DNA of 64,000 nucleotides from Ornithinimicrobium cryptoxanthini (GTDB taxonomy: Bacteria > Actinomycetota > Actinomycetes > Actinomycetales > Dermatophilaceae), in assembly GCF_023923205.1 (NCBI RefSeq), contig NZ_CP099490.1, positions 310,001 to 374,000 of the forward strand, read 5' to 3'. Positions 1 through 64,000 of this stretch are shown piece by piece. Every line of letters starts with the position of its first letter. The stretch's first letter is position 1. Made by a program: the position numbers and the translations under genes. The notes under the pieces were generated by a model. That model was not told the DNA's origin. It was given only the letters and a program-made list of their open reading frames with translations, and made no database searches.

Positions 1-798
1 GCTCTCCTCGCCGAGATAGGCGTTGATCACGCGCTGGTCGGCGCGGACGGTCTCGTAGGTGCCGCGGGCCAGCACCTCACCGGCCATGAGCACGGTGACG
101 TGGTGGGCGAGGCTGCCGACAACATGCATGTTGTGGTCGACGAAGACGACGGTGCGGCCCTTGGCAATCTGCTGGACCAGCTCGATAGTGCGGTCGACGT
201 CCTCGCGCCCCATGCCGGCCGTCGGCTCGTCGAGCAGCAGCACCGTCGGGTCCAACGAGATGACCAGGGCCATCTCCAGGGCCCGCTTCTGCCCGTAGGC
301 GAGCTCTCCCGCAGGCCGGTCGGCGAGGGCGGACAGGCCCACCTCGTCGACCAGCTGGTCGGCGCGCTCGCGATACTGACGCAGCTGCTTGTCCGAGCGC
401 CAGAAGCGCATCCCGCCGCCGGCCATGCCCTGCAGTCCCAGCTCCACGTGCTCGCGGGGAGTCAGGTTGTCAAACAGGCTGGTGATCTGGAAGGAGCGGG
501 CCACGCCCTCATGGGCGATCTGCTCGGGCTCGCGGCCCGTGATGTCCTTGCCGTGCACGGTGATCGTGCCCGAGGTCGGCTTGATGTAGCCGGTCAGCAG
601 GTTGAACAGGGTCGTCTTGCCGGCGCCGTTGGGGCCGACCAGCGCGTGGATCTGACCCTCGACGACGTCCAGGTCCACGTTGTTGACGGCGCGGAAGCCC
701 CGGAAGTCCTTGCTGAGGCCCTTGGCCGACAGCGCCACGGTCTGACCCGTGCTGCGCTCACCCTGCTGCGGGGCGTCGTGGTGTTCTGCGGCGTTCAT
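1..798 (-). CDS. livG: branched-chain amino-acid ABC transporter ATP-binding protein, LivG-like (3' end beyond window)
   Basis: This is the ATP-hydrolysing subunit of a high-affinity importer, most like LivG of branched-chain amino-acid (or urea/amide) ABC systems. Translating leftward from the ATG at 796-798 gives 266 codons with no stop before the window edge. The last residues (RVINAYLGEES) are typical of the LivG C-terminus, so only a few residues are missing. Visible motifs are Walker A (GPNGAGKTTLFN), a LivG-style signature (LAYGQKRALE in place of LSGGQ), Walker B (VLLLDEPTAGMG) and the switch histidine in VDHNMHVV. It is divergent from the 3-hydroxybutyrate dehydrogenase gene, with 190 bases between them. 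The substrate cannot be read from this subunit, and the partner permease and LivF genes should lie to the left. Confidence 0.9.
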   Translation of the reverse strand, partial: MNAAEHHDAPQQGERSTGQTVALSAKGLSKDFRGFRAVNNVDLDVVEGQIHALVGPNGAGKTTLFNLLTGYIKPTSGTITVHGKDITGREPEQIAHEGVARSFQITSLFDNLTPREHVELGLQGMAGGGMRFWRSDKQLRQYRERADQLVDEVGLSALADRPAGELAYGQKRALEMALVISLDPTVLLLDEPTAGMGREDVDRTIELVQQIAKGRTVVFVDHNMHVVGSLAHHVTVLMAGEVLARGTYETVRADQRVINAYLGEES

Positions 799-988
799 GG
801 TTCCACAACCTAGGCGCGAACCCGGCGGCGGCCGATGTGAGGAATCCACACAAATCGCGGTCAAGGCATGTTGGCTCCACACATAGACCAGGGGTGGGGT
901 TGCCACGGAGGATGCGGCGTAGTGGATGAGAGCCCGCAACTGGCGCCCCTGTCCCGTCAGACCAGCCAATGATTGAGGAGCGAGGACG

Positions 989-1726
989 ATGACGATGCGG
1001 ACGGTGCTGGTCACCGGCGGGGCCAGCGGGATCGGTGAGGCCATCGCACGGCGGGGGGCCCGGGAAGGTCACCGAGTGATCGTGGCCGACCGGGACAAGG
1101 GCGGTGCAGACCGGGTCGCGGGCGAGATCGGCGGCGAGGCATGGCACGTGGACCTGTCGGACACGGCCGCGCTCGGTGAGCTGCGCCTGGAGTGCGACGT
1201 CCTGGTGAACAACGCCGGGGTGCAGCGGGTTGCACCGATCCACGAGTTCGACCCCGAGGACTTTCGGCTCATCCACCGACTCATGCTCGAGGCGCCGTTC
1301 CTGCTCGTCCGGGCTGCGCTGCCGCACATGTATGCCCAGGGCTGGGGGCGGGTCATCAACATCTCCTCGGCCCACGGCCTGCGGGCCTCGGCCTTCAAGT
1401 CGGCCTATGTCTCGGCCAAGCACGGGCTGGAGGGTCTGTCCAAGGTCACCGCGCTCGAGGGCGCTCCGCACGGGGTGACGTCCAACTGCATCAACCCTGG
1501 CTATGTGCGCACTCCGTTGGTCGAGCAGCAGATCGCCGACCAGTCGGCCACCCACGGGATCCCCGAGAGCGAGGTGGTCGAGAAGATCATGCTGACGCGC
1601 TCGGCCATCAAGCGACTGTGCGAGCCCGACGAAGTGGCGGCGCTGGCGGCGTTCCTGATGACGGATGACGCCGGCATGGTCACCGGGACCTCGCACACCA
1701 TGGACGGTGGCTGGACCGCCCAGTAG
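989..1726 (+). CDS. bdhA: 3-hydroxybutyrate dehydrogenase (short-chain dehydrogenase)
   Basis: A classical NAD-dependent SDR of 245 residues, most like D-3-hydroxybutyrate dehydrogenase, which interconverts 3-hydroxybutyrate and acetoacetate in the cytosol. Near the N-terminus is the cofactor motif TGGASGIGEA, followed by NNAG, the catalytic serine in INISSAHG and the YVSAK active-site pair. SNCINPGYVRTPLVEQQI and the C-terminal SHTMDGGWTAQ are typical of the BdhA subgroup. The ATG at 989 follows a GAGGAGCGAGGA purine stretch; the ATG at 995 is a possible alternative. It is monocistronic and followed by three hairpin repeats that probably end its transcript. The enzyme class is certain; the precise substrate is inferred from family resemblance. 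Confidence 0.88.
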   Translation: MTMRTVLVTGGASGIGEAIARRGAREGHRVIVADRDKGGADRVAGEIGGEAWHVDLSDTAALGELRLECDVLVNNAGVQRVAPIHEFDPEDFRLIHRLMLEAPFLLVRAALPHMYAQGWGRVINISSAHGLRASAFKSAYVSAKHGLEGLSKVTALEGAPHGVTSNCINPGYVRTPLVEQQIADQSATHGIPESEVVEKIMLTRSAIKRLCEPDEVAALAAFLMTDDAGMVTGTSHTMDGGWTAQ

Positions 1727-1741
1727 GGCACCCTCGCGACA

Positions 1742-1862
1742 ATATGCCCTGCCCCACCAGAGGGGGCAGAGTAGTTGCGCACGGGGTGTCCCTGCCCCAC
1801 CAGGAGGGGCAGAGTAGGTGCGCACCGGTTGTCCTTGCCCCACCAGAGGGGGCAGGGCATAT
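1742..1862. repeat. three tandem GC-rich hairpin repeats (43-base period) bounded by a 14-base inverted repeat
   Basis: Three units start at 1747, 1790 and 1833. Each contains TGCCCC-loop-GGGGCA (the middle unit is slightly changed), and the first two share a linker of the type agagtagttgcgcac. The outermost arms ATATGCCCTGCCCC (1742-1755) and GGGGCAGGGCATAT (1849-1862) are perfect inverted repeats, so the block could fold as one long structure or as three short hairpins. It lies directly after the bdhA stop and probably acts as a terminator or mRNA 3' end stabiliser. It could also be a small mobile or REP-like repeat. Confidence 0.7.
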
Positions 1863-1983
1863 CCTGCGGCAGGTGGGGCCCCTGCGGCCTTTGTCTGCGC
1901 CTGACTGCCTGTCTGCGCCGTCGACCTTCCCCGTTATCCACAGGCCGTCAGGGCGGCGCGCGCCGACCGGGCACACTCGTGCG

Positions 1984-2970
1984 ATGCGCACGCCCAGAGC
2001 ACAGGTTGTCAGGGGAGCCGGGCCACTGCGTCCGACCCTGGCGCGAGAGCTGCTGCAGGCGCGTGCCCGGCTCGAGACAGCCACGGGGGTCGTGGAGACG
2101 ATCGCTCTGGTCATGCGCCGGCTCCGGCACGACGAGGGCCTGAGTCAACGGGCCTATGCACTCCGGCGTGGTTGGTCGAAGTCCTTCCAGGCGCGCCTGG
2201 AGTCGTGCGCGCAAAATCTGATGCTGCGTGACGTCGTGGACGCGCTGACCGGCACAGGCTTCGTCCTGGCCCTGCTCCCGGACGGAGATCCGTCGGTCGG
2301 CGCTGTCGATGGCTGGAGCACCCCCGAGCTGATCGCACGGGACCGCGGCGGTCGGCGATTCCCGGCTGCTCGTGAGGTGCAACGGGCGACACGGCCCCCG
2401 ACCTGGTGGTGGTGGAAGCACAGCACCAACAGCATGGTGGGCCAGCCGGAGTGGACCACTGCGGTGGAGGCGCACGTCAGGGGAGTGACCGCTACGGTGA
2501 TGACGATGAACGAGATCCGAGTCCGACCAAAGCTCGCGGTCGAGGGTGCTGAGCGCGCGATCGAGTTCTATCAAGAGGTGCTCGGGGCGAGACTGCAGAG
2601 TCGGCACACCATGGGTGAGGCAGTGGTCTTCGCCCAGCTGGAGCTCCCGAGCGGAGACGTGCTGCAGGTCAAGGATGCCGACCACGTCGATCGCGCACCC
2701 GGGCCAGACGGCGCAGGGGTCATCATCGACGTCCTCTGCGACGATCCGGACACGGTCGTGGCCGCCGCCGTCGAGCGGGGGGCCGAGGTCATCTTCGAGG
2801 TTGCCGACCAGCCGTATGGCGCGCGCCAGGGCCGGATCCGCGACCCCTTCGGGCATCAGTGGATCGTGGGCACGGAGCTGACCAAGAGCGACGCCGAGGT
2901 CCAGGCAGCCCTGGACGACTGGGCCGCCGCTGAGGGGACGTCTCGGAAGGGCGCTGAGGGGAACGCCTGA
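1984..2970 (+). CDS. HTH DNA-binding region joined in frame to a VOC (glyoxalase-like) domain
   Basis: The frame opened at ATG 1984 encodes 328 residues with two distinct parts. Residues about 1-170 contain a predicted XRE-like helix-turn-helix (around LSQRAYALRRGWSKSFQARL) followed by a Trp-rich stretch (PTWWWWKH). Residues about 173-310 form a PhnB/VOC-type domain: RPKLAVEGAERAIEFYQEVL at its start, the DVLQVKDAD strand, and DPFGHQWIVG at its end with the usual metal-site region. ATGs at 2500 and 2506 would start a stand-alone VOC protein, and GGGGAG lies 14-20 bases upstream of 2500. The two halves may therefore be separate genes that happen to share a frame without a stop. The ligand or substrate is unknown. 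It converges on purL, with 29 bases between the stops. Confidence 0.6.
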   Translation: MRTPRAQVVRGAGPLRPTLARELLQARARLETATGVVETIALVMRRLRHDEGLSQRAYALRRGWSKSFQARLESCAQNLMLRDVVDALTGTGFVLALLPDGDPSVGAVDGWSTPELIARDRGGRRFPAAREVQRATRPPTWWWWKHSTNSMVGQPEWTTAVEAHVRGVTATVMTMNEIRVRPKLAVEGAERAIEFYQEVLGARLQSRHTMGEAVVFAQLELPSGDVLQVKDADHVDRAPGPDGAGVIIDVLCDDPDTVVAAAVERGAEVIFEVADQPYGARQGRIRDPFGHQWIVGTELTKSDAEVQAALDDWAAAEGTSRKGAEGNA

Positions 2971-2999
2971 GGAAGGCGAGGGGAACTCCTGACCGCAGG

Positions 3000-5900
3000 T
3001 CAGTCCACCCAGACACGGGCGTTGCGGAACATCCGGAGCCAGGGGCTGGCCTCGTCGATGTTGCCCGGTGTCCACGACAGCTGCGCGTTGCGCTGCACCC
3101 GCTCGGGGTGCGGCATCATCGCGGTGAAGCGTCCGTCCGGGGTCGTCACCGCTGTCAGCCCGCCAGGGGAGCCGTTCGGGTTGGCTGGATAGGTCGTAGC
3201 AGGTTGGCCGTGGTTGTCGACATAGCGGGCCGCCGCCAGCACCGCCTGCTCGTCGCCGCGGGCCGCGAAGTTTGCGCGGCCCTCACCGTGCGCGACCGCG
3301 ATCGGGATCCGCGAGCCGGCCATCCCGGTGAAGAACAGCGACGGGCTGTCGAGCACCTCGACGGCGCTGAGGCGGGCTTCATACTGCTCGCTGCGGTTGC
3401 GGGTGAACCGCGGCCAGGCCTCGGCGCCGGGGATGAGGTCGGCCAGCGCCGCAAACATCTGACACCCGTTGCAGATGCCCAGCGCGAAGGTGTCCGGCCG
3501 GGTGAAGAACGTCCCGAAGGCGTCGGTCAGCGAAGCGTTGAACAGGATCGAGCGGGCCCAGCCCTCCCCGGCGCCGAGCGTGTCGCCATAGGAGAAGCCG
3601 CCGCACGCGACCAGGCCCACGACGTCGGCCAGGTCAAAGCGGCCGGCCTGCAGGTCGGTCATGTGCACGTCGAAGGTGTCGAAGCCGGCCCGGTCGAAGG
3701 CGAAGGCGGTCTCGACGTGGGAGTTGACCCCTTGTTCACGCAGGATCGCCACCGCAGGTCGCACCCCCGCGTTGAGGTAGGGCGCGGTGATGTCATCAGC
3801 CGGGTCGAACGTGGTCCGCAGCGGCAGACCCGGGTCACCGTCGGCGCCGAAGGCCTCGTGCTCCTCGGCGGCTGACTCGGGGTTGTCGCGCAGGGTCGAG
3901 ATGCGCCAGGAGACCTCGTCCCAGGCCTGCGCGAGGTCGCGCACCGTCTCGTCGAGCCTGCTCGTGCCGACGCTGATGCGCACGCGTCTGTCGCTGCGGA
4001 CCTGACCCACCTGGTGGGTGAGCTCACCCAGGCCGTGCTCGGCGAGCACCGCGACGGCCTGCTCGGCGCACCCTTCGGAGACCCCCAGGAGCACACCGAG
4101 CTCCTCGGCAAAAAGCGCGGCCACGTCCGGGACCGTGGCGTCCAGGCCCACCGCCCCCGCAAAGGCCATCTCGCACAGGGTCGCCCACAGCCCGCCATCG
4201 GACCGGTCGTGGTAGGCCGTGACGAGGCCGGCCTCGCGCAGCGCACCGAGGGCTGCGGCCAGGTTGGTCATCTGCTGCGGGTCGTCCAGGTCGGGGACGC
4301 TCCCGCCAAACTCGCCGCGGACCTGCGCCAGGATCGAGCCGCCGAGGCGGTTCCGTCCCGCGCCGAGGTCGATGAGGATCAGCTCGTCACCCGGGTGGAC
4401 CTGTGGCGTGAGGGTGCCACGCACATCGGGCAGCGAGGCGAACGCCGTGGTCACGAGGGAGACCGGCGAGATGACCTGCTTGCGGATCTCGCCGCCGCCG
4501 ATGTCAGCGCTCGCGGATGGCTCGGTCCAGGTCGTGCGCATCGACAGCGAGTCCTTGCCGACGGGGACCCCGATGCCGAGGGCCGGGCACAGCTCCATGG
4601 CGACGGCGTGCACCGTGTCATAGAGCGCAGCGTCCTCACCAGGCTCGCCGCAGGCGGCCATCCAGTTGAGCGAGAGCTTGACCTCGCGCAGCGTGACAGG
4701 GGCTGCGAGCAGGTTGGTCAGCGCCTCACCGACGGCCATCCGACCCGAGGCCGGTGCGTCCACGGACGCCAGCGGCGTGCGCTCGCCGGAGGCCATCGCC
4801 TGACCGGACAGGCTGAGGTGGTCCGAGAGAGTCACCGCGACGTCGGCCACCGGCACCTGCCAGGGACCGACCATCTGGTCACGGTGGCTGAGCCCGCCGA
4901 CCGTGCGGTCACCGATGGTGATTAGGAACCTCTTGGACGCCACGCTCGGGTGGCGCAGCACGGAGTAGGCCGCGTCGCGCAGCGTGGAATCGTCCAGGCC
5001 GGCCAGCTCCAGGTCGGGGGCGGAACGCTGGAGCCGTTGCACGTCACGCGTCATCTTCGGTGGCTTGCCGAGCAGCACCTCCAAGGGCATGTCGACAGCT
5101 CGGTCGGCAGGTCTGCCCCCGGCGCGGTCGCCGTCCGTGGGTGATGGGGCCACGTCGGAGATGTCCGACAGCACCAGCTGACCGCCGTCCTGCGCCACTC
5201 CGACGACGGCAAAGGGACAGCGCTCGCGCTCGCACAGCGCCGCGAAGTCGGCCAGCGACTCCGGCGCGATCGCCAGGACATAACGCTCCTGGCTCTCGTT
5301 GGACCAGATCTCCTTGGGCGCCAGCCCGGACTCCTCCAGTGGGACGGCGCCGAGGTCGAAGCGAGCACCCAGCCCGGCGTCGTCCACGAGCTCGGGGAAG
5401 GCGTTGGACAGGCCGCCGGCTCCGACGTCGTGGATGGCCAGGATCGGGTTCTGCTCGCCGAGCGACCAGCAGTGGTTGATGACCTCCTGCGCCCTTCGCT
5501 CCATCTCAGGATTGCCGCGCTGGACCGAGTCGAAGTCCAGCTCGGCCGCGTTGTCGCCGGCGGCCATCGAAGAGGCGGCGCCGCCGCCCATGCCGATGCG
5601 CATGCCCGGTCCGCCGATCTGGATCAGCAGCGACCCGGCCGGGAAGAGCACCTTCTGGGTCTGTGACGCGCTGATCGAGCCCAGTCCACCGGCGCTCATG
5701 ATCGGCTTGTGATAGCCGCGGCGCACGCCGTCGACCGTCTGTTCATAGACGCGGAAGAACCCGCCGAGGGCCGGTCGGCCGAACTCGTTGTTGAAGGCCG
5801 CAGCGCCGAGCGGGCCGTCGATCATGATCTCGAGCGGGGTGGCGAGGTGGCCGGGTGCGCCATAGGCCTGTGCCTCCCACGGCTCGGCGGTGCCGGGCAG

Positions 5901-7007
5901 GTGCAGGTTGGAGACGACGAACCCGTTGAGGCCGGCCTTGGGGGCCGAGCCCCGTCCGGTCGCGCCCTCGTCGCGGATCTCGCCGCCCGCGCCAGTCGCG
6001 GCGCCGGGGAAGGGGGAGATCGCCGTCGGGTGGTTGTGTGTCTCGACCTTCATCAGGACGTGGACGTCCTCCTGCCGCTCGGCGTAGCGGCTGGGGCGGG
6101 CCAGCGCCGCCGGCCCCTCGAGGCTGCCCTCGGGCAGCCAGCGGGTCACCGGGCCGCCCGCCATCACCGAGGCGTTGTCCTTGTAGGCCACGATCGTGCC
6201 CTGCGGGTTGAGGGCCTCGGTGTGGCGGATCATCCCGAAGAGGCTGCTGGGCTGGGGCACGCCGTCGATGATGAACTCGGAGTTGAAGATCTTGTGCCGG
6301 CAGTGCTCGGAGTTGGCCTGGGCAAACATGGTCAGCTCGACGTCGGTGGGGTTGCGGCCCAGCCCGGTGAAGGCCTCGACCAGATAGTCGATCTCATCCG
6401 GTGCGAGGGCCAGGCCGTAGGCGGCATCCGCCTCGACGAGGGCCGCTCGCCCGCGGCCCAGCACGTCGACGTGCTCCATCGGCGCGGCCTCGCGCTCGGT
6501 GAACAGCGCGGCGGCGTCGTCCTGGCTGGGCAGGGCACTCTCGGTCATCCGGTCGTGCAGGAGCACGGCGCAGGCCGCCCACTCCTGCTCCGTGAGGTCC
6601 TCGGGGCCGTCAAGCGTGAGTCGGTGCTCGGTGACCCGCTCGACGCGGTGGATGTCGATGCCGCAGTTGTGCACGATGTCGGTGGCCTTGCTGGCCCACG
6701 GAGAGATCGTGCCGAGGCGGGGCGTGACGACGATGAGTGCCTCACCGCCCGCGACCTGACGGCCCTGGCGCTGTGTCCCGGACCCGCCGGGAGCTGCTGG
6801 AGCAGGCTCTCCATAGGTCAGCAGTGCCGCCAGCCTGGCCGCCGACTCCTCGCTGAGGCGGGACTGCGTGGCCACCCAGTGCTCATAGCGTGCCGTGAGC
6901 CCGGTGACGCGGGGGACGGCGGCCTGCAGGGCGCTCAGCAGCGCCCTGGCCCGGAACTCAGACAGGGCGGCGCCGCCCGGGATGGCGGTCAACGCATAGT
7001 TCTGCAC
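3000..7007 (-). CDS. purL: phosphoribosylformylglycinamidine synthase, large single-chain form
   Basis: Fourth step of purine synthesis: ATP- and glutamine-dependent amidation of FGAR to FGAM. The 1335-residue protein has the architecture of the proteobacterial/eukaryotic large PurL. An N-terminal PurS-like region and linker (residues about 1-210) come first. Two AIR-synthase-like halves follow, with a glycine-rich ATP region ([20 protein letters not shown] is within it). The C-terminal class-I glutaminase (from about 1040) has the nucleophile in GICNGCQMF and the acid/base pair region AHGEGR and MPHPERV. Most actinobacteria instead use separate purS, purQ and short purL genes, so this form is unusual here. 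It is the last gene of purD-purC-purL, 39 bases after purC. Confidence 0.97.
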
Positions 7008-7046
7008 GGCGGGCGGACTCCTCGGACGTCGCTGCTGGCTCGGGCG

Positions 7047-8108
7047 TTAGGGCTGGACGGTCGGGCCGGACGAAGCGGCGTCAGGCACCGCGGGATTGGG
7101 CGTGGTGGGGTCGGACGCCGCGGGGTCGGGCGCGAACGTCCGCCCGGTCAGTGTCTCGTAGGCCTCGACATAGCGTGCCCGGGTCAGCTCGACCACCTCG
7201 TCCGGCAAGGGTGGTGGTGCCTGGTTGCTCGAGCGGTCCCAGCCGCTGTCGGCGGAGAGCAGCCAGTCGCGCAGCACCTGCTTGTCATAGGACGTCTGCG
7301 GATGGCCCGGCTCCCACTGCGAGGCGCGCCAGAAGCGGCTGCTGTCAGGGGTCAGGACCTCGTCTGCCAGGACGACCTGGATGGCGTCGGGGTCGACTGT
7401 CGTCCAGTCGATCTCCTCCTCGGCGTCCGCTGTCGGGAGGCCGAGGGAGACCGGGTCCACGCCATACTCCACCTTGGTGTCGGCGATCAGGATCCCCCGG
7501 TCGGCGGCGATCTCGTTGCCCCTGGCCAGGATCGCGATGGTCAGGTCGCGCACGCGGGCCGCGAGCGCCGGGCCCAGCTCGTCCTCCACGTCCTCGAACC
7601 GCATCGGCTCGTCATGCTGACCGAAAGGAGCCTTGGTCGTCGGTGTGAAGATCGGCTCGGCCAGCCGGGACCCGTCGACCAGACCCGCAGGGAGCTCGAC
7701 CCCACAGACCGATCCGGTCTCGCGGTAGTCACTCAGCCCGCTGCCGGTCAGATAGGCACGGGCGATGCACTCGACCGGCAGCATCCGCAGCCGTCGCACG
7801 TTCAGGGCCCGCCCGGCCACCTGCGCCGGCACGGCCGTGTCGATCACATGGTGGGGGACCAGGTCGGCGAGCTGGTCGAACCACCACAGGGACAGCTGGG
7901 TGAGCACTGCGCCCTTGTCCGGGATGGGGCTGTCGATGACGTGGTCGAACGCGGATATCCGGTCCGAGGCGACCAGCAGCAGTCGTGAGCGGTCGACCAG
8001 CCCGGTCTCCGGGTCGATCGGGGCAAAGAGCTCACGGACCTTGCCCGAATAGAGCGGCAGGTAGCCCGGGAGCTCACCGGGCAGCCCGGCCTCGGCGTCG
8101 TGGCTCAC
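7047..8108 (-). CDS. purC: phosphoribosylaminoimidazole-succinocarboxamide synthase
   Basis: Ligates aspartate to CAIR using ATP to form SAICAR. The 353-residue protein carries the SAICAR synthetase hallmarks: YSGKVRELF near residue 20, VASDRISAFDHV, VECIARAYLTGSG, and the late DKQVLRDWL. Length is at the upper end for the family because of a low-complexity Ala/Pro/Asp/Ser tail of about 35 residues. Its start overlaps the purD stop by four bases (ATGA), so the two are probably translationally coupled. It belongs to the leftward purD-purC-purL operon. Confidence 0.96.
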   Translation of the reverse strand: MSHDAEAGLPGELPGYLPLYSGKVRELFAPIDPETGLVDRSRLLLVASDRISAFDHVIDSPIPDKGAVLTQLSLWWFDQLADLVPHHVIDTAVPAQVAGRALNVRRLRMLPVECIARAYLTGSGLSDYRETGSVCGVELPAGLVDGSRLAEPIFTPTTKAPFGQHDEPMRFEDVEDELGPALAARVRDLTIAILARGNEIAADRGILIADTKVEYGVDPVSLGLPTADAEEEIDWTTVDPDAIQVVLADEVLTPDSSRFWRASQWEPGHPQTSYDKQVLRDWLLSADSGWDRSSNQAPPPLPDEVVELTRARYVEAYETLTGRTFAPDPAASDPTTPNPAVPDAASSGPTVQP

Positions 8109-9379
8109 AGGACCGTCCCGGCCACGGCGCGCTCACAGATGTCGGTGCGGTGCTGGCCGCCCTCCAGCGTGATGACGCCGATGCCGGCGTAGGCGCGCTC
8201 GCGGGCGGTCGCCAGGTCGGGGCCGGTGCCGACCACTGACAGGACCCGACCACCGGAGGCGATCGGTCCCTCGAGCGTGGCGGCCGTGCCGGCGTGCAGC
8301 ACCTGGACGTCGGCCAGGGCGGCGCACTCCTCGAGACCGGCGATGGCTCCGCCGGTCACGACGGCAGCCGGATAGCCCTGCGCCGCCAGGACGACAGCGA
8401 CGGCGGCGTGGGGGTGGAAGCTCACCTCGGGCAGCTCGCTGAGCCGGCCGTGGGCGGCGGCGTCCAGCAGCTGGCCCAGCGGGGTGCGCAGCCGGGCCAG
8501 GACCACCTGGGTCTCCGGGTCGCCGAACCGGGCGTTGAACTCGATCACCCGCAGCCCGCGGGAGGTCAGGGCCAGCCCGACATAGAGCACCCCCACGAAC
8601 GGGGTGCCGCGCCGGCGCATCTCATCGATGGTGGGCTGCGCGATCCTGGTGATGACATCCTCGGCCAGGCCGTCTGGTGCCCACGGCAGCGGGCTGTAGG
8701 CACCCATGCCGCCGGTGTTGGGCCCGGTGTCGCCGTCGCCGATCCGCTTGAAGTCCTGCGCAGGGGCCAGCGCACGGACCTCGGTGCCGTCGCTGATGCA
8801 GAAGAGCGAGATCTCGGGGCCGTCGAGGAAGTCCTCGATCACCACGACGCCGTCGGGCTTGGCCAGGCAGGCCAGCGCGTGCGTGACAGCCTCGGTGTAG
8901 TCGTCGGTGACGACCACACCCTTGCCCGCGGCGAGCCCGTCATCCTTGACGACGTAGGGGGCCCCGGTGGCGTCGAGGGCTGAGATGACCTCGTCCTCGG
9001 TGGAGCACACGTGGGCCAGGGCGGTCGGCACGCCGGCGGCGGCCATGACCTCCTTGGCGAACGCCTTGCTGCCCTCGAGGGCAGCCGCTGCCGCGCTCGG
9101 CCCGAAGCAGGCGATGCCGCGGGCCCGGATCGCGTCCGCGACCCCGGCGACCAGGGGTGCCTCTGGGCCGACGACCACAAGGTCGACGTCCAGGTCCTGC
9201 GCCAGCTTGGACATGGCGGCAGGGTCGGTGACCGGCCCGCAGTCGGGCAGGCACTGCGCCACGAGGTCGATGCCGGGATTGCCGGGAGCGGCCAGGACCG
9301 CGTCGACGGTGGGGTCGGTGGCGAGTGCACGGACGATGGCGTGCTCGCGCGCGCCGGAGCCTAGGACGAGAACCCTCAC
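8105..9379 (-). CDS. purD: phosphoribosylamine-glycine ligase
   Basis: GAR synthetase joins glycine to phosphoribosylamine with ATP, the second step of purine synthesis. The 424 residues match the family length. The start is MRVLVLGSGAREHAI, encoded from a GTG at 9379, which is the canonical PurD N-terminus. The ATP-grasp core includes VVKDDGLAAGKGVVV and the metal-binding VIEFNARFGDPETQ. It is the first gene of purD-purC-purL and is preceded by an untranslated region with a long hairpin, so regulation of the operon may act on that leader. No clear PurR-type box was recognised. Confidence 0.97.
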   Translation of the reverse strand: MRVLVLGSGAREHAIVRALATDPTVDAVLAAPGNPGIDLVAQCLPDCGPVTDPAAMSKLAQDLDVDLVVVGPEAPLVAGVADAIRARGIACFGPSAAAAALEGSKAFAKEVMAAAGVPTALAHVCSTEDEVISALDATGAPYVVKDDGLAAGKGVVVTDDYTEAVTHALACLAKPDGVVVIEDFLDGPEISLFCISDGTEVRALAPAQDFKRIGDGDTGPNTGGMGAYSPLPWAPDGLAEDVITRIAQPTIDEMRRRGTPFVGVLYVGLALTSRGLRVIEFNARFGDPETQVVLARLRTPLGQLLDAAAHGRLSELPEVSFHPHAAVAVVLAAQGYPAAVVTGGAIAGLEECAALADVQVLHAGTAATLEGPIASGGRVLSVVGTGPDLATARERAYAGIGVITLEGGQHRTDICERAVAGTVL

Positions 9380-9435
9380 GAGATGACCCTAAGCCCAGCG
9401 GCGGGCGCCGGCCGAAGACGGCCTCCAGAATGGGG

Positions 9436-9481
9436 CGTGGCCCACCTGGGAAGCAGGGGGGTAGCTCCCAGGTAGGCCACG
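9436..9481 (-). promoter_or_regulatory. long hairpin in the purD upstream region (gap 9380-9702)
   Basis: CGTGGCC (9436-9442) and GGCCACG (9475-9481) form the base of an imperfect stem. The stem continues through ACCTGGGA paired with TCCCAGGT and closes on a G-rich loop. It lies 57 bases upstream of the purD start and would be in its 5' leader if transcription starts further right. The rest of the 323-base gap holds a weaker dyad around a run of C residues on the minus strand (about 9497-9530). It also holds the promoter of the divergent LuxR-type gene. I recognise no known riboswitch here. Confidence 0.5.
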
Positions 9482-9702
9482 CTGTGGGGCAGGTGTCTGA
9501 CTGCCTCGGGGGGAAAACAGTCGACTCGCACATCCCCACCCGGCTGAGCCGGTAGCCACACCCTGACACGCGGACGGAGCAGATGTCACGCTGAGGCCTG
9601 ACGGTTTATAGTCATTGACGGATATCCGACACCACGCCTTGCGCTGTCAAGCACTGGTTGGTCTCCCCGCAACAGCCGGACACCACGCACGAAAGGCACC
9701 GT

Positions 9703-10698
9703 ATGCAGCGTCTCGAGACCGCGGACGACGGCCAGTTTGAGGACTATCTGACGGGGTGCTACCTGACGATGCTGCGGTTGGGGACCCCGACGCGAGAGGG
9801 TCTGCTGCACGCCGGGTTGGACCATCAGGACATCGACCAGGCCACGGCAATCCTGGCCAGCAGACACCTGATCAGCCCGCTCGGTGACGGGACCTGGGAG
9901 ATCGTCCCGCCCGAGACAGCGTTGCCGCGACTGGCGGGAGCGCTGGAGGCCCGTGCCCGATCGACCCGCGCCACCGCCGGCGAGCTGGGAGCGATGTGGC
10001 GGCAGTCGATGACCGACCCGGCCGAGGCCACGCTGATGGGCGTCGAGATGCTCCGGTCGATCGACCAGGTCGTGCACGCGGCACACGCCCTGGTCGCCTC
10101 GGCCGAGGTGCGGATCCGCCAGTTCATGGACGACTCACCGGCCTCCCTGAGGTTGATCCGGGACGACCCGCTGGTGCTCGGACGTCCCCAGATCCCGCTC
10201 TCGGCCATCACCCTCGTGGTGGACGTGGCGCTGTTCGTCCACGACGACGTGTTGGCGACCCTGGAGGCCGCGGCGGGGGCGGGTGTGCGGATCGCGGTGG
10301 CGGACGGACTCCCGTTCAGCGGACTCATCGTGGATGACAAGACCGCGTTGGTCGACCTCTCCCGCCACGACGCGCGGGCAGACGGCTCGTTCGTGGTGCG
10401 CCGGCTGCCGGCCGTCGCGGCGTTGGCGGCCATGTGCGACATCGCCTTCGAGCTCTCGACGCCGATGGGCCCCACGCTGGCGATCAGGTCCGGTGAGGCT
10501 GAGGGTGCGCCGTTGGAGGAGCGGGACCGACGCGTCCTGAGCCTGCTGGCCAGCGGTGCGACGGACCAGCAGATCTCGCGCAGCCTGGGGGTCTCGACCC
10601 GGACGGTGGAGCGCAGGGTCGCCTACCTGATGCAGGGGCTGGCTGCGGCGACCCGATTCCAGGCAGGGGTCCAGGCTGCCCGGCGCGGCTGGATCTGA
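9703..10698 (+). CDS. LuxR-type transcriptional regulator
   Basis: The 331-residue protein ends in a LuxR-type helix-turn-helix (residues about 270-325: LEERDRRVLSLLASGATDQQ, then ISRSLGVSTRTVERRVAYLM), so it binds DNA. The N-terminal part resembles the TrmB/winged-helix plus phospholipase-D-like layout of actinobacterial stand-alone regulators. There is a short wHTH near residues 15-60 and no receiver domain or phospho-acceptor. The ATG at 9703 is preferred because GAAAGG sits seven bases upstream; an in-frame TTG at 9658 would add 15 residues without a clear ribosome site. The target genes are not evident, and it stands alone between purD and the HelD-like gene. Confidence 0.75.
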   Translation: MQRLETADDGQFEDYLTGCYLTMLRLGTPTREGLLHAGLDHQDIDQATAILASRHLISPLGDGTWEIVPPETALPRLAGALEARARSTRATAGELGAMWRQSMTDPAEATLMGVEMLRSIDQVVHAAHALVASAEVRIRQFMDDSPASLRLIRDDPLVLGRPQIPLSAITLVVDVALFVHDDVLATLEAAAGAGVRIAVADGLPFSGLIVDDKTALVDLSRHDARADGSFVVRRLPAVAALAAMCDIAFELSTPMGPTLAIRSGEAEGAPLEERDRRVLSLLASGATDQQISRSLGVSTRTVERRVAYLMQGLAAATRFQAGVQAARRGWI

Positions 10699-10835
10699 CG
10701 TCGGCAGTCCTGCGGTCAGACTTCCCACCCCACCGATCGGATGTGGACGGTCCCACCGGGCAGGTAGGCTAGTCCGACCCGCGACGGCCCGAAAACCCGT
10801 GACCCATGCCGTCCGGTGGAGGGGATGGAGCCCAC

Positions 10836-13091
10836 TTGAGCGCACTCAACGAGGACGTCGTCGCCCGCGAGATCGCAGCGGAACAGGCGCACGTTGACCG
10901 CGTCTACGGCGAGTTGGCCAAGGCGGTGGAGCGCGTCCAGCTCGTGCATGCGGAGGGCATGGCCCGGGGGCAGACCGATCGTGCTGGCACCGGTGACCCC
11001 CGTGAGGAGGAGATGGCGGGCCTCTATGAGCGCGACGCCCTCGTCTTCACCGCGTCACGCCGACAGGCCTCGCTGCAGCACCAGCACGAGGGTCTCGTCT
11101 TCGGCCGGCTCGACCTCGACCACGCGGCAGAGGGGCAGCCCGCGGACCGTGAGGTGCGCTACGTCGGACGACTTGGGGTGCGCGACGACGACTACGAACC
11201 TCTGGTGATCGACTGGCGTGCCCCGGCGGCCGCCCCGTTCTATCGAGCGACCCCGGTGGACCCGCAGGGGGTCCTGCGCCGCCGCGTGCTGCGCAGCCAG
11301 GGCGAGCTGGTCGTCGGCATGGAGGACGACCTGATGGTCGCAGAGGCCCCGGACGACCTGGTCGTGGTCGGGGACGGCGCACTGATCGCCGCTCTGACGC
11401 GCGCTCGCGGACAGCGGATGCGCGACATCGTCGCCACGATCCAGCAGCACCAGGACGAGGCGATCCGCGCGAGCGCCCGCGGTGTCACCGAGATCACGGG
11501 CGGCCCGGGCACCGGCAAGACGGTCGTGGCCCTGCACCGGGCCGCCTACCTGCTCTATTCGGACCGGCGCCGCTTCGAGTCCGGGGGTGTCCTGGTCGTC
11601 GGCCCGTCCGCCGCCTACACGGCCTATATCGAGCGGGTGCTGCCCGGGCTCGGCGAGGACTCGGTCGTGCTCCGCTCGGTCGGGGACCTGGTCGGAGGCA
11701 TCACGGCCACCCGCAACGACCCGCCCGATGCCGCCGCCATCAAGGGGTCGCTGCGGATCCGGGCGGTGCTCGGCCGGCTGCTGCGCGAGCCCGCTCCGGA
11801 CACCCCGGAGCTGTTGCGCGCCTTCGTCGGCGGCCACGCCATCCGGCTCGACAAGCCCGTGCTCGACCGGGTGCGTCGGGCCGTGCACCGCCGTCACCAG
11901 CGCAACAACTCCTATGAGGTCGCCCTGCGCGAGCTGGCTGAGGCCGCCTGGACGCAGGTGCGCGGGCACGACCCCGAGCCGGTGCGTGACGGTGACCGCG
12001 AGCAGTTCCTCGACAAGTTCGAGGACTCGGGCGACGTCGAGGCGTTCGCCCGGGAGTGGGCTCGTCCCATCGATCCCCGCGAGGCACTCCTGTGGCTGGC
12101 CGACCCGGCGACCGCGACCCGGCTCGCCGGTGACCTGGTCGGTCAGGAGAGCGCCGACATATTCTCTGCGTCGTTGCGCACCGCGCTGGAGACCGGCACC
12201 TGGAGCGTGTCCGACGTCGCGCTGGTCGACGAGCTCGCGGCGCGGCTGGGGGCCATGGTGGACCTGCCCTCGGAGGAGCGGGGCTTCTATGAGGTCGAGG
12301 AGCTGGACGACGCCTCGCAGTATGGCGTGGCGGCGCTGCGGGTGGGCACGGACCGTGACCAGGCGGTCGGGGCGGGCAGCCTGCCGTCCGATGGCTCGGG
12401 CGAGCGGATCTCGCACGACCCCCGGGATCGCCTCATGGCGGGGCGGGTGACCGCTGCGGACGAGTATGCCCACGTGCTCGTCGACGAGGCCCAGGACCTG
12501 TCGCCCATGCAGTGGCGGATGCTCGGTCGTCGGGGGCGTTGGGCGTCCTGGACGGTCGTCGGCGACGCCGCGCAGAGCTCGTGGCCGGATGCCGAGGAGT
12601 CCCTGGTGGCCCGCGAGGAGGCGTTCGGCAGCTCGGTCCGACGCCACTTCCACATGCGGACCAACTATCGCAATGCCCGCGAGATCTTTGAGTATGCCGA
12701 GCGGCTGATCCGCAGGTATGTCCCCGATGCCGACATCCCGGATGCGGTGCGGGACACCGGGGTCGAGCCGCGCGAGGTGCCGGTGGCCGCAGAGGGTGTC
12801 GCCGTCGCCGAGGCGGTCGCGGCAGCGGTGGAGGAGCTGTCCGAGGAGGTCGCCGGGTCGATCGCGGTCATCGCGCCACAGCGGTGGACCCCGGACCTGG
12901 CGGGCGTGGTCGGTCGTCACGACGGTCGGGTCGTGCTGATCGACCCGCTGTCCTCCAAGGGCCTGGAGTGGGACGCGACGGTCGTCGTCGACCCCGAGGC
13001 CATCATCGAGGAGTCGCCAGGCGGACCCCGGGTGCTGTATGTCGTGCTGACCCGCGCCGCCCACCGGATGACCGTGCTGCAGGTCGGCTGA
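10836..13091 (+). CDS. HelD-family superfamily-1 ATPase (RNA polymerase-associated)
   Basis: A 751-residue UvrD/HelD-like protein. An N-terminal helical arm (EIAAEQAHVDRVYGELAKAV) is followed by the DWRAPAAAPFYRAT region typical of HelD. Next come Walker A (GGPGTGKTVVALHRAAYLL, near residue 220), Walker B with LVDEAQDLSPMQWRML, the helicase motif TNYRNAREIFEYAERL and a C-terminal motif VVVDPEAIIEES. In mycobacteria and Bacillus, HelD proteins pull RNA polymerase off DNA, and some protect against rifampicin; that role is inferred here. The TTG at 10836 is chosen because GGAGGGGATGGAG lies directly upstream; the in-frame ATG at 10806 has no ribosome site. Confidence 0.82.
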   Translation: MSALNEDVVAREIAAEQAHVDRVYGELAKAVERVQLVHAEGMARGQTDRAGTGDPREEEMAGLYERDALVFTASRRQASLQHQHEGLVFGRLDLDHAAEGQPADREVRYVGRLGVRDDDYEPLVIDWRAPAAAPFYRATPVDPQGVLRRRVLRSQGELVVGMEDDLMVAEAPDDLVVVGDGALIAALTRARGQRMRDIVATIQQHQDEAIRASARGVTEITGGPGTGKTVVALHRAAYLLYSDRRRFESGGVLVVGPSAAYTAYIERVLPGLGEDSVVLRSVGDLVGGITATRNDPPDAAAIKGSLRIRAVLGRLLREPAPDTPELLRAFVGGHAIRLDKPVLDRVRRAVHRRHQRNNSYEVALRELAEAAWTQVRGHDPEPVRDGDREQFLDKFEDSGDVEAFAREWARPIDPREALLWLADPATATRLAGDLVGQESADIFSASLRTALETGTWSVSDVALVDELAARLGAMVDLPSEERGFYEVEELDDASQYGVAALRVGTDRDQAVGAGSLPSDGSGERISHDPRDRLMAGRVTAADEYAHVLVDEAQDLSPMQWRMLGRRGRWASWTVVGDAAQSSWPDAEESLVAREEAFGSSVRRHFHMRTNYRNAREIFEYAERLIRRYVPDADIPDAVRDTGVEPREVPVAAEGVAVAEAVAAAVEELSEEVAGSIAVIAPQRWTPDLAGVVGRHDGRVVLIDPLSSKGLEWDATVVVDPEAIIEESPGGPRVLYVVLTRAAHRMTVLQVG

Positions 13092-13184
13092 GGACGAGCA
13101 CTCGCTGGTCCGGCGAGGGCGGGCGGGCAGATCCGACCTGTGGGCAACTCCGTCAGTGACGGTCCGGACGGTTAGGGTCATTTC

Positions 13185-15674
13185 GTGAGCACCGCCCTCT
13201 ATCGTCGCTACCGACCGGAGACCTTCGCCGATGTCATCGGGCAGGAGCACGTCACCGAGCCGTTGATGCAGGCGCTGCGGTCCGGACGGGTCAACCACGC
13301 CTATCTGTTCAGTGGGCCACGCGGCTGCGGCAAGACGACCAGCGCCCGCATCCTGGCGCGCTGCCTCAACTGCGAGCAGGGCCCCACGCCGGACCCGTGC
13401 GGGGTGTGTGAGTCGTGCGTGGCGCTGGCCCGCGGCGGCCCGGGGTCGGTCGATGTCATCGAGATCGACGCGGCCAGCCACGGCGGCGTCGATGACGCGC
13501 GTGACCTGCGCGAACGGGCGGCGTTCGGTCCGGCCATGGCGCGCTACAAGGTCTACATCATCGACGAGGCGCACATGGTCACCTCGCACGGCTTCAACGC
13601 CCTGCTCAAGGTGGTCGAGGAGCCGCCCGAGCACGTGAAGTTCATCTTTGCCACCACCGAGCCGGACAAGGTGCTCTCCACGATCCGCTCCCGCACGCAC
13701 CACTACCCGTTCCACCTGGTGCCGCCCCAACGCCTCACGGCCTATCTGGAGCAGCTCAGTGAGTCCGAAGGGGTCCGGCTCGAGCCGGGCGTGCTGTCGT
13801 TCGTCACGCGTGCCGGTGGTGGCTCGGTGCGTGACTCGCTGTCGGTGCTGGACCAGCTGATCTCGGGCGCCGACGAGCGTGGGCTGACCTATGAGGGCGC
13901 CGCTGCCCTGCTCGGTTTCACCGACGTGGAGCTGCTCGATTCGGTGGTCGATGCCGTCGGCGCCCAGGACGCGGCTGCCGTCTTCCGCCAGGTCGACAAG
14001 GTGATGGAGTCCGGCCACGACCCGCGCCGCTTCGTCGAGGATCTGTTGGAGCGCTATCGCGACCTCATCGTCGTGGCGGCGGTGGGCGAGCGGGCCGGCG
14101 GGCTGCTGCGCGGCATGCCGGAGGACCAGGTCGAGCGGCTGCGCCAGCAGGCGTCGGTCTATGGCCCGAGCACGCTGACCCGCTGTGCCGACGTGGTCTC
14201 CCGTGGCCTCTCGGAGATGACGGGGGCGGTGTCCTACCGGCTGCACCTGGAGCTGATCTGCGCCCGGCTGCTGCTGCCCGCGGCCGCCGGAGAGGAGGGG
14301 TATGCCGCGCGTCTCGACCGCATCGAGCGCCGGCTGGCTGCAGGCCCGGGGCCGGCGACGCAGGCCGGGGCTCCCGCGGCCGCTGGTCCTCCGGCACAAG
14401 CAGGGCCTTCCGCCCCGGCGCGTCCGCCCGCGCAGTCGCGGCCTCCCACCAGTGCGCCCGCCGCCGCACCGACTGCCCCGGTGCCGACTCCGTCTGCGCG
14501 GACCACTCCGGACGAACAGCTCACCCACTCGGAGGGATCGCCTGCGCAGCCGACGCAAGCCGCCTTCGCGGAGCAGCCCGACGTCGCTCCTGCGGAGCAT
14601 CCGGACGCCGCTCCCGCCGAGCCGCAGGTGGGCTCCCTCCAGCAGGGCGCGCCCGGGTCGTTGGACACCGACGCGGTGCGCCGGTCCTGGCCGGAGGTGC
14701 TCGACGCGGTCAAGGAGATCCGTCGAGTCACCTGGACGCTGGTCTCGGTCAACAGCACTGTCCTGGACTTCGACGGTCGTCGGGTGCTGCTGGGGCTGAG
14801 CAGCGAGGGCCTGGCGACGACGTTCAACCAGGGCGTCCACGCTGAGGTGGTCCGGCAGGCGCTGGTCGAGGCGATCGGCCTCGACGCGCGGGTCGAGGGC
14901 ACTGCGGCCCCAGGAGGGGCCTCGGCGCCGTCCGCCCGGACACGCGGAGGCGCGGATGGAGGACCACCTCAGTCCCCACGTCCAGCAGCCCAGCAGGCGG
15001 GCACCTCGGAGGGCGACCTCCCCACCGCTGCTGAGCAGCTCGGGGTCACGGACAACCGCGCCGCGGGCAGCCAGACCGGGGACAACCGGAGTGGGGACAA
15101 CCGCGCCGGTGGACAGGGTGACAGTCGCCCGGACGGGCGAGCGCGCCGTGGGGCCACGACCAGCGGGGCGCCGCCAGCGCAGGAGTGGTCCGAGTCGTCA
15201 CGGGAGGCGCCGCCGCCCTGGGCGGTCGAGGAGCCGGGGGAGACCCCGGATCAGAGGGGATCGACGAGCGAGCAGCCGCGGGTCAGTCCTGCCGATCAGC
15301 TGAGCGCGGACCGACCGAGCACCGACCAGCAGAGTGCCGACCAGCAAAGTGCTGGCCACCAGAGCGCCGACCACCAGAGTGCCAACCACCAGAGTGCCGG
15401 CGAGCAGGGCCCGCCACCACCGCAGAGCTCGCCACCGCCACCATCGGAGCGCGCGCCGCGGCAGGAGGCCGCAGAGCGAGCCCCGGTGCGCCCGACCCCG
15501 ACGCAACCTGAGGCCGCACCTACCTCTGCGCCCGAGCCGCCACGTCGGCCCGGTGGCGACATCCCGCGGGAGGATGACGAGGACCTGGAGAGCTCCGGAG
15601 CGGTGGGATTGCCGGTGATCGAGAGCGTCCTCGGGGGTACCGTGATCGCTGTCGACGACGACCCGACCCACTGA
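13185..15674 (+). CDS. dnaX: DNA polymerase III subunits gamma and tau
   Basis: Clamp-loader motor subunit of the replicase. The GTG at 13185 starts [20 protein letters not shown], the canonical DnaX N-terminus. Walker A is [14 protein letters not shown]. The zinc site is formed by the cysteines in [19 protein letters not shown], and Walker B/sensor by IIDEAHMVT. The AAA+ core and collar end near residue 370. After that the protein has a long Ala/Pro/Gln-rich linker (about 380-480), a tau-like globular region (about 485-570) and a very low-complexity tail with tandem pentapeptides. At 829 residues it is longer than most. It heads dnaX-plsC-HAD-recR. I saw no programmed frameshift site. Confidence 0.96.
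15324..15398 (+). repeat. five tandem 15-base repeats inside dnaX
   Basis: Five consecutive 15-base units encode [20 protein letters not shown] and NHQSA in the tau tail. The units differ by only one to four bases, which points to recent slippage or unequal exchange in an unstructured protein segment. A second run of [10 protein letters not shown]-type units lies upstream at about 15080-15115. Confidence 0.85.
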
Positions 15675-15702
15675 TGGATCGACGGACCCTGCTGGAGGAC
15701 CC

Positions 15703-16380
15703 ATGCTCTATCGCGCGCTGCGGGTAGTAGTCCGTCCCACCGCCCTGGCGATCTGGCGACCGGAGATCATCGGGACGGACCACGTGCCCGCGGACGGACC
15801 AGTCATCCTGGCCAGCAACCACCTGTCGTTCGCTGACAGCCTGGTCATCCCGCTCACCTCGCCCAGGCAGGTGGCGTTCCTGGCCAAGGACGACTACTGG
15901 ACCGGGACGGGTCTCAAGGGACTGGTCACGCGCCAGTTCTTCACCGCGATCGGCAGCATCCCGGTCGACCGCGACGACACGCGTGCGGCGCAGCTCTCCC
16001 TGGACCTGGCCCTGGCCCACCTGCGCGAGGGCGGTGCCTTCGGCATCTATCCCGAGGGCACCCGCTCCCGCGACGGGCGTCTGTATCGCGGTCGCACCGG
16101 GGTGGCGTGGCTGGCGTTGACCGCCGGCTGCCCGGTGGTCCCCGTGGCACTGACCGACACCGACAAGCTGCAGCCCGTCGGGGCGACCCTCCCGCGCCGG
16201 ATCAGGTTCCGCGTCGAGTTCGGCCGGCCGATCGACTTCACCGGCCGTTTTGACGGTGTGCCGGCGGGCCGGGCCCGCCGGGCGGTGACCGACGAGATCA
16301 TGGCCGCGATCCACGCCATGTCGGGTCAGGAGCTCGCGGACGGCTACAACGAGCGCGCTCCCGAGCAGCCCACGGCATGA
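15703..16380 (+). CDS. plsC: 1-acyl-sn-glycerol-3-phosphate acyltransferase
   Basis: Membrane-associated acyltransferase that makes phosphatidic acid from lysophosphatidic acid. In its 225 residues it has the catalytic block NHLSFAD (an HX4D motif), the FLAKDDYW region, and the glycerophosphate-binding [18 protein letters not shown]. The tail [17 protein letters not shown] fits PlsC. The ATG follows CTGGAGGACCC, a good ribosome site, 28 bases after dnaX. Its stop overlaps the start of the HAD phosphatase gene by four bases. Confidence 0.9.
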
Positions 16381-17048
16381 GCAGTGCGCAGCCACCTGGG
16401 CCCGCCGGCCAGCCCAGGCACCGCGTGGTGCTGTTTGACTTCGACGGCACCCTGGCCGACACCATCCCGTTGATTGTGGCCTCCTTCCAGCACACGGTCA
16501 GTCACCAGTTCGGCGAGGTGGTCAGCGAGCAGGAGGCCCGGTCCTGGATCGGCCGCACCCTGGTCGACACCTTCGCCGAGCGCTATCCCGGTCAGGCCGA
16601 GGCCATGGTCAAGACCTACCGTGACTGGAACCTGGCCCACCACGACGACCTGATCCGTGCGGTCGAAGGCATCTCTCAGGTCCTCGACGGCCTCCTGGTG
16701 GCCGGCTGTCGCCTCGGAGTGGTCTCGTCCAAGAGCGAGCACACGGTCCGGCGCGGGTTGCAGGCCGTGGGACTGCGCCACGACTTCGACATCATCGTCG
16801 GGCTGGAGGCCACCGCGCGGCACAAGCCGCACCCGGACCCGCTGCTGCATGCCGCGGAGGCCCTGAAGGTCGATCCGGCGGTCTGCGCCTATGTGGGTGA
16901 CGCGACCGTCGACATCCGCGCCGCGCGGGCCGCCGGGATGCGACCGGTCGGTGTCACCTGGGGAGCAGGGACAACTGCCGAGCTGCGCGCCGAGGGCCCC
17001 GCGGCCGTGGCCGACACGGCAGGCGAGCTGCTCGGCATACTCACCTAA
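16377..17048 (+). CDS. HAD-family hydrolase, phosphoglycolate phosphatase/pyrophosphatase-like
   Basis: A 223-residue soluble HAD phosphatase. Motif I is [12 protein letters not shown] with both aspartates, motif II is VVSSKSE, motif III is the lysine in HKPHPDPLL, and motif IV is [12 protein letters not shown]. The helical cap after residue 25 marks subfamily IA, the Gph/PpaX group. The substrate could be phosphoglycolate, pyrophosphate or another small phosphate and cannot be fixed from motifs. It overlaps plsC by four bases and is followed by recR after 50 bases. Confidence 0.88.
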
Positions 17049-17098
17049 TGGGTGCGCCTGGCGGGATTCTCAGGCAGACCGCCTAGAGTCGGGTCACT

Positions 17099-17698
17099 GT
17101 GTATGAAGGTGTGGTCCAGGACCTGATTGACGAGCTCGGCCGGCTTCCCGGCATCGGGCCCAAGAGCGCGCAACGAATCGCGTTCCACCTGCTGGCGGCG
17201 GACCCCGACGACGTCACACGGCTGGTCTCGGCGCTGACCGAGGTCCAGGACAAGGTGCGGTTCTGCGAGGTCTGCGGCAATGTCGCAGAGGCCGAACGCT
17301 GCCGGATCTGCGCCGACCCGCGCCGCGACCCGGCGCTCATCTGTGTCGTGGAGGAGCCCAAGGATGTCGTCGCCATCGAGCGGACCCGTGAGTTCCGGGG
17401 CCGCTACCACGTGCTCGGCGGGGCGATCAGCCCGATCGATGGCGTGGGCCCCAATGACCTGCGGATCCGTGAGCTGATGACCCGCCTGGCTGATGGCACC
17501 GTCACCGAGGTGATCATCGCCACCGACCCCAACCTTGAGGGGGAGGCGACCGCCACCTACCTGGCTCGCCTGCTGGGGACGCTCGGCATCAGCATCAGTC
17601 GGCTGGCCTCCGGCCTGCCCGTCGGCGGAGACCTGGAGTATGCCGATGAGGTCACCCTCGGTCGTGCCTTCGAGGGTCGTAGGCTGATCGAGGCGTGA
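17099..17698 (+). CDS. recR: recombination mediator protein RecR
   Basis: Loads RecA on gapped DNA with RecF/RecO. The 199-residue length is exactly typical. The N-terminal helix-hairpin-helix [20 protein letters not shown] is followed by the zinc finger (CEVCGN and CRIC) and then the Toprim domain ([16 protein letters not shown], then [17 protein letters not shown]). The start is a GTG at 17099. A dnaX-recR neighbourhood is widely conserved in bacteria and holds here with two genes inserted. Confidence 0.96.
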
Positions 17699-17738
17699 GC
17701 AAGTGTCATCCACTGGGAGTCACCTACCGGGAGGGGCC

Positions 17739-18362
17739 GTGAGCGAGTTGGTGGACCCGGACCTCGCTGCTCTGGCCGAGGAGATCGCCCACGAGGCCAC
17801 TACCTTCCTGGTCACCGTGCGCGAGCTGGCTGCCGGTGGCGCGCCCGACACCGCCCTGCCGCTCCTGCTGCTCGCCTGCACCCAGGTGCAGACAGCGGGC
17901 GCCAGACTCGGCGCGATGGTCGATGTGGTGCCGCACGAGCAGTTCGAGACCGACTCCGGTCCCGATGCCAACCTCGACGGGGTGCGACAGGGCCTGCACG
18001 CCCTGCTCGCCGGCGTCGATGAGTATGTCGAGGTCGAGGACCCGGTCCTGTCCGGCGAGGTGATCCCCGGCTGCCTGTCGGACGACCTCACCCAGGCCGC
18101 CGCTGACCTGGGCCACGGGCTCGCGCACCACCGGGCGGGCCGCACCCAGGAAGCGCTGTGGTGGTGGCAGTTCAGCTATCTGTCGGTCTGGGGCGAGCGC
18201 CTGGCCTCGGCGACGCGGGCGCTGCACAGCCTGCTGGCGCACGTCCGGCTCGACGCGGACGAGGAGCTGGTGATGGAAGCCAAGATGGCTGCGCTCCACG
18301 CTGAGCCTGAGGTCGTCTCAGGCCCGGACAGCGACCCTGAGTCAGAGCCGACACGGGTCTAG
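17739..18362 (+). CDS. DUF5063 domain protein
   Basis: An uncharacterised actinobacterial protein of 207 residues, recognised by its family look: LAEEIAHEATTFLVTVRELA near the start, a Trp-rich ALWWWQFSYLSVWGERLASAT in the middle, and an acidic tail. It is mostly helical with no signal peptide or membrane segment. The GTG at 17739 has GGGAGGGGCC upstream; an in-frame start at 17703 lacks a ribosome site. It follows recR closely, a placement common in actinobacteria, but no function is known. Its stop overlaps the stop of the convergent antiporter gene by four bases. Confidence 0.75.
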   Translation: MSELVDPDLAALAEEIAHEATTFLVTVRELAAGGAPDTALPLLLLACTQVQTAGARLGAMVDVVPHEQFETDSGPDANLDGVRQGLHALLAGVDEYVEVEDPVLSGEVIPGCLSDDLTQAAADLGHGLAHHRAGRTQEALWWWQFSYLSVWGERLASATRALHSLLAHVRLDADEELVMEAKMAALHAEPEVVSGPDSDPESEPTRV

Positions 18363-19765
18363 CGCTGGGCGTCAGCTGCCTTGACCGGGTGCACGTGCGA
18401 GCGTGCGACCAGCACCGCACGGATGACCATCGCCGCTGCCATCAGCCAGCCCACGACGTGCGCCCACAGTGGGTCGGCGATAAAGATCAGGGCCACCGCG
18501 ACCAGGATCGGCACCAGGTAGATGAGGGCCTGGAGCACGTAGGCGCCGAAGGTCGGCATCCGGACCCCGGCGCCGTCCGCCACAGCCTTGACCATGAAGT
18601 TCGGGCCGTTGCCGATGTAGGTGACGGCACCGAAGAAGACCGCGCCCAGACTGATGGCCACGAGGTAGGGCTCGTAGACGCCGGCCACTGCTGGTTCGCC
18701 GCCGAGCTCTCGCGCCATCTCGAAGAAGGTCACGTAGGTCGGTGCGTTGTCCAGCACCGAGGACAGCCCACCGGTGAAGAAATAGAAGGTGACCTCGTTC
18801 AGCGGCAGGCTCGGGGCCGCCTGCGCGAGGTACTTCAACGCCGGGATCATGGTCAAGAAGATGCCGATGAAGATCGCGGCGACCTCCAGGATGGGGCCCC
18901 ACTTGAACTTGTTGTCGACGAACCGGGCGACCTTGTCACCGGTGAGGTAGGAGATGGCCGCCACCGAGAGCATGATGATCTCGCGCAGCGGCACCCAGTC
19001 CATGAAGGCCGCCTGCCCCTCCTCGATCGCGCCGATATCGATCGAAGGTGCCAGAGCCACTGCGCCGACGATGACGGCCAGGTAGGCGAAGTTGATGATG
19101 CCCTTGACGCCCATCCTGGTGGTCCGTGATCGGTCCATCGTCAGGGCCTCAGGGCGCTCCTGCGAGTGGTACTTGCAGTCCAGGGCGTAGTAGGTGAGCA
19201 GCAGCAGCAGGTTGACGAACAGCCACATGGGCCACAGGCCGAACGTCCACGTGAACGGGACACCACGCAACATGCCCAGGAACAGTGGCGGGTCGCCGAG
19301 GGGGGTGAGCAGGCCTCCGCAGTTGGCCACGATGAAGATGGCGAACACCACGGTGTGGACACGGTACTTGCGCTGCTGGTTGGTGTTCAGCAGTGGACGG
19401 ATGAGCAACATCGCCGCGCCGGTCGTCCCGATAAAGGAGGCGATCAGCCCGCCGAAGGCCAGGAACAGCGTGTTGTTGCGGGGGCTGGCCGCGATGTCAC
19501 CCTTGAGGAAGATGCCGCCAGAGACCACAAACAGGGCCAGGAGCAGCGAGATGAACTGCGCGTACTCGATCAGCGCATGGACCACTGCAGAGCTGTCGCC
19601 ACCGAGGATGAACCAGAGCGCCACCGGGACGCCGAGCACGAGGGCCACCAACAGCTGGACCCGCTGATGCTCCCAGTGGTGAGCCGCAGCCGGGATGAGC
19701 GGCGCGAGAGCGATGCAGAGCAGCATCGTGACAAAAGGCAGAATGCTCCACCACTGGACTTCCAT
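18359..19765 (-). CDS. NhaD/CitM-like sodium:proton antiporter
   Basis: A 468-residue polytopic membrane protein with about 11-12 hydrophobic segments. The ion-transporter superfamily motif NCGGLLTPLGDPPLFLGML is in the first half and SSVLDNAPTYVTF in the second. These two inverted-repeat motifs with a broken helix and Asp/Asn in the site are seen in NhaD-type antiporters and related anion/arsenite carriers. Sodium/proton exchange is the likeliest role, but the ion is not proven. The same strand carries the phosphopantetheinyl transferase 94 bases upstream; a functional link is not obvious. Confidence 0.8.
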   Translation of the reverse strand: MEVQWWSILPFVTMLLCIALAPLIPAAAHHWEHQRVQLLVALVLGVPVALWFILGGDSSAVVHALIEYAQFISLLLALFVVSGGIFLKGDIAASPRNNTLFLAFGGLIASFIGTTGAAMLLIRPLLNTNQQRKYRVHTVVFAIFIVANCGGLLTPLGDPPLFLGMLRGVPFTWTFGLWPMWLFVNLLLLLTYYALDCKYHSQERPEALTMDRSRTTRMGVKGIINFAYLAVIVGAVALAPSIDIGAIEEGQAAFMDWVPLREIIMLSVAAISYLTGDKVARFVDNKFKWGPILEVAAIFIGIFLTMIPALKYLAQAAPSLPLNEVTFYFFTGGLSSVLDNAPTYVTFFEMARELGGEPAVAGVYEPYLVAISLGAVFFGAVTYIGNGPNFMVKAVADGAGVRMPTFGAYVLQALIYLVPILVAVALIFIADPLWAHVVGWLMAAAMVIRAVLVARSHVHPVKAADAQR

Positions 19766-19858
19766 GTCCGCTCCGTTCTGTGACCTCGCTGCCCGCCACC
19801 CTAATCACGCCTAGTGGCTTCCGCGAGGGACTCTGGGTGTTCCGCGCACCAGAGCGGC

Positions 19859-20446
19859 TCAGATCGGTGGCACGCGCGGGTGCTGCTGCACTCGTGGTGG
19901 GGCCGTCGTCCCGCAGACGGTCAGCGCCGCGAGATAGCCGGCCAGCGGCACGTCGACCGGGCCCGACCACGTCACGTCCGAGTCGGTGGTGGGCCGATCG
20001 GGAGCGCCGGCCTTGAGCCGTGACTCGCCGCTGACCCAGGTCCACCCATCCGTGGTGCCGTCCAGATCCGCGAGACGCTGCACGTCGACACCGACCGGAT
20101 GGGTCCGGCAGAGCGCGACCACCACGACGAGCCCCGAGTGCGCGACCGACACCCAGGGTGGGAGGTCTCGGGTCGACGGCAGGGGTCCCCTGGCCCGGGG
20201 GCTGCCGTGCTGCTCCCCGCAGTCCGCGCAGGTGCGGTCCAGCAGGACCTGCGAGGGCGGGCAGCCGAGGTCAGCGGCGACGGCAGTCCGCAGGAGGGCA
20301 GCGCCCACCATCGACCGGCCCTGGTCGGCGGGGCGGTCCAGCGCCGACACCCGGGCCCGCTCGATGTCGTCGAGCAGAGGCAGCAGGCCGCGGTCGGCCT
20401 GGAGCAGGGAGCCCCACCACAGCTGGACCTCTGCGCCCTCCGCCAC
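19859..20446 (-). CDS. 4'-phosphopantetheinyl transferase superfamily protein
   Basis: A Sfp-like enzyme that would convert an apo carrier protein to its active phosphopantetheine form. The 195 residues include the substrate/CoA motif WVSVAHSG, the magnesium-binding VGVDVQRL and a shortened third motif (GESRLKA) in place of WTxKEA. A CADCGEQHG stretch may bind metal and is common in actinobacterial members. The GTG at 20446 has GAGAGG upstream. It is divergent from the adenylation/carrier gene across an iron box, so the obvious client is the carrier domain of that protein. The degenerate third motif lowers certainty about activity. Confidence 0.78.
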   Translation of the reverse strand: MAEGAEVQLWWGSLLQADRGLLPLLDDIERARVSALDRPADQGRSMVGAALLRTAVAADLGCPPSQVLLDRTCADCGEQHGSPRARGPLPSTRDLPPWVSVAHSGLVVVVALCRTHPVGVDVQRLADLDGTTDGWTWVSGESRLKAGAPDRPTTDSDVTWSGPVDVPLAGYLAALTVCGTTAPPRVQQHPRVPPI

Positions 20447-20477
20447 AATTACCTCTCATTTGTCTGACGTATCTAGG

Positions 20478-20496
20478 TCAGGTTAGCCTTACCAAC
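20478..20496. promoter_or_regulatory. IdeR/DtxR iron box in a divergent promoter
   Basis: TCAGGTTAGCCTTACCAAC matches the IdeR consensus TTAGGTTAGSCTAACCWAA at 16 of 19 positions, including the entire GGTTAGCCT core. It sits in the 51 bases between two divergent starts and ends one base before the GTG of the rightward gene. A bound Fe2+-IdeR dimer pair would cover both promoters, so both units are predicted to be on only when iron is scarce. A TTGTCT at 20459 and TAGCCT at 20484 could be the rightward -35 and -10, implying a leaderless message. Confidence 0.85.
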
Positions 20497-20497
20497 T

Positions 20498-23173
20498 GTG
20501 ACGACGCAGGTCCGCTCCCTACCGCCCGTCCTGGGCCGTTCTGGCCTGCGCTCCCTGACTCAACCAACCCTGGCTGAACCCACCCTGCTCGACACGGCAG
20601 ACCCGGCAGACCCGCAGGCGCCTGCCCTGGTCGGACCAGACGGCGCCACCCTCACCCACGGCGAGCTGCGCGAGCACGTGGCCGACCTGGCCCGTCAGCT
20701 GCCTGACCCGGCCGAGGGGCGGGCGTTGGTGCACCTGCCCATGCGCAACGACCTGGCCAGCGTGACGGCATACCTGGCCGTGCTCGAGTCCGGACACTGC
20801 GCCCTGGTCACCTCGGACGACCCCAACCGCACGGCGCCGATTCTGACGGCCTACCCGCCTGACGTGACTGCGACCGGTGACCCGACCGCACCGTTTGCGG
20901 TCCGCCCGGGCGGACCCGCCCACCTGCTGCACCCTGACGTGGTCCTGCTGCTGAGCACATCCGGCAGCACCGGGTCGCCCAAGCTGGTCCGCCTCTCCCG
21001 GGGCAACGTGCGCAGCAATGCCAGGGCGATCGCCGCCGCGCTCGCGCTGCGACCCACCGACCGGGGCATCACCAGCCTGCCGTTGCACTACTGCTTCGGG
21101 TTGTCCGTGCTGCACTCGCACCTCGTCTCCGGTGGGTCCGTGGCGGTCACCGACCACTCCGTGCTGGACCGTGGTTTCTGGGAGTGCGTCGACGAGCAGC
21201 AGGTCACAACCCTCGCCGTGGTCCCCCACTCGGTCGAGCTGCTCGCCGGGACGGGGGAGCTGGCCCGCCCGCACCCCTCGCTGCGCCTGGTCGCCCAGGC
21301 CGGAGGTCGTATGCCGAAGGGCCGGGTCCGCGAGATCGCCGCCCTCGGGCGTCGGCAGGGTTTTGACCTGGCCGTGATGTATGGCCAGACCGAGGCGACC
21401 GCCCGGATCTGCGTGCTGGACCCAGCACTGACGCAGGCCCACCCGGACGCGGTGGGTCACCCGGTGCCGGGGACCACGTTGCACCTGGACGCCGCAGTGC
21501 CCGATGCCGTCGACGGAGCAGGCGAGGTCGTGGTGCGCGGCCCCGGCGTGATGATGGGTTATGCCGAGCACCGTGATGACCTGGCGCTGGGGGCGATGCT
21601 GACCGAACTGCGCACCGGTGACCTGGGCCGGGTCGACGAGGCCGGCATCCTGCGGATCGTTGGCCGGCGCTCCGGCTTCATCAAGGTGTTGGGACTGCGC
21701 ATCGACCTGGCGGTGGTGGAGTCAGCGCTTGAGGCCGAGGGCCTGGACGTGTGCGTCACGGGGGACGACTCCGGGCTGCGGGTCGCGGTCGCACCGACCG
21801 CTGAGACCACACCGACCGGTGAGGAGGGGTCTCGGCTGGCCGCCCGGGCTCGTCGGATCGCCGCCGAGACCTCCGGCGTGGGGGTTGCCGCGGTCACCGC
21901 CCTCGCCGTCCCGCTCGCGCGACTGGAGAACGGCAAGGTGGACCGCGCCGGCTGCGACGCCCTGGTCCGTGCCGGAGTGCCGGACGAGTGCGAGGACACC
22001 CGACGCGGCGTCGCCGTGGCCTTCGGCGCCTCCCCGACCCTGGAGGTGCGGGTCGCTGGCGTGCTCGGCGAGGTGCTGGCCCGCGACGAGATCGACCTGG
22101 GTGCCAGCTTCGTCGAGCTCGGGGGCGACTCGCTGACGCACGTGCAGGCCTCGATCCGGCTCGAGGAGGTGCTCGGCCCGCTGCCCACGGGGTGGCACAG
22201 GCGGCCCCTGCGGCAGCTGGTGGAAGCGGGTCGCCGCGGCGCGTCCGACGGCGCACCGGTGACGCGCCGCACCGTCGAGACCTCCGTGCTGCTGCGCGCG
22301 GTCGCCGTGGTGATGATCTGCGGATCACACGCTGACCTGTTCCGGCTGCTCGGCGGTGCGCACACGCTCCTCGCGGTCGCCGGCTTCAACGCCGCCCGCT
22401 TCGGCCTGTCCGCGCCGCGCATCCCCACGCGGTGGCGCGGCACCCTGCGGATGTTGATCGGGGTAGCGGTCCCCACGATGGTGGTTGCCCTTTTCGGGAT
22501 GGTGACCCACGACCGCTATGGCTGGGGCAACGTGCTGATGGCCAACTGGGTGGCCGGCGACGTCACCTACGGCAAGCACAACGAGCTGTGGTTCATCGAT
22601 GCGCTGGTCGCCAGCCTGATCGTGCTGACCCTCCTGCTGTCGGTGCCTCCGCTGGCCCGGGCCTGGCGCGAGACCCCCTGGCGGGTCGCCATACTCATCG
22701 CTGTCCTGGGCCTGGTCCCACGCTTCGCCATCCTCAGCGTCGGCGACGGGGTGCTGCGCGGCATCATGCCGACCACGTTCTGGCTGTTCGCGATCGGCGC
22801 TGCAGTGGCGCACGCCGACACCCGGCGGCGCCGCCTGGTCACCCTCGGTCTGGCCGTCGTCGGCGGCATCACGTTCTTCCCCGACGACCCGGTCCGCAAC
22901 CTGACGATCCTCGCCGGGATCGCGGTGCTGACCCTGGTGCCCGAGGTGCGCCTCCCGGCCAGTTGGGTCGGCCCGATCAGCGTGCTGGCCGCGGCCTCGC
23001 TCTACATCTACCTCATCCAGTTCCAGATTCTCGGCTGGGTGCCGACCGCGCTCGGGGCGACTCTGGCCGCCCTCGCCGCCGGGTGCCTGCTGTGGTGGCT
23101 GGCCGCGCGCCCGGTGCGCCGGCTGCAGGATCTTGTGCCCGTCGCACCCTCCGTCCGTCCCCGTCGAAAGTGA
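20498..23173 (+). CDS. adenylation domain - carrier domain - membrane acyltransferase-3 fusion
   Basis: One 891-residue polypeptide with three parts. Residues about 35-490 are an AMP-forming adenylation domain: the P-loop LSTSGSTGSPK (152-162), YGQTE (295-299), TGD (373-375), GLRID (399-403) and ENGKVDR with the catalytic lysine (477-483). Residues about 510-580 are a carrier domain with the phosphopantetheine serine in LGGDSLTHV (Ser545). Residues about 590-880 are about nine membrane helices resembling acyltransferase-3/OatA proteins, with a conserved His in MICGSHADLF. The layout suggests a carboxylic acid is activated, tethered and passed to an acceptor at or across the membrane, similar in logic to DltA-DltC-DltB. 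Substrate and acceptor are unknown. It overlaps the ABC binding-protein gene by four bases and is preceded by an iron box. Confidence 0.85.
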   Translation: MTTQVRSLPPVLGRSGLRSLTQPTLAEPTLLDTADPADPQAPALVGPDGATLTHGELREHVADLARQLPDPAEGRALVHLPMRNDLASVTAYLAVLESGHCALVTSDDPNRTAPILTAYPPDVTATGDPTAPFAVRPGGPAHLLHPDVVLLLSTSGSTGSPKLVRLSRGNVRSNARAIAAALALRPTDRGITSLPLHYCFGLSVLHSHLVSGGSVAVTDHSVLDRGFWECVDEQQVTTLAVVPHSVELLAGTGELARPHPSLRLVAQAGGRMPKGRVREIAALGRRQGFDLAVMYGQTEATARICVLDPALTQAHPDAVGHPVPGTTLHLDAAVPDAVDGAGEVVVRGPGVMMGYAEHRDDLALGAMLTELRTGDLGRVDEAGILRIVGRRSGFIKVLGLRIDLAVVESALEAEGLDVCVTGDDSGLRVAVAPTAETTPTGEEGSRLAARARRIAAETSGVGVAAVTALAVPLARLENGKVDRAGCDALVRAGVPDECEDTRRGVAVAFGASPTLEVRVAGVLGEVLARDEIDLGASFVELGGDSLTHVQASIRLEEVLGPLPTGWHRRPLRQLVEAGRRGASDGAPVTRRTVETSVLLRAVAVVMICGSHADLFRLLGGAHTLLAVAGFNAARFGLSAPRIPTRWRGTLRMLIGVAVPTMVVALFGMVTHDRYGWGNVLMANWVAGDVTYGKHNELWFIDALVASLIVLTLLLSVPPLARAWRETPWRVAILIAVLGLVPRFAILSVGDGVLRGIMPTTFWLFAIGAAVAHADTRRRRLVTLGLAVVGGITFFPDDPVRNLTILAGIAVLTLVPEVRLPASWVGPISVLAAASLYIYLIQFQILGWVPTALGATLAALAAGCLLWWLAARPVRRLQDLVPVAPSVRPRRK

Positions 23174-24210
23174 ACCCCGTGCCCATCTCCCGCCCGACCC
23201 GTCGATCCCTGCTGGCCGGTCTGCTGATCGTGCCGCTGGCGCTGACCGCCTGCAGCGGTGGGGAGGACTACGTCCCGGATCCGGAGGCGTTGCAGATCTA
23301 CTCCTCCCAGCACCAGGAGATCACGCAGGCCTGGGCCGATAGCTTCACCGAACAGACCGGCATAGAGACCCAGGTGAGGCGCGGTCAGGACTCCTCGATG
23401 GGCCACATGATCGTAGAGGAGGGCGAGGCCTCCCCGGCCGACGTCTTCCTCACGGAGAACTCCCCGGCGATGACGGTCGTGGATCGCGCCGGCCTGCTGG
23501 CCCCGGTGGACCAGGCCGCCACCGACCAGGTGCCGGAGCAGCTGGTGCCCTCCTCCGGCCACTGGATGCCGATCGCCGCGCGCTCGACGGTGCTGATCTA
23601 CAACCCCTCGGAGATCTCAGAGGCCGAGCTCCCCCAGTCGATGATGGACCTGGCCGACCCTGAGTGGGCCGGCCGCTGGGGCGCGGCCCCCGGTGGCGCC
23701 GACTTCCAGGCCATCGTCGCGGGCATGCTCGCCGACCGTGGTGAGGAGCCGACCCGTGCCTGGCTCGAGGCGCTGGAGGCCAACGCGGAGGTCTACCAGA
23801 ACAACATTGCCACGATGAAGGCGGTCAACGCCGGTGAGGTCCCGGTCGGGATCATGTACCACTACTACTGGTATCGCGACCAGGCCGGCGACCGGTCCGG
23901 CAGCGGCAACACCCAGCTGCACTACTTCGGCAACCAGGACACGGGCGCCTTCGTCAGCCTGTCCGCCGGCGGTGTCGTGGCCTCGTCAGACATGCCGGAG
24001 GAGGCGCAGCAGTTCCTCGCCTATGTCACCAGCCCGGAGGGGCAGCAGGTGCTCGCGGACAGCGGGTCGATGGAGTATGCCGTGGGCACCGGTGTCGAGT
24101 CGGATCCGGCCCTGCCGCCGCTGGACACGCTGGACGCCCCGCCGGTCGACCCGGCCACCCTGAACTCTGACCAGGTCATCCAACTGATGACGGATGCCGG
24201 CATCCTCTAG
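23170..24210 (+). CDS. ferric-type ABC transporter substrate-binding lipoprotein
   Basis: A 346-residue extracellular binding protein of the FbpA/AfuA type. The signal LLAGLLIVPLALTACSGG has a lipobox (LTAC), so it should be lipid-anchored. The mature part begins LQIYSSQHQEITQAWADSF, typical of iron-binding FbpA-like proteins. Later tyrosines (MYHYYWYRDQ) are in the place where FbpA proteins coordinate Fe3+. Start GTG 23170 overlaps the stop of the upstream fusion gene; GTG 23179 is an alternative. The tight coupling to an iron-boxed gene supports iron as cargo. Confidence 0.88.
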   Translation: MNPVPISRPTRRSLLAGLLIVPLALTACSGGEDYVPDPEALQIYSSQHQEITQAWADSFTEQTGIETQVRRGQDSSMGHMIVEEGEASPADVFLTENSPAMTVVDRAGLLAPVDQAATDQVPEQLVPSSGHWMPIAARSTVLIYNPSEISEAELPQSMMDLADPEWAGRWGAAPGGADFQAIVAGMLADRGEEPTRAWLEALEANAEVYQNNIATMKAVNAGEVPVGIMYHYYWYRDQAGDRSGSGNTQLHYFGNQDTGAFVSLSAGGVVASSDMPEEAQQFLAYVTSPEGQQVLADSGSMEYAVGTGVESDPALPPLDTLDAPPVDPATLNSDQVIQLMTDAGIL

Positions 24211-25711
24211 AGGCTGGGGCACGGCCCTCGCGGCGGCCCTCGTCGCGGCGCTGACCGTCCTGCCGCTGCTCGTCGTCGGTCTGCAGGCCGGCTCGGCGGG
24301 GTGGACCGAGGCGGCGGACTACCTGCTGCGGCCACGGATCGGCGAGCTGCTCAGCAACACCGCCCGCCTGATGCTGGTCACCGTCCCCTCGACGGTCGTC
24401 GTCGGGGTGCTGGCGGCCTGGCTGGTCGAGCGCACCGACCTGCCGGGGGCGTCGTCGTGGCGCACGCTGCTCCTGGCCCCGCTCGCGGTCCCGGCCTTCG
24501 TCAGCGCCTACGCCTGGATCAGCCTGGCCCCGTGGATGACGGGCTTCCTCGGTGCCGCGCTGGTGACCACGCTGGCCTACTTCCCGTTCGTCTTCCTGCC
24601 GGTCGCGGCGCTGCTGCGGGCGCTGGACGGCACCGACGAGGAGGCCGCGCGCTCACTGGGGCTCTCCCCGGTCCGCGCGGTCGTGCGCACCGTCCTGCCC
24701 CGGCTGCGCCCGGCGATCAGTGGTGGCGCTCTCCTGGTGGCACTGCACCTGCTGGCCGAGTTCGGCGTGCTGGAGATGATGCGGTTCCAGACGTTCACCA
24801 CGGCGATCATGCAGCAGTATGCCGTCGGGTTCAGCGACACCGCCGGCAGCCTGTTGGCCTCGGTGCTGGTCCTGCTCTGCCTCCTGGTCCTGACCGTCGA
24901 GGTCGTCGCCCGGGGGCGGCGACGGGTCGCCCGCGTCGGGGGTGGCGCCCACCGTCGCGCCCAGCCGATCGCGCTGGGTCGCTGGGCTGCTCCTGCGCTC
25001 GCGTTCCTGACGGCCGTGGTCACGCTGGCCGTGCTGGTCCCGGTGGGCATGGTGGCGCGCTGGTTGCTGGCCGGTTCCGGGTCGGCCTGGGGCGCGGACC
25101 TGCTGACCGTCAGCGCGGCCACCATCGGGCTGGCGGTGCTCGGCGGAGTGGTGGCCACGATGCTGGCGCTGCCCGGAGCCTGGTTGCTCAACCGGGGCCG
25201 CTCGGCAGTGTCGGTGCTGTTGGAGCGGCTGACTTTCATCGCCAGCGCCCTGCCGGGGGTAGTGGTCGCCCTCGCGCTCGTGACGCTCGCGGTCAACTGG
25301 GCCCGGCCCGTCTATCAGACCGTCGCGCTGCTCGTGCTGGCCTACGCCATCCTCTTCCTGCCCCGGGCGATGGTCTCGCTGCGCTCCGGGCTGGCTGCGG
25401 CGCCACCGGAGCTGACCGAGGTTGCCCGGTCCCTGGGCGCGAGCGGGATGGGTGCCTTCCTGCGGGTCGTGCTGCCGCAGGCGGCGCCGTCCGTGCTGAC
25501 CGGCTTCGTGCTGGTGGCGCTCGCGATCAGCACCGAGCTGACCGCGACCCTGATCCTGGCACCGACCGGCACCGACACGCTCGCCCTGGCCTTCTGGAGT
25601 GCCAGCAGTGTGCTGGACTACACAGGCGCCGCGCCGTATGCCGCGGTGATGGTGCTCCTGTCGGTCCCGCTCACCCTGTTGTTGCGCCGTCAGATACTGG
25701 GGGGACGATGA
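24194..25711 (+). CDS. ferric-type ABC transporter permease
   Basis: A 505-residue permease with two homologous halves and about 12 membrane helices, like FbpB/SfuB. Each half carries an EAA-type coupling loop: ALDGTDEEAARSLGLSPVRA in the first and ELTEVARSLGASGMGAFLRV in the second. The gene overlaps the binding-protein gene by 17 bases and the ATPase gene by four, so it is part of one message driven from the iron-boxed promoter. Transport of Fe3+ or a simple Fe3+ complex across the membrane is inferred. Confidence 0.9.
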   Translation: MPASSRGWGTALAAALVAALTVLPLLVVGLQAGSAGWTEAADYLLRPRIGELLSNTARLMLVTVPSTVVVGVLAAWLVERTDLPGASSWRTLLLAPLAVPAFVSAYAWISLAPWMTGFLGAALVTTLAYFPFVFLPVAALLRALDGTDEEAARSLGLSPVRAVVRTVLPRLRPAISGGALLVALHLLAEFGVLEMMRFQTFTTAIMQQYAVGFSDTAGSLLASVLVLLCLLVLTVEVVARGRRRVARVGGGAHRRAQPIALGRWAAPALAFLTAVVTLAVLVPVGMVARWLLAGSGSAWGADLLTVSAATIGLAVLGGVVATMLALPGAWLLNRGRSAVSVLLERLTFIASALPGVVVALALVTLAVNWARPVYQTVALLVLAYAILFLPRAMVSLRSGLAAAPPELTEVARSLGASGMGAFLRVVLPQAAPSVLTGFVLVALAISTELTATLILAPTGTDTLALAFWSASSVLDYTGAAPYAAVMVLLSVPLTLLLRRQILGGR

Positions 25712-26781
25712 GCGACATCCAGATCCGTGACGTGTCGGTGGGCTACGGTGCCACTCCGGTCCTCGACGACATCAACCTGACCGTGCGGGGTGGGTCCACC
25801 ACGGCGGTGCTGGGCGGCTCCGGCAGTGGCAAGACCACGCTGTTGCGGGTGATCGCCGGGTTCCTGCGTCCCAGCCGAGGGGAGGTCGTGGTTGACGGCC
25901 GCGTGGTGGCCGGACCGGGAGTCTGGGTGTCCCCCGAGAAGCGCGGCATCGGTTATGTGCGCCAGGAGGGCGGGCTGTTCCCGCACCTGAGCGTGGCCGG
26001 CAACATCGCCTTCGGTCTGCCGTGGCCGCGGCGTCGGCACCGGGAGCGGGTGCTGGAGCTGCTCGACCTGGTCGACCTGCCCGCTGCACTGGCCGACCGA
26101 CATCCTGATCAGCTCTCCGGTGGCCAGCAGCAACGGGTGGCGCTGGCGCGTGCCCTGGCACCGGGCCCGGACCTGGTGCTGCTGGACGAGCCCTTCTCCT
26201 CCCTCGACACGGCGTTGCGGGCGAGCACCCGGGAGGCGACGAGCCGTGCCTTGCGGACGGCCGGCGCCACCGCCATCCTGGTCACCCACGACCAGGGCGA
26301 GGCGCTCTCCTTCGCTGATGAGGTGGCCATCCTGCGTGGTGGCGCGTTCCGCCAGATCGCGCCACCCCGGGTGATCTACGGCGAGCCCGTCGACGCGCTG
26401 GTGGCCGCCTTCCTCGGTGATGCGGTGCTGGTGCCTGGGACGGCCGACACGGGTGCGGTGCGCTGTGCCCTCGGGCGTCTGCCCGTGCGCGGTTTCGTCG
26501 CGCACGGTGAGGTGGAGGTGATGCTGCGGCCCGAGCAGATCGTGCTGACCGACCCCGGGCAGGGGATGGTGGACGCGGTGGTGCGCAGCCTTGCCTACTT
26601 CGGGCACGATGCGGTGGTGGAGCTCGATGTCGAGACAGGGGTGTCAGCCGACGGTGCGCAGCACGGCGTGCGGGCCCGGGTCGCCGGGTTGGCACCTCCG
26701 TCGCCCGGCCAGCGGGTGGGTCTGTCTGTGGTCGGCCCGGTGCGCGTCTATCCCAGGGCGGACGTGAGCCACCTCAGCTGA
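25708..26781 (+). CDS. ferric-type ABC transporter ATP-binding protein
   Basis: The 357-residue ATPase has Walker A GGSGSGKTTLLRVIAG, Q-loop VRQEGGLFPH, signature [15 protein letters not shown], Walker B DLVLLDEPFSSLD and switch VTHDQGEA. The extra C-terminal region (about residues 240-357) contains a TOBE-like OB fold with VMLRPEQIVL, as in FbpC/PotA-type proteins. The start ATG 25708 follows GGGGGGACG. It is the last gene of the iron-regulated unit; 90 bases separate it from the sensor kinase. Confidence 0.93.
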   Translation: MSDIQIRDVSVGYGATPVLDDINLTVRGGSTTAVLGGSGSGKTTLLRVIAGFLRPSRGEVVVDGRVVAGPGVWVSPEKRGIGYVRQEGGLFPHLSVAGNIAFGLPWPRRRHRERVLELLDLVDLPAALADRHPDQLSGGQQQRVALARALAPGPDLVLLDEPFSSLDTALRASTREATSRALRTAGATAILVTHDQGEALSFADEVAILRGGAFRQIAPPRVIYGEPVDALVAAFLGDAVLVPGTADTGAVRCALGRLPVRGFVAHGEVEVMLRPEQIVLTDPGQGMVDAVVRSLAYFGHDAVVELDVETGVSADGAQHGVRARVAGLAPPSPGQRVGLSVVGPVRVYPRADVSHLS

Positions 26782-26871
26782 CCACCGGTGTGGCCGGCAC
26801 CGTCCCAGGGAGGAGTGGTCACCGACCCTGGACGGGTGCCCCGGAGGTGTGCTGCTCACTACGCTGCCGTC

Positions 26872-28827
26872 ATGCAGACCATGTCGACGCGGGCATCGTG
26901 GTGGATGACCGCCGCGAGCTATGTGTGGGTGTGGGGCGTGACCTCGGTGACCTGGCCAGACCGTCCGTGGCTCTGCCTTGGTGTGTCGCTGTGGTTCGGG
27001 CTGGCAGCCTGGGTCGTCACGCGCGCGCCCTGGCCTGGAGTCGTGCTCACGGCGGTCGGACTCGTGGGGTTGGGGTTGCTCGGGATCGGGCCGGAGGCGC
27101 CGGTCCCGATGGGCCCGCTGTTCATCGCCGCCGCACTGCTCGGCTACCAGCGCCCGCCGATCTGGAGCGTGTGGTCGGTCCCCATCCTGGTGGGGGTGAC
27201 CGCGACGTTCGGCCACTGGGAGCTGCAGAGCATCGTCTTTGGCACGGTCCTGCTCTTCATCCCGTGGTGGTTCGGGGTGCAGGTCCGGGTGCGGGACGAT
27301 CACCGTCGCCGCGCCGCAGAGGATGCACGGCGACTCGCCAAGGTGGACCCGGTGGTGCAGGCACAGCTGGCGGCGGCCACCGAGCGTGACGGGGTGGCCG
27401 CCTCGGCCTTCCGCGCGATCGACCAGGCTGTGGAGGAGATGACGGGCACCGCCCGGAGTGCGCGAGCGACGCTGGAGGCGGGAGCGATCGATGCCATCCA
27501 CCGCAGCGGTGAGATGGCGACCCAGCGACTGCGCGACCTGCTGGTGGTCCTGCGTGAGGCTCCGCCTGCGGAGCGGCGGGGCGCTTTAGACGACGCCGAG
27601 GACGGCGCGACGGCACAACGGCAGGACCGAGCGAGTCGACATCAGCGCGCGGTTGACCTGGGGCTGGCGGCGCTGGTCCTCCTCGACGTCCTGGCGATGC
27701 CTCTGGTGATGTCGCTGCTCTCCGACGACGACGTGCCGGCGTGGCCGTCGGTCCCGTTCCTCCTGGTCGTCATCGTGCCGCTGATGGTCGCGGTGGGGGT
27801 GCGTGGGAGGTTCCCCGTGGCGGCACAGCTCGGTGCAGCGGGAGTCCTGCTCGTGGGCACGGCCGCCGGGGTGGCGGACCTGGGACGCGAGGGCCTGTGG
27901 CTGACGATCGTGGGGGTCGCCCTGTCGTGGTCGGCGGGACGTGCCGGCACCCAGCGGGTGCTGCTGGCCTGGTTGGCGTTCTCGGTGACCACGTGGGCCA
28001 TGGTCTGGCTCGACATGGGCTACTACCTGTGGATCTATCTCGCCATGCACCTGTTGACCTTTGCGGCGGCAGCCATCTGGTCGGGGCACCACGCGGCAGA
28101 GACGGCCCATCTGTTGCAGGTGCTCGACCGCCAGTCTGAGATCGCTGATGCTGAGCACGCTGCTGTCTCCAGGGAACGCCTGCAGCTGGCACGCGACCTG
28201 CACGATGCGGCGAGCCACGCCGTGGGCACGATGATGATGCAGGCCAACGCGGCTCGGGTGCTGCTGGCTCGTGACCCGGACGGGGCCAGGGCAGCGTTGG
28301 ACGCGGTCGTCGAGATTGGTGGCCAGGCGACCCAGGAGCTGCGGGTGATCTCCACGACAGCCGACGGCAGCGCCGGGGACTCAGCCACGGCGGCAGGATT
28401 GGGCGTGGGTCTGAGCGAACTGCTGGCACCGCACGTGGCGGCCGCACGACGCGCCGGTGTGCACGTCAGCACCAGCCTTGACCTGCGCAGCGTCCCGTCA
28501 CCCCGGGACGCGCACCTGCTGGTGAGGGTGCTGCGCGAGGGGTTGGCCAACGCGGTGCGCCATGCCCCCGGCAGCGAGGTGGTGGTCAGAGTGAGCAGCA
28601 GCGCCGGCGAGTTGCAGATGGTGATCACCAACGGCCCGGCGCCGCCCGTTCCAGGGCAGGATGTGGCTGTGACGACAACGACGGGGTCGGGGCTGGGGCT
28701 GCGTGGTCTCCAGGAGCTGGTGGGTGAGGCGCGTGGCGAGCTGGTCGCGGGTGCCGCGGGAGCGGGTTATGAGCTGCGCGCCAGCTTCCCGGAGCACCGT
28801 GCCGCGAGCGAGACGGCGGTCTCGTGA
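26872..28827 (+). CDS. two-component sensor histidine kinase with a duplicated, half-degenerate sensor/DHp module
   Basis: A 651-residue NarX/DesK-type kinase. Residues about 10-130 hold four or so membrane helices. Residues about 165-225 look like a HisKA_3 dimerisation helix pair (ERDGVAASAFRAIDQAVEEM, ending LRDLLVVLRE) but have no phospho-accepting histidine and no ATPase domain after them. A second membrane block follows (about 250-415). Then comes the real DHp with His in LARDLHDAASHAVG, an HATPase with the N-box EGLANAVRHA and a G-box GSGLGLRGLQE. It overlaps the response-regulator gene by four bases. The stimulus is unknown. The ATG at 26881 is an alternative start. Confidence 0.88.
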   Translation: MQTMSTRASWWMTAASYVWVWGVTSVTWPDRPWLCLGVSLWFGLAAWVVTRAPWPGVVLTAVGLVGLGLLGIGPEAPVPMGPLFIAAALLGYQRPPIWSVWSVPILVGVTATFGHWELQSIVFGTVLLFIPWWFGVQVRVRDDHRRRAAEDARRLAKVDPVVQAQLAAATERDGVAASAFRAIDQAVEEMTGTARSARATLEAGAIDAIHRSGEMATQRLRDLLVVLREAPPAERRGALDDAEDGATAQRQDRASRHQRAVDLGLAALVLLDVLAMPLVMSLLSDDDVPAWPSVPFLLVVIVPLMVAVGVRGRFPVAAQLGAAGVLLVGTAAGVADLGREGLWLTIVGVALSWSAGRAGTQRVLLAWLAFSVTTWAMVWLDMGYYLWIYLAMHLLTFAAAAIWSGHHAAETAHLLQVLDRQSEIADAEHAAVSRERLQLARDLHDAASHAVGTMMMQANAARVLLARDPDGARAALDAVVEIGGQATQELRVISTTADGSAGDSATAAGLGVGLSELLAPHVAAARRAGVHVSTSLDLRSVPSPRDAHLLVRVLREGLANAVRHAPGSEVVVRVSSSAGELQMVITNGPAPPVPGQDVAVTTTTGSGLGLRGLQELVGEARGELVAGAAGAGYELRASFPEHRAASETAVS

Positions 28828-29483
28828 TCCGCATCGTCCTGGCCGACGACCAGGCCCTTCTGCGAGCCGGACTGCGCTCCGTGCTGACGACCGAGGAGGA
28901 CTTCTCGGTCGTCGGGGAGGCCTCGGACGGTGCGGAGGCGGCACGGATCGCCCAGGCGCTGGACGCCGACATCGTCCTCATGGACATCCAGATGCCAGGC
29001 GTTGACGGGATCGAGGGGGTGGGCCGCATCGTGGACGGTGGGGTGCGTGCCAAGGTCTTGATGCTCACCATGTTTGACCTTGATGAATATGTCTATGGCG
29101 CCCTTCGCGCTGGCGCGTCCGGCTTCCTGCTCAAGTCTGCGCAGCCCGAGGAGATCAGCCGAGCCGTGCGGGAGGTGCACGAAGGCGCCATGCTGTTCTC
29201 ACCGACCGTCACCCAGCGGCTGGTGCAGGCCTATGTCCGCAGACCCCCGGCCACCGACCAGGTGCCGGAGGCGCTCACCACCCTGACCGAGCGGGAGCTG
29301 GACGTGGTGGCCGGGATCGCCCGTGGTCTTTCCAACGCCGAGATCGGTGCCGAGCTCTACCTGGGGGAGACCACCGTGAAGGCCCACGTGAGTCACATCC
29401 TCAGCAAGCTGGGCCTGCGCGATCGGGTGCAGGTCGTGGTGCTGGCCTACGAGTCAGGGTTCGCGGGCAGCAGCGACGGATAG
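28824..29483 (+). CDS. NarL/FixJ-type response regulator
   Basis: The 219-residue partner of the kinase gene it overlaps. The receiver domain has the acidic pair in VLADDQALLRAGL, the phospho-acceptor Asp in DIVLMDIQMPGVDG and the conserved Lys in SGFLLKSAQPEE. The C-terminal LuxR-type HTH is LTERELDVVAGIARGLSNAE through TTVKAHVSHILSKL. It should bind DNA when phosphorylated; no target is visible. It is convergent with the FocA-type gene (10 bases between the stops). Confidence 0.93.
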   Translation: MIRIVLADDQALLRAGLRSVLTTEEDFSVVGEASDGAEAARIAQALDADIVLMDIQMPGVDGIEGVGRIVDGGVRAKVLMLTMFDLDEYVYGALRAGASGFLLKSAQPEEISRAVREVHEGAMLFSPTVTQRLVQAYVRRPPATDQVPEALTTLTERELDVVAGIARGLSNAEIGAELYLGETTVKAHVSHILSKLGLRDRVQVVVLAYESGFAGSSDG

Positions 29484-29493
29484 GGCGTTTGCC

Positions 29494-30363
29494 TCAGTCA
29501 GCCTGCGGCTTCACCCTCCGGCTTGGGAGGAAGTGGAAGATCGTCCAATAGAGGACGCCGATCATCACGCCCCCGCCGACGATGTTGCCCAGGGTGACCG
29601 GCAGCAGGTTGTCGACATAGAACGCCGACCAGGTCAGCTCGGAGAACGCGGACTGCTCGAGCCCGGTCATCGACCAGAAGTCCGACCCGGCGTTGTCCTT
29701 GATCAGGATCGCCAACGGGATCATGAACATGTTTGCGACCGAGTGCTCAAAACCGCTGGCGACGAAGAGTGCGATCGGCATGGTGACCGCCAGGATCTTG
29801 TCTGTCGTCGTCCGGCCGGAGTAGGCGGCCCACACGGCCAGGCACACCATCAGGTTGCACAGGACGCCGAGCACGAAGGCCTCGAAGAAGCTGTGACTCA
29901 CCTTGTGCAGCGAGGTGTTGAGGACCACCGCCCCCCAGCCGCCATCTGCGTTCTCCCAGGTCTTGCCCAAGAAGATCAGGGTGACAATCGTCAGCGCGCC
30001 GAGGAAGTTCGCGAGATAGACGACCACCCAGTTGTTGAGCAGCTGGCGCCAGGTGATGCGTCCGCTCGCGCGGGCGGTCAGCGTGAGCGTCGAGCTGGTG
30101 AACAGCTCCGCTCCGGTGAGCACGACCAGGGCGAGACCGGTGGAGAAGACGACGCCACCGATCACCTTCGCCACGCCATACGGCAGCTCGGCGGCGCCGA
30201 CCTGGCTGGTGGTGAAGAAGACGAAGCCTAGGGCGATGTAGCCGCCAGCGGTCAGTCCCAGGAGGAACGACTTCAGCAGGCCGCCCGTGGCCTTGGCGAA
30301 CGCGGCATCCTCGGCCGCCGTCGCCATCTGGTCAGGGGTGAGGATGGAGTTTGAGTCCGACAA
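29494..30363 (-). CDS. formate/nitrite transporter family channel
   Basis: A FocA/NirC-type pentameric membrane channel of 289 residues with six hydrophobic segments. Recognisable features are LTPDQMATAAEDAAFAKATG at the N-terminus, VLTGAELFTSSTLTL, and the conserved gating histidine in ASGFEHSVANMFMIPLAI. Formate, nitrite or hydrosulfide are all known cargos, and sequence alone does not choose. The TTG at 30363 is preferred because GAAAAGGG lies directly upstream. The open frame continues to 30570, but the added residues look random. Confidence 0.85.
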   Translation of the reverse strand: MSDSNSILTPDQMATAAEDAAFAKATGGLLKSFLLGLTAGGYIALGFVFFTTSQVGAAELPYGVAKVIGGVVFSTGLALVVLTGAELFTSSTLTLTARASGRITWRQLLNNWVVVYLANFLGALTIVTLIFLGKTWENADGGWGAVVLNTSLHKVSHSFFEAFVLGVLCNLMVCLAVWAAYSGRTTTDKILAVTMPIALFVASGFEHSVANMFMIPLAILIKDNAGSDFWSMTGLEQSAFSELTWSAFYVDNLLPVTLGNIVGGGVMIGVLYWTIFHFLPSRRVKPQAD

Positions 30364-30424
30364 CGCGGTGCCCTTTTCAGGTCGGAGGTGCTTGCTGCAG
30401 CGGTCACCACGGACCGACGCCCAA

Positions 30425-30443
30425 CTACTACGGAGGATAGTAG
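30425..30443. promoter_or_regulatory. dyad upstream of the FocA-type gene
   Basis: CTACTA-N7-TAGTAG is a perfect six-base inverted repeat 62-80 bases upstream of the TTG start. Its position suggests an operator for a dimeric regulator. No family was recognised and it could be chance. Confidence 0.4.
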
Positions 30444-30563
30444 CGCATCTGGGCGCAAGAGCGGAGGTGGCCCGAGTCACACGTGAGAACAGCGTTTCCG
30501 CATCACTGCGGACATCCGCATTTGTCGTCAAATCGACAGTGCCGATGTCCGGCTGCTTGGACC

Positions 30564-31621
30564 ATGGCACGTTCAGGGCGGATCACAAACAAGAGTGGCC
30601 CCTGCCCGCATCACTGCAACGGCCGCTACCAGGCCTTCTACATGAGACCGGACCAGGGCTTCCACCGTGCGCCCTCGACGTTCGACACGCGCTCGGACGC
30701 CGAGGCCTGGTTGGCCCGTGAGCGGCGACCTCAAGCCACGCACCCGCGGGCTGTATGCCCGCCTGCTCGAGCGGTTCCTGCTGCCCGAGTTCGAGGACAT
30801 GGCACTGCGAGACATCACCCCCGCCGTCGTCCGGGTCTGGCACGCCGGCCTCGACCCGCACCAGCCCACCCAACGTGCCCACGCCTACGGGCTGCTGCGC
30901 TCCATCCTGGCCACCGCCGTCGCCGATGAGATCCTCGCGGCCAACCCTTGCAAGATCCGCGGTGGCGGGACCACCACCCGCGCCCGCCGCGTCGAGCCGG
31001 CGACCCTAGACCAGCTCGCCACCCTGGTGCAGCAGATGCCGCCGCGGCTATCAGGCGCTGGTCCACCTCGGTGCCTGGTGCGGGCTGCGATTCGGGGAGA
31101 TGGCCGAGCTGCGCCGCGCCGACCTCGACCTGAGCACCGGGGTCGTCCACATCCGCCGAGGCGTCGTCCGCGTCCAGGGGCAGGTGAGCGTGGGCACCCC
31201 CAAGTCCGCCGCCGGCATCCGCGACGTCGCCATCCCGCCCCACCTCATCCCGGTTCTGGGCGACCACCTGGTTGCCCACGGCGCACCCGGCCCCGACGCG
31301 CTGGCCTTCTCCTCCGTCACCGACCCCGACGTCCAGATCCACCCCAACACCCTCTACCGGCACTGGTACAGGGCCCGCGATGCCGCCGGCCGACCCGACC
31401 TGCGCATCCACGACCTGCGACACACCGGAGCCGTCCTCGCCGCGCGCACCGGCGCCACCCTCGCCGAACTGATGGCACGCATCGGCCACTCCACCCCCCA
31501 AGCCGCCCTGCGCTACCAACACGCCGCCCAAGGCCGCGACGCCCACATCGCCGCACAACTCTCCCAACTCGCCTCCGAGGTTGATCCCGTTGGACGGGCA
31601 TCGCGCCCCGGACCTGCCTGA
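30564..31621 (+). pseudogene. decayed tyrosine recombinase (phage/ICE integrase)
   Basis: Pieces of one integrase lie in three frames. From 30564 the frame reads MARSGRITNKSG and on to TFDTRSDAEAWLARER. A second frame from about 30722 gives DLKPRTRGLYARLLERFLLP (core-binding domain). A third from about 31046 gives YQALVHLGAWCGLRFGEMAE and the catalytic parts HDLRHTGAVLAA and ARIGHSTPQAALRYQHA. The join near 30720 seems to have lost about 40 residues, judged against the usual spacing of this family; the join near 31045 is a simple frameshift. No intact start-to-stop frame remains, so the enzyme should be dead. It marks one end of the arsenic/phosphate island. Confidence 0.82.
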
Positions 31622-31763
31622 ACAACTCGCAAAACCCCGGATCAGAGAGGCCCAAGCCGTGCCTGACTTCCTTGTCAGGAACTCGGCCTTCCTGCGGCCA
31701 CTATCATCCGGCGGCTCGGCAGACTGCGGACGGATCGGCCTGCGCAGGGTGATCTGGGGGTGG

Positions 31764-32795
31764 CTAGCGCAGAGCTCGTTGTACGGCCTGTCTGGCCCAC
31801 TGGCCGACCCCGATGAGGGTCGCTGAGGCCAGTCCGCACCAGTCGCCGTAGCCGACGAACCCGAGGGTCGGGCGGTTGGCGGCGACCGGCCCGTCCGTGC
31901 TAGGCAGTCCGTCGTCGCGGTGTAGCCCCAAGGGCGTCAGGTGGCTGAGCTGGGGGCGGAAGCCGGTACACCAGATGACAGCGTCCACGGGGCGGGTGGT
32001 GCCGTCGGACCAGGCGACCCCCTCGGCGGTGAACCGCTCGAACATCGGCACCCGGTGCAGGAGTCCAGCATCGCGAGCGGTGCGCACGGGGGGCACCGCC
32101 ACGATGTCCCCCAGGCCGCCGATGCCCTCGCCAAGCCCGCGCGCCCTAAGGCTAGCGACCCGGAACAGTTCGCGGCCGTCCACCTCGTCTGGCAGAAACC
32201 GCGGGGGTTCGGTGGTGCACCACGTGACCTCCGCCTGGCCGCTCAGGTCGGCGGCGATTTGAGCGCCGGAGTTGCCACCCCCGACGACGACCACCCGTCG
32301 ACCCGTGTAGGGCTCCCAGGATCTGTACTGCGCAGAGTGAAGTTGCTCGCCCGAGAACGTGGCGGCACCCGGATGCGTCGGGATGAAGGGCCGTGACCAC
32401 GTGCCCGTGGCATTGAAGACAGCGTCGGCGTGCCAGGTGCCTTCCGAGGTGGTCACTCGGTAGCCGGCTCCCGGTGCCTCGACCGCGATGACCTTGACCC
32501 CGCGCCGGACTGGCATGGTGTACCGCTGCTCATACTGGGTGAGGTAGTCGACGACGTGCTCGGCATCGGGATAGCCGCCGGTCGGTGGCATCTGCCACCC
32601 TGGCAGCGAGGAGAAGGTGGCCGGTGAGAACAGCCTCAGCGAGTCCCAGGTGTGGCGCCAGGCTCCGCCGGGACGGTCCTGATCATCGAGAACGACGTAC
32701 TCGACTCCTGCACGGCGCAGGTAGTACGCGGTCGCGAGACCTGCCTGTCCCCCGCCGACCACGAGGGCCTGCGATGCGAGGGTGCGGGTCGTCAT
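31764..32795 (-). CDS. arsO: ArsO-like flavin-dependent monooxygenase
   Basis: A 343-residue FAD/NADPH protein. GGGQAGLATAYYLRR is the FAD Rossmann motif and VVVVGGGNSGAQIAADL the NADPH motif; the family stretch FNATGTWSRPFIP and a C-terminal GFRPQLSHL are also present. It is co-transcribed with an ArsC-like gene (four-base overlap), as ArsO genes in actinobacterial ars operons often are. ArsO is a putative flavoprotein monooxygenase whose arsenic substrate is unsettled; that role is inferred from context and motif pattern. It is convergent with the decayed integrase. Confidence 0.8.
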   Translation of the reverse strand: MTTRTLASQALVVGGGQAGLATAYYLRRAGVEYVVLDDQDRPGGAWRHTWDSLRLFSPATFSSLPGWQMPPTGGYPDAEHVVDYLTQYEQRYTMPVRRGVKVIAVEAPGAGYRVTTSEGTWHADAVFNATGTWSRPFIPTHPGAATFSGEQLHSAQYRSWEPYTGRRVVVVGGGNSGAQIAADLSGQAEVTWCTTEPPRFLPDEVDGRELFRVASLRARGLGEGIGGLGDIVAVPPVRTARDAGLLHRVPMFERFTAEGVAWSDGTTRPVDAVIWCTGFRPQLSHLTPLGLHRDDGLPSTDGPVAANRPTLGFVGYGDWCGLASATLIGVGQWARQAVQRALR

Positions 32796-33211
32796 ACCCG
32801 CGGTCGTAGGGCCAGCTCGTCGGCGAGGGCCGAGACACGGGCCGCGATGTCGTCACGCACGAGCCGCATGCGTTCCATGCCGTGGATGCCGCGGTGCGAC
32901 GGCTCGTCGGTGACCCAGCGCTGCACCGGTGTGGTCCCGGTGTCCAGCTGGACCTCCGGGCCGAGTAGTACGACGAGGTCTGCGCGGGCCAGCATCTGAG
33001 GGTCGACCAGCTTGGGGTGCTCGCCGGTCGCAGCGGCGCCCACCTGCTCCAGGGCGGCTACCGACTCCTCGTTCAGTGTGCTGCCCGGATGGGTGCCTGC
33101 GGAGAACGCATGCACAGCGTCTCCATAGCCGTGGCGCATCAGTGCGGCGGCCATCTGCGACTTGCCAGCATTCTTGATGCAGACGAACAGGACTGTGGGG
33201 GTATCAGTCAC
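32792..33211 (-). CDS. ArsC-like low-molecular-weight phosphatase family protein with an altered P-loop
   Basis: A 139-residue protein with the LMW-PTPase fold: VLFVCIKNAGKSQMAAALMR near the N-terminus and an acidic DEPSHRGIHG region near the end. The P-loop reads CIKNAGKS, so the arginine of CX5R is a lysine. The second-cysteine motif GCGDACP of the other three ArsC proteins here is replaced by LLGPEVQLD. It may use different chemistry or be a regulator. GTG 33211 is preferred, with GAAAGG upstream; the longer frame to 33358 has no ribosome site. It overlaps arsO by four bases and diverges from the next arsC gene across a dyad operator. Confidence 0.8.
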   Translation of the reverse strand: MTDTPTVLFVCIKNAGKSQMAAALMRHGYGDAVHAFSAGTHPGSTLNEESVAALEQVGAAATGEHPKLVDPQMLARADLVVLLGPEVQLDTGTTPVQRWVTDEPSHRGIHGMERMRLVRDDIAARVSALADELALRPRV

Positions 33212-33358
33212 GGTGAGCCTTTCGGGTGAGGGCGCTGGGCCCTGGCGGACGCTCTCCATGCACGGCATCGTGACACACATCGTCGCTGAGTCGCCGAACG
33301 GTGTCGTGCCGTCGCGATGGTGGCGAAGGCCGGGGGCGACGGGCAGCGAGCGGGTCAT

Positions 33359-33374
33359 ATTGACAGATGTCTAT
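33359..33374. promoter_or_regulatory. ArsR-type operator, site A (with TTGACA -35)
   Basis: ATTG-N8-CTAT in the divergent arsC/arsC intergenic region, preceded by TCAT. TTGACA at 33360-33365 is a perfect -35 for the rightward gene, with GATGAT 17 bases later. A bound repressor would cover the promoter. It is one of six ATnG-N8-CnAT sites in the island. Confidence 0.65.
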
Positions 33375-33489
33375 TGGTTCGTGATGATGTTCGTATTGAA
33401 ACGCGCCTATGGATCCCACTGTTCGTGAGTCGGAGTTCCGAGGTCCCAGCTCGAAAGTGCGCGAACGCTTCCCACCCCAGGAGATGCTG

Positions 33490-34140
33490 ATGTCCGTCGG
33501 CGACCAGGCAGTCCGATCCACCCGAGCTGAGATCCCGGGACACGTGGTGCAGGGAGTGGTGGAGGATCTCGCCTACTCCCTGGGCGAGGCGTTCGCACAT
33601 CAGGAGGTCGAGGCCGCTGTGCGCACCGCCTTCAGTGAGCTCACCGCCGTCTCCACAGTGAAAACCTATGTGCCGGTGCTGGCAGCCCGGCTTGCGAAGG
33701 AGCGGCTGATCGCGGGCGCGCAGGCTGATGGCCGTGTGGTCAAGACGGTGCCCGAGCTGCTCTTCGTCTGCGTCCACAACGCTGGGCGTTCACAGATGGC
33801 GGCTGCTCTTGCTGCCCACCTGGCCCCCGGAAGGGTTCATGTGCGATCGGCTGGCTCGCGTCCCACCGGTGAGCTCAATCCGCAGGTGGTGCAGGCTCTT
33901 GCCGAGCGGGGCGTCAGCCTGCCCGAGGCCTACCCCAAGCCGCTGTCCATGGATGTGGTGCGTGCTGCGGACGTGGTGATCACGATGGGGTGCGGTGATG
34001 CCTGTCCCGTGTTGCCCGGGAAGCGCTATGAGGACTGGGTGGTGGCCGACCCGGATGGCCATTCGTTGTCGGTGGTGCGCGACATCCGCGATGATGTGCA
34101 GCGGCGGGTCACTGCGCTTCTGCGTGACCTTGACCTGTGA
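33490..34140 (+). CDS. arsC: arsenate reductase with N-terminal helical domain
   Basis: Reduces arsenate to arsenite, probably with mycothiol and mycoredoxin as in corynebacteria. The 216 residues begin with a three-helix bundle (VVQGVVEDLAYSLGEAFAHQ, then VSTVKTYVPVLAARLAKERL), followed by the ArsC domain. The nucleophile loop is FVCVHNAGRSQMAAAL, with SAGSRPTGELNP, then MGCGDACPVLPGKRYEDW and VRDIRDDVQRRV. The start at 33490 is preferred because CAGGAG lies six bases upstream. The in-frame ATG at 33409 would add 27 residues but has no ribosome site. It precedes a second arsC on the same strand by 28 bases. Confidence 0.9.
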   Translation: MSVGDQAVRSTRAEIPGHVVQGVVEDLAYSLGEAFAHQEVEAAVRTAFSELTAVSTVKTYVPVLAARLAKERLIAGAQADGRVVKTVPELLFVCVHNAGRSQMAAALAAHLAPGRVHVRSAGSRPTGELNPQVVQALAERGVSLPEAYPKPLSMDVVRAADVVITMGCGDACPVLPGKRYEDWVVADPDGHSLSVVRDIRDDVQRRVTALLRDLDL

Positions 34141-34168
34141 GTAGTCCCGATCTCCGAGAGGTGCTGTC

Positions 34169-34585
34169 GTGAGCGCGAAGCCCACCGTCCTGTTTGTCTG
34201 CGTGCACAATGCTGGCCGCTCCCAGATGGCCGCCGGCTACCTGCAGCATCTGTCGGCCGGGCAGGTAGAGGTTCTCTCTGCCGGTTCCGAGCCGGCGGAG
34301 CAGGTGAATCCTGCGGCCGTGGCGGCCATGGCCGAGGAAGGCATCGACATCGCTGCTGCGCAACCCAAGGTGCTGACCGACGGTGCCGTCCGCGCCTCGG
34401 ACGTGGTGATCACGATGGGGTGCGGGGACACCTGCCCGACCTACCCGGGCAAACGTTACGAGGACTGGGTTCTGGAGGACCCGGCCGGGCAGGGGATCGA
34501 CGGTGTCCGCCCGATCCGGGACGAGATTAGGCAGCGGGTCAGCGAGCTGATCCGATCGCTCGACGTCCAGGTTGCCGCAGGCTGA
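34169..34585 (+). CDS. arsC: arsenate reductase (stand-alone ArsC domain)
   Basis: A 138-residue LMW-PTPase-type ArsC. FVCVHNAGRSQMAAGYLQHL holds the CX5R loop, SAGSEPAEQVNPAAVAAM follows, and MGCGDTCPTYPGKRYEDWVL carries the second cysteine region. The pattern matches actinobacterial arsenate-mycothiol transferases. GTG 34169 follows GAGAGGTGCT. It is in line with the preceding arsC and convergent with arsR. Having both genes in one operon suggests dosage or different electron donors. Confidence 0.92.
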   Translation: MSAKPTVLFVCVHNAGRSQMAAGYLQHLSAGQVEVLSAGSEPAEQVNPAAVAAMAEEGIDIAAAQPKVLTDGAVRASDVVITMGCGDTCPTYPGKRYEDWVLEDPAGQGIDGVRPIRDEIRQRVSELIRSLDVQVAAG

Positions 34586-34627
34586 GCCGGGCGACCGGTT
34601 GCCCAGGGCTCCATCGCGACGCTGCAC

Positions 34628-35014
34628 TCAGCAGCGGTTGTCCTGACCCCTGCGTGCGGGCAGCGCCAGGAACCCGCGCACCCTCTCCAGGGCCTCGGGT
34701 AGGACCGTGTAGTGCACCCATCGACCGCGCCGGTCCCGCTCGACCAATCCTGCCTCGTGCAGTTTGCGCATGTGGAAGGACAGGGTGGGCTGGGTGACTC
34801 CCAGCGCGGCCGGAAGGTGGCAGGCGCACGCCGTCCCGGACTCCGACTCGGCGAGGTACTGCAGCAGTCGGACTCTGGTCGGGTCGGCCAGGGCCTTGAA
34901 GACGTGCGCCAGGTCTTCGGCCGGCTCCCGGGGCAACATCTCGCAGTCCGCACCGGCGCAGCACTCCTCGGCACCTGCAAGGGTCTGCGTCGTGTGCTCG
35001 GTGACCTGGGGCAT
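34628..35014 (-). CDS. arsR: ArsR-family repressor with N-terminal cysteine cluster
   Basis: A 128-residue winged-helix repressor. FKALADPTRVRLLQYL is the family signature, with the recognition helix in VTQPTLSFHMRKLHEAGLV and wing DRRGRWVHYTVL. Cysteines cluster in EECCAGADCEML near the N-terminus and in TACACHLPAAL beside the DNA-binding helices, a likely As(III) site in actinobacterial ArsR proteins. ATG 35014 is chosen; a GTG lies one codon earlier. It is convergent with arsC and has a weak dyad (site D) just upstream. Confidence 0.92.
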   Translation of the reverse strand: MPQVTEHTTQTLAGAEECCAGADCEMLPREPAEDLAHVFKALADPTRVRLLQYLAESESGTACACHLPAALGVTQPTLSFHMRKLHEAGLVERDRRGRWVHYTVLPEALERVRGFLALPARRGQDNRC

Positions 35015-35033
35015 CACCCCAGGTTACCCTCAT

Positions 35034-35049
35034 ATCGAGGAGCGTCCAT
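35034..35049. promoter_or_regulatory. ArsR-type operator, site D (weak)
   Basis: ATCG-N8-CCAT with TCAT in front, 20 bases upstream of the arsR start. The left half is the same CATATCG seen in site C; the right half is poor. Autoregulation of arsR is the likely role. Confidence 0.45.
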
Positions 35050-35059
35050 GCGCGTTCTT

Positions 35060-35823
35060 CCGCCGTGGTTCTTCCGTCCGCCGGTCGGAGTGGGTGGATG
35101 GGCGCGTTGCCGTGCTGGTAAAGGCGCCTGGCCACGAATCGCGCGTCTCGACCGGCGCCGCGCAGCGTGGCCGAGCCGAAGCTGCGCTGCCACTCCAAAC
35201 CCACGAAGCCGAGACCGGGGACAGTTGTGAACAGGCCCGCCCGGTGGAGCGGACTGCCGTCCTGGTCGAGGGCGCCCAGGGTCCTGAGGTAATCCACCGC
35301 CGGTCGGTAGCCGGTGGCCAGGATGAGCGTGTCGAGCTCTTCAGTGCTGCCCCCGCCCAGGTGCCGGCCCGTCCGTGGATGGCCGTGAGCAGGTCGCGAC
35401 GGTCGGGCTCACGGACCTCGAAGGCTCGGCGGTAGTGTCCCGGATCGGACACGGGAGCAGTCGGTATGGCGCGTAGGGACGGGCCGGGGGGAGTCGGTCC
35501 GGGCCGGTGCGCACGAACCACCAGTGCAGATCCCGGCCGAGCAGGTTCGCTGACCCGCGAACAGGGCGGGGTGGTGTAGGTGCCGGCGTGCAGGAGGGTG
35601 CCCGTGAAGGTGTCGAGCCCGGGCAGGCGTGGCTGTAGGCGCGCCCGAAGCCTCGGGTGGCTGCGATCACGTGCTGCGCCACGATCGGCTCACGGCTAGC
35701 GGTGTGGACAGTGAAGGTGTCTTCCTCTCGGGTGAACGACTCGACCCGGTGGTCGGTGCGAATGTTGATTGACTCCAGCGTCTCGGCGTAGCGGCGTAGG
35801 TACTCGGTGACCTCGTCTCGTGG
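35060..35823 (-). pseudogene. decayed FAD-dependent oxidoreductase
   Basis: Fragments of a flavoprotein run leftward in at least three frames. The first (from about 35822) reads RDEVTEYLRRYAETLESINI and then HVIAATRGFGRAYS; the last (from about 35297) reads DYLRTLGALDQDGSPLHRAG, then TTVPGLGFVGLEWQRSFGSA. The N-terminal FAD-binding half and the proper stop are missing. It resembles the ArsO/monooxygenase group and may be a second, dead flavoprotein of the ars cluster. Its upstream end meets the arsN-like remnant at about 35824 without a spacer. Confidence 0.75.
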
Positions 35824-36155
35824 GTGGCCGAGCGTGACGGTGCTGTCGTCGGCTGGGCTGCGCTGAGTACGGCCTCTGAGCGCGAGTGCTTTGCCGGGGT
35901 GGCCGATACCACCGTGTATGTCGCAACCTCAGGGGCGCGCCGAGGGCGTCGGCAAGGCGCTCCTGTGGCGCCAGGTCAACGAGGCAGGCGGTGCCGGCCC
36001 GTGGACGCTGCAGGCCTCGATCTTCACGGAGAACCGCGCCAGCCTGGCCCTGCACCACGCCGCCCGGCTACCGAACCCAGGCGATCCGCCGCCGCATTGC
36101 GCGACTGGACGGCATCTGGCGCGACACGGTGCTGCCCGAGCGCCGCTCTGGCGTG
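35824..36155 (+). pseudogene. decayed GNAT acetyltransferase, ArsN-like
   Basis: The C-terminal two thirds of a GNAT protein can be read by changing frame twice. VAERDGAVVGWAALS is followed by VGKALLWRQVNEAGGAG and LQASIFTENRASLALHH in the next frame. GYRTQAIRRRIARLDGIWRD and TVLPERRS complete it in the third. This pattern matches phosphinothricin/arsinothricin N-acetyltransferases (ArsN), which sit in ars operons. The first 65 or so residues are absent, replaced at 35824 by the flavoprotein remnant on the other strand. It is not expected to make a functional protein. Confidence 0.72.
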
Positions 36156-36238
36156 AACTGCGGCGGTCAAGGTTCGCCCACCGACCCCTCCAATCCTTGG
36201 TTCGGTGGCTCGCTCGCGCGCCGATTCCCAGGGTATCC

Positions 36239-36254
36239 ATAGATGGCCACCTAT
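36239..36254. promoter_or_regulatory. ArsR-type operator, site F
   Basis: ATAG-N8-CTAT, extended to CCATAG-N8-CTATGG (36237-36256), a perfect six-base dyad. It lies 124 bases upstream of pstS and 40 bases upstream of site B. The core is identical to that of sites B and E. Confidence 0.6.
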
Positions 36255-36294
36255 GGGATAGTCGTGCGTACCTTGCTCGTCACCTTCTGTTCAT

Positions 36295-36310
36295 ATAGGC
36301 AGACTTCTAT
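36295..36310. promoter_or_regulatory. ArsR-type operator, site B
   Basis: ATAG-N8-CTAT preceded by TCAT, 69 bases upstream of the pstS start. Together with site F it makes a double operator in the pst promoter region. No Pho-box direct repeat was recognised nearby, so control by arsenic rather than by phosphate is suggested. Confidence 0.65.
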
Positions 36311-36379
36311 GAGTCTGCTGGTGCACGACCAGCGACGGCGGGTCCTGCTCGCCGCACCCCTGATCGAAAGGAACGGCAC

Positions 36380-37417
36380 ATGTCTGTGCGACGCATGAGC
36401 ATGGCACGCGCGTCCGTGGCGGCACTGGTGGCGATCACCCTTGCTGCCTGCGGCAGCGACGACGACGGTGACAACGGGACCGAGGACCAGCCTGCGGCTG
36501 CCGAGGACGATGGCCAGGCTGCCGGTGGCGAGTCCGAGGAAGGTGGATCCGAGGGTGGCGAGCTGTCTGGCGATATCGCGGTTGACGGCTCCTCGACCGT
36601 GACCCCGCTCACCGAGGCAGCGGCCGAGCTGTTCATGAACGAGAACCCAGACGTCCGTATCGCTGTGGGCACATCTGGCACCGGTGGTGGCTTCGACAAG
36701 TTCTGCAACGGCGAGACTGACGTCTCGATGGCCTCTCGAGAGGTCAAGCAGGAAGAGATTGACCTCTGTGCCGCCAACGGGGTGGAGTTCGAGGAGCTCG
36801 GCGTGGCCAACGACGGGCTGGCCATCGTCGTCAACCCAGCGAACGACTGGACGACCTGCATAACCGTTGAGGAGATCAACGCAGCGTGGAAGGACGGGTC
36901 CACCGCCACGACCTGGGCCGACATCAACTCCGACTACCCGGACGAGGCGCTCGAGCTCTACGGCCCAGGCACCGATTCCGGCACGTTCGACTACTTCACC
37001 GAGGCCATCAACGGTGAGGAGGGGAACATCACCCAGAACTACAACGACATCGGCGAGGACGACAACGCGGCCGTCATCGGTGTGTCCGGCAGTACCGGCG
37101 CGATGGCTTTCATCCCCCTGTCCTACGTCACTGCGGCCGGTGACCAGGTCAAAGCCATCGAGGTCGAGAACGAGGCCGGCGAGTGTGTCGCGCCGTCCGA
37201 GGAGACCGTGCAGGCCGGGGACTACAACCCCCTGGGGCGTCAGCTCTTCATCTACCCCTCGGCTGAGGCACTCAAGAAGCCCGAGGTCCTTGCCTTTGTC
37301 GAGTTCCACGTGGAGAACTCGGGCCCGGCAGCTGAGGCCGCCGGCTTCATCGGCCTGACCGAGGAGCAGGCCCAGGAAGCGCTCGACAAGGTGGCCAGCC
37401 TCACCGGCGGTCGCTGA
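36380..37417 (+). CDS. pstS: phosphate ABC transporter substrate-binding lipoprotein
   Basis: Binds phosphate outside the membrane for PstCAB. The 345 residues begin with a signal ending in a lipobox (LAAC) and an acidic Gly/Glu linker of about 50 residues. They then read IAVDGSSTVTPLTEAAAELF and VGTSGTGGGFDKFCNGETD, both phosphate-binding PstS motifs. GPGTDSGTFDYFTEA and SGSTGAMAFIP follow. GAAAGGAACGGCAC precedes the ATG. First gene of pstSCAB plus a regulator. Located inside an arsenic island, it may favour phosphate over arsenate. Confidence 0.94.
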   Translation: MSVRRMSMARASVAALVAITLAACGSDDDGDNGTEDQPAAAEDDGQAAGGESEEGGSEGGELSGDIAVDGSSTVTPLTEAAAELFMNENPDVRIAVGTSGTGGGFDKFCNGETDVSMASREVKQEEIDLCAANGVEFEELGVANDGLAIVVNPANDWTTCITVEEINAAWKDGSTATTWADINSDYPDEALELYGPGTDSGTFDYFTEAINGEEGNITQNYNDIGEDDNAAVIGVSGSTGAMAFIPLSYVTAAGDQVKAIEVENEAGECVAPSEETVQAGDYNPLGRQLFIYPSAEALKKPEVLAFVEFHVENSGPAAEAAGFIGLTEEQAQEALDKVASLTGGR

Positions 37418-37460
37418 CCGCTGACCACAAACCCGGCATGCCAGGACCGAGGAGGCCGCC

Positions 37461-38441
37461 ATGAGCACTGCAACGCACACCCAGTCCCCACCCGACGGAG
37501 GCCGGCAGGAGCCGGTTAGTCTGACCGCCAGCTCGCCGCGCTACGGGGAGAAGGCCGTCGTGGGGTGGCTCTTCCTGTGCGCGGCCTTCTCGGTCCTGGT
37601 CACAGCGGGGATCGTCGTGTCCCTGCTGACCCCGACCATCGAGTTCTTCAACCGGGTTGCGCCCGGCAACTTCTTCTCCGCCGAGGCATGGGCACCCTTC
37701 AACTCGAGTAACCCCGGCTATGGCGTCCTGCGACTCGTCGTCGGCACCCTGAACGTGACCCTGTGGGCTCTCCTGATCGCGATCCCCGCCGGACTCGGCG
37801 CCGCGATCTACCTCAGCGAGTACGCAAGCCGACGTGCCCGCAAAGTGCTCAAGCCGATCCTGGAGGTGCTGGAGGGCGTCCCGACGGTCGCCTACGGTGT
37901 CTTCGCACTGACTTTCGTCACCCCGCTGCTGCGGGAGTTTTGGCCCACCTTCCTGCCCGGCAAACTCGGGGAGCCGCCCGGAGTCTTCTCCGCAGCATCG
38001 GCCGGCATCGTCATGGGCGTGATGATCATCCCGACCGTCGCCTCCATTTCGCAGGACGCCATGTCCGCGGTCCCTTCAGGCCTGCGACAGGCCGCCTACG
38101 GCTTGGGGAGCACGAGAATGCAGGTCGCCACCAAGGTGGTGGTCCCGGCCGCACTGTCGGGCATCGTGGCCGGCTTCATCCTGGGCATCTCCCGCGCGAT
38201 CGGAGAGACCATGATCGTCCTGCTTGCTGCGGGCGCGGCCGCAAACCTGTCGCTATGGCCGAATGACTCGGTCCTGACGATGACCACATTCATCGCGCGA
38301 ACCTCAACTGGCGACATAGGCCACGGCACGACCACCTACTACACGATCTTCGCGGTCGGTGCCCTGCTCTTCGCCATGACCTTCATCATGAACATGATCA
38401 GCATCGCCCTGGTCCGTCGCTTCCGGGAGACGTACGAATGA
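37461..38441 (+). CDS. pstC: phosphate ABC transporter permease PstC
   Basis: One of two membrane subunits. The 326-residue protein has about six hydrophobic segments. It carries the PstC-type EGVPTVAYGVFALTFVTPLL, the coupling loop AVPSGLRQAAYGLGSTRMQV, and SRAIGETMIVLLAAGAAANL. GAGGAGGCCGCC precedes the ATG. It overlaps pstA by four bases. Confidence 0.94.
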   Translation: MSTATHTQSPPDGGRQEPVSLTASSPRYGEKAVVGWLFLCAAFSVLVTAGIVVSLLTPTIEFFNRVAPGNFFSAEAWAPFNSSNPGYGVLRLVVGTLNVTLWALLIAIPAGLGAAIYLSEYASRRARKVLKPILEVLEGVPTVAYGVFALTFVTPLLREFWPTFLPGKLGEPPGVFSAASAGIVMGVMIIPTVASISQDAMSAVPSGLRQAAYGLGSTRMQVATKVVVPAALSGIVAGFILGISRAIGETMIVLLAAGAAANLSLWPNDSVLTMTTFIARTSTGDIGHGTTTYYTIFAVGALLFAMTFIMNMISIALVRRFRETYE

Positions 38442-39361
38442 ACAGCGTGACCCGAACAGCCACGGCAAGTGCCCGCCGGACCACCGAGCTAAACCTGGAG
38501 GACGGAGCCCGCCGAGGCAAGTGGAAGGGCGAGGTCTTCCGCGCTCTGCTGATCCTCTGCCTCGTCATCGCGTTCGTGACCCTGCTCGCGGTGATCGTCC
38601 AGGCGGCGGTCAAGGGCTGGTCCCGGTTGGACTGGAACCTGATCACCCAGATGCCCTCGACGCTGGACCGTGAGACCTCGGGCATGAAGTCGGCCATCTT
38701 CGGGACGATCTACCTCATGGGGGGGTTGGTTCTCACGGTGGTCCCGATCGGTGTCTCCGCGGCGATCTTCATGGAGGAGTTCGCCGACCAGAGCAAGTGG
38801 TGGGTCCGCTTCATCGATCTCAACATCCAGAACCTCGCGGCGGTGCCCTCGATCGTCTTCGGTATCCTCGGTCTGGCGCTCATCGTGCGTGGCCCGCTGA
38901 GCCTGGGGACAGTGGCGTATGCCGGGTCCCTCACGCTGGCCATGCTCGTGCTGCCCACCATCATCCTCGCCTCCCGTGAGGCGATCCGGTCCGTGCCGGT
39001 CACCCTGCGCAACGGCTCGTTGGGGCTGGGCGCGACGAAGTGGCAGACCATCTGGCACCACGTGCTCCCGTCCGCGGTTCCCGGCATGGTCACCGGCACG
39101 ATCCTGGCGCTGTCGCGGGCCATCGGTGAGACCGCACCGCTGCTGCTGGTCGGGGCGACGGTGTTCGTTACCTACACCCCGGACGGTTTCTTCGACGGCG
39201 CCTACACGGCTTTGCCGGTCCAGATCTACCAGTGGGCGAGTCGCCCTCAGGAGGAGTTCCGCATCCTGGCATCGGCGGGGGTCATCGTGCTCCTGGCCGT
39301 GCTGCTCGCGATGAACTCCGTCGCGATCTGGATCCGCAACAAGTTCACCCGTGACCTCTGA
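38438..39361 (+). CDS. pstA: phosphate ABC transporter permease PstA
   Basis: Second membrane subunit, 307 residues, about six hydrophobic segments. [20 protein letters not shown] and [19 protein letters not shown] are typical of PstA. The coupling loop reads [20 protein letters not shown] and is followed by [15 protein letters not shown]. Its stop shares a base with the pstB start (TGATG), so translation is coupled. Confidence 0.94.
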
Positions 39362-40242
39362 TGAACAGCAACTCTCCCAAGGAGCACCCCGTGAGCAACG
39401 CCACCACCGAAACCCATAGGCCCACTGTCCGCAACCCGGGACAGGACCTTCCAAACCAGCCGTGGCCCGTCATGGAGACGCGGGCGCTCAACGTCTTCTA
39501 CGGCGGTTTCCATGCCGTGCACGACGTCGACCTCGTCTTCGGCCGCAACGAGATCACTGCCCTCATCGGCCCGTCCGGTTGCGGCAAGTCAACGGTTCTG
39601 CGCTGCTTGAACCGGATGAACGACCTCGTGCCCAGTGCGCGGGTCGAGGGCACTGTGCTCTATCACGACATCGATGTCTACGGCCCCAAGGTCGACCCGA
39701 TCGAGGTTCGACGACACATCGGGATGGTCTTTCAGAAGGCCAACCCATTCCCTAAGTCGATCTATGACAACGTCGCCTACGGTCCACGGGTGATCGGCAT
39801 GAAGGTCGAGAGCATGGACGACCACGTGGAGCAGTGCCTGCGCTCGGCTGCACTGTGGGACGAGGTCAAGGACAAGCTCAAGGAGTCCGGGTACAGCCTC
39901 TCCGGTGGGCAGCAGCAGCGCCTGTGCATCGCCCGCGCGATCGCCACGCAACCTGATGTGATCCTGATGGACGAGCCGTGCTCCGCCCTCGACCCGATCG
40001 CCACTGGCGCGGTCGAAGACCTCATGATCACGCTCCGCGAGGACTACACGATCATTATCGTGACCCACAATATGCAGCAGGCCGCGCGGGTGTCGGATCG
40101 GACTGCGTTCTTCACTGCCCGACCGGACGAGACGACCGGCAACCGGACCGGGCTGCTCGTGGAGTTCGACAAGACCTCCAATATCTTTGGGACCCCGTCG
40201 GACAAGCGCACCGAGGACTACATCAGTGGCCGTTTCGGGTGA
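39361..40242 (+). CDS. pstB: phosphate ABC transporter ATP-binding protein
   Basis: ATPase of the Pst importer, 293 residues. Walker A is [19 protein letters not shown], which is specific to PstB. The Q-loop reads [20 protein letters not shown], the signature [17 protein letters not shown], Walker [17 protein letters not shown] and the switch [18 protein letters not shown] at 39391 is an alternative start after the N-terminal tail. It overlaps the downstream regulator gene by one base (TGATG). Confidence 0.96.
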
Positions 40243-40949
40243 TGGAGCTCGCGAGAGTGTCGCTGACGTCCTGGCCGCCGCGCGTCGTGGTGATCCAGTC
40301 CCCGTCGCTGCCGGCGGGCGCGATCACCGGCGATCAGGCATCCCTGTCCCTGGACTACGTCGCGGACCCGGTCACCGCGCTGCTCGAACTCGACCGCCTC
40401 GCACCCGACGCCCTGATCGTGCCCACCGATGTCGTCGGGGTGTCAGTCCCCGACCTGGTCAGCGGGGTGTGCCAGTGGTCCGAAGTGCCGGTGCTAGTCG
40501 CTCTGGGCCATGATGCCGCTGCTGCCACCGTTGCTGCTGAGGCGGTCGCCGCAGGGTGTCACGGTCTGCTGAGTGTCCCTCTGACGACAGTGGGGGTCGC
40601 GGCACGGGTCGGCGAAGTCTTGGGGCGACAGGTGCAGAGCCGTGCTCGGGGTGTGCTGGCCGTCCCCGGACTCAAGGTTGACCTCGACGGCATGCGGGTG
40701 CTCTCCCCTACGGGGCGCGAGGTCACCTTGTCCTCCTTGCAGTTTGCCTGCCTGGTGCGCCTGCTCCGGACTGCTCCGGCGTTCATGGCCACTGAGGAGT
40801 TGGCCGACGAGCTGGGCCTGCTGGGCACGAACGCAGCCGAGCGAACGCGCCAGGTCGTGCACCGGCTGCGCAGACGGCTCATCGAGGCTGGTTGCGCCAC
40901 TGACCTCCTGGAGACGGTCAGGGGCCAGGGATACCGCCTGCGGGCCTAG
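40242..40949 (+). CDS. winged-helix regulator with a degenerate receiver-like domain
   Basis: A 235-residue protein translationally coupled to pstB. The C-terminal part is an OmpR/PhoB-type winged helix: LSSLQFACLVRLLRTAPAFM, then the recognition helix ERTRQVVHRLRRRLIEAG and the wing ETVRGQGYRLRA. The N-terminal 120 residues resemble a receiver fold, but the phospho-acceptor position is not an aspartate (DALIVPTDVVG). It may therefore work without a kinase. By context it probably controls the pst operon or the ars genes. Its last 32 bases overlap the 3' end of the convergent ArsR-ArsC gene. Confidence 0.78.
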   Translation: MELARVSLTSWPPRVVVIQSPSLPAGAITGDQASLSLDYVADPVTALLELDRLAPDALIVPTDVVGVSVPDLVSGVCQWSEVPVLVALGHDAAAATVAAEAVAAGCHGLLSVPLTTVGVAARVGEVLGRQVQSRARGVLAVPGLKVDLDGMRVLSPTGREVTLSSLQFACLVRLLRTAPAFMATEELADELGLLGTNAAERTRQVVHRLRRRLIEAGCATDLLETVRGQGYRLRA

Positions 40950-41928
40950 TGACCTCCCCGAGCCCAAGCTCGACGAGCAGGTGATCCACCCTGCCCCGGA
41001 TGTCTTCAGCGATCTCCCGTACCGCCTCCAGCGGCTGCCCGCCTGGGTCAGGGACGTCCCAGTCGAAGTACCTTCTACCCGGGATGACTGGACAGGCATC
41101 CCCGCATCCCATGGTCACAATCACGTCCGCAGCTCTGACCAGGTCCTGGGTGAGGACCCTGGGGTTCTGGCGAGGGATTTCCAGCCGCGCCTCCTCCAGA
41201 TAGGCCAGGACGGTCGGATGAACGGCAGCTGCGGGGGTCGATCCGGCCGACTCCACCGTGATCAGATCTCCGGCGAGGTGCCGCGCCCACGCCATCGCCA
41301 TCTGCGACCGGCCGGCATTGTGCACGCAGACGAACAAGATCGAGGGCACCGGCTGAAGCACGATGCCGCGTGCCGCGGCGACGCCGGCCAGACGTTCGGT
41401 GGCCAACCGGTTGGTGAGCATGGGGATGTGGCGGCTCACCTGCGAACGAGAGGACAGCTCGTCGTAGCTCTCCGCGACGTAGCGATGCACCGTGTTACGC
41501 GAGAAGGTGGTCCGGAAACGTTGCGCCAACTGATCGGCGATCCTCCTGACCACTACTGGATAGCCGGTCCAGTCAGTCTCTCGGGCCATCGGGAATCCCT
41601 GCGGAAGTCCCTCGGAGCCAGTCGACCTGGGGGCGATGATGGCGCGGAAATGCTGCCAGGAGTCCATGGTGAGGGTCACGACCTCGTCAAGCAACGCGAC
41701 CAACCCGCTGTCGACCAGGACCACCAGGTGCGCCTCCAGGTCTGTAGGCGTCAGATGCAACTGGGCCGCCAGGTTTGATTTGCTGAGAGCGTGGTCCGGC
41801 TCCTGGGCCAGGAAAGAGAGCGCGAGTAGGCGCACCGGCTCAGTCAGGGCCTCGAGTTGGGTCGCGCGGTGGCGCAGCACCTCGCTGGGCCCCGGTGAAC
41901 CAGTGCCCGGAGGCGTTTCCCGTGTCAT
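40918..41928 (-). CDS. three-domain fusion: ArsR-like winged helix - helical domain - arsenate reductase
   Basis: A 336-residue protein. Residues about 15-105 form a winged helix (EALTEPVRLLALSFLAQEPD, then LTPTDLEAHLVVLVDSGLV) with no cysteine. Residues about 120-195 are the helical domain also found in the ArsC at 33490 (RIADQLAQRFRTTFSRNTVH). Residues about 200-325 are an intact ArsC: FVCVHNAGRSQMAMAWARHL, then MGCGDACPVIPGRRYFDWDV. It could couple arsenate reduction to gene control. Its ATG directly follows the stop of the upstream arsR with no gap. Confidence 0.88.
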   Translation of the reverse strand: MTRETPPGTGSPGPSEVLRHRATQLEALTEPVRLLALSFLAQEPDHALSKSNLAAQLHLTPTDLEAHLVVLVDSGLVALLDEVVTLTMDSWQHFRAIIAPRSTGSEGLPQGFPMARETDWTGYPVVVRRIADQLAQRFRTTFSRNTVHRYVAESYDELSSRSQVSRHIPMLTNRLATERLAGVAAARGIVLQPVPSILFVCVHNAGRSQMAMAWARHLAGDLITVESAGSTPAAAVHPTVLAYLEEARLEIPRQNPRVLTQDLVRAADVIVTMGCGDACPVIPGRRYFDWDVPDPGGQPLEAVREIAEDIRGRVDHLLVELGLGEVTRPAGGIPGP

Positions 41929-42264
41929 CTACGTCACGAGGTCGGTGACCGTGTCGATCAGGTCAGGGTGAATCGAGTACCAAACTTCCCGACCGATGGG
42001 CTCGCGCTCCACGACCCCGGACTCGAACATCAGATGCAGGTGCTGAGAGACGGTCGGCTGCCGCAGCTCCACGGCGTCCGTCAGGGTACGCACCGTTGCC
42101 CGACCATCTGCGGTGCCCAGGATGACGCTGAGCAACTGGAGTCGGGTGGCGTTGGCCAGGACCCGAAGAGATCGGGCCACCAAAGCAGCGTGCTCCCGCT
42201 GCAGTCCCCTCGGGGCTTCGTTCGGCGCTGAGGACTCGGGCTGCCGCTGGGCATTCATAGTCAT
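41929..42264 (-). CDS. ArsR-family regulator without cysteine
   Basis: A 111-residue winged-helix repressor: VLANATRLQLLSVIL, the recognition helix RQPTVSQHLHLMFESGVVE and wing EPIGREVWYSIHPDLI. It has no cysteine at all, so it cannot bind As(III) through thiols like a standard ArsR. It may respond to another ligand or act with the ArsR-ArsC fusion that follows at once. The ATG at 42264 lies inside the ATAG-N8-CTAT dyad; the ATG at 42258 is an equally good start. Confidence 0.88.
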   Translation of the reverse strand: MTMNAQRQPESSAPNEAPRGLQREHAALVARSLRVLANATRLQLLSVILGTADGRATVRTLTDAVELRQPTVSQHLHLMFESGVVEREPIGREVWYSIHPDLIDTVTDLVT

Positions 42265-42278
42265 AGCCTACCGCCTAT
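42263..42278. promoter_or_regulatory. ArsR-type operator, site E
   Basis: ATAG-N8-CTAT overlapping the start codon of the cysteine-free arsR. On the minus strand the 20-mer containing it matches the site B region at 15 of 20 positions. This placement fits autorepression, possibly with a leaderless message. Confidence 0.65.
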
Positions 42279-42344
42279 ATCTGAACGGTTCTCCGGCCGA
42301 GGACCCTCCTCGACGACGACGGTCATGCGTCGCCGAGGCGCCGG

Positions 42345-43781
42345 TCATGGGCCGAGGATGGTGAGCCAGAGAGCCAGGGCCAGCAACGTCACGGCGAGCA
42401 CGGGGATGGTCAGGACGATCCCCACCTTGAAGTAGGTGCCCCACCCAATATGCATGCCCTTGCGATCCAGTACCGACAGCCACAGCAAGGTCGCTAGGGA
42501 GCCGATCGGTGTGATCTTGGGGCCCAGGTCGGCACCGATCACTGCGGCGTAGGCCATCATCTGCCCCGTCAGCCCGGTGGTGCCCGAGGCCTCGATGCCA
42601 AGCGCGGCGATCAGCGTCGTCGGCATGTTGTTCATGACCGAGGACATCCCCGCCACGAGGAACCCGGTGCCCGTCGCGGTGGCCAGATCTCCGTGCTGGG
42701 CCAGGTTCGCGAGTAGCTGGCCCAGGTGGTCGGTCAGACCCTCGTTGCGGAGGCCGTACACGACCAGATACATGCCTAGGCTGAACACTACGATCTGCCA
42801 CGGCGCAGATGTCACCACCGACCGCACGGCAATCTGAGGCTGAGCAGCAGGGATTACGGTCGTCCTGGAAGGAACTGCCTCCCCGATCAGCGGAGTGCCT
42901 CCGGTCGCCGAGGTCGCAACGAGACTCTCGCTCATGTCCGTAGCGCGCTCGACGCCGGATAGGCGGCGAAAGAGTGCCTGCGGCGGGCGCGCGGCGATGA
43001 GGGCGAGGACCAGCGCGCACAGCATGGCGACAGCGGCTACGGGCACCCCGATGGCGTCCGTCGCGAAGTAGCCGACGAGCAGGACAGCCAGAACGACCAC
43101 GCCGGCGCGGAAGGTCATCGGGTCCGTCACCGCCGCCTTGGGGCGCGGCAAAGCTGACACGTCATACGAGCCCGGGATGGACTTGCGGAAGAAGAGCCGC
43201 AGCACAGCCAGACTCGCTGCCAGAGAAACCAGTGCAACGGGCACCATGACCAACGCGTAACGCGCGAAACCGATGTCGAAGAAGTCAGCGACCACGATGT
43301 TGACCAGGTTAGAAACGACGAACGGCAAGCTCGCGGTGTCGGCGATGAACCCCGTGGCGATGACAAGACCGAAGGCGACCTTCGGTTCGAACTTCAACGC
43401 CACGATCATCCCGAACACGATGGGCGTCAGGGTCAGGGCGGCGCCGTCATTGGCGAAGAGCGCGGCGATTGCGGCTCCGAGAACCACGATCAGGTTGAAC
43501 AGGGCACTGCCGTTGCCTCGCGCCCACCGCGCGACGTGAAGCGCTGCCCATTCAAAGAAGCCGGCCTCGTCGAGGATGGAGCAGATGATGATGACCGCCA
43601 CGAAGGTGAGAGTGGCGTTCCACACGATGTCCCACACGACGGGGATGTCTGCGAGGTGAACCACCCCGGCAAGCAGAGCGACAGTCGCGCCACCCAGGGC
43701 GCTCCATCCAATGCCCAGCCCCTTGGGCTGCCAGATCACCAGCACGAGGGTGGCAAGGAAGATGGCGACGGCGAGCAGCAT
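42345..43781 (-). CDS. arsB: arsenite efflux pump ArsB
   Basis: A 478-residue membrane protein with about 12 hydrophobic segments that exports arsenite. [20 protein letters not shown] and [20 protein letters not shown] are classic ArsB stretches. [16 protein letters not shown] and [11 protein letters not shown] mark the substrate region, and [20 protein letters not shown] is near the end. A hydrophilic central loop of about 45 residues (after [11 protein letters not shown]) is longer than in typical ArsB. It shares the strand with arsR and the DUF2180 gene, separated by 80 and about 265 bases. It could also export antimonite. Confidence 0.93.
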
Positions 43782-43972
43782 CCCTCAGTCCCTCCTCGTC
43801 GCCGTGAGCATCGAGGGGTACGCAGGGCTCGTGGTGCGCAGCGAGGTGCTCGACGCCCTCCAGGATCCCGCCGTGGGGAGACAGGGTGCGCCGGTGGGAC
43901 AGACACGAAGTGCCAGGGCTGTCATCAGGGAGGGCTCCAGTTCTGAAGGGTTTGAGGGCTTGGGCGCCACGA

Positions 43973-43997
43973 CGCCCGCCAGGCATAGTGGCGGGCG
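43973..43997 (-). terminator. hairpin between the DUF2180 gene and arsB
   Basis: CGCCCGCCA (43973-43981) pairs perfectly with TGGCGGGCG (43989-43997) around a seven-base loop. It lies 50 bases after the DUF2180 stop on that strand and no T-run follows. It probably ends or attenuates the DUF2180 message before arsB. Nothing else stands out in 43782-44046. Confidence 0.6.
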
Positions 43998-44046
43998 AGA
44001 GTGGCTGGTGCAGCCGAGCGAGGGCGTGCCTACGCCCGCGAGTTTG

Positions 44047-44319
44047 CTACCGCGTAGCGGAAGCGGCGGCCATTTTGTGCGGGCGCGAGACGACCGCGGT
44101 CCTCTGTGACGCGCCGATAGCGGCATCTGAGCACGTCGCACAGGTGATCTCTCGCTCGTTGCGTAGCAGCCGTGACGGGGACCCGACTGCGTTCTGTTGG
44201 TACCGCTCCGTCTCGCGAACCGCGGCGTGCTCCAAACAGACGCCCGCGCCGCAGTGCACGCACACCGCCACAGCCCTCACCGACGTCTGGCCACCCAACT
44301 CGTGATCCCAGCAGTTCAT
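44047..44319 (-). CDS. DUF2180 cysteine-rich small protein
   Basis: A 90-residue protein with CX2C-type pairs: MNCWDHE at the start, CVHCGAGVCLEHA in the middle and ITCATCSDA later, so it should bind zinc or another metal. Genes of this family sit beside ars and other metal genes in actinobacteria; no function is established. ATG 44319 has GAGGGGAA upstream. Operator site C is 16 bases in front, which predicts arsenic-dependent expression. Confidence 0.75.
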   Translation of the reverse strand: MNCWDHELGGQTSVRAVAVCVHCGAGVCLEHAAVRETERYQQNAVGSPSRLLRNEREITCATCSDAAIGASQRTAVVSRPHKMAAASATR

Positions 44320-44334
44320 GCAACTTCCCCTCAT

Positions 44335-44350
44335 ATCGACAGTTATCAAT
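44335..44350. promoter_or_regulatory. ArsR-type operator, site C
   Basis: ATCG-N8-CAAT preceded by TCAT, just upstream of the DUF2180 ribosome site. The left half matches sites A and D; the right half is less symmetric. Confidence 0.55.
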
Positions 44351-44616
44351 GCAACGTTAGCATGGCTGTATCAGGGTCGAAGTTGGACGTGCCTGCGGTA
44401 GGAGCTCGGAGGTCCTCGCAGTAGCTGGACCTTGGCGCCGGGCGCTGTCCAGTGGAGTCTCAACTACGCATGGGGGGAGCGAGCGAAACGTTGCTGTTGC
44501 AACAGTTTGTGCGCCGATGCGGGCATAACGGGTGAGTGCTTGTGGGGTGTTCTGCCGACTCGTGTCACGTCCTGAGATGCCGAGATTATGCCCAGAAATC
44601 CTGTTTCACGCGGCTG
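44351..44616. other. non-coding right end of the island
   Basis: No convincing gene is seen between the DUF2180 promoter and the tRNA-Pro. A short dyad around GTTGC-TGTT-GCAAC lies at about 44490-44505. If the island entered at the tRNA 3' end, this side should hold an attachment site. I could not find the matching copy of the tRNA end near the decayed integrase. Confidence 0.4.
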
Positions 44617-44638
44617 TGACCTGCGTTTCCGCAGGTCA
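44617..44638 (-). terminator. hairpin downstream of tRNA-Pro
   Basis: TGACCTGCG and CGCAGGTCA form a perfect nine-base stem. Read on the minus strand, the loop is GAAA, a stable tetraloop. It starts 16 bases past the tRNA CCA end, a fit for tRNA transcript termination or processing. Confidence 0.65.
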
Positions 44639-44653
44639 GAGCCGGTTTCCTGA

Positions 44654-44730
<77 letters not shown>

Positions 44731-44799
44731 TGGCCCGTGCGGTGAAGCACGCAGCGTCGGCAATGTTAACCCAGGCCGAGCCACCGCACCGAATCGCCC

Positions 44800-45726
44800 T
44801 CAGACGAGGGTCAGCAAGGTGGCCTCCGGCCGGCACGCGAGGCGGAACGGGGAGTATGGCGAGGCGCCGAGTCCGGCGGACACCTCCAGCCAGCTGGCTC
44901 CGGCCGGGGCCTGGGCCGAGGGCGCGTTGTCGGCACCGGGCCACCATCGGGACAGGCCCTTGACCCGGTCCGTCCCGAGGTCGCAGTTGGTGACGAGCGC
45001 ACCATAGAACGGCACGCAGACCTGGCCCCCGTGTGTGTGACCGGCCAGGACGAGCCCAGCGTCATCGGCCGTCATGGCATCCAGGACGCGCAGGTAGGGC
45101 GCGTGCGTGACGCCCACAAACAGGTCGGTCCCCGGCGAGGCCGGGCCGGCCACCTCGTCATAGCGGTCAAGACCCAGGTGCGGGTCGTCCACGCCGACGA
45201 ACTCCAGCGACAGCCCGGCCACATCGAGCCGCCCACGGGCGTTGGTCAGATCCAGCCACCCGGCGGAGCGGAAGCCAGCGACCAGCTCGGCGGTCGGCAG
45301 CTCGTAGCGCACGGTCCCCGAACCGGTGCCGTGGCTGTCGCCAAAGTAGCGGAACGGGTTCTTCGGGAACGGTGCGTAGTAGTCGTTGCTCCCGAGCACG
45401 AAGACGCCCGGGATCTCGAGCAGGTCGCGGTAGGCGTCGAGGACAGCTGGCACCGCGTCCTGGTGCGCCAGGTTGTCACCAGTGGTGACGACAAGGTCCG
45501 GCTCCAGGGCCGCCAGCGAACGGACCCAGTCCGCCTTGGCGCGCTGCCCCGGCACCAGGTGCAGGTCGCTGAGGTGCAGCACCCGCAGCGGGGTGGCACC
45601 GCTTGGCAGCACCGGCACCTCGAACTCGCGCAGGGCGAAAGCCCGGGGCTCCACCACGGTGCTCCAGGCGAGCACGCCGGCCCCGAGACCGACCAGACCG
45701 GCTGCTCCACGCCATACGGTGTCCAT
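44800..45726 (-). CDS. membrane-anchored metallophosphoesterase
   Basis: A 308-residue calcineurin-like phosphoesterase. One N-terminal hydrophobic segment (AAGLVGLGAGVLAWSTVV) should anchor it. Metal ligands are seen in VLHLSDLHLVPGQ, VVTTGDNLAHQD, LGSNDYYAPFP (the usual GNH/GNHE block is GSND here) and AGHTHGGQVCVPFYG. The family includes YkuE-like and UDP-diacylglucosamine hydrolase relatives; the substrate is unknown. ATG 45726 is chosen. Longer upstream reading lacks a ribosome site and family similarity. Confidence 0.88.
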   Translation of the reverse strand: MDTVWRGAAGLVGLGAGVLAWSTVVEPRAFALREFEVPVLPSGATPLRVLHLSDLHLVPGQRAKADWVRSLAALEPDLVVTTGDNLAHQDAVPAVLDAYRDLLEIPGVFVLGSNDYYAPFPKNPFRYFGDSHGTGSGTVRYELPTAELVAGFRSAGWLDLTNARGRLDVAGLSLEFVGVDDPHLGLDRYDEVAGPASPGTDLFVGVTHAPYLRVLDAMTADDAGLVLAGHTHGGQVCVPFYGALVTNCDLGTDRVKGLSRWWPGADNAPSAQAPAGASWLEVSAGLGASPYSPFRLACRPEATLLTLV

Positions 45727-45783
45727 CCCCCGATCATCGCAAACTCGAGCGACGTGGTCGCTGCCCGGTGAGAGACTGGGCCC

Positions 45784-46248
45784 ATGACCGAGCTGAGCGA
45801 CCTGAAGTCCACCCTCCGCAACGACCTGCAGGACGCGATCCGCGCCCAGGACAAGGTGCGCTCGGCGACGCTGCGCATGGTGCTGACCGCCGTCTCCAAC
45901 GAGGAGGTCTCCGGCAAGGAGGCACGGGTGCTCAGCGACGAGGACGTGCTCAAGGTGGTGACCAAGGAGGCCAAGAAGCGGCGGGAGGCCGCCGAGGCCT
46001 ACACCGGCGCGGGGCGCCACGAGCTGGCCGACGTCGAGCTGGCGGAGCTCGCCGTGCTCGAGGGTTATCTGCCTCGTCAGCTCGACGACGCGGCACTGGA
46101 CGAGCTGGCCGCAGCAGCCGTGGCCGAGACCGGCGCGAGCAGTATGACGCAGATGGGCCAGGTCATGAAGGTGCTGCAGCCGAAGGTGGCCGGGCAGGCC
46201 GAGGGAGGCCGGGTCGCTGCCGCGGTGCGGCGGGCGCTCGGCGCCTGA
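45784..46248 (+). CDS. GatB/YqeY domain protein
   Basis: A 154-residue helical protein: LKSTLRNDLQDAIRAQDKVR at the start, VVTKEAKKRREAAEAYTGAG in the middle, and LEGYLPRQLDDAALDELAA near the end. These are standard YqeY features. It resembles the tail domain of GatB and may bind tRNA or a partner amidotransferase; its role is not settled. It is convergent with the penicillin-binding protein gene, with three bases between the stops. Confidence 0.9.
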   Translation: MTELSDLKSTLRNDLQDAIRAQDKVRSATLRMVLTAVSNEEVSGKEARVLSDEDVLKVVTKEAKKRREAAEAYTGAGRHELADVELAELAVLEGYLPRQLDDAALDELAAAAVAETGASSMTQMGQVMKVLQPKVAGQAEGGRVAAAVRRALGA

Positions 46249-46251
46249 CTG

Positions 46252-48870
46252 CTAGTCCTCGTCCCCCGGCGGACCGGGGATGCCCGGGTTGCCCCTGCCG
46301 GGACCGCCCTCCTCCGGCGGGTCGGTGGGGCCCGGGTCAGCCGGTGGCTGGTCGCCCTCGTCAGGCGGGTCGGTCTCCGGCGGGTCGTCGGCCGGGGGAT
46401 CGTTCGCCGGCGGCGGCGGGGCCGGCGGCGGCGGGGCCGGCGTGTTGACCGGCGGCGGCGCGACCGGGGGCGGAGGCGCCACATAGGCGGTCGAGGTGTA
46501 GACGTAGACGGTCTTGCCAGCCTTCATCATCGTGCCCGCGCCGGGTGAGGTGTAGAGCACGGTGCCCTCGGGCAGGCTCGAGCTGGTCCGCACCTCCTCG
46601 CCGATGAAGCCGGACTCGCCGAGGGTGCGGATCGCCTCTTCGAGCGTGATCCCCTTGACGTCCGGGACCGGCCGGTCCTCGCCATACAGCACCGCGTTGC
46701 TCGGCTCGTCGAACTGCTCGATCGGCTCGTCCTCCAGCGCCGTGTCCATGAGCTCCTTCCACAGCACCGCTGCGAGCTTGGAGCCGTAGAACCACCCGTC
46801 GACACGGTTGTCCCCGATCGTGAAGTCCTTGAGGTCGCCCTCGTACTTCGCTCCTGGGCTGCCGATCCAGACCGCGGTCGACAGCTTCGGGGTGAACCCG
46901 GCAAACCAGGTGTGCTTGCTCTCGTCGGCGGTCCCTGTCTTGCCGGCAGCCGGCCGGTCGCCCGCCGGGACGGCGCGGAAGCCGGAGCCCGGCAGGCTGA
47001 CGACCTCCTGCATCAGCTCGGCCGTGCCGGCCGCGACGTCTGGGTCGATAACCTGCTCGCAGCCCGGCAGGTCCAGCTTGATCTCCTTGCCGGCCGAGTC
47101 GACGATCTTGGTGACCGGGACCGGGGGGCAGTAGAGGCCGCCGGCCGCGATGGTCGCAAAGGAGGTGGCGACCGTCAGCGGGCTGGCGTTGTCGGCACCC
47201 AGCACGAAGGTCGGTGCCACGCTGTAGGGGCCGGAGCCGTAGGGCTCGCCGCTGGCCGCGTGCAGCCCCATCGCGGTCATCGTGTCGCGGATGTTGCAGG
47301 TGCCGACCTGGGAGGCGAGCGTGGCGAACGCGGTGTTGACCGAGGACATCGTCGCCTTGCGCAACGTGATGACGGACTCGTGGTTGGCCCCCTCGGCGTT
47401 GCGCACCGCCCACTCTGCCTCGCCGATGCTGCAGCCCTCCTGGAAGTCCTCAGGCTCAAAGATCACCGCCGGCTGCGTGTCGCCCTCGGGGCGCGAGCCG
47501 GGCACCTCGGGGTTGGCCCAGTTGTTGTTCTCGTCGACCTGGACCGCGTCACGGATGCTCAGCGACGCCTCGATCGGGACGCCGGTGTCCAGGGCGGTCA
47601 CGATCGTGAAGGCCTTGGCCACCGAGCCGATCTGGAAGCCGTTGCTGCCGCCGAATCGGTTGTCGACACTCCAGTTGACCGAGGTCTGGCTGAAGCGGTC
47701 GCGCGACTCCTGGATGTTGTATTTCGAGCTCTGGTTGAACGCCAGGACGTGACCGGTGCCGGGCTCGACCATTGCGGCGGCCGAGGCCAGCTTGTACTCG
47801 TTCTCGCGGGGGGCGAACTCCCGGGTCTTCTCCGCGATCAGCTTGGACAGGTCGGTGTCGAGCGTCGTCGTGATCGTCAGGCCCCCGGTCGTCAGGAGGG
47901 TGTCGCGCTCCTGGCGGGTGGCACCGAGGGCAGGGTTCTGCAGGAGCCACTCGGTGACGTAGTCACAGAAGTAGGGGTGTGCCGAGTTCATGCAGGAGCG
48001 CTGGCTGTCGGTCACCTCGAGGTTGATCTCGGAGTCGCGCGCCTTCTGCCACTCCGCCTCGGTGATCATGCCCTGCTCATACATCTTGTCGAGCACCACG
48101 TTGCGCCGGGCCAGGGACGCGTCGTAGTAGTTCACCGGGTCGGTGCGACCGGGGGCACGGACCACTCCCGCAAGGGTCGCCGCCTCAGCCAGGTTGAGGT
48201 CCTTGGACTTCACCCCGAAGTAGTGACGGGCTGCCGCCTCCACGCCATAGACCCGGTCGCCGTAGTAGGCGAGGTTGAGATAGCCCTCCAGGATCTGGTC
48301 CTTGGTGAGGCGCTGCTCGAGCGTCACGGCATATTTGAGCTCGCGCAGCTTGCGGACGTAGCCCTCCGTGCCGCTGCGCGCCGCCAGGGCCTTGAGCGCC
48401 TCGCTGTCCCCCTTGCGCCGGGCCTCCTCCTGAAGCATCAGCTTGACGTATTGCTGGGTCAGCGTGGAGCCACCCTGGGTCGACTCGGAGGTCGCGTTGC
48501 TCACCAGGGCCCGGGAGAGGGCGCGCAGGTCGAGGCCGCCGTGGTCATAGAAGCGCTCGTCCTCGATGGCGACCTGCGCCTGCTTCATGAAGGGGGAGAT
48601 CTCGTCGAGTCCCACGATGATGCGGTTCTCCTGGGCGGGCGTGGCGATCAGGCTGCCGTTGGCGGCGACGATCCGCGACTGCTGCGCCAGCGGGTTGGAC
48701 TCCAGGTCGCCGGGCAGCTCCTCGAACAGGCCGACGCCCTCGCGCGCCGCCGTGCCGCTGGCACCGACGACGGGCAGCAGGAGTCCGGCACCGATGAGGC
48801 CCATCAGCACCGAGATCGCCAGGAAAGCACCCAGCAATGAGGTGACACGGGCGAGGGAGGTGGCACGCAT
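46252..48870 (-). CDS. bifunctional penicillin-binding protein, PonA2-like, with a PASTA domain
   Basis: An 872-residue class A PBP that polymerises and cross-links peptidoglycan. It has one N-terminal membrane helix (LLGAFLAISVLMGLIGAGLL). The glycosyltransferase domain follows, with EDERFYDHGGLDLRALSRAL, GGSTLTQQYVKLM and AATLAGVVRAPGRTDPVNYY. The transpeptidase has the serine in IGSVAKAFTIVTAL and the KTGTAD motif. A PASTA domain (PDVKGITLEEAIRTLGESGF) and a Pro-rich tail of about 100 residues end the protein. Domain order and neighbours match mycobacterial PonA2. The ArsA-like genes lie 31 bases upstream. Confidence 0.92.
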   Translation of the reverse strand: MRATSLARVTSLLGAFLAISVLMGLIGAGLLLPVVGASGTAAREGVGLFEELPGDLESNPLAQQSRIVAANGSLIATPAQENRIIVGLDEISPFMKQAQVAIEDERFYDHGGLDLRALSRALVSNATSESTQGGSTLTQQYVKLMLQEEARRKGDSEALKALAARSGTEGYVRKLRELKYAVTLEQRLTKDQILEGYLNLAYYGDRVYGVEAAARHYFGVKSKDLNLAEAATLAGVVRAPGRTDPVNYYDASLARRNVVLDKMYEQGMITEAEWQKARDSEINLEVTDSQRSCMNSAHPYFCDYVTEWLLQNPALGATRQERDTLLTTGGLTITTTLDTDLSKLIAEKTREFAPRENEYKLASAAAMVEPGTGHVLAFNQSSKYNIQESRDRFSQTSVNWSVDNRFGGSNGFQIGSVAKAFTIVTALDTGVPIEASLSIRDAVQVDENNNWANPEVPGSRPEGDTQPAVIFEPEDFQEGCSIGEAEWAVRNAEGANHESVITLRKATMSSVNTAFATLASQVGTCNIRDTMTAMGLHAASGEPYGSGPYSVAPTFVLGADNASPLTVATSFATIAAGGLYCPPVPVTKIVDSAGKEIKLDLPGCEQVIDPDVAAGTAELMQEVVSLPGSGFRAVPAGDRPAAGKTGTADESKHTWFAGFTPKLSTAVWIGSPGAKYEGDLKDFTIGDNRVDGWFYGSKLAAVLWKELMDTALEDEPIEQFDEPSNAVLYGEDRPVPDVKGITLEEAIRTLGESGFIGEEVRTSSSLPEGTVLYTSPGAGTMMKAGKTVYVYTSTAYVAPPPPVAPPPVNTPAPPPPAPPPPANDPPADDPPETDPPDEGDQPPADPGPTDPPEEGGPGRGNPGIPGPPGDED

Positions 48871-48900
48871 GGGCCTCAGAATACCTGCTAAGGCTGGGAA

Positions 48901-50031
48901 TTAAGGGGTCGTGAGCGCCTCCGCCACGGCGCGCAGGGCAGGCAGGTCGGCGATGTCGGCGCCCGCAAGGGGCACCTGGACGGTGGCCAGTCGAGGGTTG
49001 GCGGCGGCCACGTCCCGGATCAGCCGGCGGTGCCGGGCGGCGGTCTCGGCCTGGTCGGCGTGCACCCTGAGGACGGCAGCTGTATGCCGGTCGCCGGACT
49101 CCTCGAGGGCCTCCGCGGCGTCCCTGGCCCGGTCTGCGGAGATGCGGGCGCGGCTCACGGCGACCCGGTTGAGCACCAGTCCGGCGAGGGGCATCCTGTC
49201 CCGCTCCAGGCGGTGCACGAAGAAGCCTGCCTCGCGCAGGGCGTCCCGCTCCGGGGCGGCAACCACGACGAACCTGGTGCCGGGGTCCTGCAGCAACCGG
49301 TAGGTCTCGTCGGCCCGTGCCCGGAACCCGCCGAAGACCGTGTCCATCGCAGCGACGAAGGTGCTGAGGTCGAGCAGGAACTGCTGGCCGAGCAGCTTGC
49401 CGAGGGTGGCGCCGGCGATGGACATGCCCACCCCGACCGCCCGCATCCCGAGCTTGCCCCCTGCCCGGGCCGGTGCCGTGAGGAGCCGGATGAAGCGCCC
49501 GTCGAGGAAGGAGCCGAGCCGTTGAGGGGCGTCCAGGAAGTCCAGCGCCGAACGGGACGGTGGGGTGTCCACGACGATCAGGTCCCAGGAACCTTCGGCG
49601 ACCGCCTCGGTGCGCAGCTGCCCGAGCCGTTCCATCGCCATGTATTCCTGCGTGCCCGCGAACGAGGACGACACGGCCTGATAGATGGAGTTGTCGAGGA
49701 TCTGCTGGGCGGTCTCCGGGTCGGCGTGCGTGAGCACGACCTCGTCGAAGGTCCGCTTCATGTCGAGCATCATCGCGTCGAGCGAGCCGCCCGCCGCAGT
49801 GTCGACCCCGACGACCGGGCGAGGGGTGTTGTCCAGCTCGGTCAGGCCGAGGGCCTGGGCGAGGCGGCGTGCCGGGTCGATGGTCAGCACCACCACGCGC
49901 CGTCCCCGCTCGGCCGCGTGGAGCGCGAGGGCGGCGGCAGTGGTCGTCTTGCCGACGCCGCCAGCGCCGGTGCACACGATCACACCGGTGGACCGGTCGT
50001 CCAGCAGGGCACCCAGGTCGAGGTCGGTCAT
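48901..50031 (-). CDS. ArsA/GET3-like ATPase (Rv3680-like)
   Basis: A 376-residue P-loop ATPase of the anion-pump/GET3 class. The deviant Walker A is CTGAGGVGKTTTAAALALHA, followed by VVVLTIDPARRLAQALGLTE and the switch-like IVVDTPPSRSALDFLDAPQR. In mycobacteria the Rv3679/Rv3680 pair sits beside ponA2 and affects glycerol tolerance and stress; arsenite pumping has not been shown. It overlaps its partner by four bases. Despite the name it is outside the arsenic island. Confidence 0.9.
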   Translation of the reverse strand: MTDLDLGALLDDRSTGVIVCTGAGGVGKTTTAAALALHAAERGRRVVVLTIDPARRLAQALGLTELDNTPRPVVGVDTAAGGSLDAMMLDMKRTFDEVVLTHADPETAQQILDNSIYQAVSSSFAGTQEYMAMERLGQLRTEAVAEGSWDLIVVDTPPSRSALDFLDAPQRLGSFLDGRFIRLLTAPARAGGKLGMRAVGVGMSIAGATLGKLLGQQFLLDLSTFVAAMDTVFGGFRARADETYRLLQDPGTRFVVVAAPERDALREAGFFVHRLERDRMPLAGLVLNRVAVSRARISADRARDAAEALEESGDRHTAAVLRVHADQAETAARHRRLIRDVAAANPRLATVQVPLAGADIADLPALRAVAEALTTP

Positions 50032-51074
50032 CCTGCCCCTCCTGTGGCCTGGTCGGGCGTGACGCCCTGGGCGGCGAGCTCGGCGGCCAGGCGGCGCACC
50101 GCGTCGGACCCCACGCCCTCGGGTAGGTGGGGCAGCGTCAGGATCGGACGCCCGGACGCGACGACGGCCTCTTCGAGGGATAGCTCGAGATCGCGGCGCT
50201 CCACTGCGTCGGCGGCCGTCTGCACCAGCCCGTCGACCATCGAGGCGGACGTGCGGATGCCGACCGACTCCAGCTGACCGGCGAGGAGTTCCCGGTCGGG
50301 GTCCGTGGCGGCGACCAGGTCGACCGCCTCCCGCGCCGCGGCGTCGCGACGCTGGTTGACGACCAGCGCGCCGACCTGCAGCCCGTCGGCGCTCAGCTCG
50401 GCGACCGCGTCGAGGGTCTCCTGGACCGGCAGCTGCTCCAGGAGGGTGACCAGGTGCACCACGGTGGTCGGGGAGTGCAGCAGCGCGGAGACCGCATCGG
50501 CCTGGTTGCGGATCGGACCGACCCTGGCCAGGTCGGCCAGCTGGCCCGTGACGTCCAGGAACCGGCCGATGCGTCCGGTCGGCGGCGCGTCCACCACCAC
50601 CGCGTCGTAGGCCGGGTGGTCGTCCTTGCCGCGCCGGCGCCGGGAGCCGGCGGTCTGGCCGGCGGTGCGGCGGACCGCCTCATAGATGCGGCCCCCGATC
50701 AGCACGTCGCGCACCCCCGGAGCGATCGTGGTGGCGAACTCGATGGCGCCCATCCTGTGGAGCAGGTCCCCGGCCCGCCCGAGGCGATAGAAGAGGCGCA
50801 GGTATTCCACGAGCGCGGTCCCGGCCTCGACCGACAGGCCGAGCACGTCCCCCCCGTCCAGCCCGCTGGCGACGTCGACCTCCTCGGTGCCCAGGGGTGC
50901 GACGTCGAGCACCTGACTGATGCCCTGACGTTCCTCGGTCTCGACCAGCAGCACCCGCGAGCCCTCGACGGCCAGCGCGGTCGCCAGGGCCGCGGCCACG
51001 GTCGTCTTGCCGGTGCCGCCCTTGCCCGTGACGATGTGCAGCCGCGGCTGCCCGCTCGTGCCGTGCCAGGTCAC
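50028..51074 (-). CDS. ArsA/GET3-like ATPase (Rv3679-like)
   Basis: A 348-residue partner of the previous ATPase. Walker A is VTGKGGTGKTTVAAALATAL, and VVDAPPTGRIGRFLDVTGQL forms the switch II region. VEYLRLFYRLGRAGDLLHRM follows the family pattern. Translation is coupled to the neighbours on both sides by four-base overlaps (50028-50031 and 51071-51074). The two ATPases probably form a heterodimer. Confidence 0.9.
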   Translation of the reverse strand: MTWHGTSGQPRLHIVTGKGGTGKTTVAAALATALAVEGSRVLLVETEERQGISQVLDVAPLGTEEVDVASGLDGGDVLGLSVEAGTALVEYLRLFYRLGRAGDLLHRMGAIEFATTIAPGVRDVLIGGRIYEAVRRTAGQTAGSRRRRGKDDHPAYDAVVVDAPPTGRIGRFLDVTGQLADLARVGPIRNQADAVSALLHSPTTVVHLVTLLEQLPVQETLDAVAELSADGLQVGALVVNQRRDAAAREAVDLVAATDPDRELLAGQLESVGIRTSASMVDGLVQTAADAVERRDLELSLEEAVVASGRPILTLPHLPEGVGSDAVRRLAAELAAQGVTPDQATGGAG

Positions 51075-51850
51075 GTCGTCACCCGGGAGGTTAGGGCCGA
51101 GACCTGCTCCAGCACCGTGAGCCAGGCCTCGGAGTCGGGGTCGATGAGGTCGAAGTGGTCGGCCTCCTCCAGGACGGTCAGCTGGTCACGTCCGGCGGTG
51201 CCGCACCGGGTCAGCCACGAGGTGGACACGGCCAGCGGCACCAGCTCGTCGTGCCGCCCGTGGACCAGCCGGACCGGGACCGGAACCGGCCCGAGGTCGC
51301 ACGGGTCGGCCCCGACGCTGGGTGTGTCCAGCCAGTCGGTGCCGCCCATCAGGGCGTGCGCCGCGCCGTCGTCGAGACCGAGCCGCCCCACCATCCGCAG
51401 GTCGAGGCAGCCGGCCAGGCTCACCGCGCCCAGGACCCCGCTCGCCTCCGGCCGGTGCAGCAGCCACACGGCCAGGTGTCCGCCGGCCGAGTGCCCGACC
51501 AGCAGCACGTCGCCGGGCAGGTCATCGTCCTCCCGCACCGCCGCCAGCGCGCGGGCGACGTCGTCCCCGGGGGCGGGCCAGGTCCCTCCGGGCATCCCGG
51601 TGCGGTGATACTCGGGCAGCGCCACGGCCAACCCGGCGTCGGCCAGGGCGGCGGCCATCGGGCGCAGGTGCTGGCGGTCCCACTCGGCCCGCCAGAAGCC
51701 CCCGTGGACGAGGACCACGGTGACCGTGGCTCCGGCCGGTGACCACACGTCATACGCCTGCAGCGGCGCGGGCCCGTAGCGCTGTGTGCGATCGGGCTCG
51801 CGGGCCGTTGGGCTCAGGACTGCGCGGGACACAGGGACAGTGTGACTCAC
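51071..51850 (-). CDS. alpha/beta-hydrolase (esterase/kynurenine-formamidase-like)
   Basis: A 259-residue soluble hydrolase. The oxyanion motif is VVLVHGGFWRAEWDRQHLRP, the nucleophile is in LLVGHSAGGHLAVWLLHR, the acid in LVHGRHDELVPLAV and the histidine in EEADHFDLIDP. The HGGFW block is typical of BNA7/kynurenine-formamidase-like esterases, but the substrate is unknown. GTG 51850 is my choice; ATG 51901 would overlap the divergent oxidase start. It leads the hydrolase-ATPase-ATPase operon. Confidence 0.8.
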   Translation of the reverse strand: MSHTVPVSRAVLSPTAREPDRTQRYGPAPLQAYDVWSPAGATVTVVLVHGGFWRAEWDRQHLRPMAAALADAGLAVALPEYHRTGMPGGTWPAPGDDVARALAAVREDDDLPGDVLLVGHSAGGHLAVWLLHRPEASGVLGAVSLAGCLDLRMVGRLGLDDGAAHALMGGTDWLDTPSVGADPCDLGPVPVPVRLVHGRHDELVPLAVSTSWLTRCGTAGRDQLTVLEEADHFDLIDPDSEAWLTVLEQVSALTSRVTT

Positions 51851-51899
51851 GGCGCTGACCGGTTCCTGCCGGGGCGGGGGGAGTTGGTACGGTCCGTCC

Positions 51900-53180
51900 A
51901 TGGCAACGTCGCCGCACCACGGGCATGCTCCCGAACACGTCATCATCGTCGGAGCCGGCATGGTGGGGCTGTCCACCGCCTGGTTCCTCCAGCAGCGGGG
52001 GGTGCAGGTCACCGTCCTGGAGAGATCGACGGTCGCCGCTGGCTCCTCGTGGGGCAACGCCGGGTGGATCACACCCGCGATGGCGATCCCGCTCGCCGAG
52101 CCCGCGGTGCTGCGTTATGGCCTCAAGTCGCTGCTCGATCCGTCGGCACCGCTGCATGTGCCGGTGCGGGTCGACCCTCAGCTCTGGAAGTTCCTGCTCG
52201 GCTTCACCGCGCGCTGCACGGGCGGGATGTGGCGCAAGACGATGGCCGGTCTGGTGCCGCTCAACGTGCAGGCGCTGGATGCCTACGACGAGCTCGAGTC
52301 GGACGAGGGGCTGTCCACGCGACTGGCCTCGGGACCGATCCTGGCGGCCTTCCGGGAGGACGAGCACGCCGACGGCTTGCTGCGTGAGTTTGAGCAGATC
52401 CGTGAGGCCGGCCTGGAGCTGGAGTTCAGCGACGTGGGGGCCGCGGAGATCCACGAGCTGGCCCCCGTCGTGGCGCCGAGCGTCAGCCGTGGCATCCGCA
52501 TCGACGGCCAGAAGTTCATGAACCCGGGGCAGTATGTCGAGGCGCTGGCCGAGGCGGTCCGCGCCCGTGGCGGAGAGGTCCGGGAGGGCGCCGAGGTGCA
52601 GCTGCTGCGGCACGGGCAGGGAGGCATCTCGGTCGAGGTGGTCGGGTCGGCGCCGGTGCAGGGTGACGCCGTGGTGCTCTCGACCGGTGCCTGGCTGCCC
52701 GACCTAGCCAAGCCCTATGGCGTGCGCACCAGCCTGCGTGCGGGCCGGGGCTACTCCTTCTCGGTCGACCAGCCGGCCGAGGGGATGCGGGTCGCCAACC
52801 CGGTCTACTTCCCCTACGAGCGCATCGTGTGCACCCCGCTGGAGGGCACCAACCAGATCCGGATGGGCGGGACGATGGAGTTCCGGCGCGCCGACGAGCC
52901 GCTCGACGTCAAGCGCATCGAGTCGATCGCCACCAACGCGGCGCCGCTGGTGCAGGGGCTGGACCTGGCCGACCGCCATGACGAGTGGGTCGGTGGCCGA
53001 CCGGTCACCGTCGATGGCTTGCCCCTGGTCGGCCCGACCGACGCACCGGGGGTGTGGGTGCACGGCGGGCACGGCATGTGGGGCATGTGCCAGGGCCCCG
53101 CGACCGCGCGGTTGCTCGCCGAGGAGATGACCACCGGCGTCGTGCCCGCGGCCCTCCGCCCATTGCGCCCCACGCGCTGA
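51900..53180 (+). CDS. FAD-dependent D-amino-acid dehydrogenase-like oxidoreductase
   Basis: A 426-residue DadA/DAO-type flavoprotein. HVIIVGAGMVGLSTAWFLQQ is the FAD-binding motif. GSSWGNAGWITPAM is the typical DadA loop, and GGRPVTVDGLPLVGPTD and VHGGHGMWGMCQGPATARLL complete the FAD and substrate sites at the C-terminus. It likely oxidises small amino acids in the cytosol or at the membrane surface; the exact substrate is not visible. It is followed after 17 bases by the DUF4177-RidA pair. Confidence 0.87.
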   Translation: MATSPHHGHAPEHVIIVGAGMVGLSTAWFLQQRGVQVTVLERSTVAAGSSWGNAGWITPAMAIPLAEPAVLRYGLKSLLDPSAPLHVPVRVDPQLWKFLLGFTARCTGGMWRKTMAGLVPLNVQALDAYDELESDEGLSTRLASGPILAAFREDEHADGLLREFEQIREAGLELEFSDVGAAEIHELAPVVAPSVSRGIRIDGQKFMNPGQYVEALAEAVRARGGEVREGAEVQLLRHGQGGISVEVVGSAPVQGDAVVLSTGAWLPDLAKPYGVRTSLRAGRGYSFSVDQPAEGMRVANPVYFPYERIVCTPLEGTNQIRMGGTMEFRRADEPLDVKRIESIATNAAPLVQGLDLADRHDEWVGGRPVTVDGLPLVGPTDAPGVWVHGGHGMWGMCQGPATARLLAEEMTTGVVPAALRPLRPTR

Positions 53181-53197
53181 GGATTAGAGTTCGGGGC

Positions 53198-53353
53198 ATG
53201 GCTAACTGGGAATACGCAACCGTGCCGCTCATCGTGCACGCCACCAAGCAGATCCTCGACCAGTGGGGCGAGGACGGCTGGGAGCTCGTCCAGGTCGTGC
53301 CCGGCCCCGACGGGACCAACCTGGTCGCCTATCTGAAGCGGGAGAAGTCGTGA
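53198..53353 (+). CDS. DUF4177-type small protein (Rv3678A-like)
   Basis: A 51-residue protein beginning MANWEYATVPL and containing WGEDGWELVQVVPGPDG, the DUF4177 signature. It has no signal or membrane segment. The preceding TCGGGGC is a weak ribosome site. It overlaps the RidA gene by four bases, an arrangement kept in mycobacteria and other actinobacteria. Function unknown. Confidence 0.85.
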   Translation: MANWEYATVPLIVHATKQILDQWGEDGWELVQVVPGPDGTNLVAYLKREKS

Positions 53354-53823
53354 GCGCCGTCGAGGACCGGCTGACCGCTCTCGGCCACACCGTGCCCGAG
53401 GTCGTCCCGCCGGTCGCCGCCTATGTCCCTGCCGTCCAGCAAGGTGAGCTGGTCTACACCTCCGGGCAGCTGCCCATGGTGGACGGCACGCTGCAGGCCG
53501 CTGGCAAGGTCGGTGAGGGCGAGGGTCTGGTCGACCCCGCGGAGGCCAAGCGCATGGCCGAGATCTGTGCCCTCAACGCCATCGCCGCCGTCAAGTCGGT
53601 CGTCGGTGACCTGGACCGGGTCACCCGCGTCGTCAAGGTCGTCGGCTTCGTCGCCAGCGACCCGGCCTTCACCGGTCAGCCCGGCGTCGTCAACGGCGCC
53701 AGCGAGCTGCTCGGCGCGGCCTTCGGCGATGCAGGGGTGCACGCGCGCTCAGCCGTCGGCGTGGCCACGCTGCCGCTGGACACCCCCGTCGAGGTGGAGA
53801 TCACCGTCGCCGTCTCGAGCTGA
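53350..53823 (+). CDS. RidA/YjgF-family protein
   Basis: A 157-residue protein of the Rid family, which hydrolyses reactive enamines or imines. GELVYTSGQLPMVDGTLQAA and NAIAAVKSVVGDLDRVTRVV are typical, and ARSAVGVATLPLDTPVEVEI ends it. The usual Rid arginine of the archetypal CEXXXRA pattern is replaced in this subgroup, so the activity may differ from true RidA. It is in line with the upstream amino-acid oxidase, whose imine product is the kind of compound Rid proteins clear. Confidence 0.9.
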   Translation: MSAVEDRLTALGHTVPEVVPPVAAYVPAVQQGELVYTSGQLPMVDGTLQAAGKVGEGEGLVDPAEAKRMAEICALNAIAAVKSVVGDLDRVTRVVKVVGFVASDPAFTGQPGVVNGASELLGAAFGDAGVHARSAVGVATLPLDTPVEVEITVAVSS

Positions 53824-53828
53824 GACCG

Positions 53829-54725
53829 GTGAGTGAGCCTCTCGTGGCGTCGTCGCACCGCGACTTCCCCATGCCGGAGCGGCTTGTGCCGCACGCGCGC
53901 GAGTGGCTCGAGGCCGCGCCCGCTCATCCCGCCCCGTCGACCGCAAAGCTGTCGGCCACCGTCATGCTGCTGCGCCCGGGAAGGGGCGGGCCTGAGGTCT
54001 TCGTGCTGCGCAGGGCCAGCACGATGGCGTTCGCCCCGGACATGCTGGCTTTCCCCGGTGGCGGGGTCGATCTGCGCGACGCCGACCCCGACGTGCCGTG
54101 GGCCGGTCCGTCACCGCAGGAGTGGGCCGACCGGCTGCGCACCACCGTCGATCGCACCCGGGAGCTGGTCATCGCTGGCGCTCGCGAGGTCTTCGAGGAG
54201 TGCGGAGTGCTGCTGGCCGGCCCCGACGCCGACTCCGTCGTGGCGGACCTGACCGCCCCCGAGTGGGACGACGAACGGGACGCGCTGCTGGCCCGGGAGC
54301 AGTCCTTCGCCGAACTGCTCATCCGACGCGGCCTGGTGCTGCGCACCGACCTGCTGGCGCTACGGGCGCACTGGATCACCCCGGAGTGCGAGCCCAAGCG
54401 CTATGACACGCGCTTCTTCGTGGCCCGCCTGCCCGAGGGCCAGGTCGCCGACGACCGCTCGTCCGAGGCCGCTCTCGTCCGGTGGGCCACGCCCGCGACG
54501 CTGATCGCTGAGCACGAGCGGGGCGAGCTGACCATGCTGCCGCCGACCCGCGTGATGTTCGAGCAGCTGTCGCGCGCCGCGGACCTGACGTCCGCGCTCA
54601 CGGCCAACGGCGCGGTGTGGCCGGTCATGCCGGAGCCTGTCGAGCACTCCGGTGCGCTGTGGATGCGCAGCCCGGTCGACGAGTTCGGCAACGGGGTCCC
54701 TTCGGTGACTGAGGGGTCGCGATGA
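53829..54725 (+). CDS. NUDIX hydrolase with a split Nudix box
   Basis: A 298-residue hydrolase. The box begins MLAFPGGGVDLRDADPDVPW, then has about 30 inserted residues before REVFEECGVLLAGPD. Such a long insertion is typical of the NUDT19/RP2-like group. ETHEEVG-like spacing is lost, but the glutamates of the metal site (REVFEE) are kept. Possible substrates are CoA or nucleotide diphosphates. GTG 53829 is six bases after the RidA stop; the gene overlaps the next by four bases. Confidence 0.85.
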   Translation: MSEPLVASSHRDFPMPERLVPHAREWLEAAPAHPAPSTAKLSATVMLLRPGRGGPEVFVLRRASTMAFAPDMLAFPGGGVDLRDADPDVPWAGPSPQEWADRLRTTVDRTRELVIAGAREVFEECGVLLAGPDADSVVADLTAPEWDDERDALLAREQSFAELLIRRGLVLRTDLLALRAHWITPECEPKRYDTRFFVARLPEGQVADDRSSEAALVRWATPATLIAEHERGELTMLPPTRVMFEQLSRAADLTSALTANGAVWPVMPEPVEHSGALWMRSPVDEFGNGVPSVTEGSR

Positions 54726-55516
54726 CGCCCTGGCGCGGTGGGCCGATCCACGAAACCGTGACGTGTCGCCTCTGCCCCAACCCGGGCCCGATGACGCTTG
54801 AGGGGACCAACACCTGGATCATCAGCGCTCCCGGCGCCGACGAGGCCGTCGTCATCGACCCCGGCCCCCTCGACGAGGAGCACCTGCAGCGCGTCCTGGG
54901 AGACGTGGCCGCGCGCGGCGCCCGCGTCGGCCTCGTGCTGGTCACCCACGGCCACTGGGACCACGCCGAGTCCCTGGAGCGCTTCGCCGAGCTGACGGGT
55001 GCACCGGTGCGCGGCAACTGCCCCGGTGCCGAGCCGGTCGCCGACGGTGAGGCCTTCGACGTCGGTGGGGTGCGCATCACCTGCGTGCTGACCCCGGGTC
55101 ACACGATGGACTCGGTCTGCTTCCTGCTGGAGCAGGACCGCATCCTGTTCACCGGCGACACGATCCTGGGCCGGGGCACCACGGTGGTGGCTCACCCCGA
55201 TGGCCAGCTGGCGGCATACCTCTCGTCGTTGGAGACCCTCGCCGGGCTGGCCAGCGGGGGAGCGGTGACCACGCTGGCCCCTGGGCACGGACCGGTGCTC
55301 ACCGATGCCAGCGGCACGGTCGAGGACTATGTCGCGCACCGCCGGGAGCGGCTCGTCCAGGTGCAGGAGGCCGCACGGGGCAGCGAGAACCTTCCGCGGA
55401 CCGAGCTGGCCGACGCCGTCGTCGCGAGCGTGTATGCCGACGTGCCGCGTGAGGTGTGGCCCGCGGCCCGGCAGAGCGTGCTGGCCCAGCTGGACTACCT
55501 CGAGCTGGGGGTCTAG
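54722..55516 (+). CDS. metallo-beta-lactamase-fold hydrolase (Rv3677-like)
   Basis: A 264-residue MBL-fold protein. The metal motif is VLVTHGHWDHAESLERF (HXHXDH), with TPGHTMDSVCFLL, FTGDTILGRGTTVV and LAPGHGPVL supplying the other ligands. The C-terminal helical part with HRRERLVQVQEAA matches the LACTB2-like group, some of which are RNases. Its substrate here is unknown. It is tail-to-tail with the crp-type gene. Confidence 0.9.
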   Translation: MTPWRGGPIHETVTCRLCPNPGPMTLEGTNTWIISAPGADEAVVIDPGPLDEEHLQRVLGDVAARGARVGLVLVTHGHWDHAESLERFAELTGAPVRGNCPGAEPVADGEAFDVGGVRITCVLTPGHTMDSVCFLLEQDRILFTGDTILGRGTTVVAHPDGQLAAYLSSLETLAGLASGGAVTTLAPGHGPVLTDASGTVEDYVAHRRERLVQVQEAARGSENLPRTELADAVVASVYADVPREVWPAARQSVLAQLDYLELGV

Positions 55517-55556
55517 CCCCGATCCAGCCACAGCTCTGGGTCTTGGTGAGCGTCGC

Positions 55557-56243
55557 TCAGCGTGAGCGGCGGCGCAGGCGGTCGAGGTCGATCAAGGTCA
55601 CCGACTTGGCTCCCAGGACGAGCCAGCCGCGGGTGGCGAAGTCGGCCAGGGCCTTGTTGACCGTCTCGCGGGAGGCACCGACCAGCTGGGCGAGCTCCTC
55701 CTGGGTGAGGTCGTGGGCCACCTTGATGCCGGTGTCGGTGCGCTTGCCGAAGCGGACGGACAGGTCCAGCAGTGCCTTGGCCACGCGGCCCGGCACGTCC
55801 GTGAAGACCAGGTCAGACATGTCCTCGTTGGTGCGGCGCAGGCGGCGCGCGAGACCGGCCAGCATCATCATGGCGACGGCGGGGTGCATTTCGAGGAAGG
55901 CCCGCAGGTCGGCGTTGCCCAGGCCCAGCAGCTCTGCCTCGGCGACGGCGCGAGCGCTCGTCAGCCGGGGGCCGGGGTCAAACAGGCTCAGCTCGCCGAA
56001 CATCTCGCCGGGGCCGAGCACCGAAAGCAGACTCTCTCGACCGTCACCGCTGGTGCGGGCCAGCTTCATCTTGCCGTTGACGATCACATAGAGCGAGTCA
56101 CCCGCATCTCCCTCCTCAAAGACCGATTCGCCGCGCGCCAGGCGAATTGGCTCCATCGAGTCGGCGAGCCGCATCGCGGTCTCGTCGTCCAGGGCCGCAA
56201 ACAGCGGTGTCTTCTTCACGACTTGACGGTCCACGTGGGTCAT
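55557..56243 (-). CDS. Crp/Fnr-family regulator (Rv3676/GlxR-like)
   Basis: A 228-residue cAMP-type regulator. The cyclic-nucleotide pocket shows GDSLYVIVNGKMKLART and GEMFGELSLFDPGPRLTSAR. The HTH at the end is LTQEELAQLVGASRETVNKA, then LADFATRGWLVL. Its position between the MBL and nth genes matches Rv3676 of M. tuberculosis and GlxR of corynebacteria, global regulators. It probably controls carbon genes such as acs, but no clear Crp box was seen in this window. Confidence 0.93.
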   Translation of the reverse strand: MTHVDRQVVKKTPLFAALDDETAMRLADSMEPIRLARGESVFEEGDAGDSLYVIVNGKMKLARTSGDGRESLLSVLGPGEMFGELSLFDPGPRLTSARAVAEAELLGLGNADLRAFLEMHPAVAMMMLAGLARRLRRTNEDMSDLVFTDVPGRVAKALLDLSVRFGKRTDTGIKVAHDLTQEELAQLVGASRETVNKALADFATRGWLVLGAKSVTLIDLDRLRRRSR

Positions 56244-56302
56244 CCTGCCACTAAGGGCTCCAGTTGTGTCGAGTGTCGGCCCGGATGTCTAAGGTTGACA
56301 GT

Positions 56303-57025
56303 GTGACCGAGCCTGCGCAGACGCCCACTGGTGAGACCCCGCTCGCGCTCACCCGCCGGGCCCGCAAGATGCACCGCCTGCTGGCCCAGCGCTACCCCGA
56401 TGCCCGCGCCGAGCTCGACTTCACCAACCCCTTCGAGCTGCTGGTCGCCACCGTCCTGTCCGCGCAGACGACGGACGTGCGGGTCAACCTGGTCACCCCC
56501 GAGCTCTTCCGCCGCTATCCCGATGCCCAGGCCCTCGCGGGCGCTGACCGCATCGACGTGGAGACGATCGTCGCCTCCACGGGCTTCTTCCGCGCCAAGA
56601 CCGACTCGCTGCTGCGCCTGGGGGCCGCTCTCGTCGAGGACCACGGCGGGCAGGTGCCGCACCGGATGGCGGACCTGGTCAAGCTCCCGGGCGTGGGGCG
56701 CAAGACGGCCAACGTCGTGCTGGGCAACGCGTTCGGCGTGCCCGGCATCACGGTGGACACCCACTTCGGCCGGTTGGTCCGCCGCTTCGGTTGGACGGCG
56801 CTGGAGGACCCGGTCAAGGTCGAGCACGCGGTCGGCGCCCTCATCCCGCGCCAGGAGTGGACGCAGCTGTCGCACGTGCTGATCTTCCACGGGCGGCGCA
56901 CCTGTCATGCCAAGCGGCCCGCGTGCGGCGCGTGCCCCGTGGCCAGGCTCTGTCCCTCCTATGGCTTGGGGGAGACCGACCCTGTCAAGGCAGCGGCGCT
57001 GGTGCGGACGGAGCCACCGCGATGA
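56303..57025 (+). CDS. nth: endonuclease III
   Basis: DNA glycosylase/AP lyase for oxidised pyrimidines. The HhH motif with the catalytic lysine is [20 protein letters not shown], and the catalytic aspartate is in [17 protein letters not shown]-terminal [4Fe-4S] cluster is held by the four cysteines of [17 protein letters not shown]. Length is 240 from GTG 56303, which has AAGG eight bases upstream; ATG 56285 would add six residues. It overlaps the next gene by four bases. Confidence 0.95.
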
Positions 57026-57741
57026 GCTCTCCGCTGTGGCTGGGCCGGATGGCGGGGGAGGCCGCTGGCATCGTGATCGGTGAGGGCGACCGGCTGCGGC
57101 CCCCGGTGGGACAGCCCGGTGCCCGACGCTCGGCGGTGCTGCTGCTCCTTTCCGACGTGCAGAGCGGTGCGCAGGACGCCCCTGGCAGCGGGGCTTCGGC
57201 CGGGGTGATGTCCGGGGACGATGCCCCTGCCGCCTCCGCCATCTCGATCCTGCTCACCGAGCGGGCCCACCACCTGCGCTCGCACCCGGGGCAGGTGTCG
57301 TTCCCCGGAGGGCGCAAGGAGGCGAGCGACCCGGACCTGGTCGCAACCGCCCTGCGGGAGACGCACGAGGAGGTCGGCGTCGATCCGGACAGCGTGGAGG
57401 TCGCCGGCATGCTGCCACCGCTGCACCTGGAGGTGAGCTCGCATGACGTCTCACCGGTCCTGGGCTGGTGGCGCCACCCCGGGGCGGCGTGGGCGCGGGA
57501 CCCAGGAGAGGTCGCCCGCGTGCTGCAGGTGCCGGTGGCCGACCTGGTCGACCCGACCAACAGGTTCAGCGCGAGTCACCCGAGTGGCTGGGTGGGGCCT
57601 GCCTTCCAGGCGCAGGGGCTGGTGGTGTGGGGCTTCACCGCGATCCTGCTGGACGGCGTGCTGCGGCTGGGCGGCTGGGAGCTCCCGTGGGACAGGGCTG
57701 ACGTGCGTCCTGCCCCGATCACCGGGCCGCGCGCACGTTGA
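57022..57741 (+). CDS. NUDIX CoA pyrophosphatase-like hydrolase (Rv3672-like)
   Basis: A 239-residue NUDIX protein. The CoA-type motif [20 protein letters not shown] leads into the complete Nudix box ending [16 protein letters not shown]. The sequence between residues about 40 and 65 is a low-complexity insert (Gly/Ala/Ser-rich). It probably hydrolyses CoA or related pyrophosphates. It follows nth in one transcript, as in mycobacteria. Confidence 0.9.
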
Positions 57742-57765
57742 GTTTCTGCTGAGCTCGCGCCGCGA

Positions 57766-58092
57766 CTACAGGTAGAGCGTTGCGAACCACGCCAGCCCAA
57801 GGGCGACGAGCGCAGTGCCCGCGATGAACACGCTCACACCACCCCGGGCAAGGAACCAGGCCAGCAGCGCGATGACGACAAGCGAGGACACGACGGCAAC
57901 CTGCCCGATCGCGGTCCCAAAACCGTCATCGTCCGCCGGCTTGGTCTCCAGGAGCAGGGAGACCCCGAACCAGAGCGGGATGAGCGCGATGGCGGCGCCC
58001 ACGACAGCGACCACGGTGGCCCATGGGGGAGACCACCCGCGCCGCCGATCAGGCGGTGCGGTGGTGCCGACAAGGTCCGCAGGTGGGGACAT
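57766..58092 (-). CDS. small membrane protein, unknown function
   Basis: A 108-residue protein with about three hydrophobic segments: AIALIPLWFGVSLLL, VAVVSSLVVIALLAWFLA and VFIAGTALVALGLAWFATLY. No family was recognised. ATG 58092 is preferred; the frame continues upstream without family signal. It is leftward and convergent with the NUDIX gene, 123 bases after the holin-like gene. Confidence 0.6.
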   Translation of the reverse strand: MSPPADLVGTTAPPDRRRGWSPPWATVVAVVGAAIALIPLWFGVSLLLETKPADDDGFGTAIGQVAVVSSLVVIALLAWFLARGGVSVFIAGTALVALGLAWFATLYL

Positions 58093-58215
58093 GGTGCCTA
58101 TGCTCGTCGCGCGCTGCAGGCTGCGCAAGCGGCAGGAACAAGGCCGCCCCGGACCGATGGTCACGTCGGGTGTCCGGCGTGCCAGGACCGGCTGCGGTCG
58201 CTCGAGCGGCGCGTC

Positions 58216-58647
58216 TTAGGACTGGGGCGTCTCCGCGCCCGCCGCGGGCTTGAGGGAGGCCTTCAGGGTGTTGACGGTGGTCTGGGCGTCGTTGATCGCC
58301 TGGACCGGCTTGGGCTGGACCTGCTTGAGGGCCTTGATGCCGATCAGCGCGAGGATGGCGATGATCAACAGGAGCACGCCGGAGACGATGAGCAGGCCGG
58401 CCCACAGCGGCAGCCCGGCCGCCTCGATGCCCCACGCGGCCGCAAACAGCAGCAGGCCGAGCATATAGAGGGCGAGCACCCCGGCGACGGCGAGCATGGC
58501 CCCGCCCTTGCCGGCGCGGCTGACGCTGGTGGTGACCTCGGACTTGGCGAGTTCGATCTCGCCGCGGACGATCGAGGACAGATCGTTGGTCGCGTCGGAG
58601 ACGAGTTGTCCGATGGTCCGCTCAGGGGTCTGGTTGCCGGTCGTCAT
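58216..58647 (-). CDS. phage-holin-family-like membrane protein (DUF1469 type)
   Basis: A 143-residue protein. The N-terminal amphipathic part TIGQLVSDATNDLSSIVRGE and IELAKSEVTTSVSRAGKGGA are followed by two membrane helices (LAVAGVLALYMLGLLLFAAA and WAGLLIVSGVLLLIIAILAL). The C-terminal tail is Ala/Pro/Lys-rich. This is the actinobacterial holin-superfamily-III-like family, chromosomal and not phage-borne. Function unknown. ATG 58647 precedes MTTGNQ. Confidence 0.8.
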   Translation of the reverse strand: MTTGNQTPERTIGQLVSDATNDLSSIVRGEIELAKSEVTTSVSRAGKGGAMLAVAGVLALYMLGLLLFAAAWGIEAAGLPLWAGLLIVSGVLLLIIAILALIGIKALKQVQPKPVQAINDAQTTVNTLKASLKPAAGAETPQS

Positions 58648-58762
58648 AGGCAGAACACTAACGGGTGAGCTGCTGCGGCACAGGTCGGTGCGGTGGGGAA
58701 CACGTCGGCGACGGGCAGGACCAGGGCGGGACTCACCAGCCCAGGCGGTGCCGGACATGGGG

Positions 58763-58801
58763 GTGCCCACCCGACACCCCCTGTTCGTGTCGGGTGGGCA
58801 C
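58763..58801. terminator. 15-base-pair perfect hairpin after acs
   Basis: GTGCCCACCCGACAC and GTGTCGGGTGGGCAC form a perfect 15-base stem with a nine-base loop. It lies 154 bases after the acs stop on the minus strand and 116 bases before the holin-like start, the place for a strong terminator. No further gene is seen in the 307-base gap 58648-58954. Confidence 0.8.
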
Positions 58802-58954
58802 CCATTCGACTCCGGTCCCGTGACAGCCGGTGCGCCGCGCTCCGAGGGAAGTGGACTGCGGCCGCGTGTCGATGGCTCCAGTCTGCCGGGGGAAGTCTCT
58901 TTAGCGGCCCCCAGAACGGTAAGTTCTTGGCAAAGGTTTCCGGGGTTCAGCGCA

Positions 58955-60940
58955 TCAGCCCTCAGAACCGCCCGTGCCGGCAGGGTCCAGGCCGGTCTTG
59001 ATCAGGTCCATGACCGAGCTGTCGGCCAGTGTGGTCACGTCGCCGACCTCGCGCTTTTCTGCGACATCACGCAGCAGTCGGCGCATGATCTTGCCCGACC
59101 TGGTCTTGGGCAGCTCAGCGACCACGAGGATCTGGCGCGGCTTGGCGATCGGCCCGATCTCCTTGGCCACGTGGTTGCGCAGCTCGGCCACCAGCTCGGC
59201 ACCCTCGCCTTTCTCGTCGGCCTCCGAGACGGCCTCTGAGCGGAGGATGACGAAGGCGACCACGGCCTGACCGGTCATCGCGTCGGTCGCGCCGACGACG
59301 GCGGCTTCGGCGACCTTCGGGTGGCTCACCAGCGCCGACTCGATCTCGGTGGTGGAGAGCCGGTGCCCCGAGACGTTCATGACGTCGTCGACCCGGCCCA
59401 GCACCCACAGGTTGCCGTCGGTGTCCTTCTTGGCTCCGTCACCGGCGAAGTAGAGCCCCGGGAAGCGGGCCCAGTAGGTCTCCTTGTAGCGCTCCAGGTC
59501 GCCCCAGATGCCGCGCAACATGGCCGGCCACGGCTTGCGGATGACGAGGTAGCCACCGGAGCCGTCGGGCACCGACTTGCCCGTCTCGTCCACCACGTCG
59601 AGTTCGACGCCAGGGATCGCCAGCTGGGTCGAGCCCGGGCGCGCCGCGGTCACACCGGGCAGCGGGCTGGCCATGATGGCGCCGGTCTCGGTCTGCCACC
59701 AGGTGTCCACGATCGGGGTGCGGTCGCCACCGATGACGCGGCGGTACCACATCCACGCCTCAGGGTTGATCGGTTCGCCGACCGAGCCGAGCAGGCGCAA
59801 CGAGGACAGGTCGTGGGCGTTGGGGAACTCCTCGCCCCACTTCATGCAGGCGCGGATGGCGGTGGGGGCGGTGTAGAAGACGCTGACCTTCTTGTCCGCG
59901 ATGATCTCCCACCAACGACCCTTGTGGGGGGTGTCGGGCGTGCCCTCATACATCACCTGGGTGGCGCCCAGGGCCATCGGCCCATAGACGATGTAGCTGT
60001 GCCCGGTGACCCAGCCGATGTCGGCCGTGCACCAGTAGACGTCGGTCTCCGGGTGCACGTCATGGACCACGTGCGAGGTATAGGCGCACTGGGTCAGGTA
60101 GCCACCGGTGGTGTGCAGGATGCCCTTGGGCTTCCCGGTGGTGCCCGAGGTGTAGAGGATGAACAGCGGGTGCTCGGAGTCGAAGGACTCGGCCTCATGC
60201 GTGGGCTCGGCCGCCTCCAGCGCTTCGTGCCACCAGTGGTCGCGCCCCTCGGTCCAGTCGACCTCCGACCCGGTCCGGCGGATGACCAGAACGTGCTCGA
60301 TGGTGGTCTCACCGGAGATCGCGTCGTCGACAGCGGGCTTGAGTGCGGACGGCTTGCCGCGGCGGTAGCCGCCGTCGGCGGTCACCACGACCTTGGCCTC
60401 CCCGTCGGCGATGCGACTGCGCAGCGCGTCGGCCGAGAAGCCGCCGAAGACGACCGAGTGCGGGGCCCCCAGCCGGGCACACGCGAGCATCGCGACCACG
60501 GCCTCCGGGATCATTGGCAGATAGATCGCCACCCGGTCGCCCGTCTGGACACCCAGCTCGACCAGCACGTTGGCCGCGCGCTGCACCTGGTCGTGCAGCT
60601 CGGCATACGTGATGTCACGGGTGTCTCCGGGCTCGCCGATGAAGTGCAGCGCGACCCGGTCGCCGTTGCCGGCCTCGACGTGCCGGTCCACGCAGTTGAC
60701 CGCGGCGTTGAGTCTGCCGCCGATGAACCACTTGGCCACCGGCGCCTCAGACCAGTCGAGCACCTCACCGAAGTCCGTGTCCCAGGTCAGGTACTTGCGC
60801 GCCTGGTCGGCCCAGAAGGCATCGCTGTCGGCGGCCTGGTCGTAGAGCTCCTGGGTGCCGTTGGCCGCAGCAGCGAACTCGTCGGCGGGTGGGAACGTCC
60901 GGTCCTCCTGCAGCAAGTTGGACAGTGTCTCTTCGGCCAC
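58955..60940 (-). CDS. acs: acetyl-CoA synthetase
   Basis: Makes acetyl-CoA from acetate and ATP. From GTG 60940 (GGAGAG four bases upstream) the protein has 661 residues, the usual length. Motifs are the AMP-binding P-loop [48 protein letters not shown] and the regulated lysine in [16 protein letters not shown]. In actinobacteria acs is often under Crp and lysine acylation control. It lies at the Rv3667-like end of the conserved block. Confidence 0.96.
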
Positions 60941-61108
60941 GGGTCTCTCCTTCGCAGTGTGGTGCTTTGTCCTGACAGCCAACACGCTCCCCGCCTGACA
61001 GGCAACAGGGTCCGCCACGCACGGCGGCGACCGGTAGCCATCTAGGGGCCAACGGTCGCCGCGTCGGGTGGGCAGGGCGGTCTCGTGATCGCTATCCGCC
61101 GATCTGGT

Positions 61109-61732
61109 TCACCACCTGTGGCCGACGTCGACCACGAGCCGGGCTCCGTCACCGGGACCGTCCAGCACAAGGACTCGGTAGGGCAGGCGGGCCCGCACCC
61201 CCAGCCCGAAGGTCGTCTGGCCCTCGAAGCTGCCGGCCATGGCCACCTGGCGGAACGTGCTCCAGCCGCTGACACCCACCAGGCGCTTGGAGTTCGACGG
61301 CGTGTAGGTCGCGTTGCCCGCGTCGTCATAGGCCGGCGCCCGCAGCACGATCTGCAGGGCGGCACCCCCGTCGAGCGCGATCTTCGCACCGGAGCCGGGC
61401 GCCCGGAGCACATCGACGTAGCGGACGTCGTAGGTCAGCGACGCGGGCACCTCGTCCACATCGATCACCATGCGGTCGAAGCAGGCGTGCCGACCGGCAC
61501 GGACGTTGTCCACGGTGCCGGAGGTGCCGGCGGTGCCGTTGGTCCGGGGCAGCGAGCCCCAGTAGATCCCGCAGTAGGGAGCGCTCTGGAGCCCGACGCT
61601 GACGCCGACGCCGGCGAGCTGGGTGTGGCTGACGCTCGGACCAGAAGCGAGGGCCGGGGCGCCCAGCCCGAGGGCCAGGACTGCGGCCAGGGCTGCGCCG
61701 GTGCGCCGTGCTGCGTGTCGTGTGGTGTGCAT
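61109..61732 (-). CDS. secreted AMIN-like domain protein
   Basis: A 207-residue exported protein. The signal reads RTGAALAAVLALGLGAPALA with a probable cleavage after it, without a lipobox. The mature part contains CFDRMVIDVDEVPASLTYDV and VVDVGHRW at the end, the AMIN-like pattern of mycobacterial lipoprotein LpqH/LpqE neighbours and other actinobacterial secreted proteins. Two cysteines (YCGIYWG and ACFDR) could form a disulphide. GGAGG lies six bases before ATG 61732. Confidence 0.8.
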   Translation of the reverse strand: MHTTRHAARRTGAALAAVLALGLGAPALASGPSVSHTQLAGVGVSVGLQSAPYCGIYWGSLPRTNGTAGTSGTVDNVRAGRHACFDRMVIDVDEVPASLTYDVRYVDVLRAPGSGAKIALDGGAALQIVLRAPAYDDAGNATYTPSNSKRLVGVSGWSTFRQVAMAGSFEGQTTFGLGVRARLPYRVLVLDGPGDGARLVVDVGHRW

Positions 61733-61847
61733 GACGATCCTCCTTGTGGGTGTCGGGTCGTGGGCCCCTTGCGTGCTGGTCCGTGCCCGTTGTCTGCCTG
61801 TATGACGCCGGTGCGGGGGCGTCGGTTGGTGCACCTACGCTGAGTGC

Positions 61848-62738
61848 GTGAGTCAGAGCACGGGTGTCGCTGGTCAGGTGCAGTCACTGCTGGGGCTGCC
61901 CGGCGTCACAGAGGCGGTGGAGGAGGCTCGCGAGGCCTGCACCCAGCTGCGCTGGCACCAGGCGCTGCGCCGGCGGATCCCGGAGGCAGCTGCGGAGTCG
62001 CGGGTGCGCGGGTCGGCCGCCACCGCGCTGCTTGAGGGCTCCGAGCCGGCGGGCTCCCAGGGCACGGTGGTGCTGGTGCGCGACCTCGTCCGCGGCGCGG
62101 CGTCGTGGCCCAAGGAGCCGGACCCGGTGGAGCGAGTGTTGAAGGCCGCCGTCCAGGTGACCGCGGCGACCGAGTCGGCCGGGCCGTCGTCGCTGGCGAG
62201 CCCGGCCCAGCTGCTGGCCCGGCTGCACGTCGCTGCCTCGGCGGACCTGCTGCCACCGGCCCAGGTGGGCAGGCCACGGGGCCGCGGTGAGGCGTGCCCA
62301 GAGTTCGCCGACCTGGGGCCAGCCCCTGCTGCGGAGGAGCTGCCGGAACGGCTCGACGCGCTGTATGACCTGCTCCGGTCGGTGCAGGCAGGCACGTCTG
62401 CCCTTGCGGTCGCGGCGCTGGCGCACGCGGAACTGGTCACCGTGCGCCCGTTCGTGACGGGCAACGGCCTGGTGGCTCGGGCACTCGAGCGGGTCGTGCA
62501 CCGGGTGGGCGGCCTGGACCCGACGGGTGTCGCCGTCCCCGAGCTGGGCCACAGCCAGAAGGTGGGCGCGGACTACCGAGGTGCCCTCACGGCATACTCC
62601 GAAGGTGGCCTTGAGGGAGTCAGGCTGTGGCTGCTGCACTGCGCCGAAGCCGCCGTGACCGGCGCCGGAGCCGGCACGGTCATCGCGGACGCCGTCCTCG
62701 CGGGTCGGCTGGCGCCAGGGTCTTCCCAAACCACCTGA
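61848..62738 (+). CDS. Fic-like protein with a degenerate active site
   Basis: A 296-residue protein. The region ELVTVRPFVTGNGLVARALE is clearly a Fic core, but the usual HPFxxGNGR is changed: the catalytic His is Arg and the terminal Arg of GNGR is Leu, so AMP transfer is unlikely. The N-terminal helices (EEAREACTQLRWHQALRRRI) and SQKVGADYRGALTAYSEGG match a family found upstream of ssd/tad loci in actinobacteria. The start is a GTG at 61848. Function unknown. Confidence 0.72.
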   Translation: MSQSTGVAGQVQSLLGLPGVTEAVEEAREACTQLRWHQALRRRIPEAAAESRVRGSAATALLEGSEPAGSQGTVVLVRDLVRGAASWPKEPDPVERVLKAAVQVTAATESAGPSSLASPAQLLARLHVAASADLLPPAQVGRPRGRGEACPEFADLGPAPAAEELPERLDALYDLLRSVQAGTSALAVAALAHAELVTVRPFVTGNGLVARALERVVHRVGGLDPTGVAVPELGHSQKVGADYRGALTAYSEGGLEGVRLWLLHCAEAAVTGAGAGTVIADAVLAGRLAPGSSQTT

Positions 62739-62897
62739 TCGGCGGGCACAATAGACCTAGCAGAGGCCTTGGGTCGCTGCCGGCGGTGACTATCCGGGCA
62801 CCCACGCGCGGGCAGTCCACTGATGGACCGTTCGAGGCCCGGCTTGCCGGTCCCGACAACACGATGCACGCACTGTTCACCGGATGGCCACCGCTGC

Positions 62898-62924
62898 GGA
62901 CGACGCCCCCATGGGGCGTCGTCC
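62898..62924. terminator. 12-base-pair perfect hairpin
   Basis: GGACGACGCCCC and GGGGCGTCGTCC form a perfect stem closed by the three-base loop CAT. It lies 160 bases after the Fic-like stop and probably ends that transcript. The rest of 62739-63110 shows no clear gene. A 28-codon frame from 62970 has no ribosome site. Confidence 0.7.
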
Positions 62925-63118
62925 CATCTCGGGCCCTCGCCGCGCGGCGAATCGGCGAATCAAACGTTATGGCTTTGGTAAAGGGCCGGTTTAGCGAAGG
63001 TAAGTCAGTGGTGAGGCGGAAGGAATCCTGTGCCGTGGGCCAGGGGCCGCTGTAGCGCCCCTGTTCCATACGCTGGCAGGTTGCTCCTGCGGCGGCGCGT
63101 AGTGCATACTTGTCAGTA

Positions 63119-63217
63119 CAGCGCTCCCCGCAAGGGTTGCAGCGCGGGCGTCGCTGGGTCATCCCCCCCTGACCTGCGACGTCGACGGCCCCCGCTCCCC
63201 CCGCGGGGGCCGTCCCC
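63119..63217 (+). ncRNA. 6C small RNA (B11-like)
   Basis: Two hairpins each carry a six-or-more C loop: GGTCA-TCCCCCC-TGACC (about 63159-63175) and a 12-base stem GACGGCCCCCGC/GCGGGGGCCGTC with a TCCCCCC loop (63184-63214). The second also works as the terminator, followed by CCCCTTT. The 5' part can form a further GC stem. A TTGCTC at 63081 and CATACT at 63105, 18 bases apart, are a fair promoter. The placement next to ssd matches the 6C RNA of actinobacteria and B11 of M. tuberculosis beside Rv3660c, a regulator of many mRNAs through C-rich loops. The 5' end is estimated. Confidence 0.82.
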
Positions 63218-63385
63218 TTTCCCGGCAAGCGCGTTGCCGATGAATTCTGGCAAGCGCATTGCGGGGACTCGCCCCATCTGTCGGATATCTCGGCGCTTTC
63301 CACAGCCCACCGCGACACCGCCACCCAGTCCACAGCCCGAGCTCAGGTGCTGTCGCTGCCCTGGCCTGGTTGCCAGGGTGGACTG

Positions 63386-64000
63386 ATGGGGAGAAGGCAG
63401 AGGGGACACCGGAGCGGGACACGACCTGCGGATCAGGCTGAGGGCGGTCTGGTGCTGGGCGTCCTGGGCGGTTGCGGGGGCGTGGGAGCGAGCGCTCTGG
63501 CCACAGCATGCGCGGTGCGTGCTGCGGCGGCCGGTCTGGACGTGGTCCTGGTGGATGGCAACCCGTGGGGCGGCGGTCTCGACATCATGGCAGGACTGGA
63601 CGTGGAGCCGGGCCTGCGCTGGGCCGACCTGGGCGGGGTGCTCGGTGACGTCGACCCCGGGCGCTTGGTCGACGCCCTGCCGGTGGGCCCGGAGCGGGTG
63701 CGGTGCCTGTCGTGGGGAGCAGATCCCCCGGACTCCGCCTCGTCCGACCCAGAACCGGTGCTGTCCGCGCTGCGCCGTGCGGCGGGGCTGGTCGTGCTGG
63801 ACCTTCCGGGTCCGGCTCCCGGCCTGGCTCATCAGCAGTGGTGGGGGTCGTGCGACGAGCTTGTCCTCGTCGTCGAGGCCTCCGTCGTGGGTATCGGTTC
63901 GGCAACGGCGATCGCCGCAGAGGCGCATCAGCTCACCGGGGTCGTCCTGCGCTCACCGTCGGTGCTTGAGGACGCCGAGCTGCAGACCGCGGTCGGGGCT
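63386..64000 (+). CDS. ssd: Ssd-like septum-site-determining ParA/MinD-type protein (3' end beyond window)
   Basis: Reading from ATG 63386 gives at least 205 codons to the window edge. The P-loop-like start is VLGVLGGCGGVGASALATAC, followed by VVLVDGNPWGGGLDIMAGLD (the switch I/aspartate region) and LVVLDLPGPAPGLAHQQWWG (Walker B). ELVLVVEASVVGIGSATAIA is typical of CpaE/Ssd proteins. The N-terminal pseudo-receiver domain seen in many Ssd proteins appears to be missing here. Only an unstructured stretch of some 20 residues precedes the ATPase, and a GTG at 63347 could add a little. Tad pilus genes probably follow to the right. Confidence 0.82.
   Translation, partial: MGRRQRGHRSGTRPADQAEGGLVLGVLGGCGGVGASALATACAVRAAAAGLDVVLVDGNPWGGGLDIMAGLDVEPGLRWADLGGVLGDVDPGRLVDALPVGPERVRCLSWGADPPDSASSDPEPVLSALRRAAGLVVLDLPGPAPGLAHQQWWGSCDELVLVVEASVVGIGSATAIAAEAHQLTGVVLRSPSVLEDAELQTAVGA

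Follow-up and report, generated by a model that had tools for sequence, protein, structure and literature searches.

A single-chain adenylation–carrier–membrane acyltransferase recurs with a DtxR-type box and a ferric importer in actinobacteria

The window analysed here, a stretch of 64,000 nucleotides from Ornithinimicrobium cryptoxanthini, holds between positions 19859 and 26781 a phosphopantetheinyl transferase (PPTase)-like gene, a DtxR/IdeR-type iron box, a gene for an 891-aa adenylation–carrier–transmembrane acyltransferase fusion (AAT) and a complete SfuA/FbpA-type ferric ABC importer. The PPTase-like gene (19859..20446, − strand; 195 aa, with an AASDHPPT_N match under the Pfam cut-off) and AAT (20498..23173, + strand; delimited by its open reading frame, Pfam and alignments) diverge across the box (20478..20496), which agrees with the consensus at 15 of 19 positions and lies one base before the listed GTG start of AAT.

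Three domains follow one another in AAT. The adenylation domain (residues ~30–490; 20585..21967, + strand) contains TSGSTGSPK, YGQTEATAR and NGKVDR, which we take to be its A3, A5 and A10 motifs, and the carrier (PCP) domain (residues ~515–585; 22040..22252, + strand) has its pantetheine serine, S545 (codon 22130–22132), in GGDSL, where it is invariant in an 85-row alignment. Residues 595–877 (22280..23128, + strand) form the transmembrane acyltransferase domain. The AMP-binding core and the PCP both score over their Pfam cut-offs, which places AAT among the carrier-linked adenylation enzymes. Judged by its sequence, AAT is an adenylation–carrier–membrane acyltransferase in a single chain, and the domain order proposed in the first-pass annotation is borne out by Pfam and by invariant motifs. 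Our search of the open-access literature (article texts) found no relevant paper on an A-carrier-AT3 fusion or on an iron link of one.

The adenylation pocket speaks against an amino acid. The Asp at GrsA position 235, the amino clamp, is absent: the LgrA alignment places Gly201 there in 85/85 rows, and the VinN alignment places Cys, Val, Thr or Ser199 at this position (Cys199 in the window's AAT). R303, within the A5 motif, is invariant and aligns with VinN Arg331 (literature numbering); the accessible texts describe this Arg as equivalent to GrsA 331 (PMC11253843) and propose that it recognises the substrate carboxylate (PMC7756342, PMC12186527). By hand count, Ala268 of AAT aligns with Ser299, the second carboxylate contact of VinN. 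Relatives that have only the adenylation domain and lie outside iron loci carry R303 too, and the residue may therefore be a mark of the clade instead of a sign of a dicarboxylate. Since the pocket lacks an amino-binding Asp and has an invariant Arg, D-alanine is an unlikely substrate and a non-amino acid is favoured, perhaps a dicarboxylic one. Structural comparison did not name the acid, as the ligases for OSB, coumarate, oxalate, benzoate, anthranilate and salicylate came out almost level in VIA-align.

In the membrane domain, R600 and H611 (R-X10-H, first TM helix) are invariant in two alignments (84/84 and 85/85 rows), as are S834 and Y838 (SXXXY, TM helix 9). The domain scores 22.5 bits against PF01757 (23.8 in the genome search), under the Pfam gathering score of 31 bits; many of the AAT homologues among those listed carry a precomputed PF01757 label. 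At E 0.001, the Pfam matches of AAT include Acyl_transf_3 and no MBOAT family. Foldseek alone returned no acyltransferase match, and a second look with VIA-align matched the model to TmAT-fold acyltransferases, which upholds the suggested acyltransferase kinship of this domain. The RXXR motif on the cytoplasmic face of TM helix 3 is not kept (R645 in 75/85 rows, Arg at 648 in 24/85), and we therefore term the domain divergent TmAT-like rather than canonical AT3. This loss bears on the acyl donor. The accessible AT3 literature describes acyl-CoA donors and, as fusion partners, SGNH, alanine/serine racemase and NRF; in the accessible account of OafB simulations, one RXXR arginine contacts the CoA 3'-phosphate, and the Arg of R-X10-H does likewise (PMC9833829). 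Because the CoA-contacting RXXR is not kept, the carrier may replace CoA as donor in AAT; retention of the R-X10-H Arg weakens this argument.

Downstream of AAT, on the + strand, lie genes for a ferric-ion binding lipoprotein of the SfuA/YfuA type (SBP; 23179..24210, Pfam), a double-domain ABC permease (24194..25711, from its open reading frame and Pfam) and an ABC ATPase with a TOBE_2 domain (25708..26781, Pfam); we picked the start codons of the SBP and ATPase genes. The SBP aligns with YfuA at E 6e-112 and belongs to a solved ferric-binding family, and its Cys25, Tyr229 and Tyr230 are invariant in 20 aligned SBPs. A ferric-binding SBP with the Tyr-Tyr pair, a double permease and an ATPase together define the FbpABC/SfuABC type, and Fe3+ transport is predicted. 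Related to the window's importer by description only, the ferric importer of M. smegmatis (MSMEG_3633–3636) matters when iron is low: in cells that lack both siderophores, deletion of MSMEG_3635 impairs growth (PMC6684656, accessible text), and MSMEG_3635/3636 are raised by citrate stress (PMC10597346, accessible text). MSMEG_3631 and MSMEG_3632 are not mentioned in the two papers listed by our open-access search.

The iron box is shared well beyond the window. A box of at least 14/19 was found at 64 of 87 AAT loci compared with 19 of 797 control genes, counted on genes from a simple gene caller and with PPTase genes still among the controls. Four loci (L011, L012, L014 and L018) ranked low in this count because the gene caller put their starts too far upstream; a direct scan gave 15, 15, 14 and 13 of 19, respectively. 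At L016, a 15/19 site appeared in the whole-locus scan only, 8 bases past the alignment anchor. The core box occurs at two places in the window's genome, namely the AAT box and one ~250 nt from the 5' end of a match to Peripla_BP_2, a siderophore-type binding protein. The genome also encodes a DtxR-type protein, detected by its C-terminal domain only. An operator near a start codon and a DtxR-family protein point to a DtxR/IdeR regulon, and the AAT cassette is likely under an iron switch.

We then consider how widely these genes travel together. Of 394 genomes sampled from the class, 67 have full-length AAT, which makes the cassette common; in one genus, taken to be Mycobacterium/Mycolicibacterium, 154 of 396 sampled genomes give an AAT match. 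The figure of 67 follows the removal of five of 72 genomes (G131, G315, G161, G095 and G261) whose match was confined to the adenylation part and which are counted among the 327 genomes without full-length AAT; G080, with AAT cut by a contig end, was retained. An Fbp-type SBP is encoded in 67/67 AAT genomes versus 51/327 of the others, as detected with a profile built from AAT-linked SBPs; the genomes counted are related to one another. It lies within 8 kb of AAT in 50 of the 67, in five gene orders. In the remaining 17 the matched SBP lies outside that distance, and 13 of these have a weaker match (E ~1e-63 to 1e-125), of a strength also met in genomes that lack AAT. On the SBP tree, AAT–SBP linkage changed at least 13 times, a count that depends on our hand choice of 20 of the 51 AAT-lacking SBP genomes. 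Among closer relatives, the importer is coupled to AAT in 15 of 18 loci, and all 18 have the PPTase-like gene, whose motif residues are identical across 19 aligned sequences. Permease, ATPase and AAT are consecutive on one strand in 14 of 15 mycobacterial-type loci (ten of the 15 being those closest to the query), with an SBP in view, ahead, in 4. At 16 unlinked AAT loci assessed, a box of at least 14/19 was near AAT in 10 and not in six; two mycobacterial-type AATs (L097 and L098) have neither an adjacent importer nor a box.

This neighbourhood survey agrees with the first-pass annotation on a PPTase gene divergent across an iron box and on coupling to a ferric importer, which it extends across actinobacteria. 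The counter-scenario raised there, a family widespread without iron genes or boxes, applies in part (the 17 unlinked genomes and six boxless loci) and largely fails, given the SBP in every AAT genome and the 10 boxed unlinked loci. On this comparative genomic footing, the enzyme, the PPTase-like protein, the DtxR-type box and the SfuABC/FbpABC-type importer are a recurrent unit. Besides importer and PPTase, we found no other widely recurring gene among the neighbours of AAT (7 kb, 87 loci). Two wide neighbour clusters (38 and 7 loci) look by eye like reversed frames over importer genes. Citrate import was rejected as a part of the system, the CitMHS-like neighbour (18359–19765) being without a match in the 18 close loci (E 1e-6), and so were the two-component genes (26788–29483), likewise without a match there.

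AAT appears to be an uncharacterised membrane enzyme of many actinobacteria that pushes an activated acid across the membrane. At roughly even odds (about 0.5), we favour an iron-starvation cassette in which export-acylation, repressed by iron, would supply the importer with a cell-associated Fe3+ ligand. In low iron the repressor would leave the box and the PPTase would load pantetheine on S545. The acid activated by the adenylation domain and passed to the carrier would be a common one without an amino group; it probably has a second carboxylate, which R303 would read. With the carrier in place of CoA as its donor, the TmAT domain would move the acyl group through the membrane and attach it to a hydroxyl or amine outside the cytoplasm, borne by an envelope glycan or lipid or by a small molecule that stays near the cell. 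The acylated product, a short, cell-associated siderophore substitute, would be a moderate-affinity Fe3+ ligand from which the lipoprotein SBP receives the metal to be imported. AAT seems to have dedicated machinery, since the genome has just two PP-binding carrier matches (AAT's own and one other) and 0 matches to the IucA/IucC synthetase of the NIS siderophore pathway; its one ACPS-family (PF01648) match lies away from the AAT locus.

The same coupling of AAT with the importer, the single other carrier and the missing IucA/IucC would also suit a minimal siderophore, that is, a small metabolite acylated by the TmAT domain, released, binding Fe3+ outside and delivering it to the Fbp-type SBP. 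At 4 of the 87 loci, spread over four lineages, an ORF that looks by eye like an MFS exporter does lie no more than 7 kb from AAT. We nevertheless regard a diffusible chelator as unlikely: the SBP belongs with the ferric-ion (SfuA/FbpA) proteins and not with Peripla_BP_2, we found no further gene that recurs widely around AAT, and the authors who studied the M. smegmatis importer consider it independent of siderophores (PMC6684656, accessible text). Less probable still is a low-iron adjustment of charge, permeability or iron access in which AAT acylates an envelope polymer, with an acyl group that does not itself bind iron and a regulator common to importer and enzyme. AT3 proteins covered by a review mostly modify surface glycans (PMC9558356, accessible text), AAT and the matched SBP gene lie apart in the 17 unlinked genomes, and co-location as such fits ligand making and a general envelope response alike; yet linkage to Fbp-type importers was gained or lost repeatedly, and plain co-regulation needs no adjacency. 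One-chain Dlt-type transfer of D-alanine or another amino-acid ester under iron starvation, the analogy first drawn from the activation–carrier–membrane transferase order, is very improbable and was dropped as the main reading, the clamp Asp being replaced by Gly201 or Cys/Thr/Val/Ser199 and the transferase matching the TmAT rather than the MBOAT fold.

The pairing of AAT with the importer suggests that iron is caught with the help of an enzyme, and returning to the cell-associated ligand, we tentatively propose, short of an even chance, a third actinobacterial ferric route, distinct from both classic siderophores and plain ion import, in which a one-chain enzyme with a carrier-fed TmAT domain makes a cell-associated carboxylate ligand passing Fe3+ to an Fbp-type importer. 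The accessible text of PMC6684656 does not explain how Fe3+ reaches the M. smegmatis importer, for which AAT would be a concrete candidate. AAT is also a natural case in which to ask if a carrier-bound donor can serve a TmAT acyltransferase. If the carrier-fed reading is true, AAT would be the first TmAT enzyme known to us whose acyl donor is a carrier in the same chain.

Compared with known systems, AAT is a composite. Among solved relatives, VinN, MenE, oxalate-CoA ligase and the NRPS LgrA are closest to its adenylation domain in sequence or fold. The Dlt system (DltA-DltC-DltB) activates its substrate, loads it on a separate carrier and transfers it at the membrane by an MBOAT enzyme; AAT shares this logic and differs in its single chain with fused carrier, transferase fold, missing amino clamp and iron box. 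With the AT3/TmAT enzymes OafB, OatA, HGSNAT and GWT1 it has in common R-X10-H, SXXXY, a multi-helix membrane core and the TmAT fold, and it departs from them in its own fused adenylation and carrier domains, RXXR loss and sub-cut-off Pfam score. The importer, for which M. smegmatis MSMEG_3633–3636 is a further near counterpart by description, resembles SfuABC, FbpABC and YfuABC in SBP, Tyr-Tyr pair, double permease and TOBE ATPase; the accessible literature on such importers mentions no acylating partner enzyme, whereas that of the window has AAT.

The divergent PPTase-like gene (19859-20446, minus strand) accompanies the gene for the adenylation-carrier-transmembrane acyltransferase fusion (AAT; 20498-23173, plus strand) in all 18 close loci, and importer genes lie directly 3' of AAT in 15 of these. 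Of the 394 genomes sampled from the class, 72 contain an AAT match at E 1e-30; leaving out five that match in the adenylation part alone gave 67 AAT genomes. All 67 encode an Fbp-type ferric-binding lipoprotein (SBP) at E 1e-40, compared to 51 of the 327 other genomes, and in 50 the SBP gene lies within 8 kb of AAT, with five arrangements of AAT and importer genes. Mapped onto an SBP tree of 101 rows, the presence or absence of AAT linkage requires 14 changes (at least 13 forced by well-supported branches); therefore, the pairing has been lost or re-formed on many occasions. Linked SBPs include ones about one-third identical to that of the window (23179-24210, plus strand). The SBP is unlinked in 17 of the 67 AAT genomes, 13 of which have an SBP match of weaker class. 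Simple gene calls in 87 loci revealed no widely recurring neighbour besides the importer and PPTase.

Several side observations concern AAT loci. An MFS-transporter-like ORF occurs within 7 kb of AAT in 4/87 loci from four lineages (L023 is one example and L070 a guessed second). Two loci with mycobacterial-type AAT, L097 and L098, keep the CaiB-like neighbour of linked loci and lack both adjacent importer and box, possibly reflecting loss of the importer link or a second AAT role. Within one genus (that of genome G258), AAT is patchy (154 of 396 genomes), and several genomes carry two matches.

The iron box (20478-20496) agrees at 15/19 positions with the DtxR/IdeR consensus, a score reached by none of 200 shuffles. 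Sites of at least 14/19 are present in 17 of the 18 close loci (L016 counted through the whole-locus list) and lie 5' of AAT or SBP in 64 of 87 full-AAT loci, compared to 19 of the 797 other genes that these loci contain; among 16 unlinked AAT loci assessed, ten have such a box and six do not. A genome-wide scan for the core pattern, allowing up to one mismatch, gives two places, the window box and G000:C1:1508900-1508914 (loci L200 and L201). The second is near a siderophore-type Peripla_BP_2 match (1507929-1508648, minus strand), whose 5' end is ~250 nt away. The genome also encodes a DtxR-family C-terminal domain.

Besides AAT, the genome has a single further PP-binding match, at 2265938, which is presumably the fatty-acid carrier; it also holds one ACPS-family match, away from AAT, and no IucA/IucC. 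The neighbouring PPTase-like protein therefore most likely serves AAT. A CitMHS_2 transporter gene (18359-19765) lies 93 nt past the end of the PPTase-like gene on the same strand and could share its transcript; no counterpart was found in the 18 close loci. Directly 3' of the importer, on its strand, are a sensor kinase and NarL-like response regulator (26788-29483), a pair for which no counterpart was found in the close loci. Past a formate-transporter gene, overlapping tyrosine recombinase/integrase-like ORFs were recognized by eye (30667-31621).

Solved relatives of the adenylation domain include LgrA, VinN, MenE and oxalate-CoA ligase. The position of the amino-group-binding Asp corresponds to invariant Gly201 when the alignment is guided by LgrA and to Cys199 when guided by VinN; none of 85 alignment rows has Asp at either. 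Arg303, invariant in these 85 rows, pairs in the VinN alignment with the residue published as Arg331 (a numbering we matched from chain position), which the available text of PMC7756342, PMC12186527 and PMC11253843 proposes as substrate-carboxylate recogniser. The absent Asp and this invariant Arg together favour a substrate acid that lacks an amino group and may carry a second carboxylate. Two findings caution against over-reading Arg303: the counterpart of VinN Ser299 is Ala, and an Arg near this place also occurs in adenylation-only relatives (Amycolatopsis and other genomes), which, in gene guesses by eye, have small carrier-like ORFs, SDR-like ORFs and others as neighbours instead of the importer. 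Six adenylation-only loci (L030-L033, L129, L133) share a YGxTEA..R-like motif; by eye, several adjoin a small carrier-like or SDR-like ORF, and L032 and L033 have two further LuxE/LuxC-type-like ORFs in common. They possibly represent a different acid pathway.

Domain make-up, motifs, recurrent linkage and box are directly observed in the cassette (19859-26781). In the mechanism we propose, low iron would relieve repression at the box, and AAT would activate an acid of the favoured class and pass the acyl group from its carrier to the TmAT domain. The acceptor would be extracytoplasmic, and the product would bind Fe3+ and hand it to the SBP. The leading alternative is that the product is a soluble minimal siderophore; next comes envelope adjustment without chelation.

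Our literature searches returned no account of an AAT-type fusion or its iron linkage; the fusions named in the available parts of AT3/TmAT papers are with SGNH, racemase and NRF. The parts of the cassette are of known kinds, and there is a real chance that the iron-uptake principle itself is new. The window SBP matches YfuA (E 6e-112), SfuA (4e-109) and other ferric-binding proteins, with Cys25, Tyr229 and Tyr230 invariant across 20 aligned SBPs. Of the 15 mycobacterial-type loci examined, 14 place AAT after the ATPase gene. In M. smegmatis, according to the available text of PMC6684656, an importer composed of MSMEG_3633, 3635 and 3636 contributes to growth at low iron in the absence of both siderophores; the authors of that paper term it siderophore-independent.
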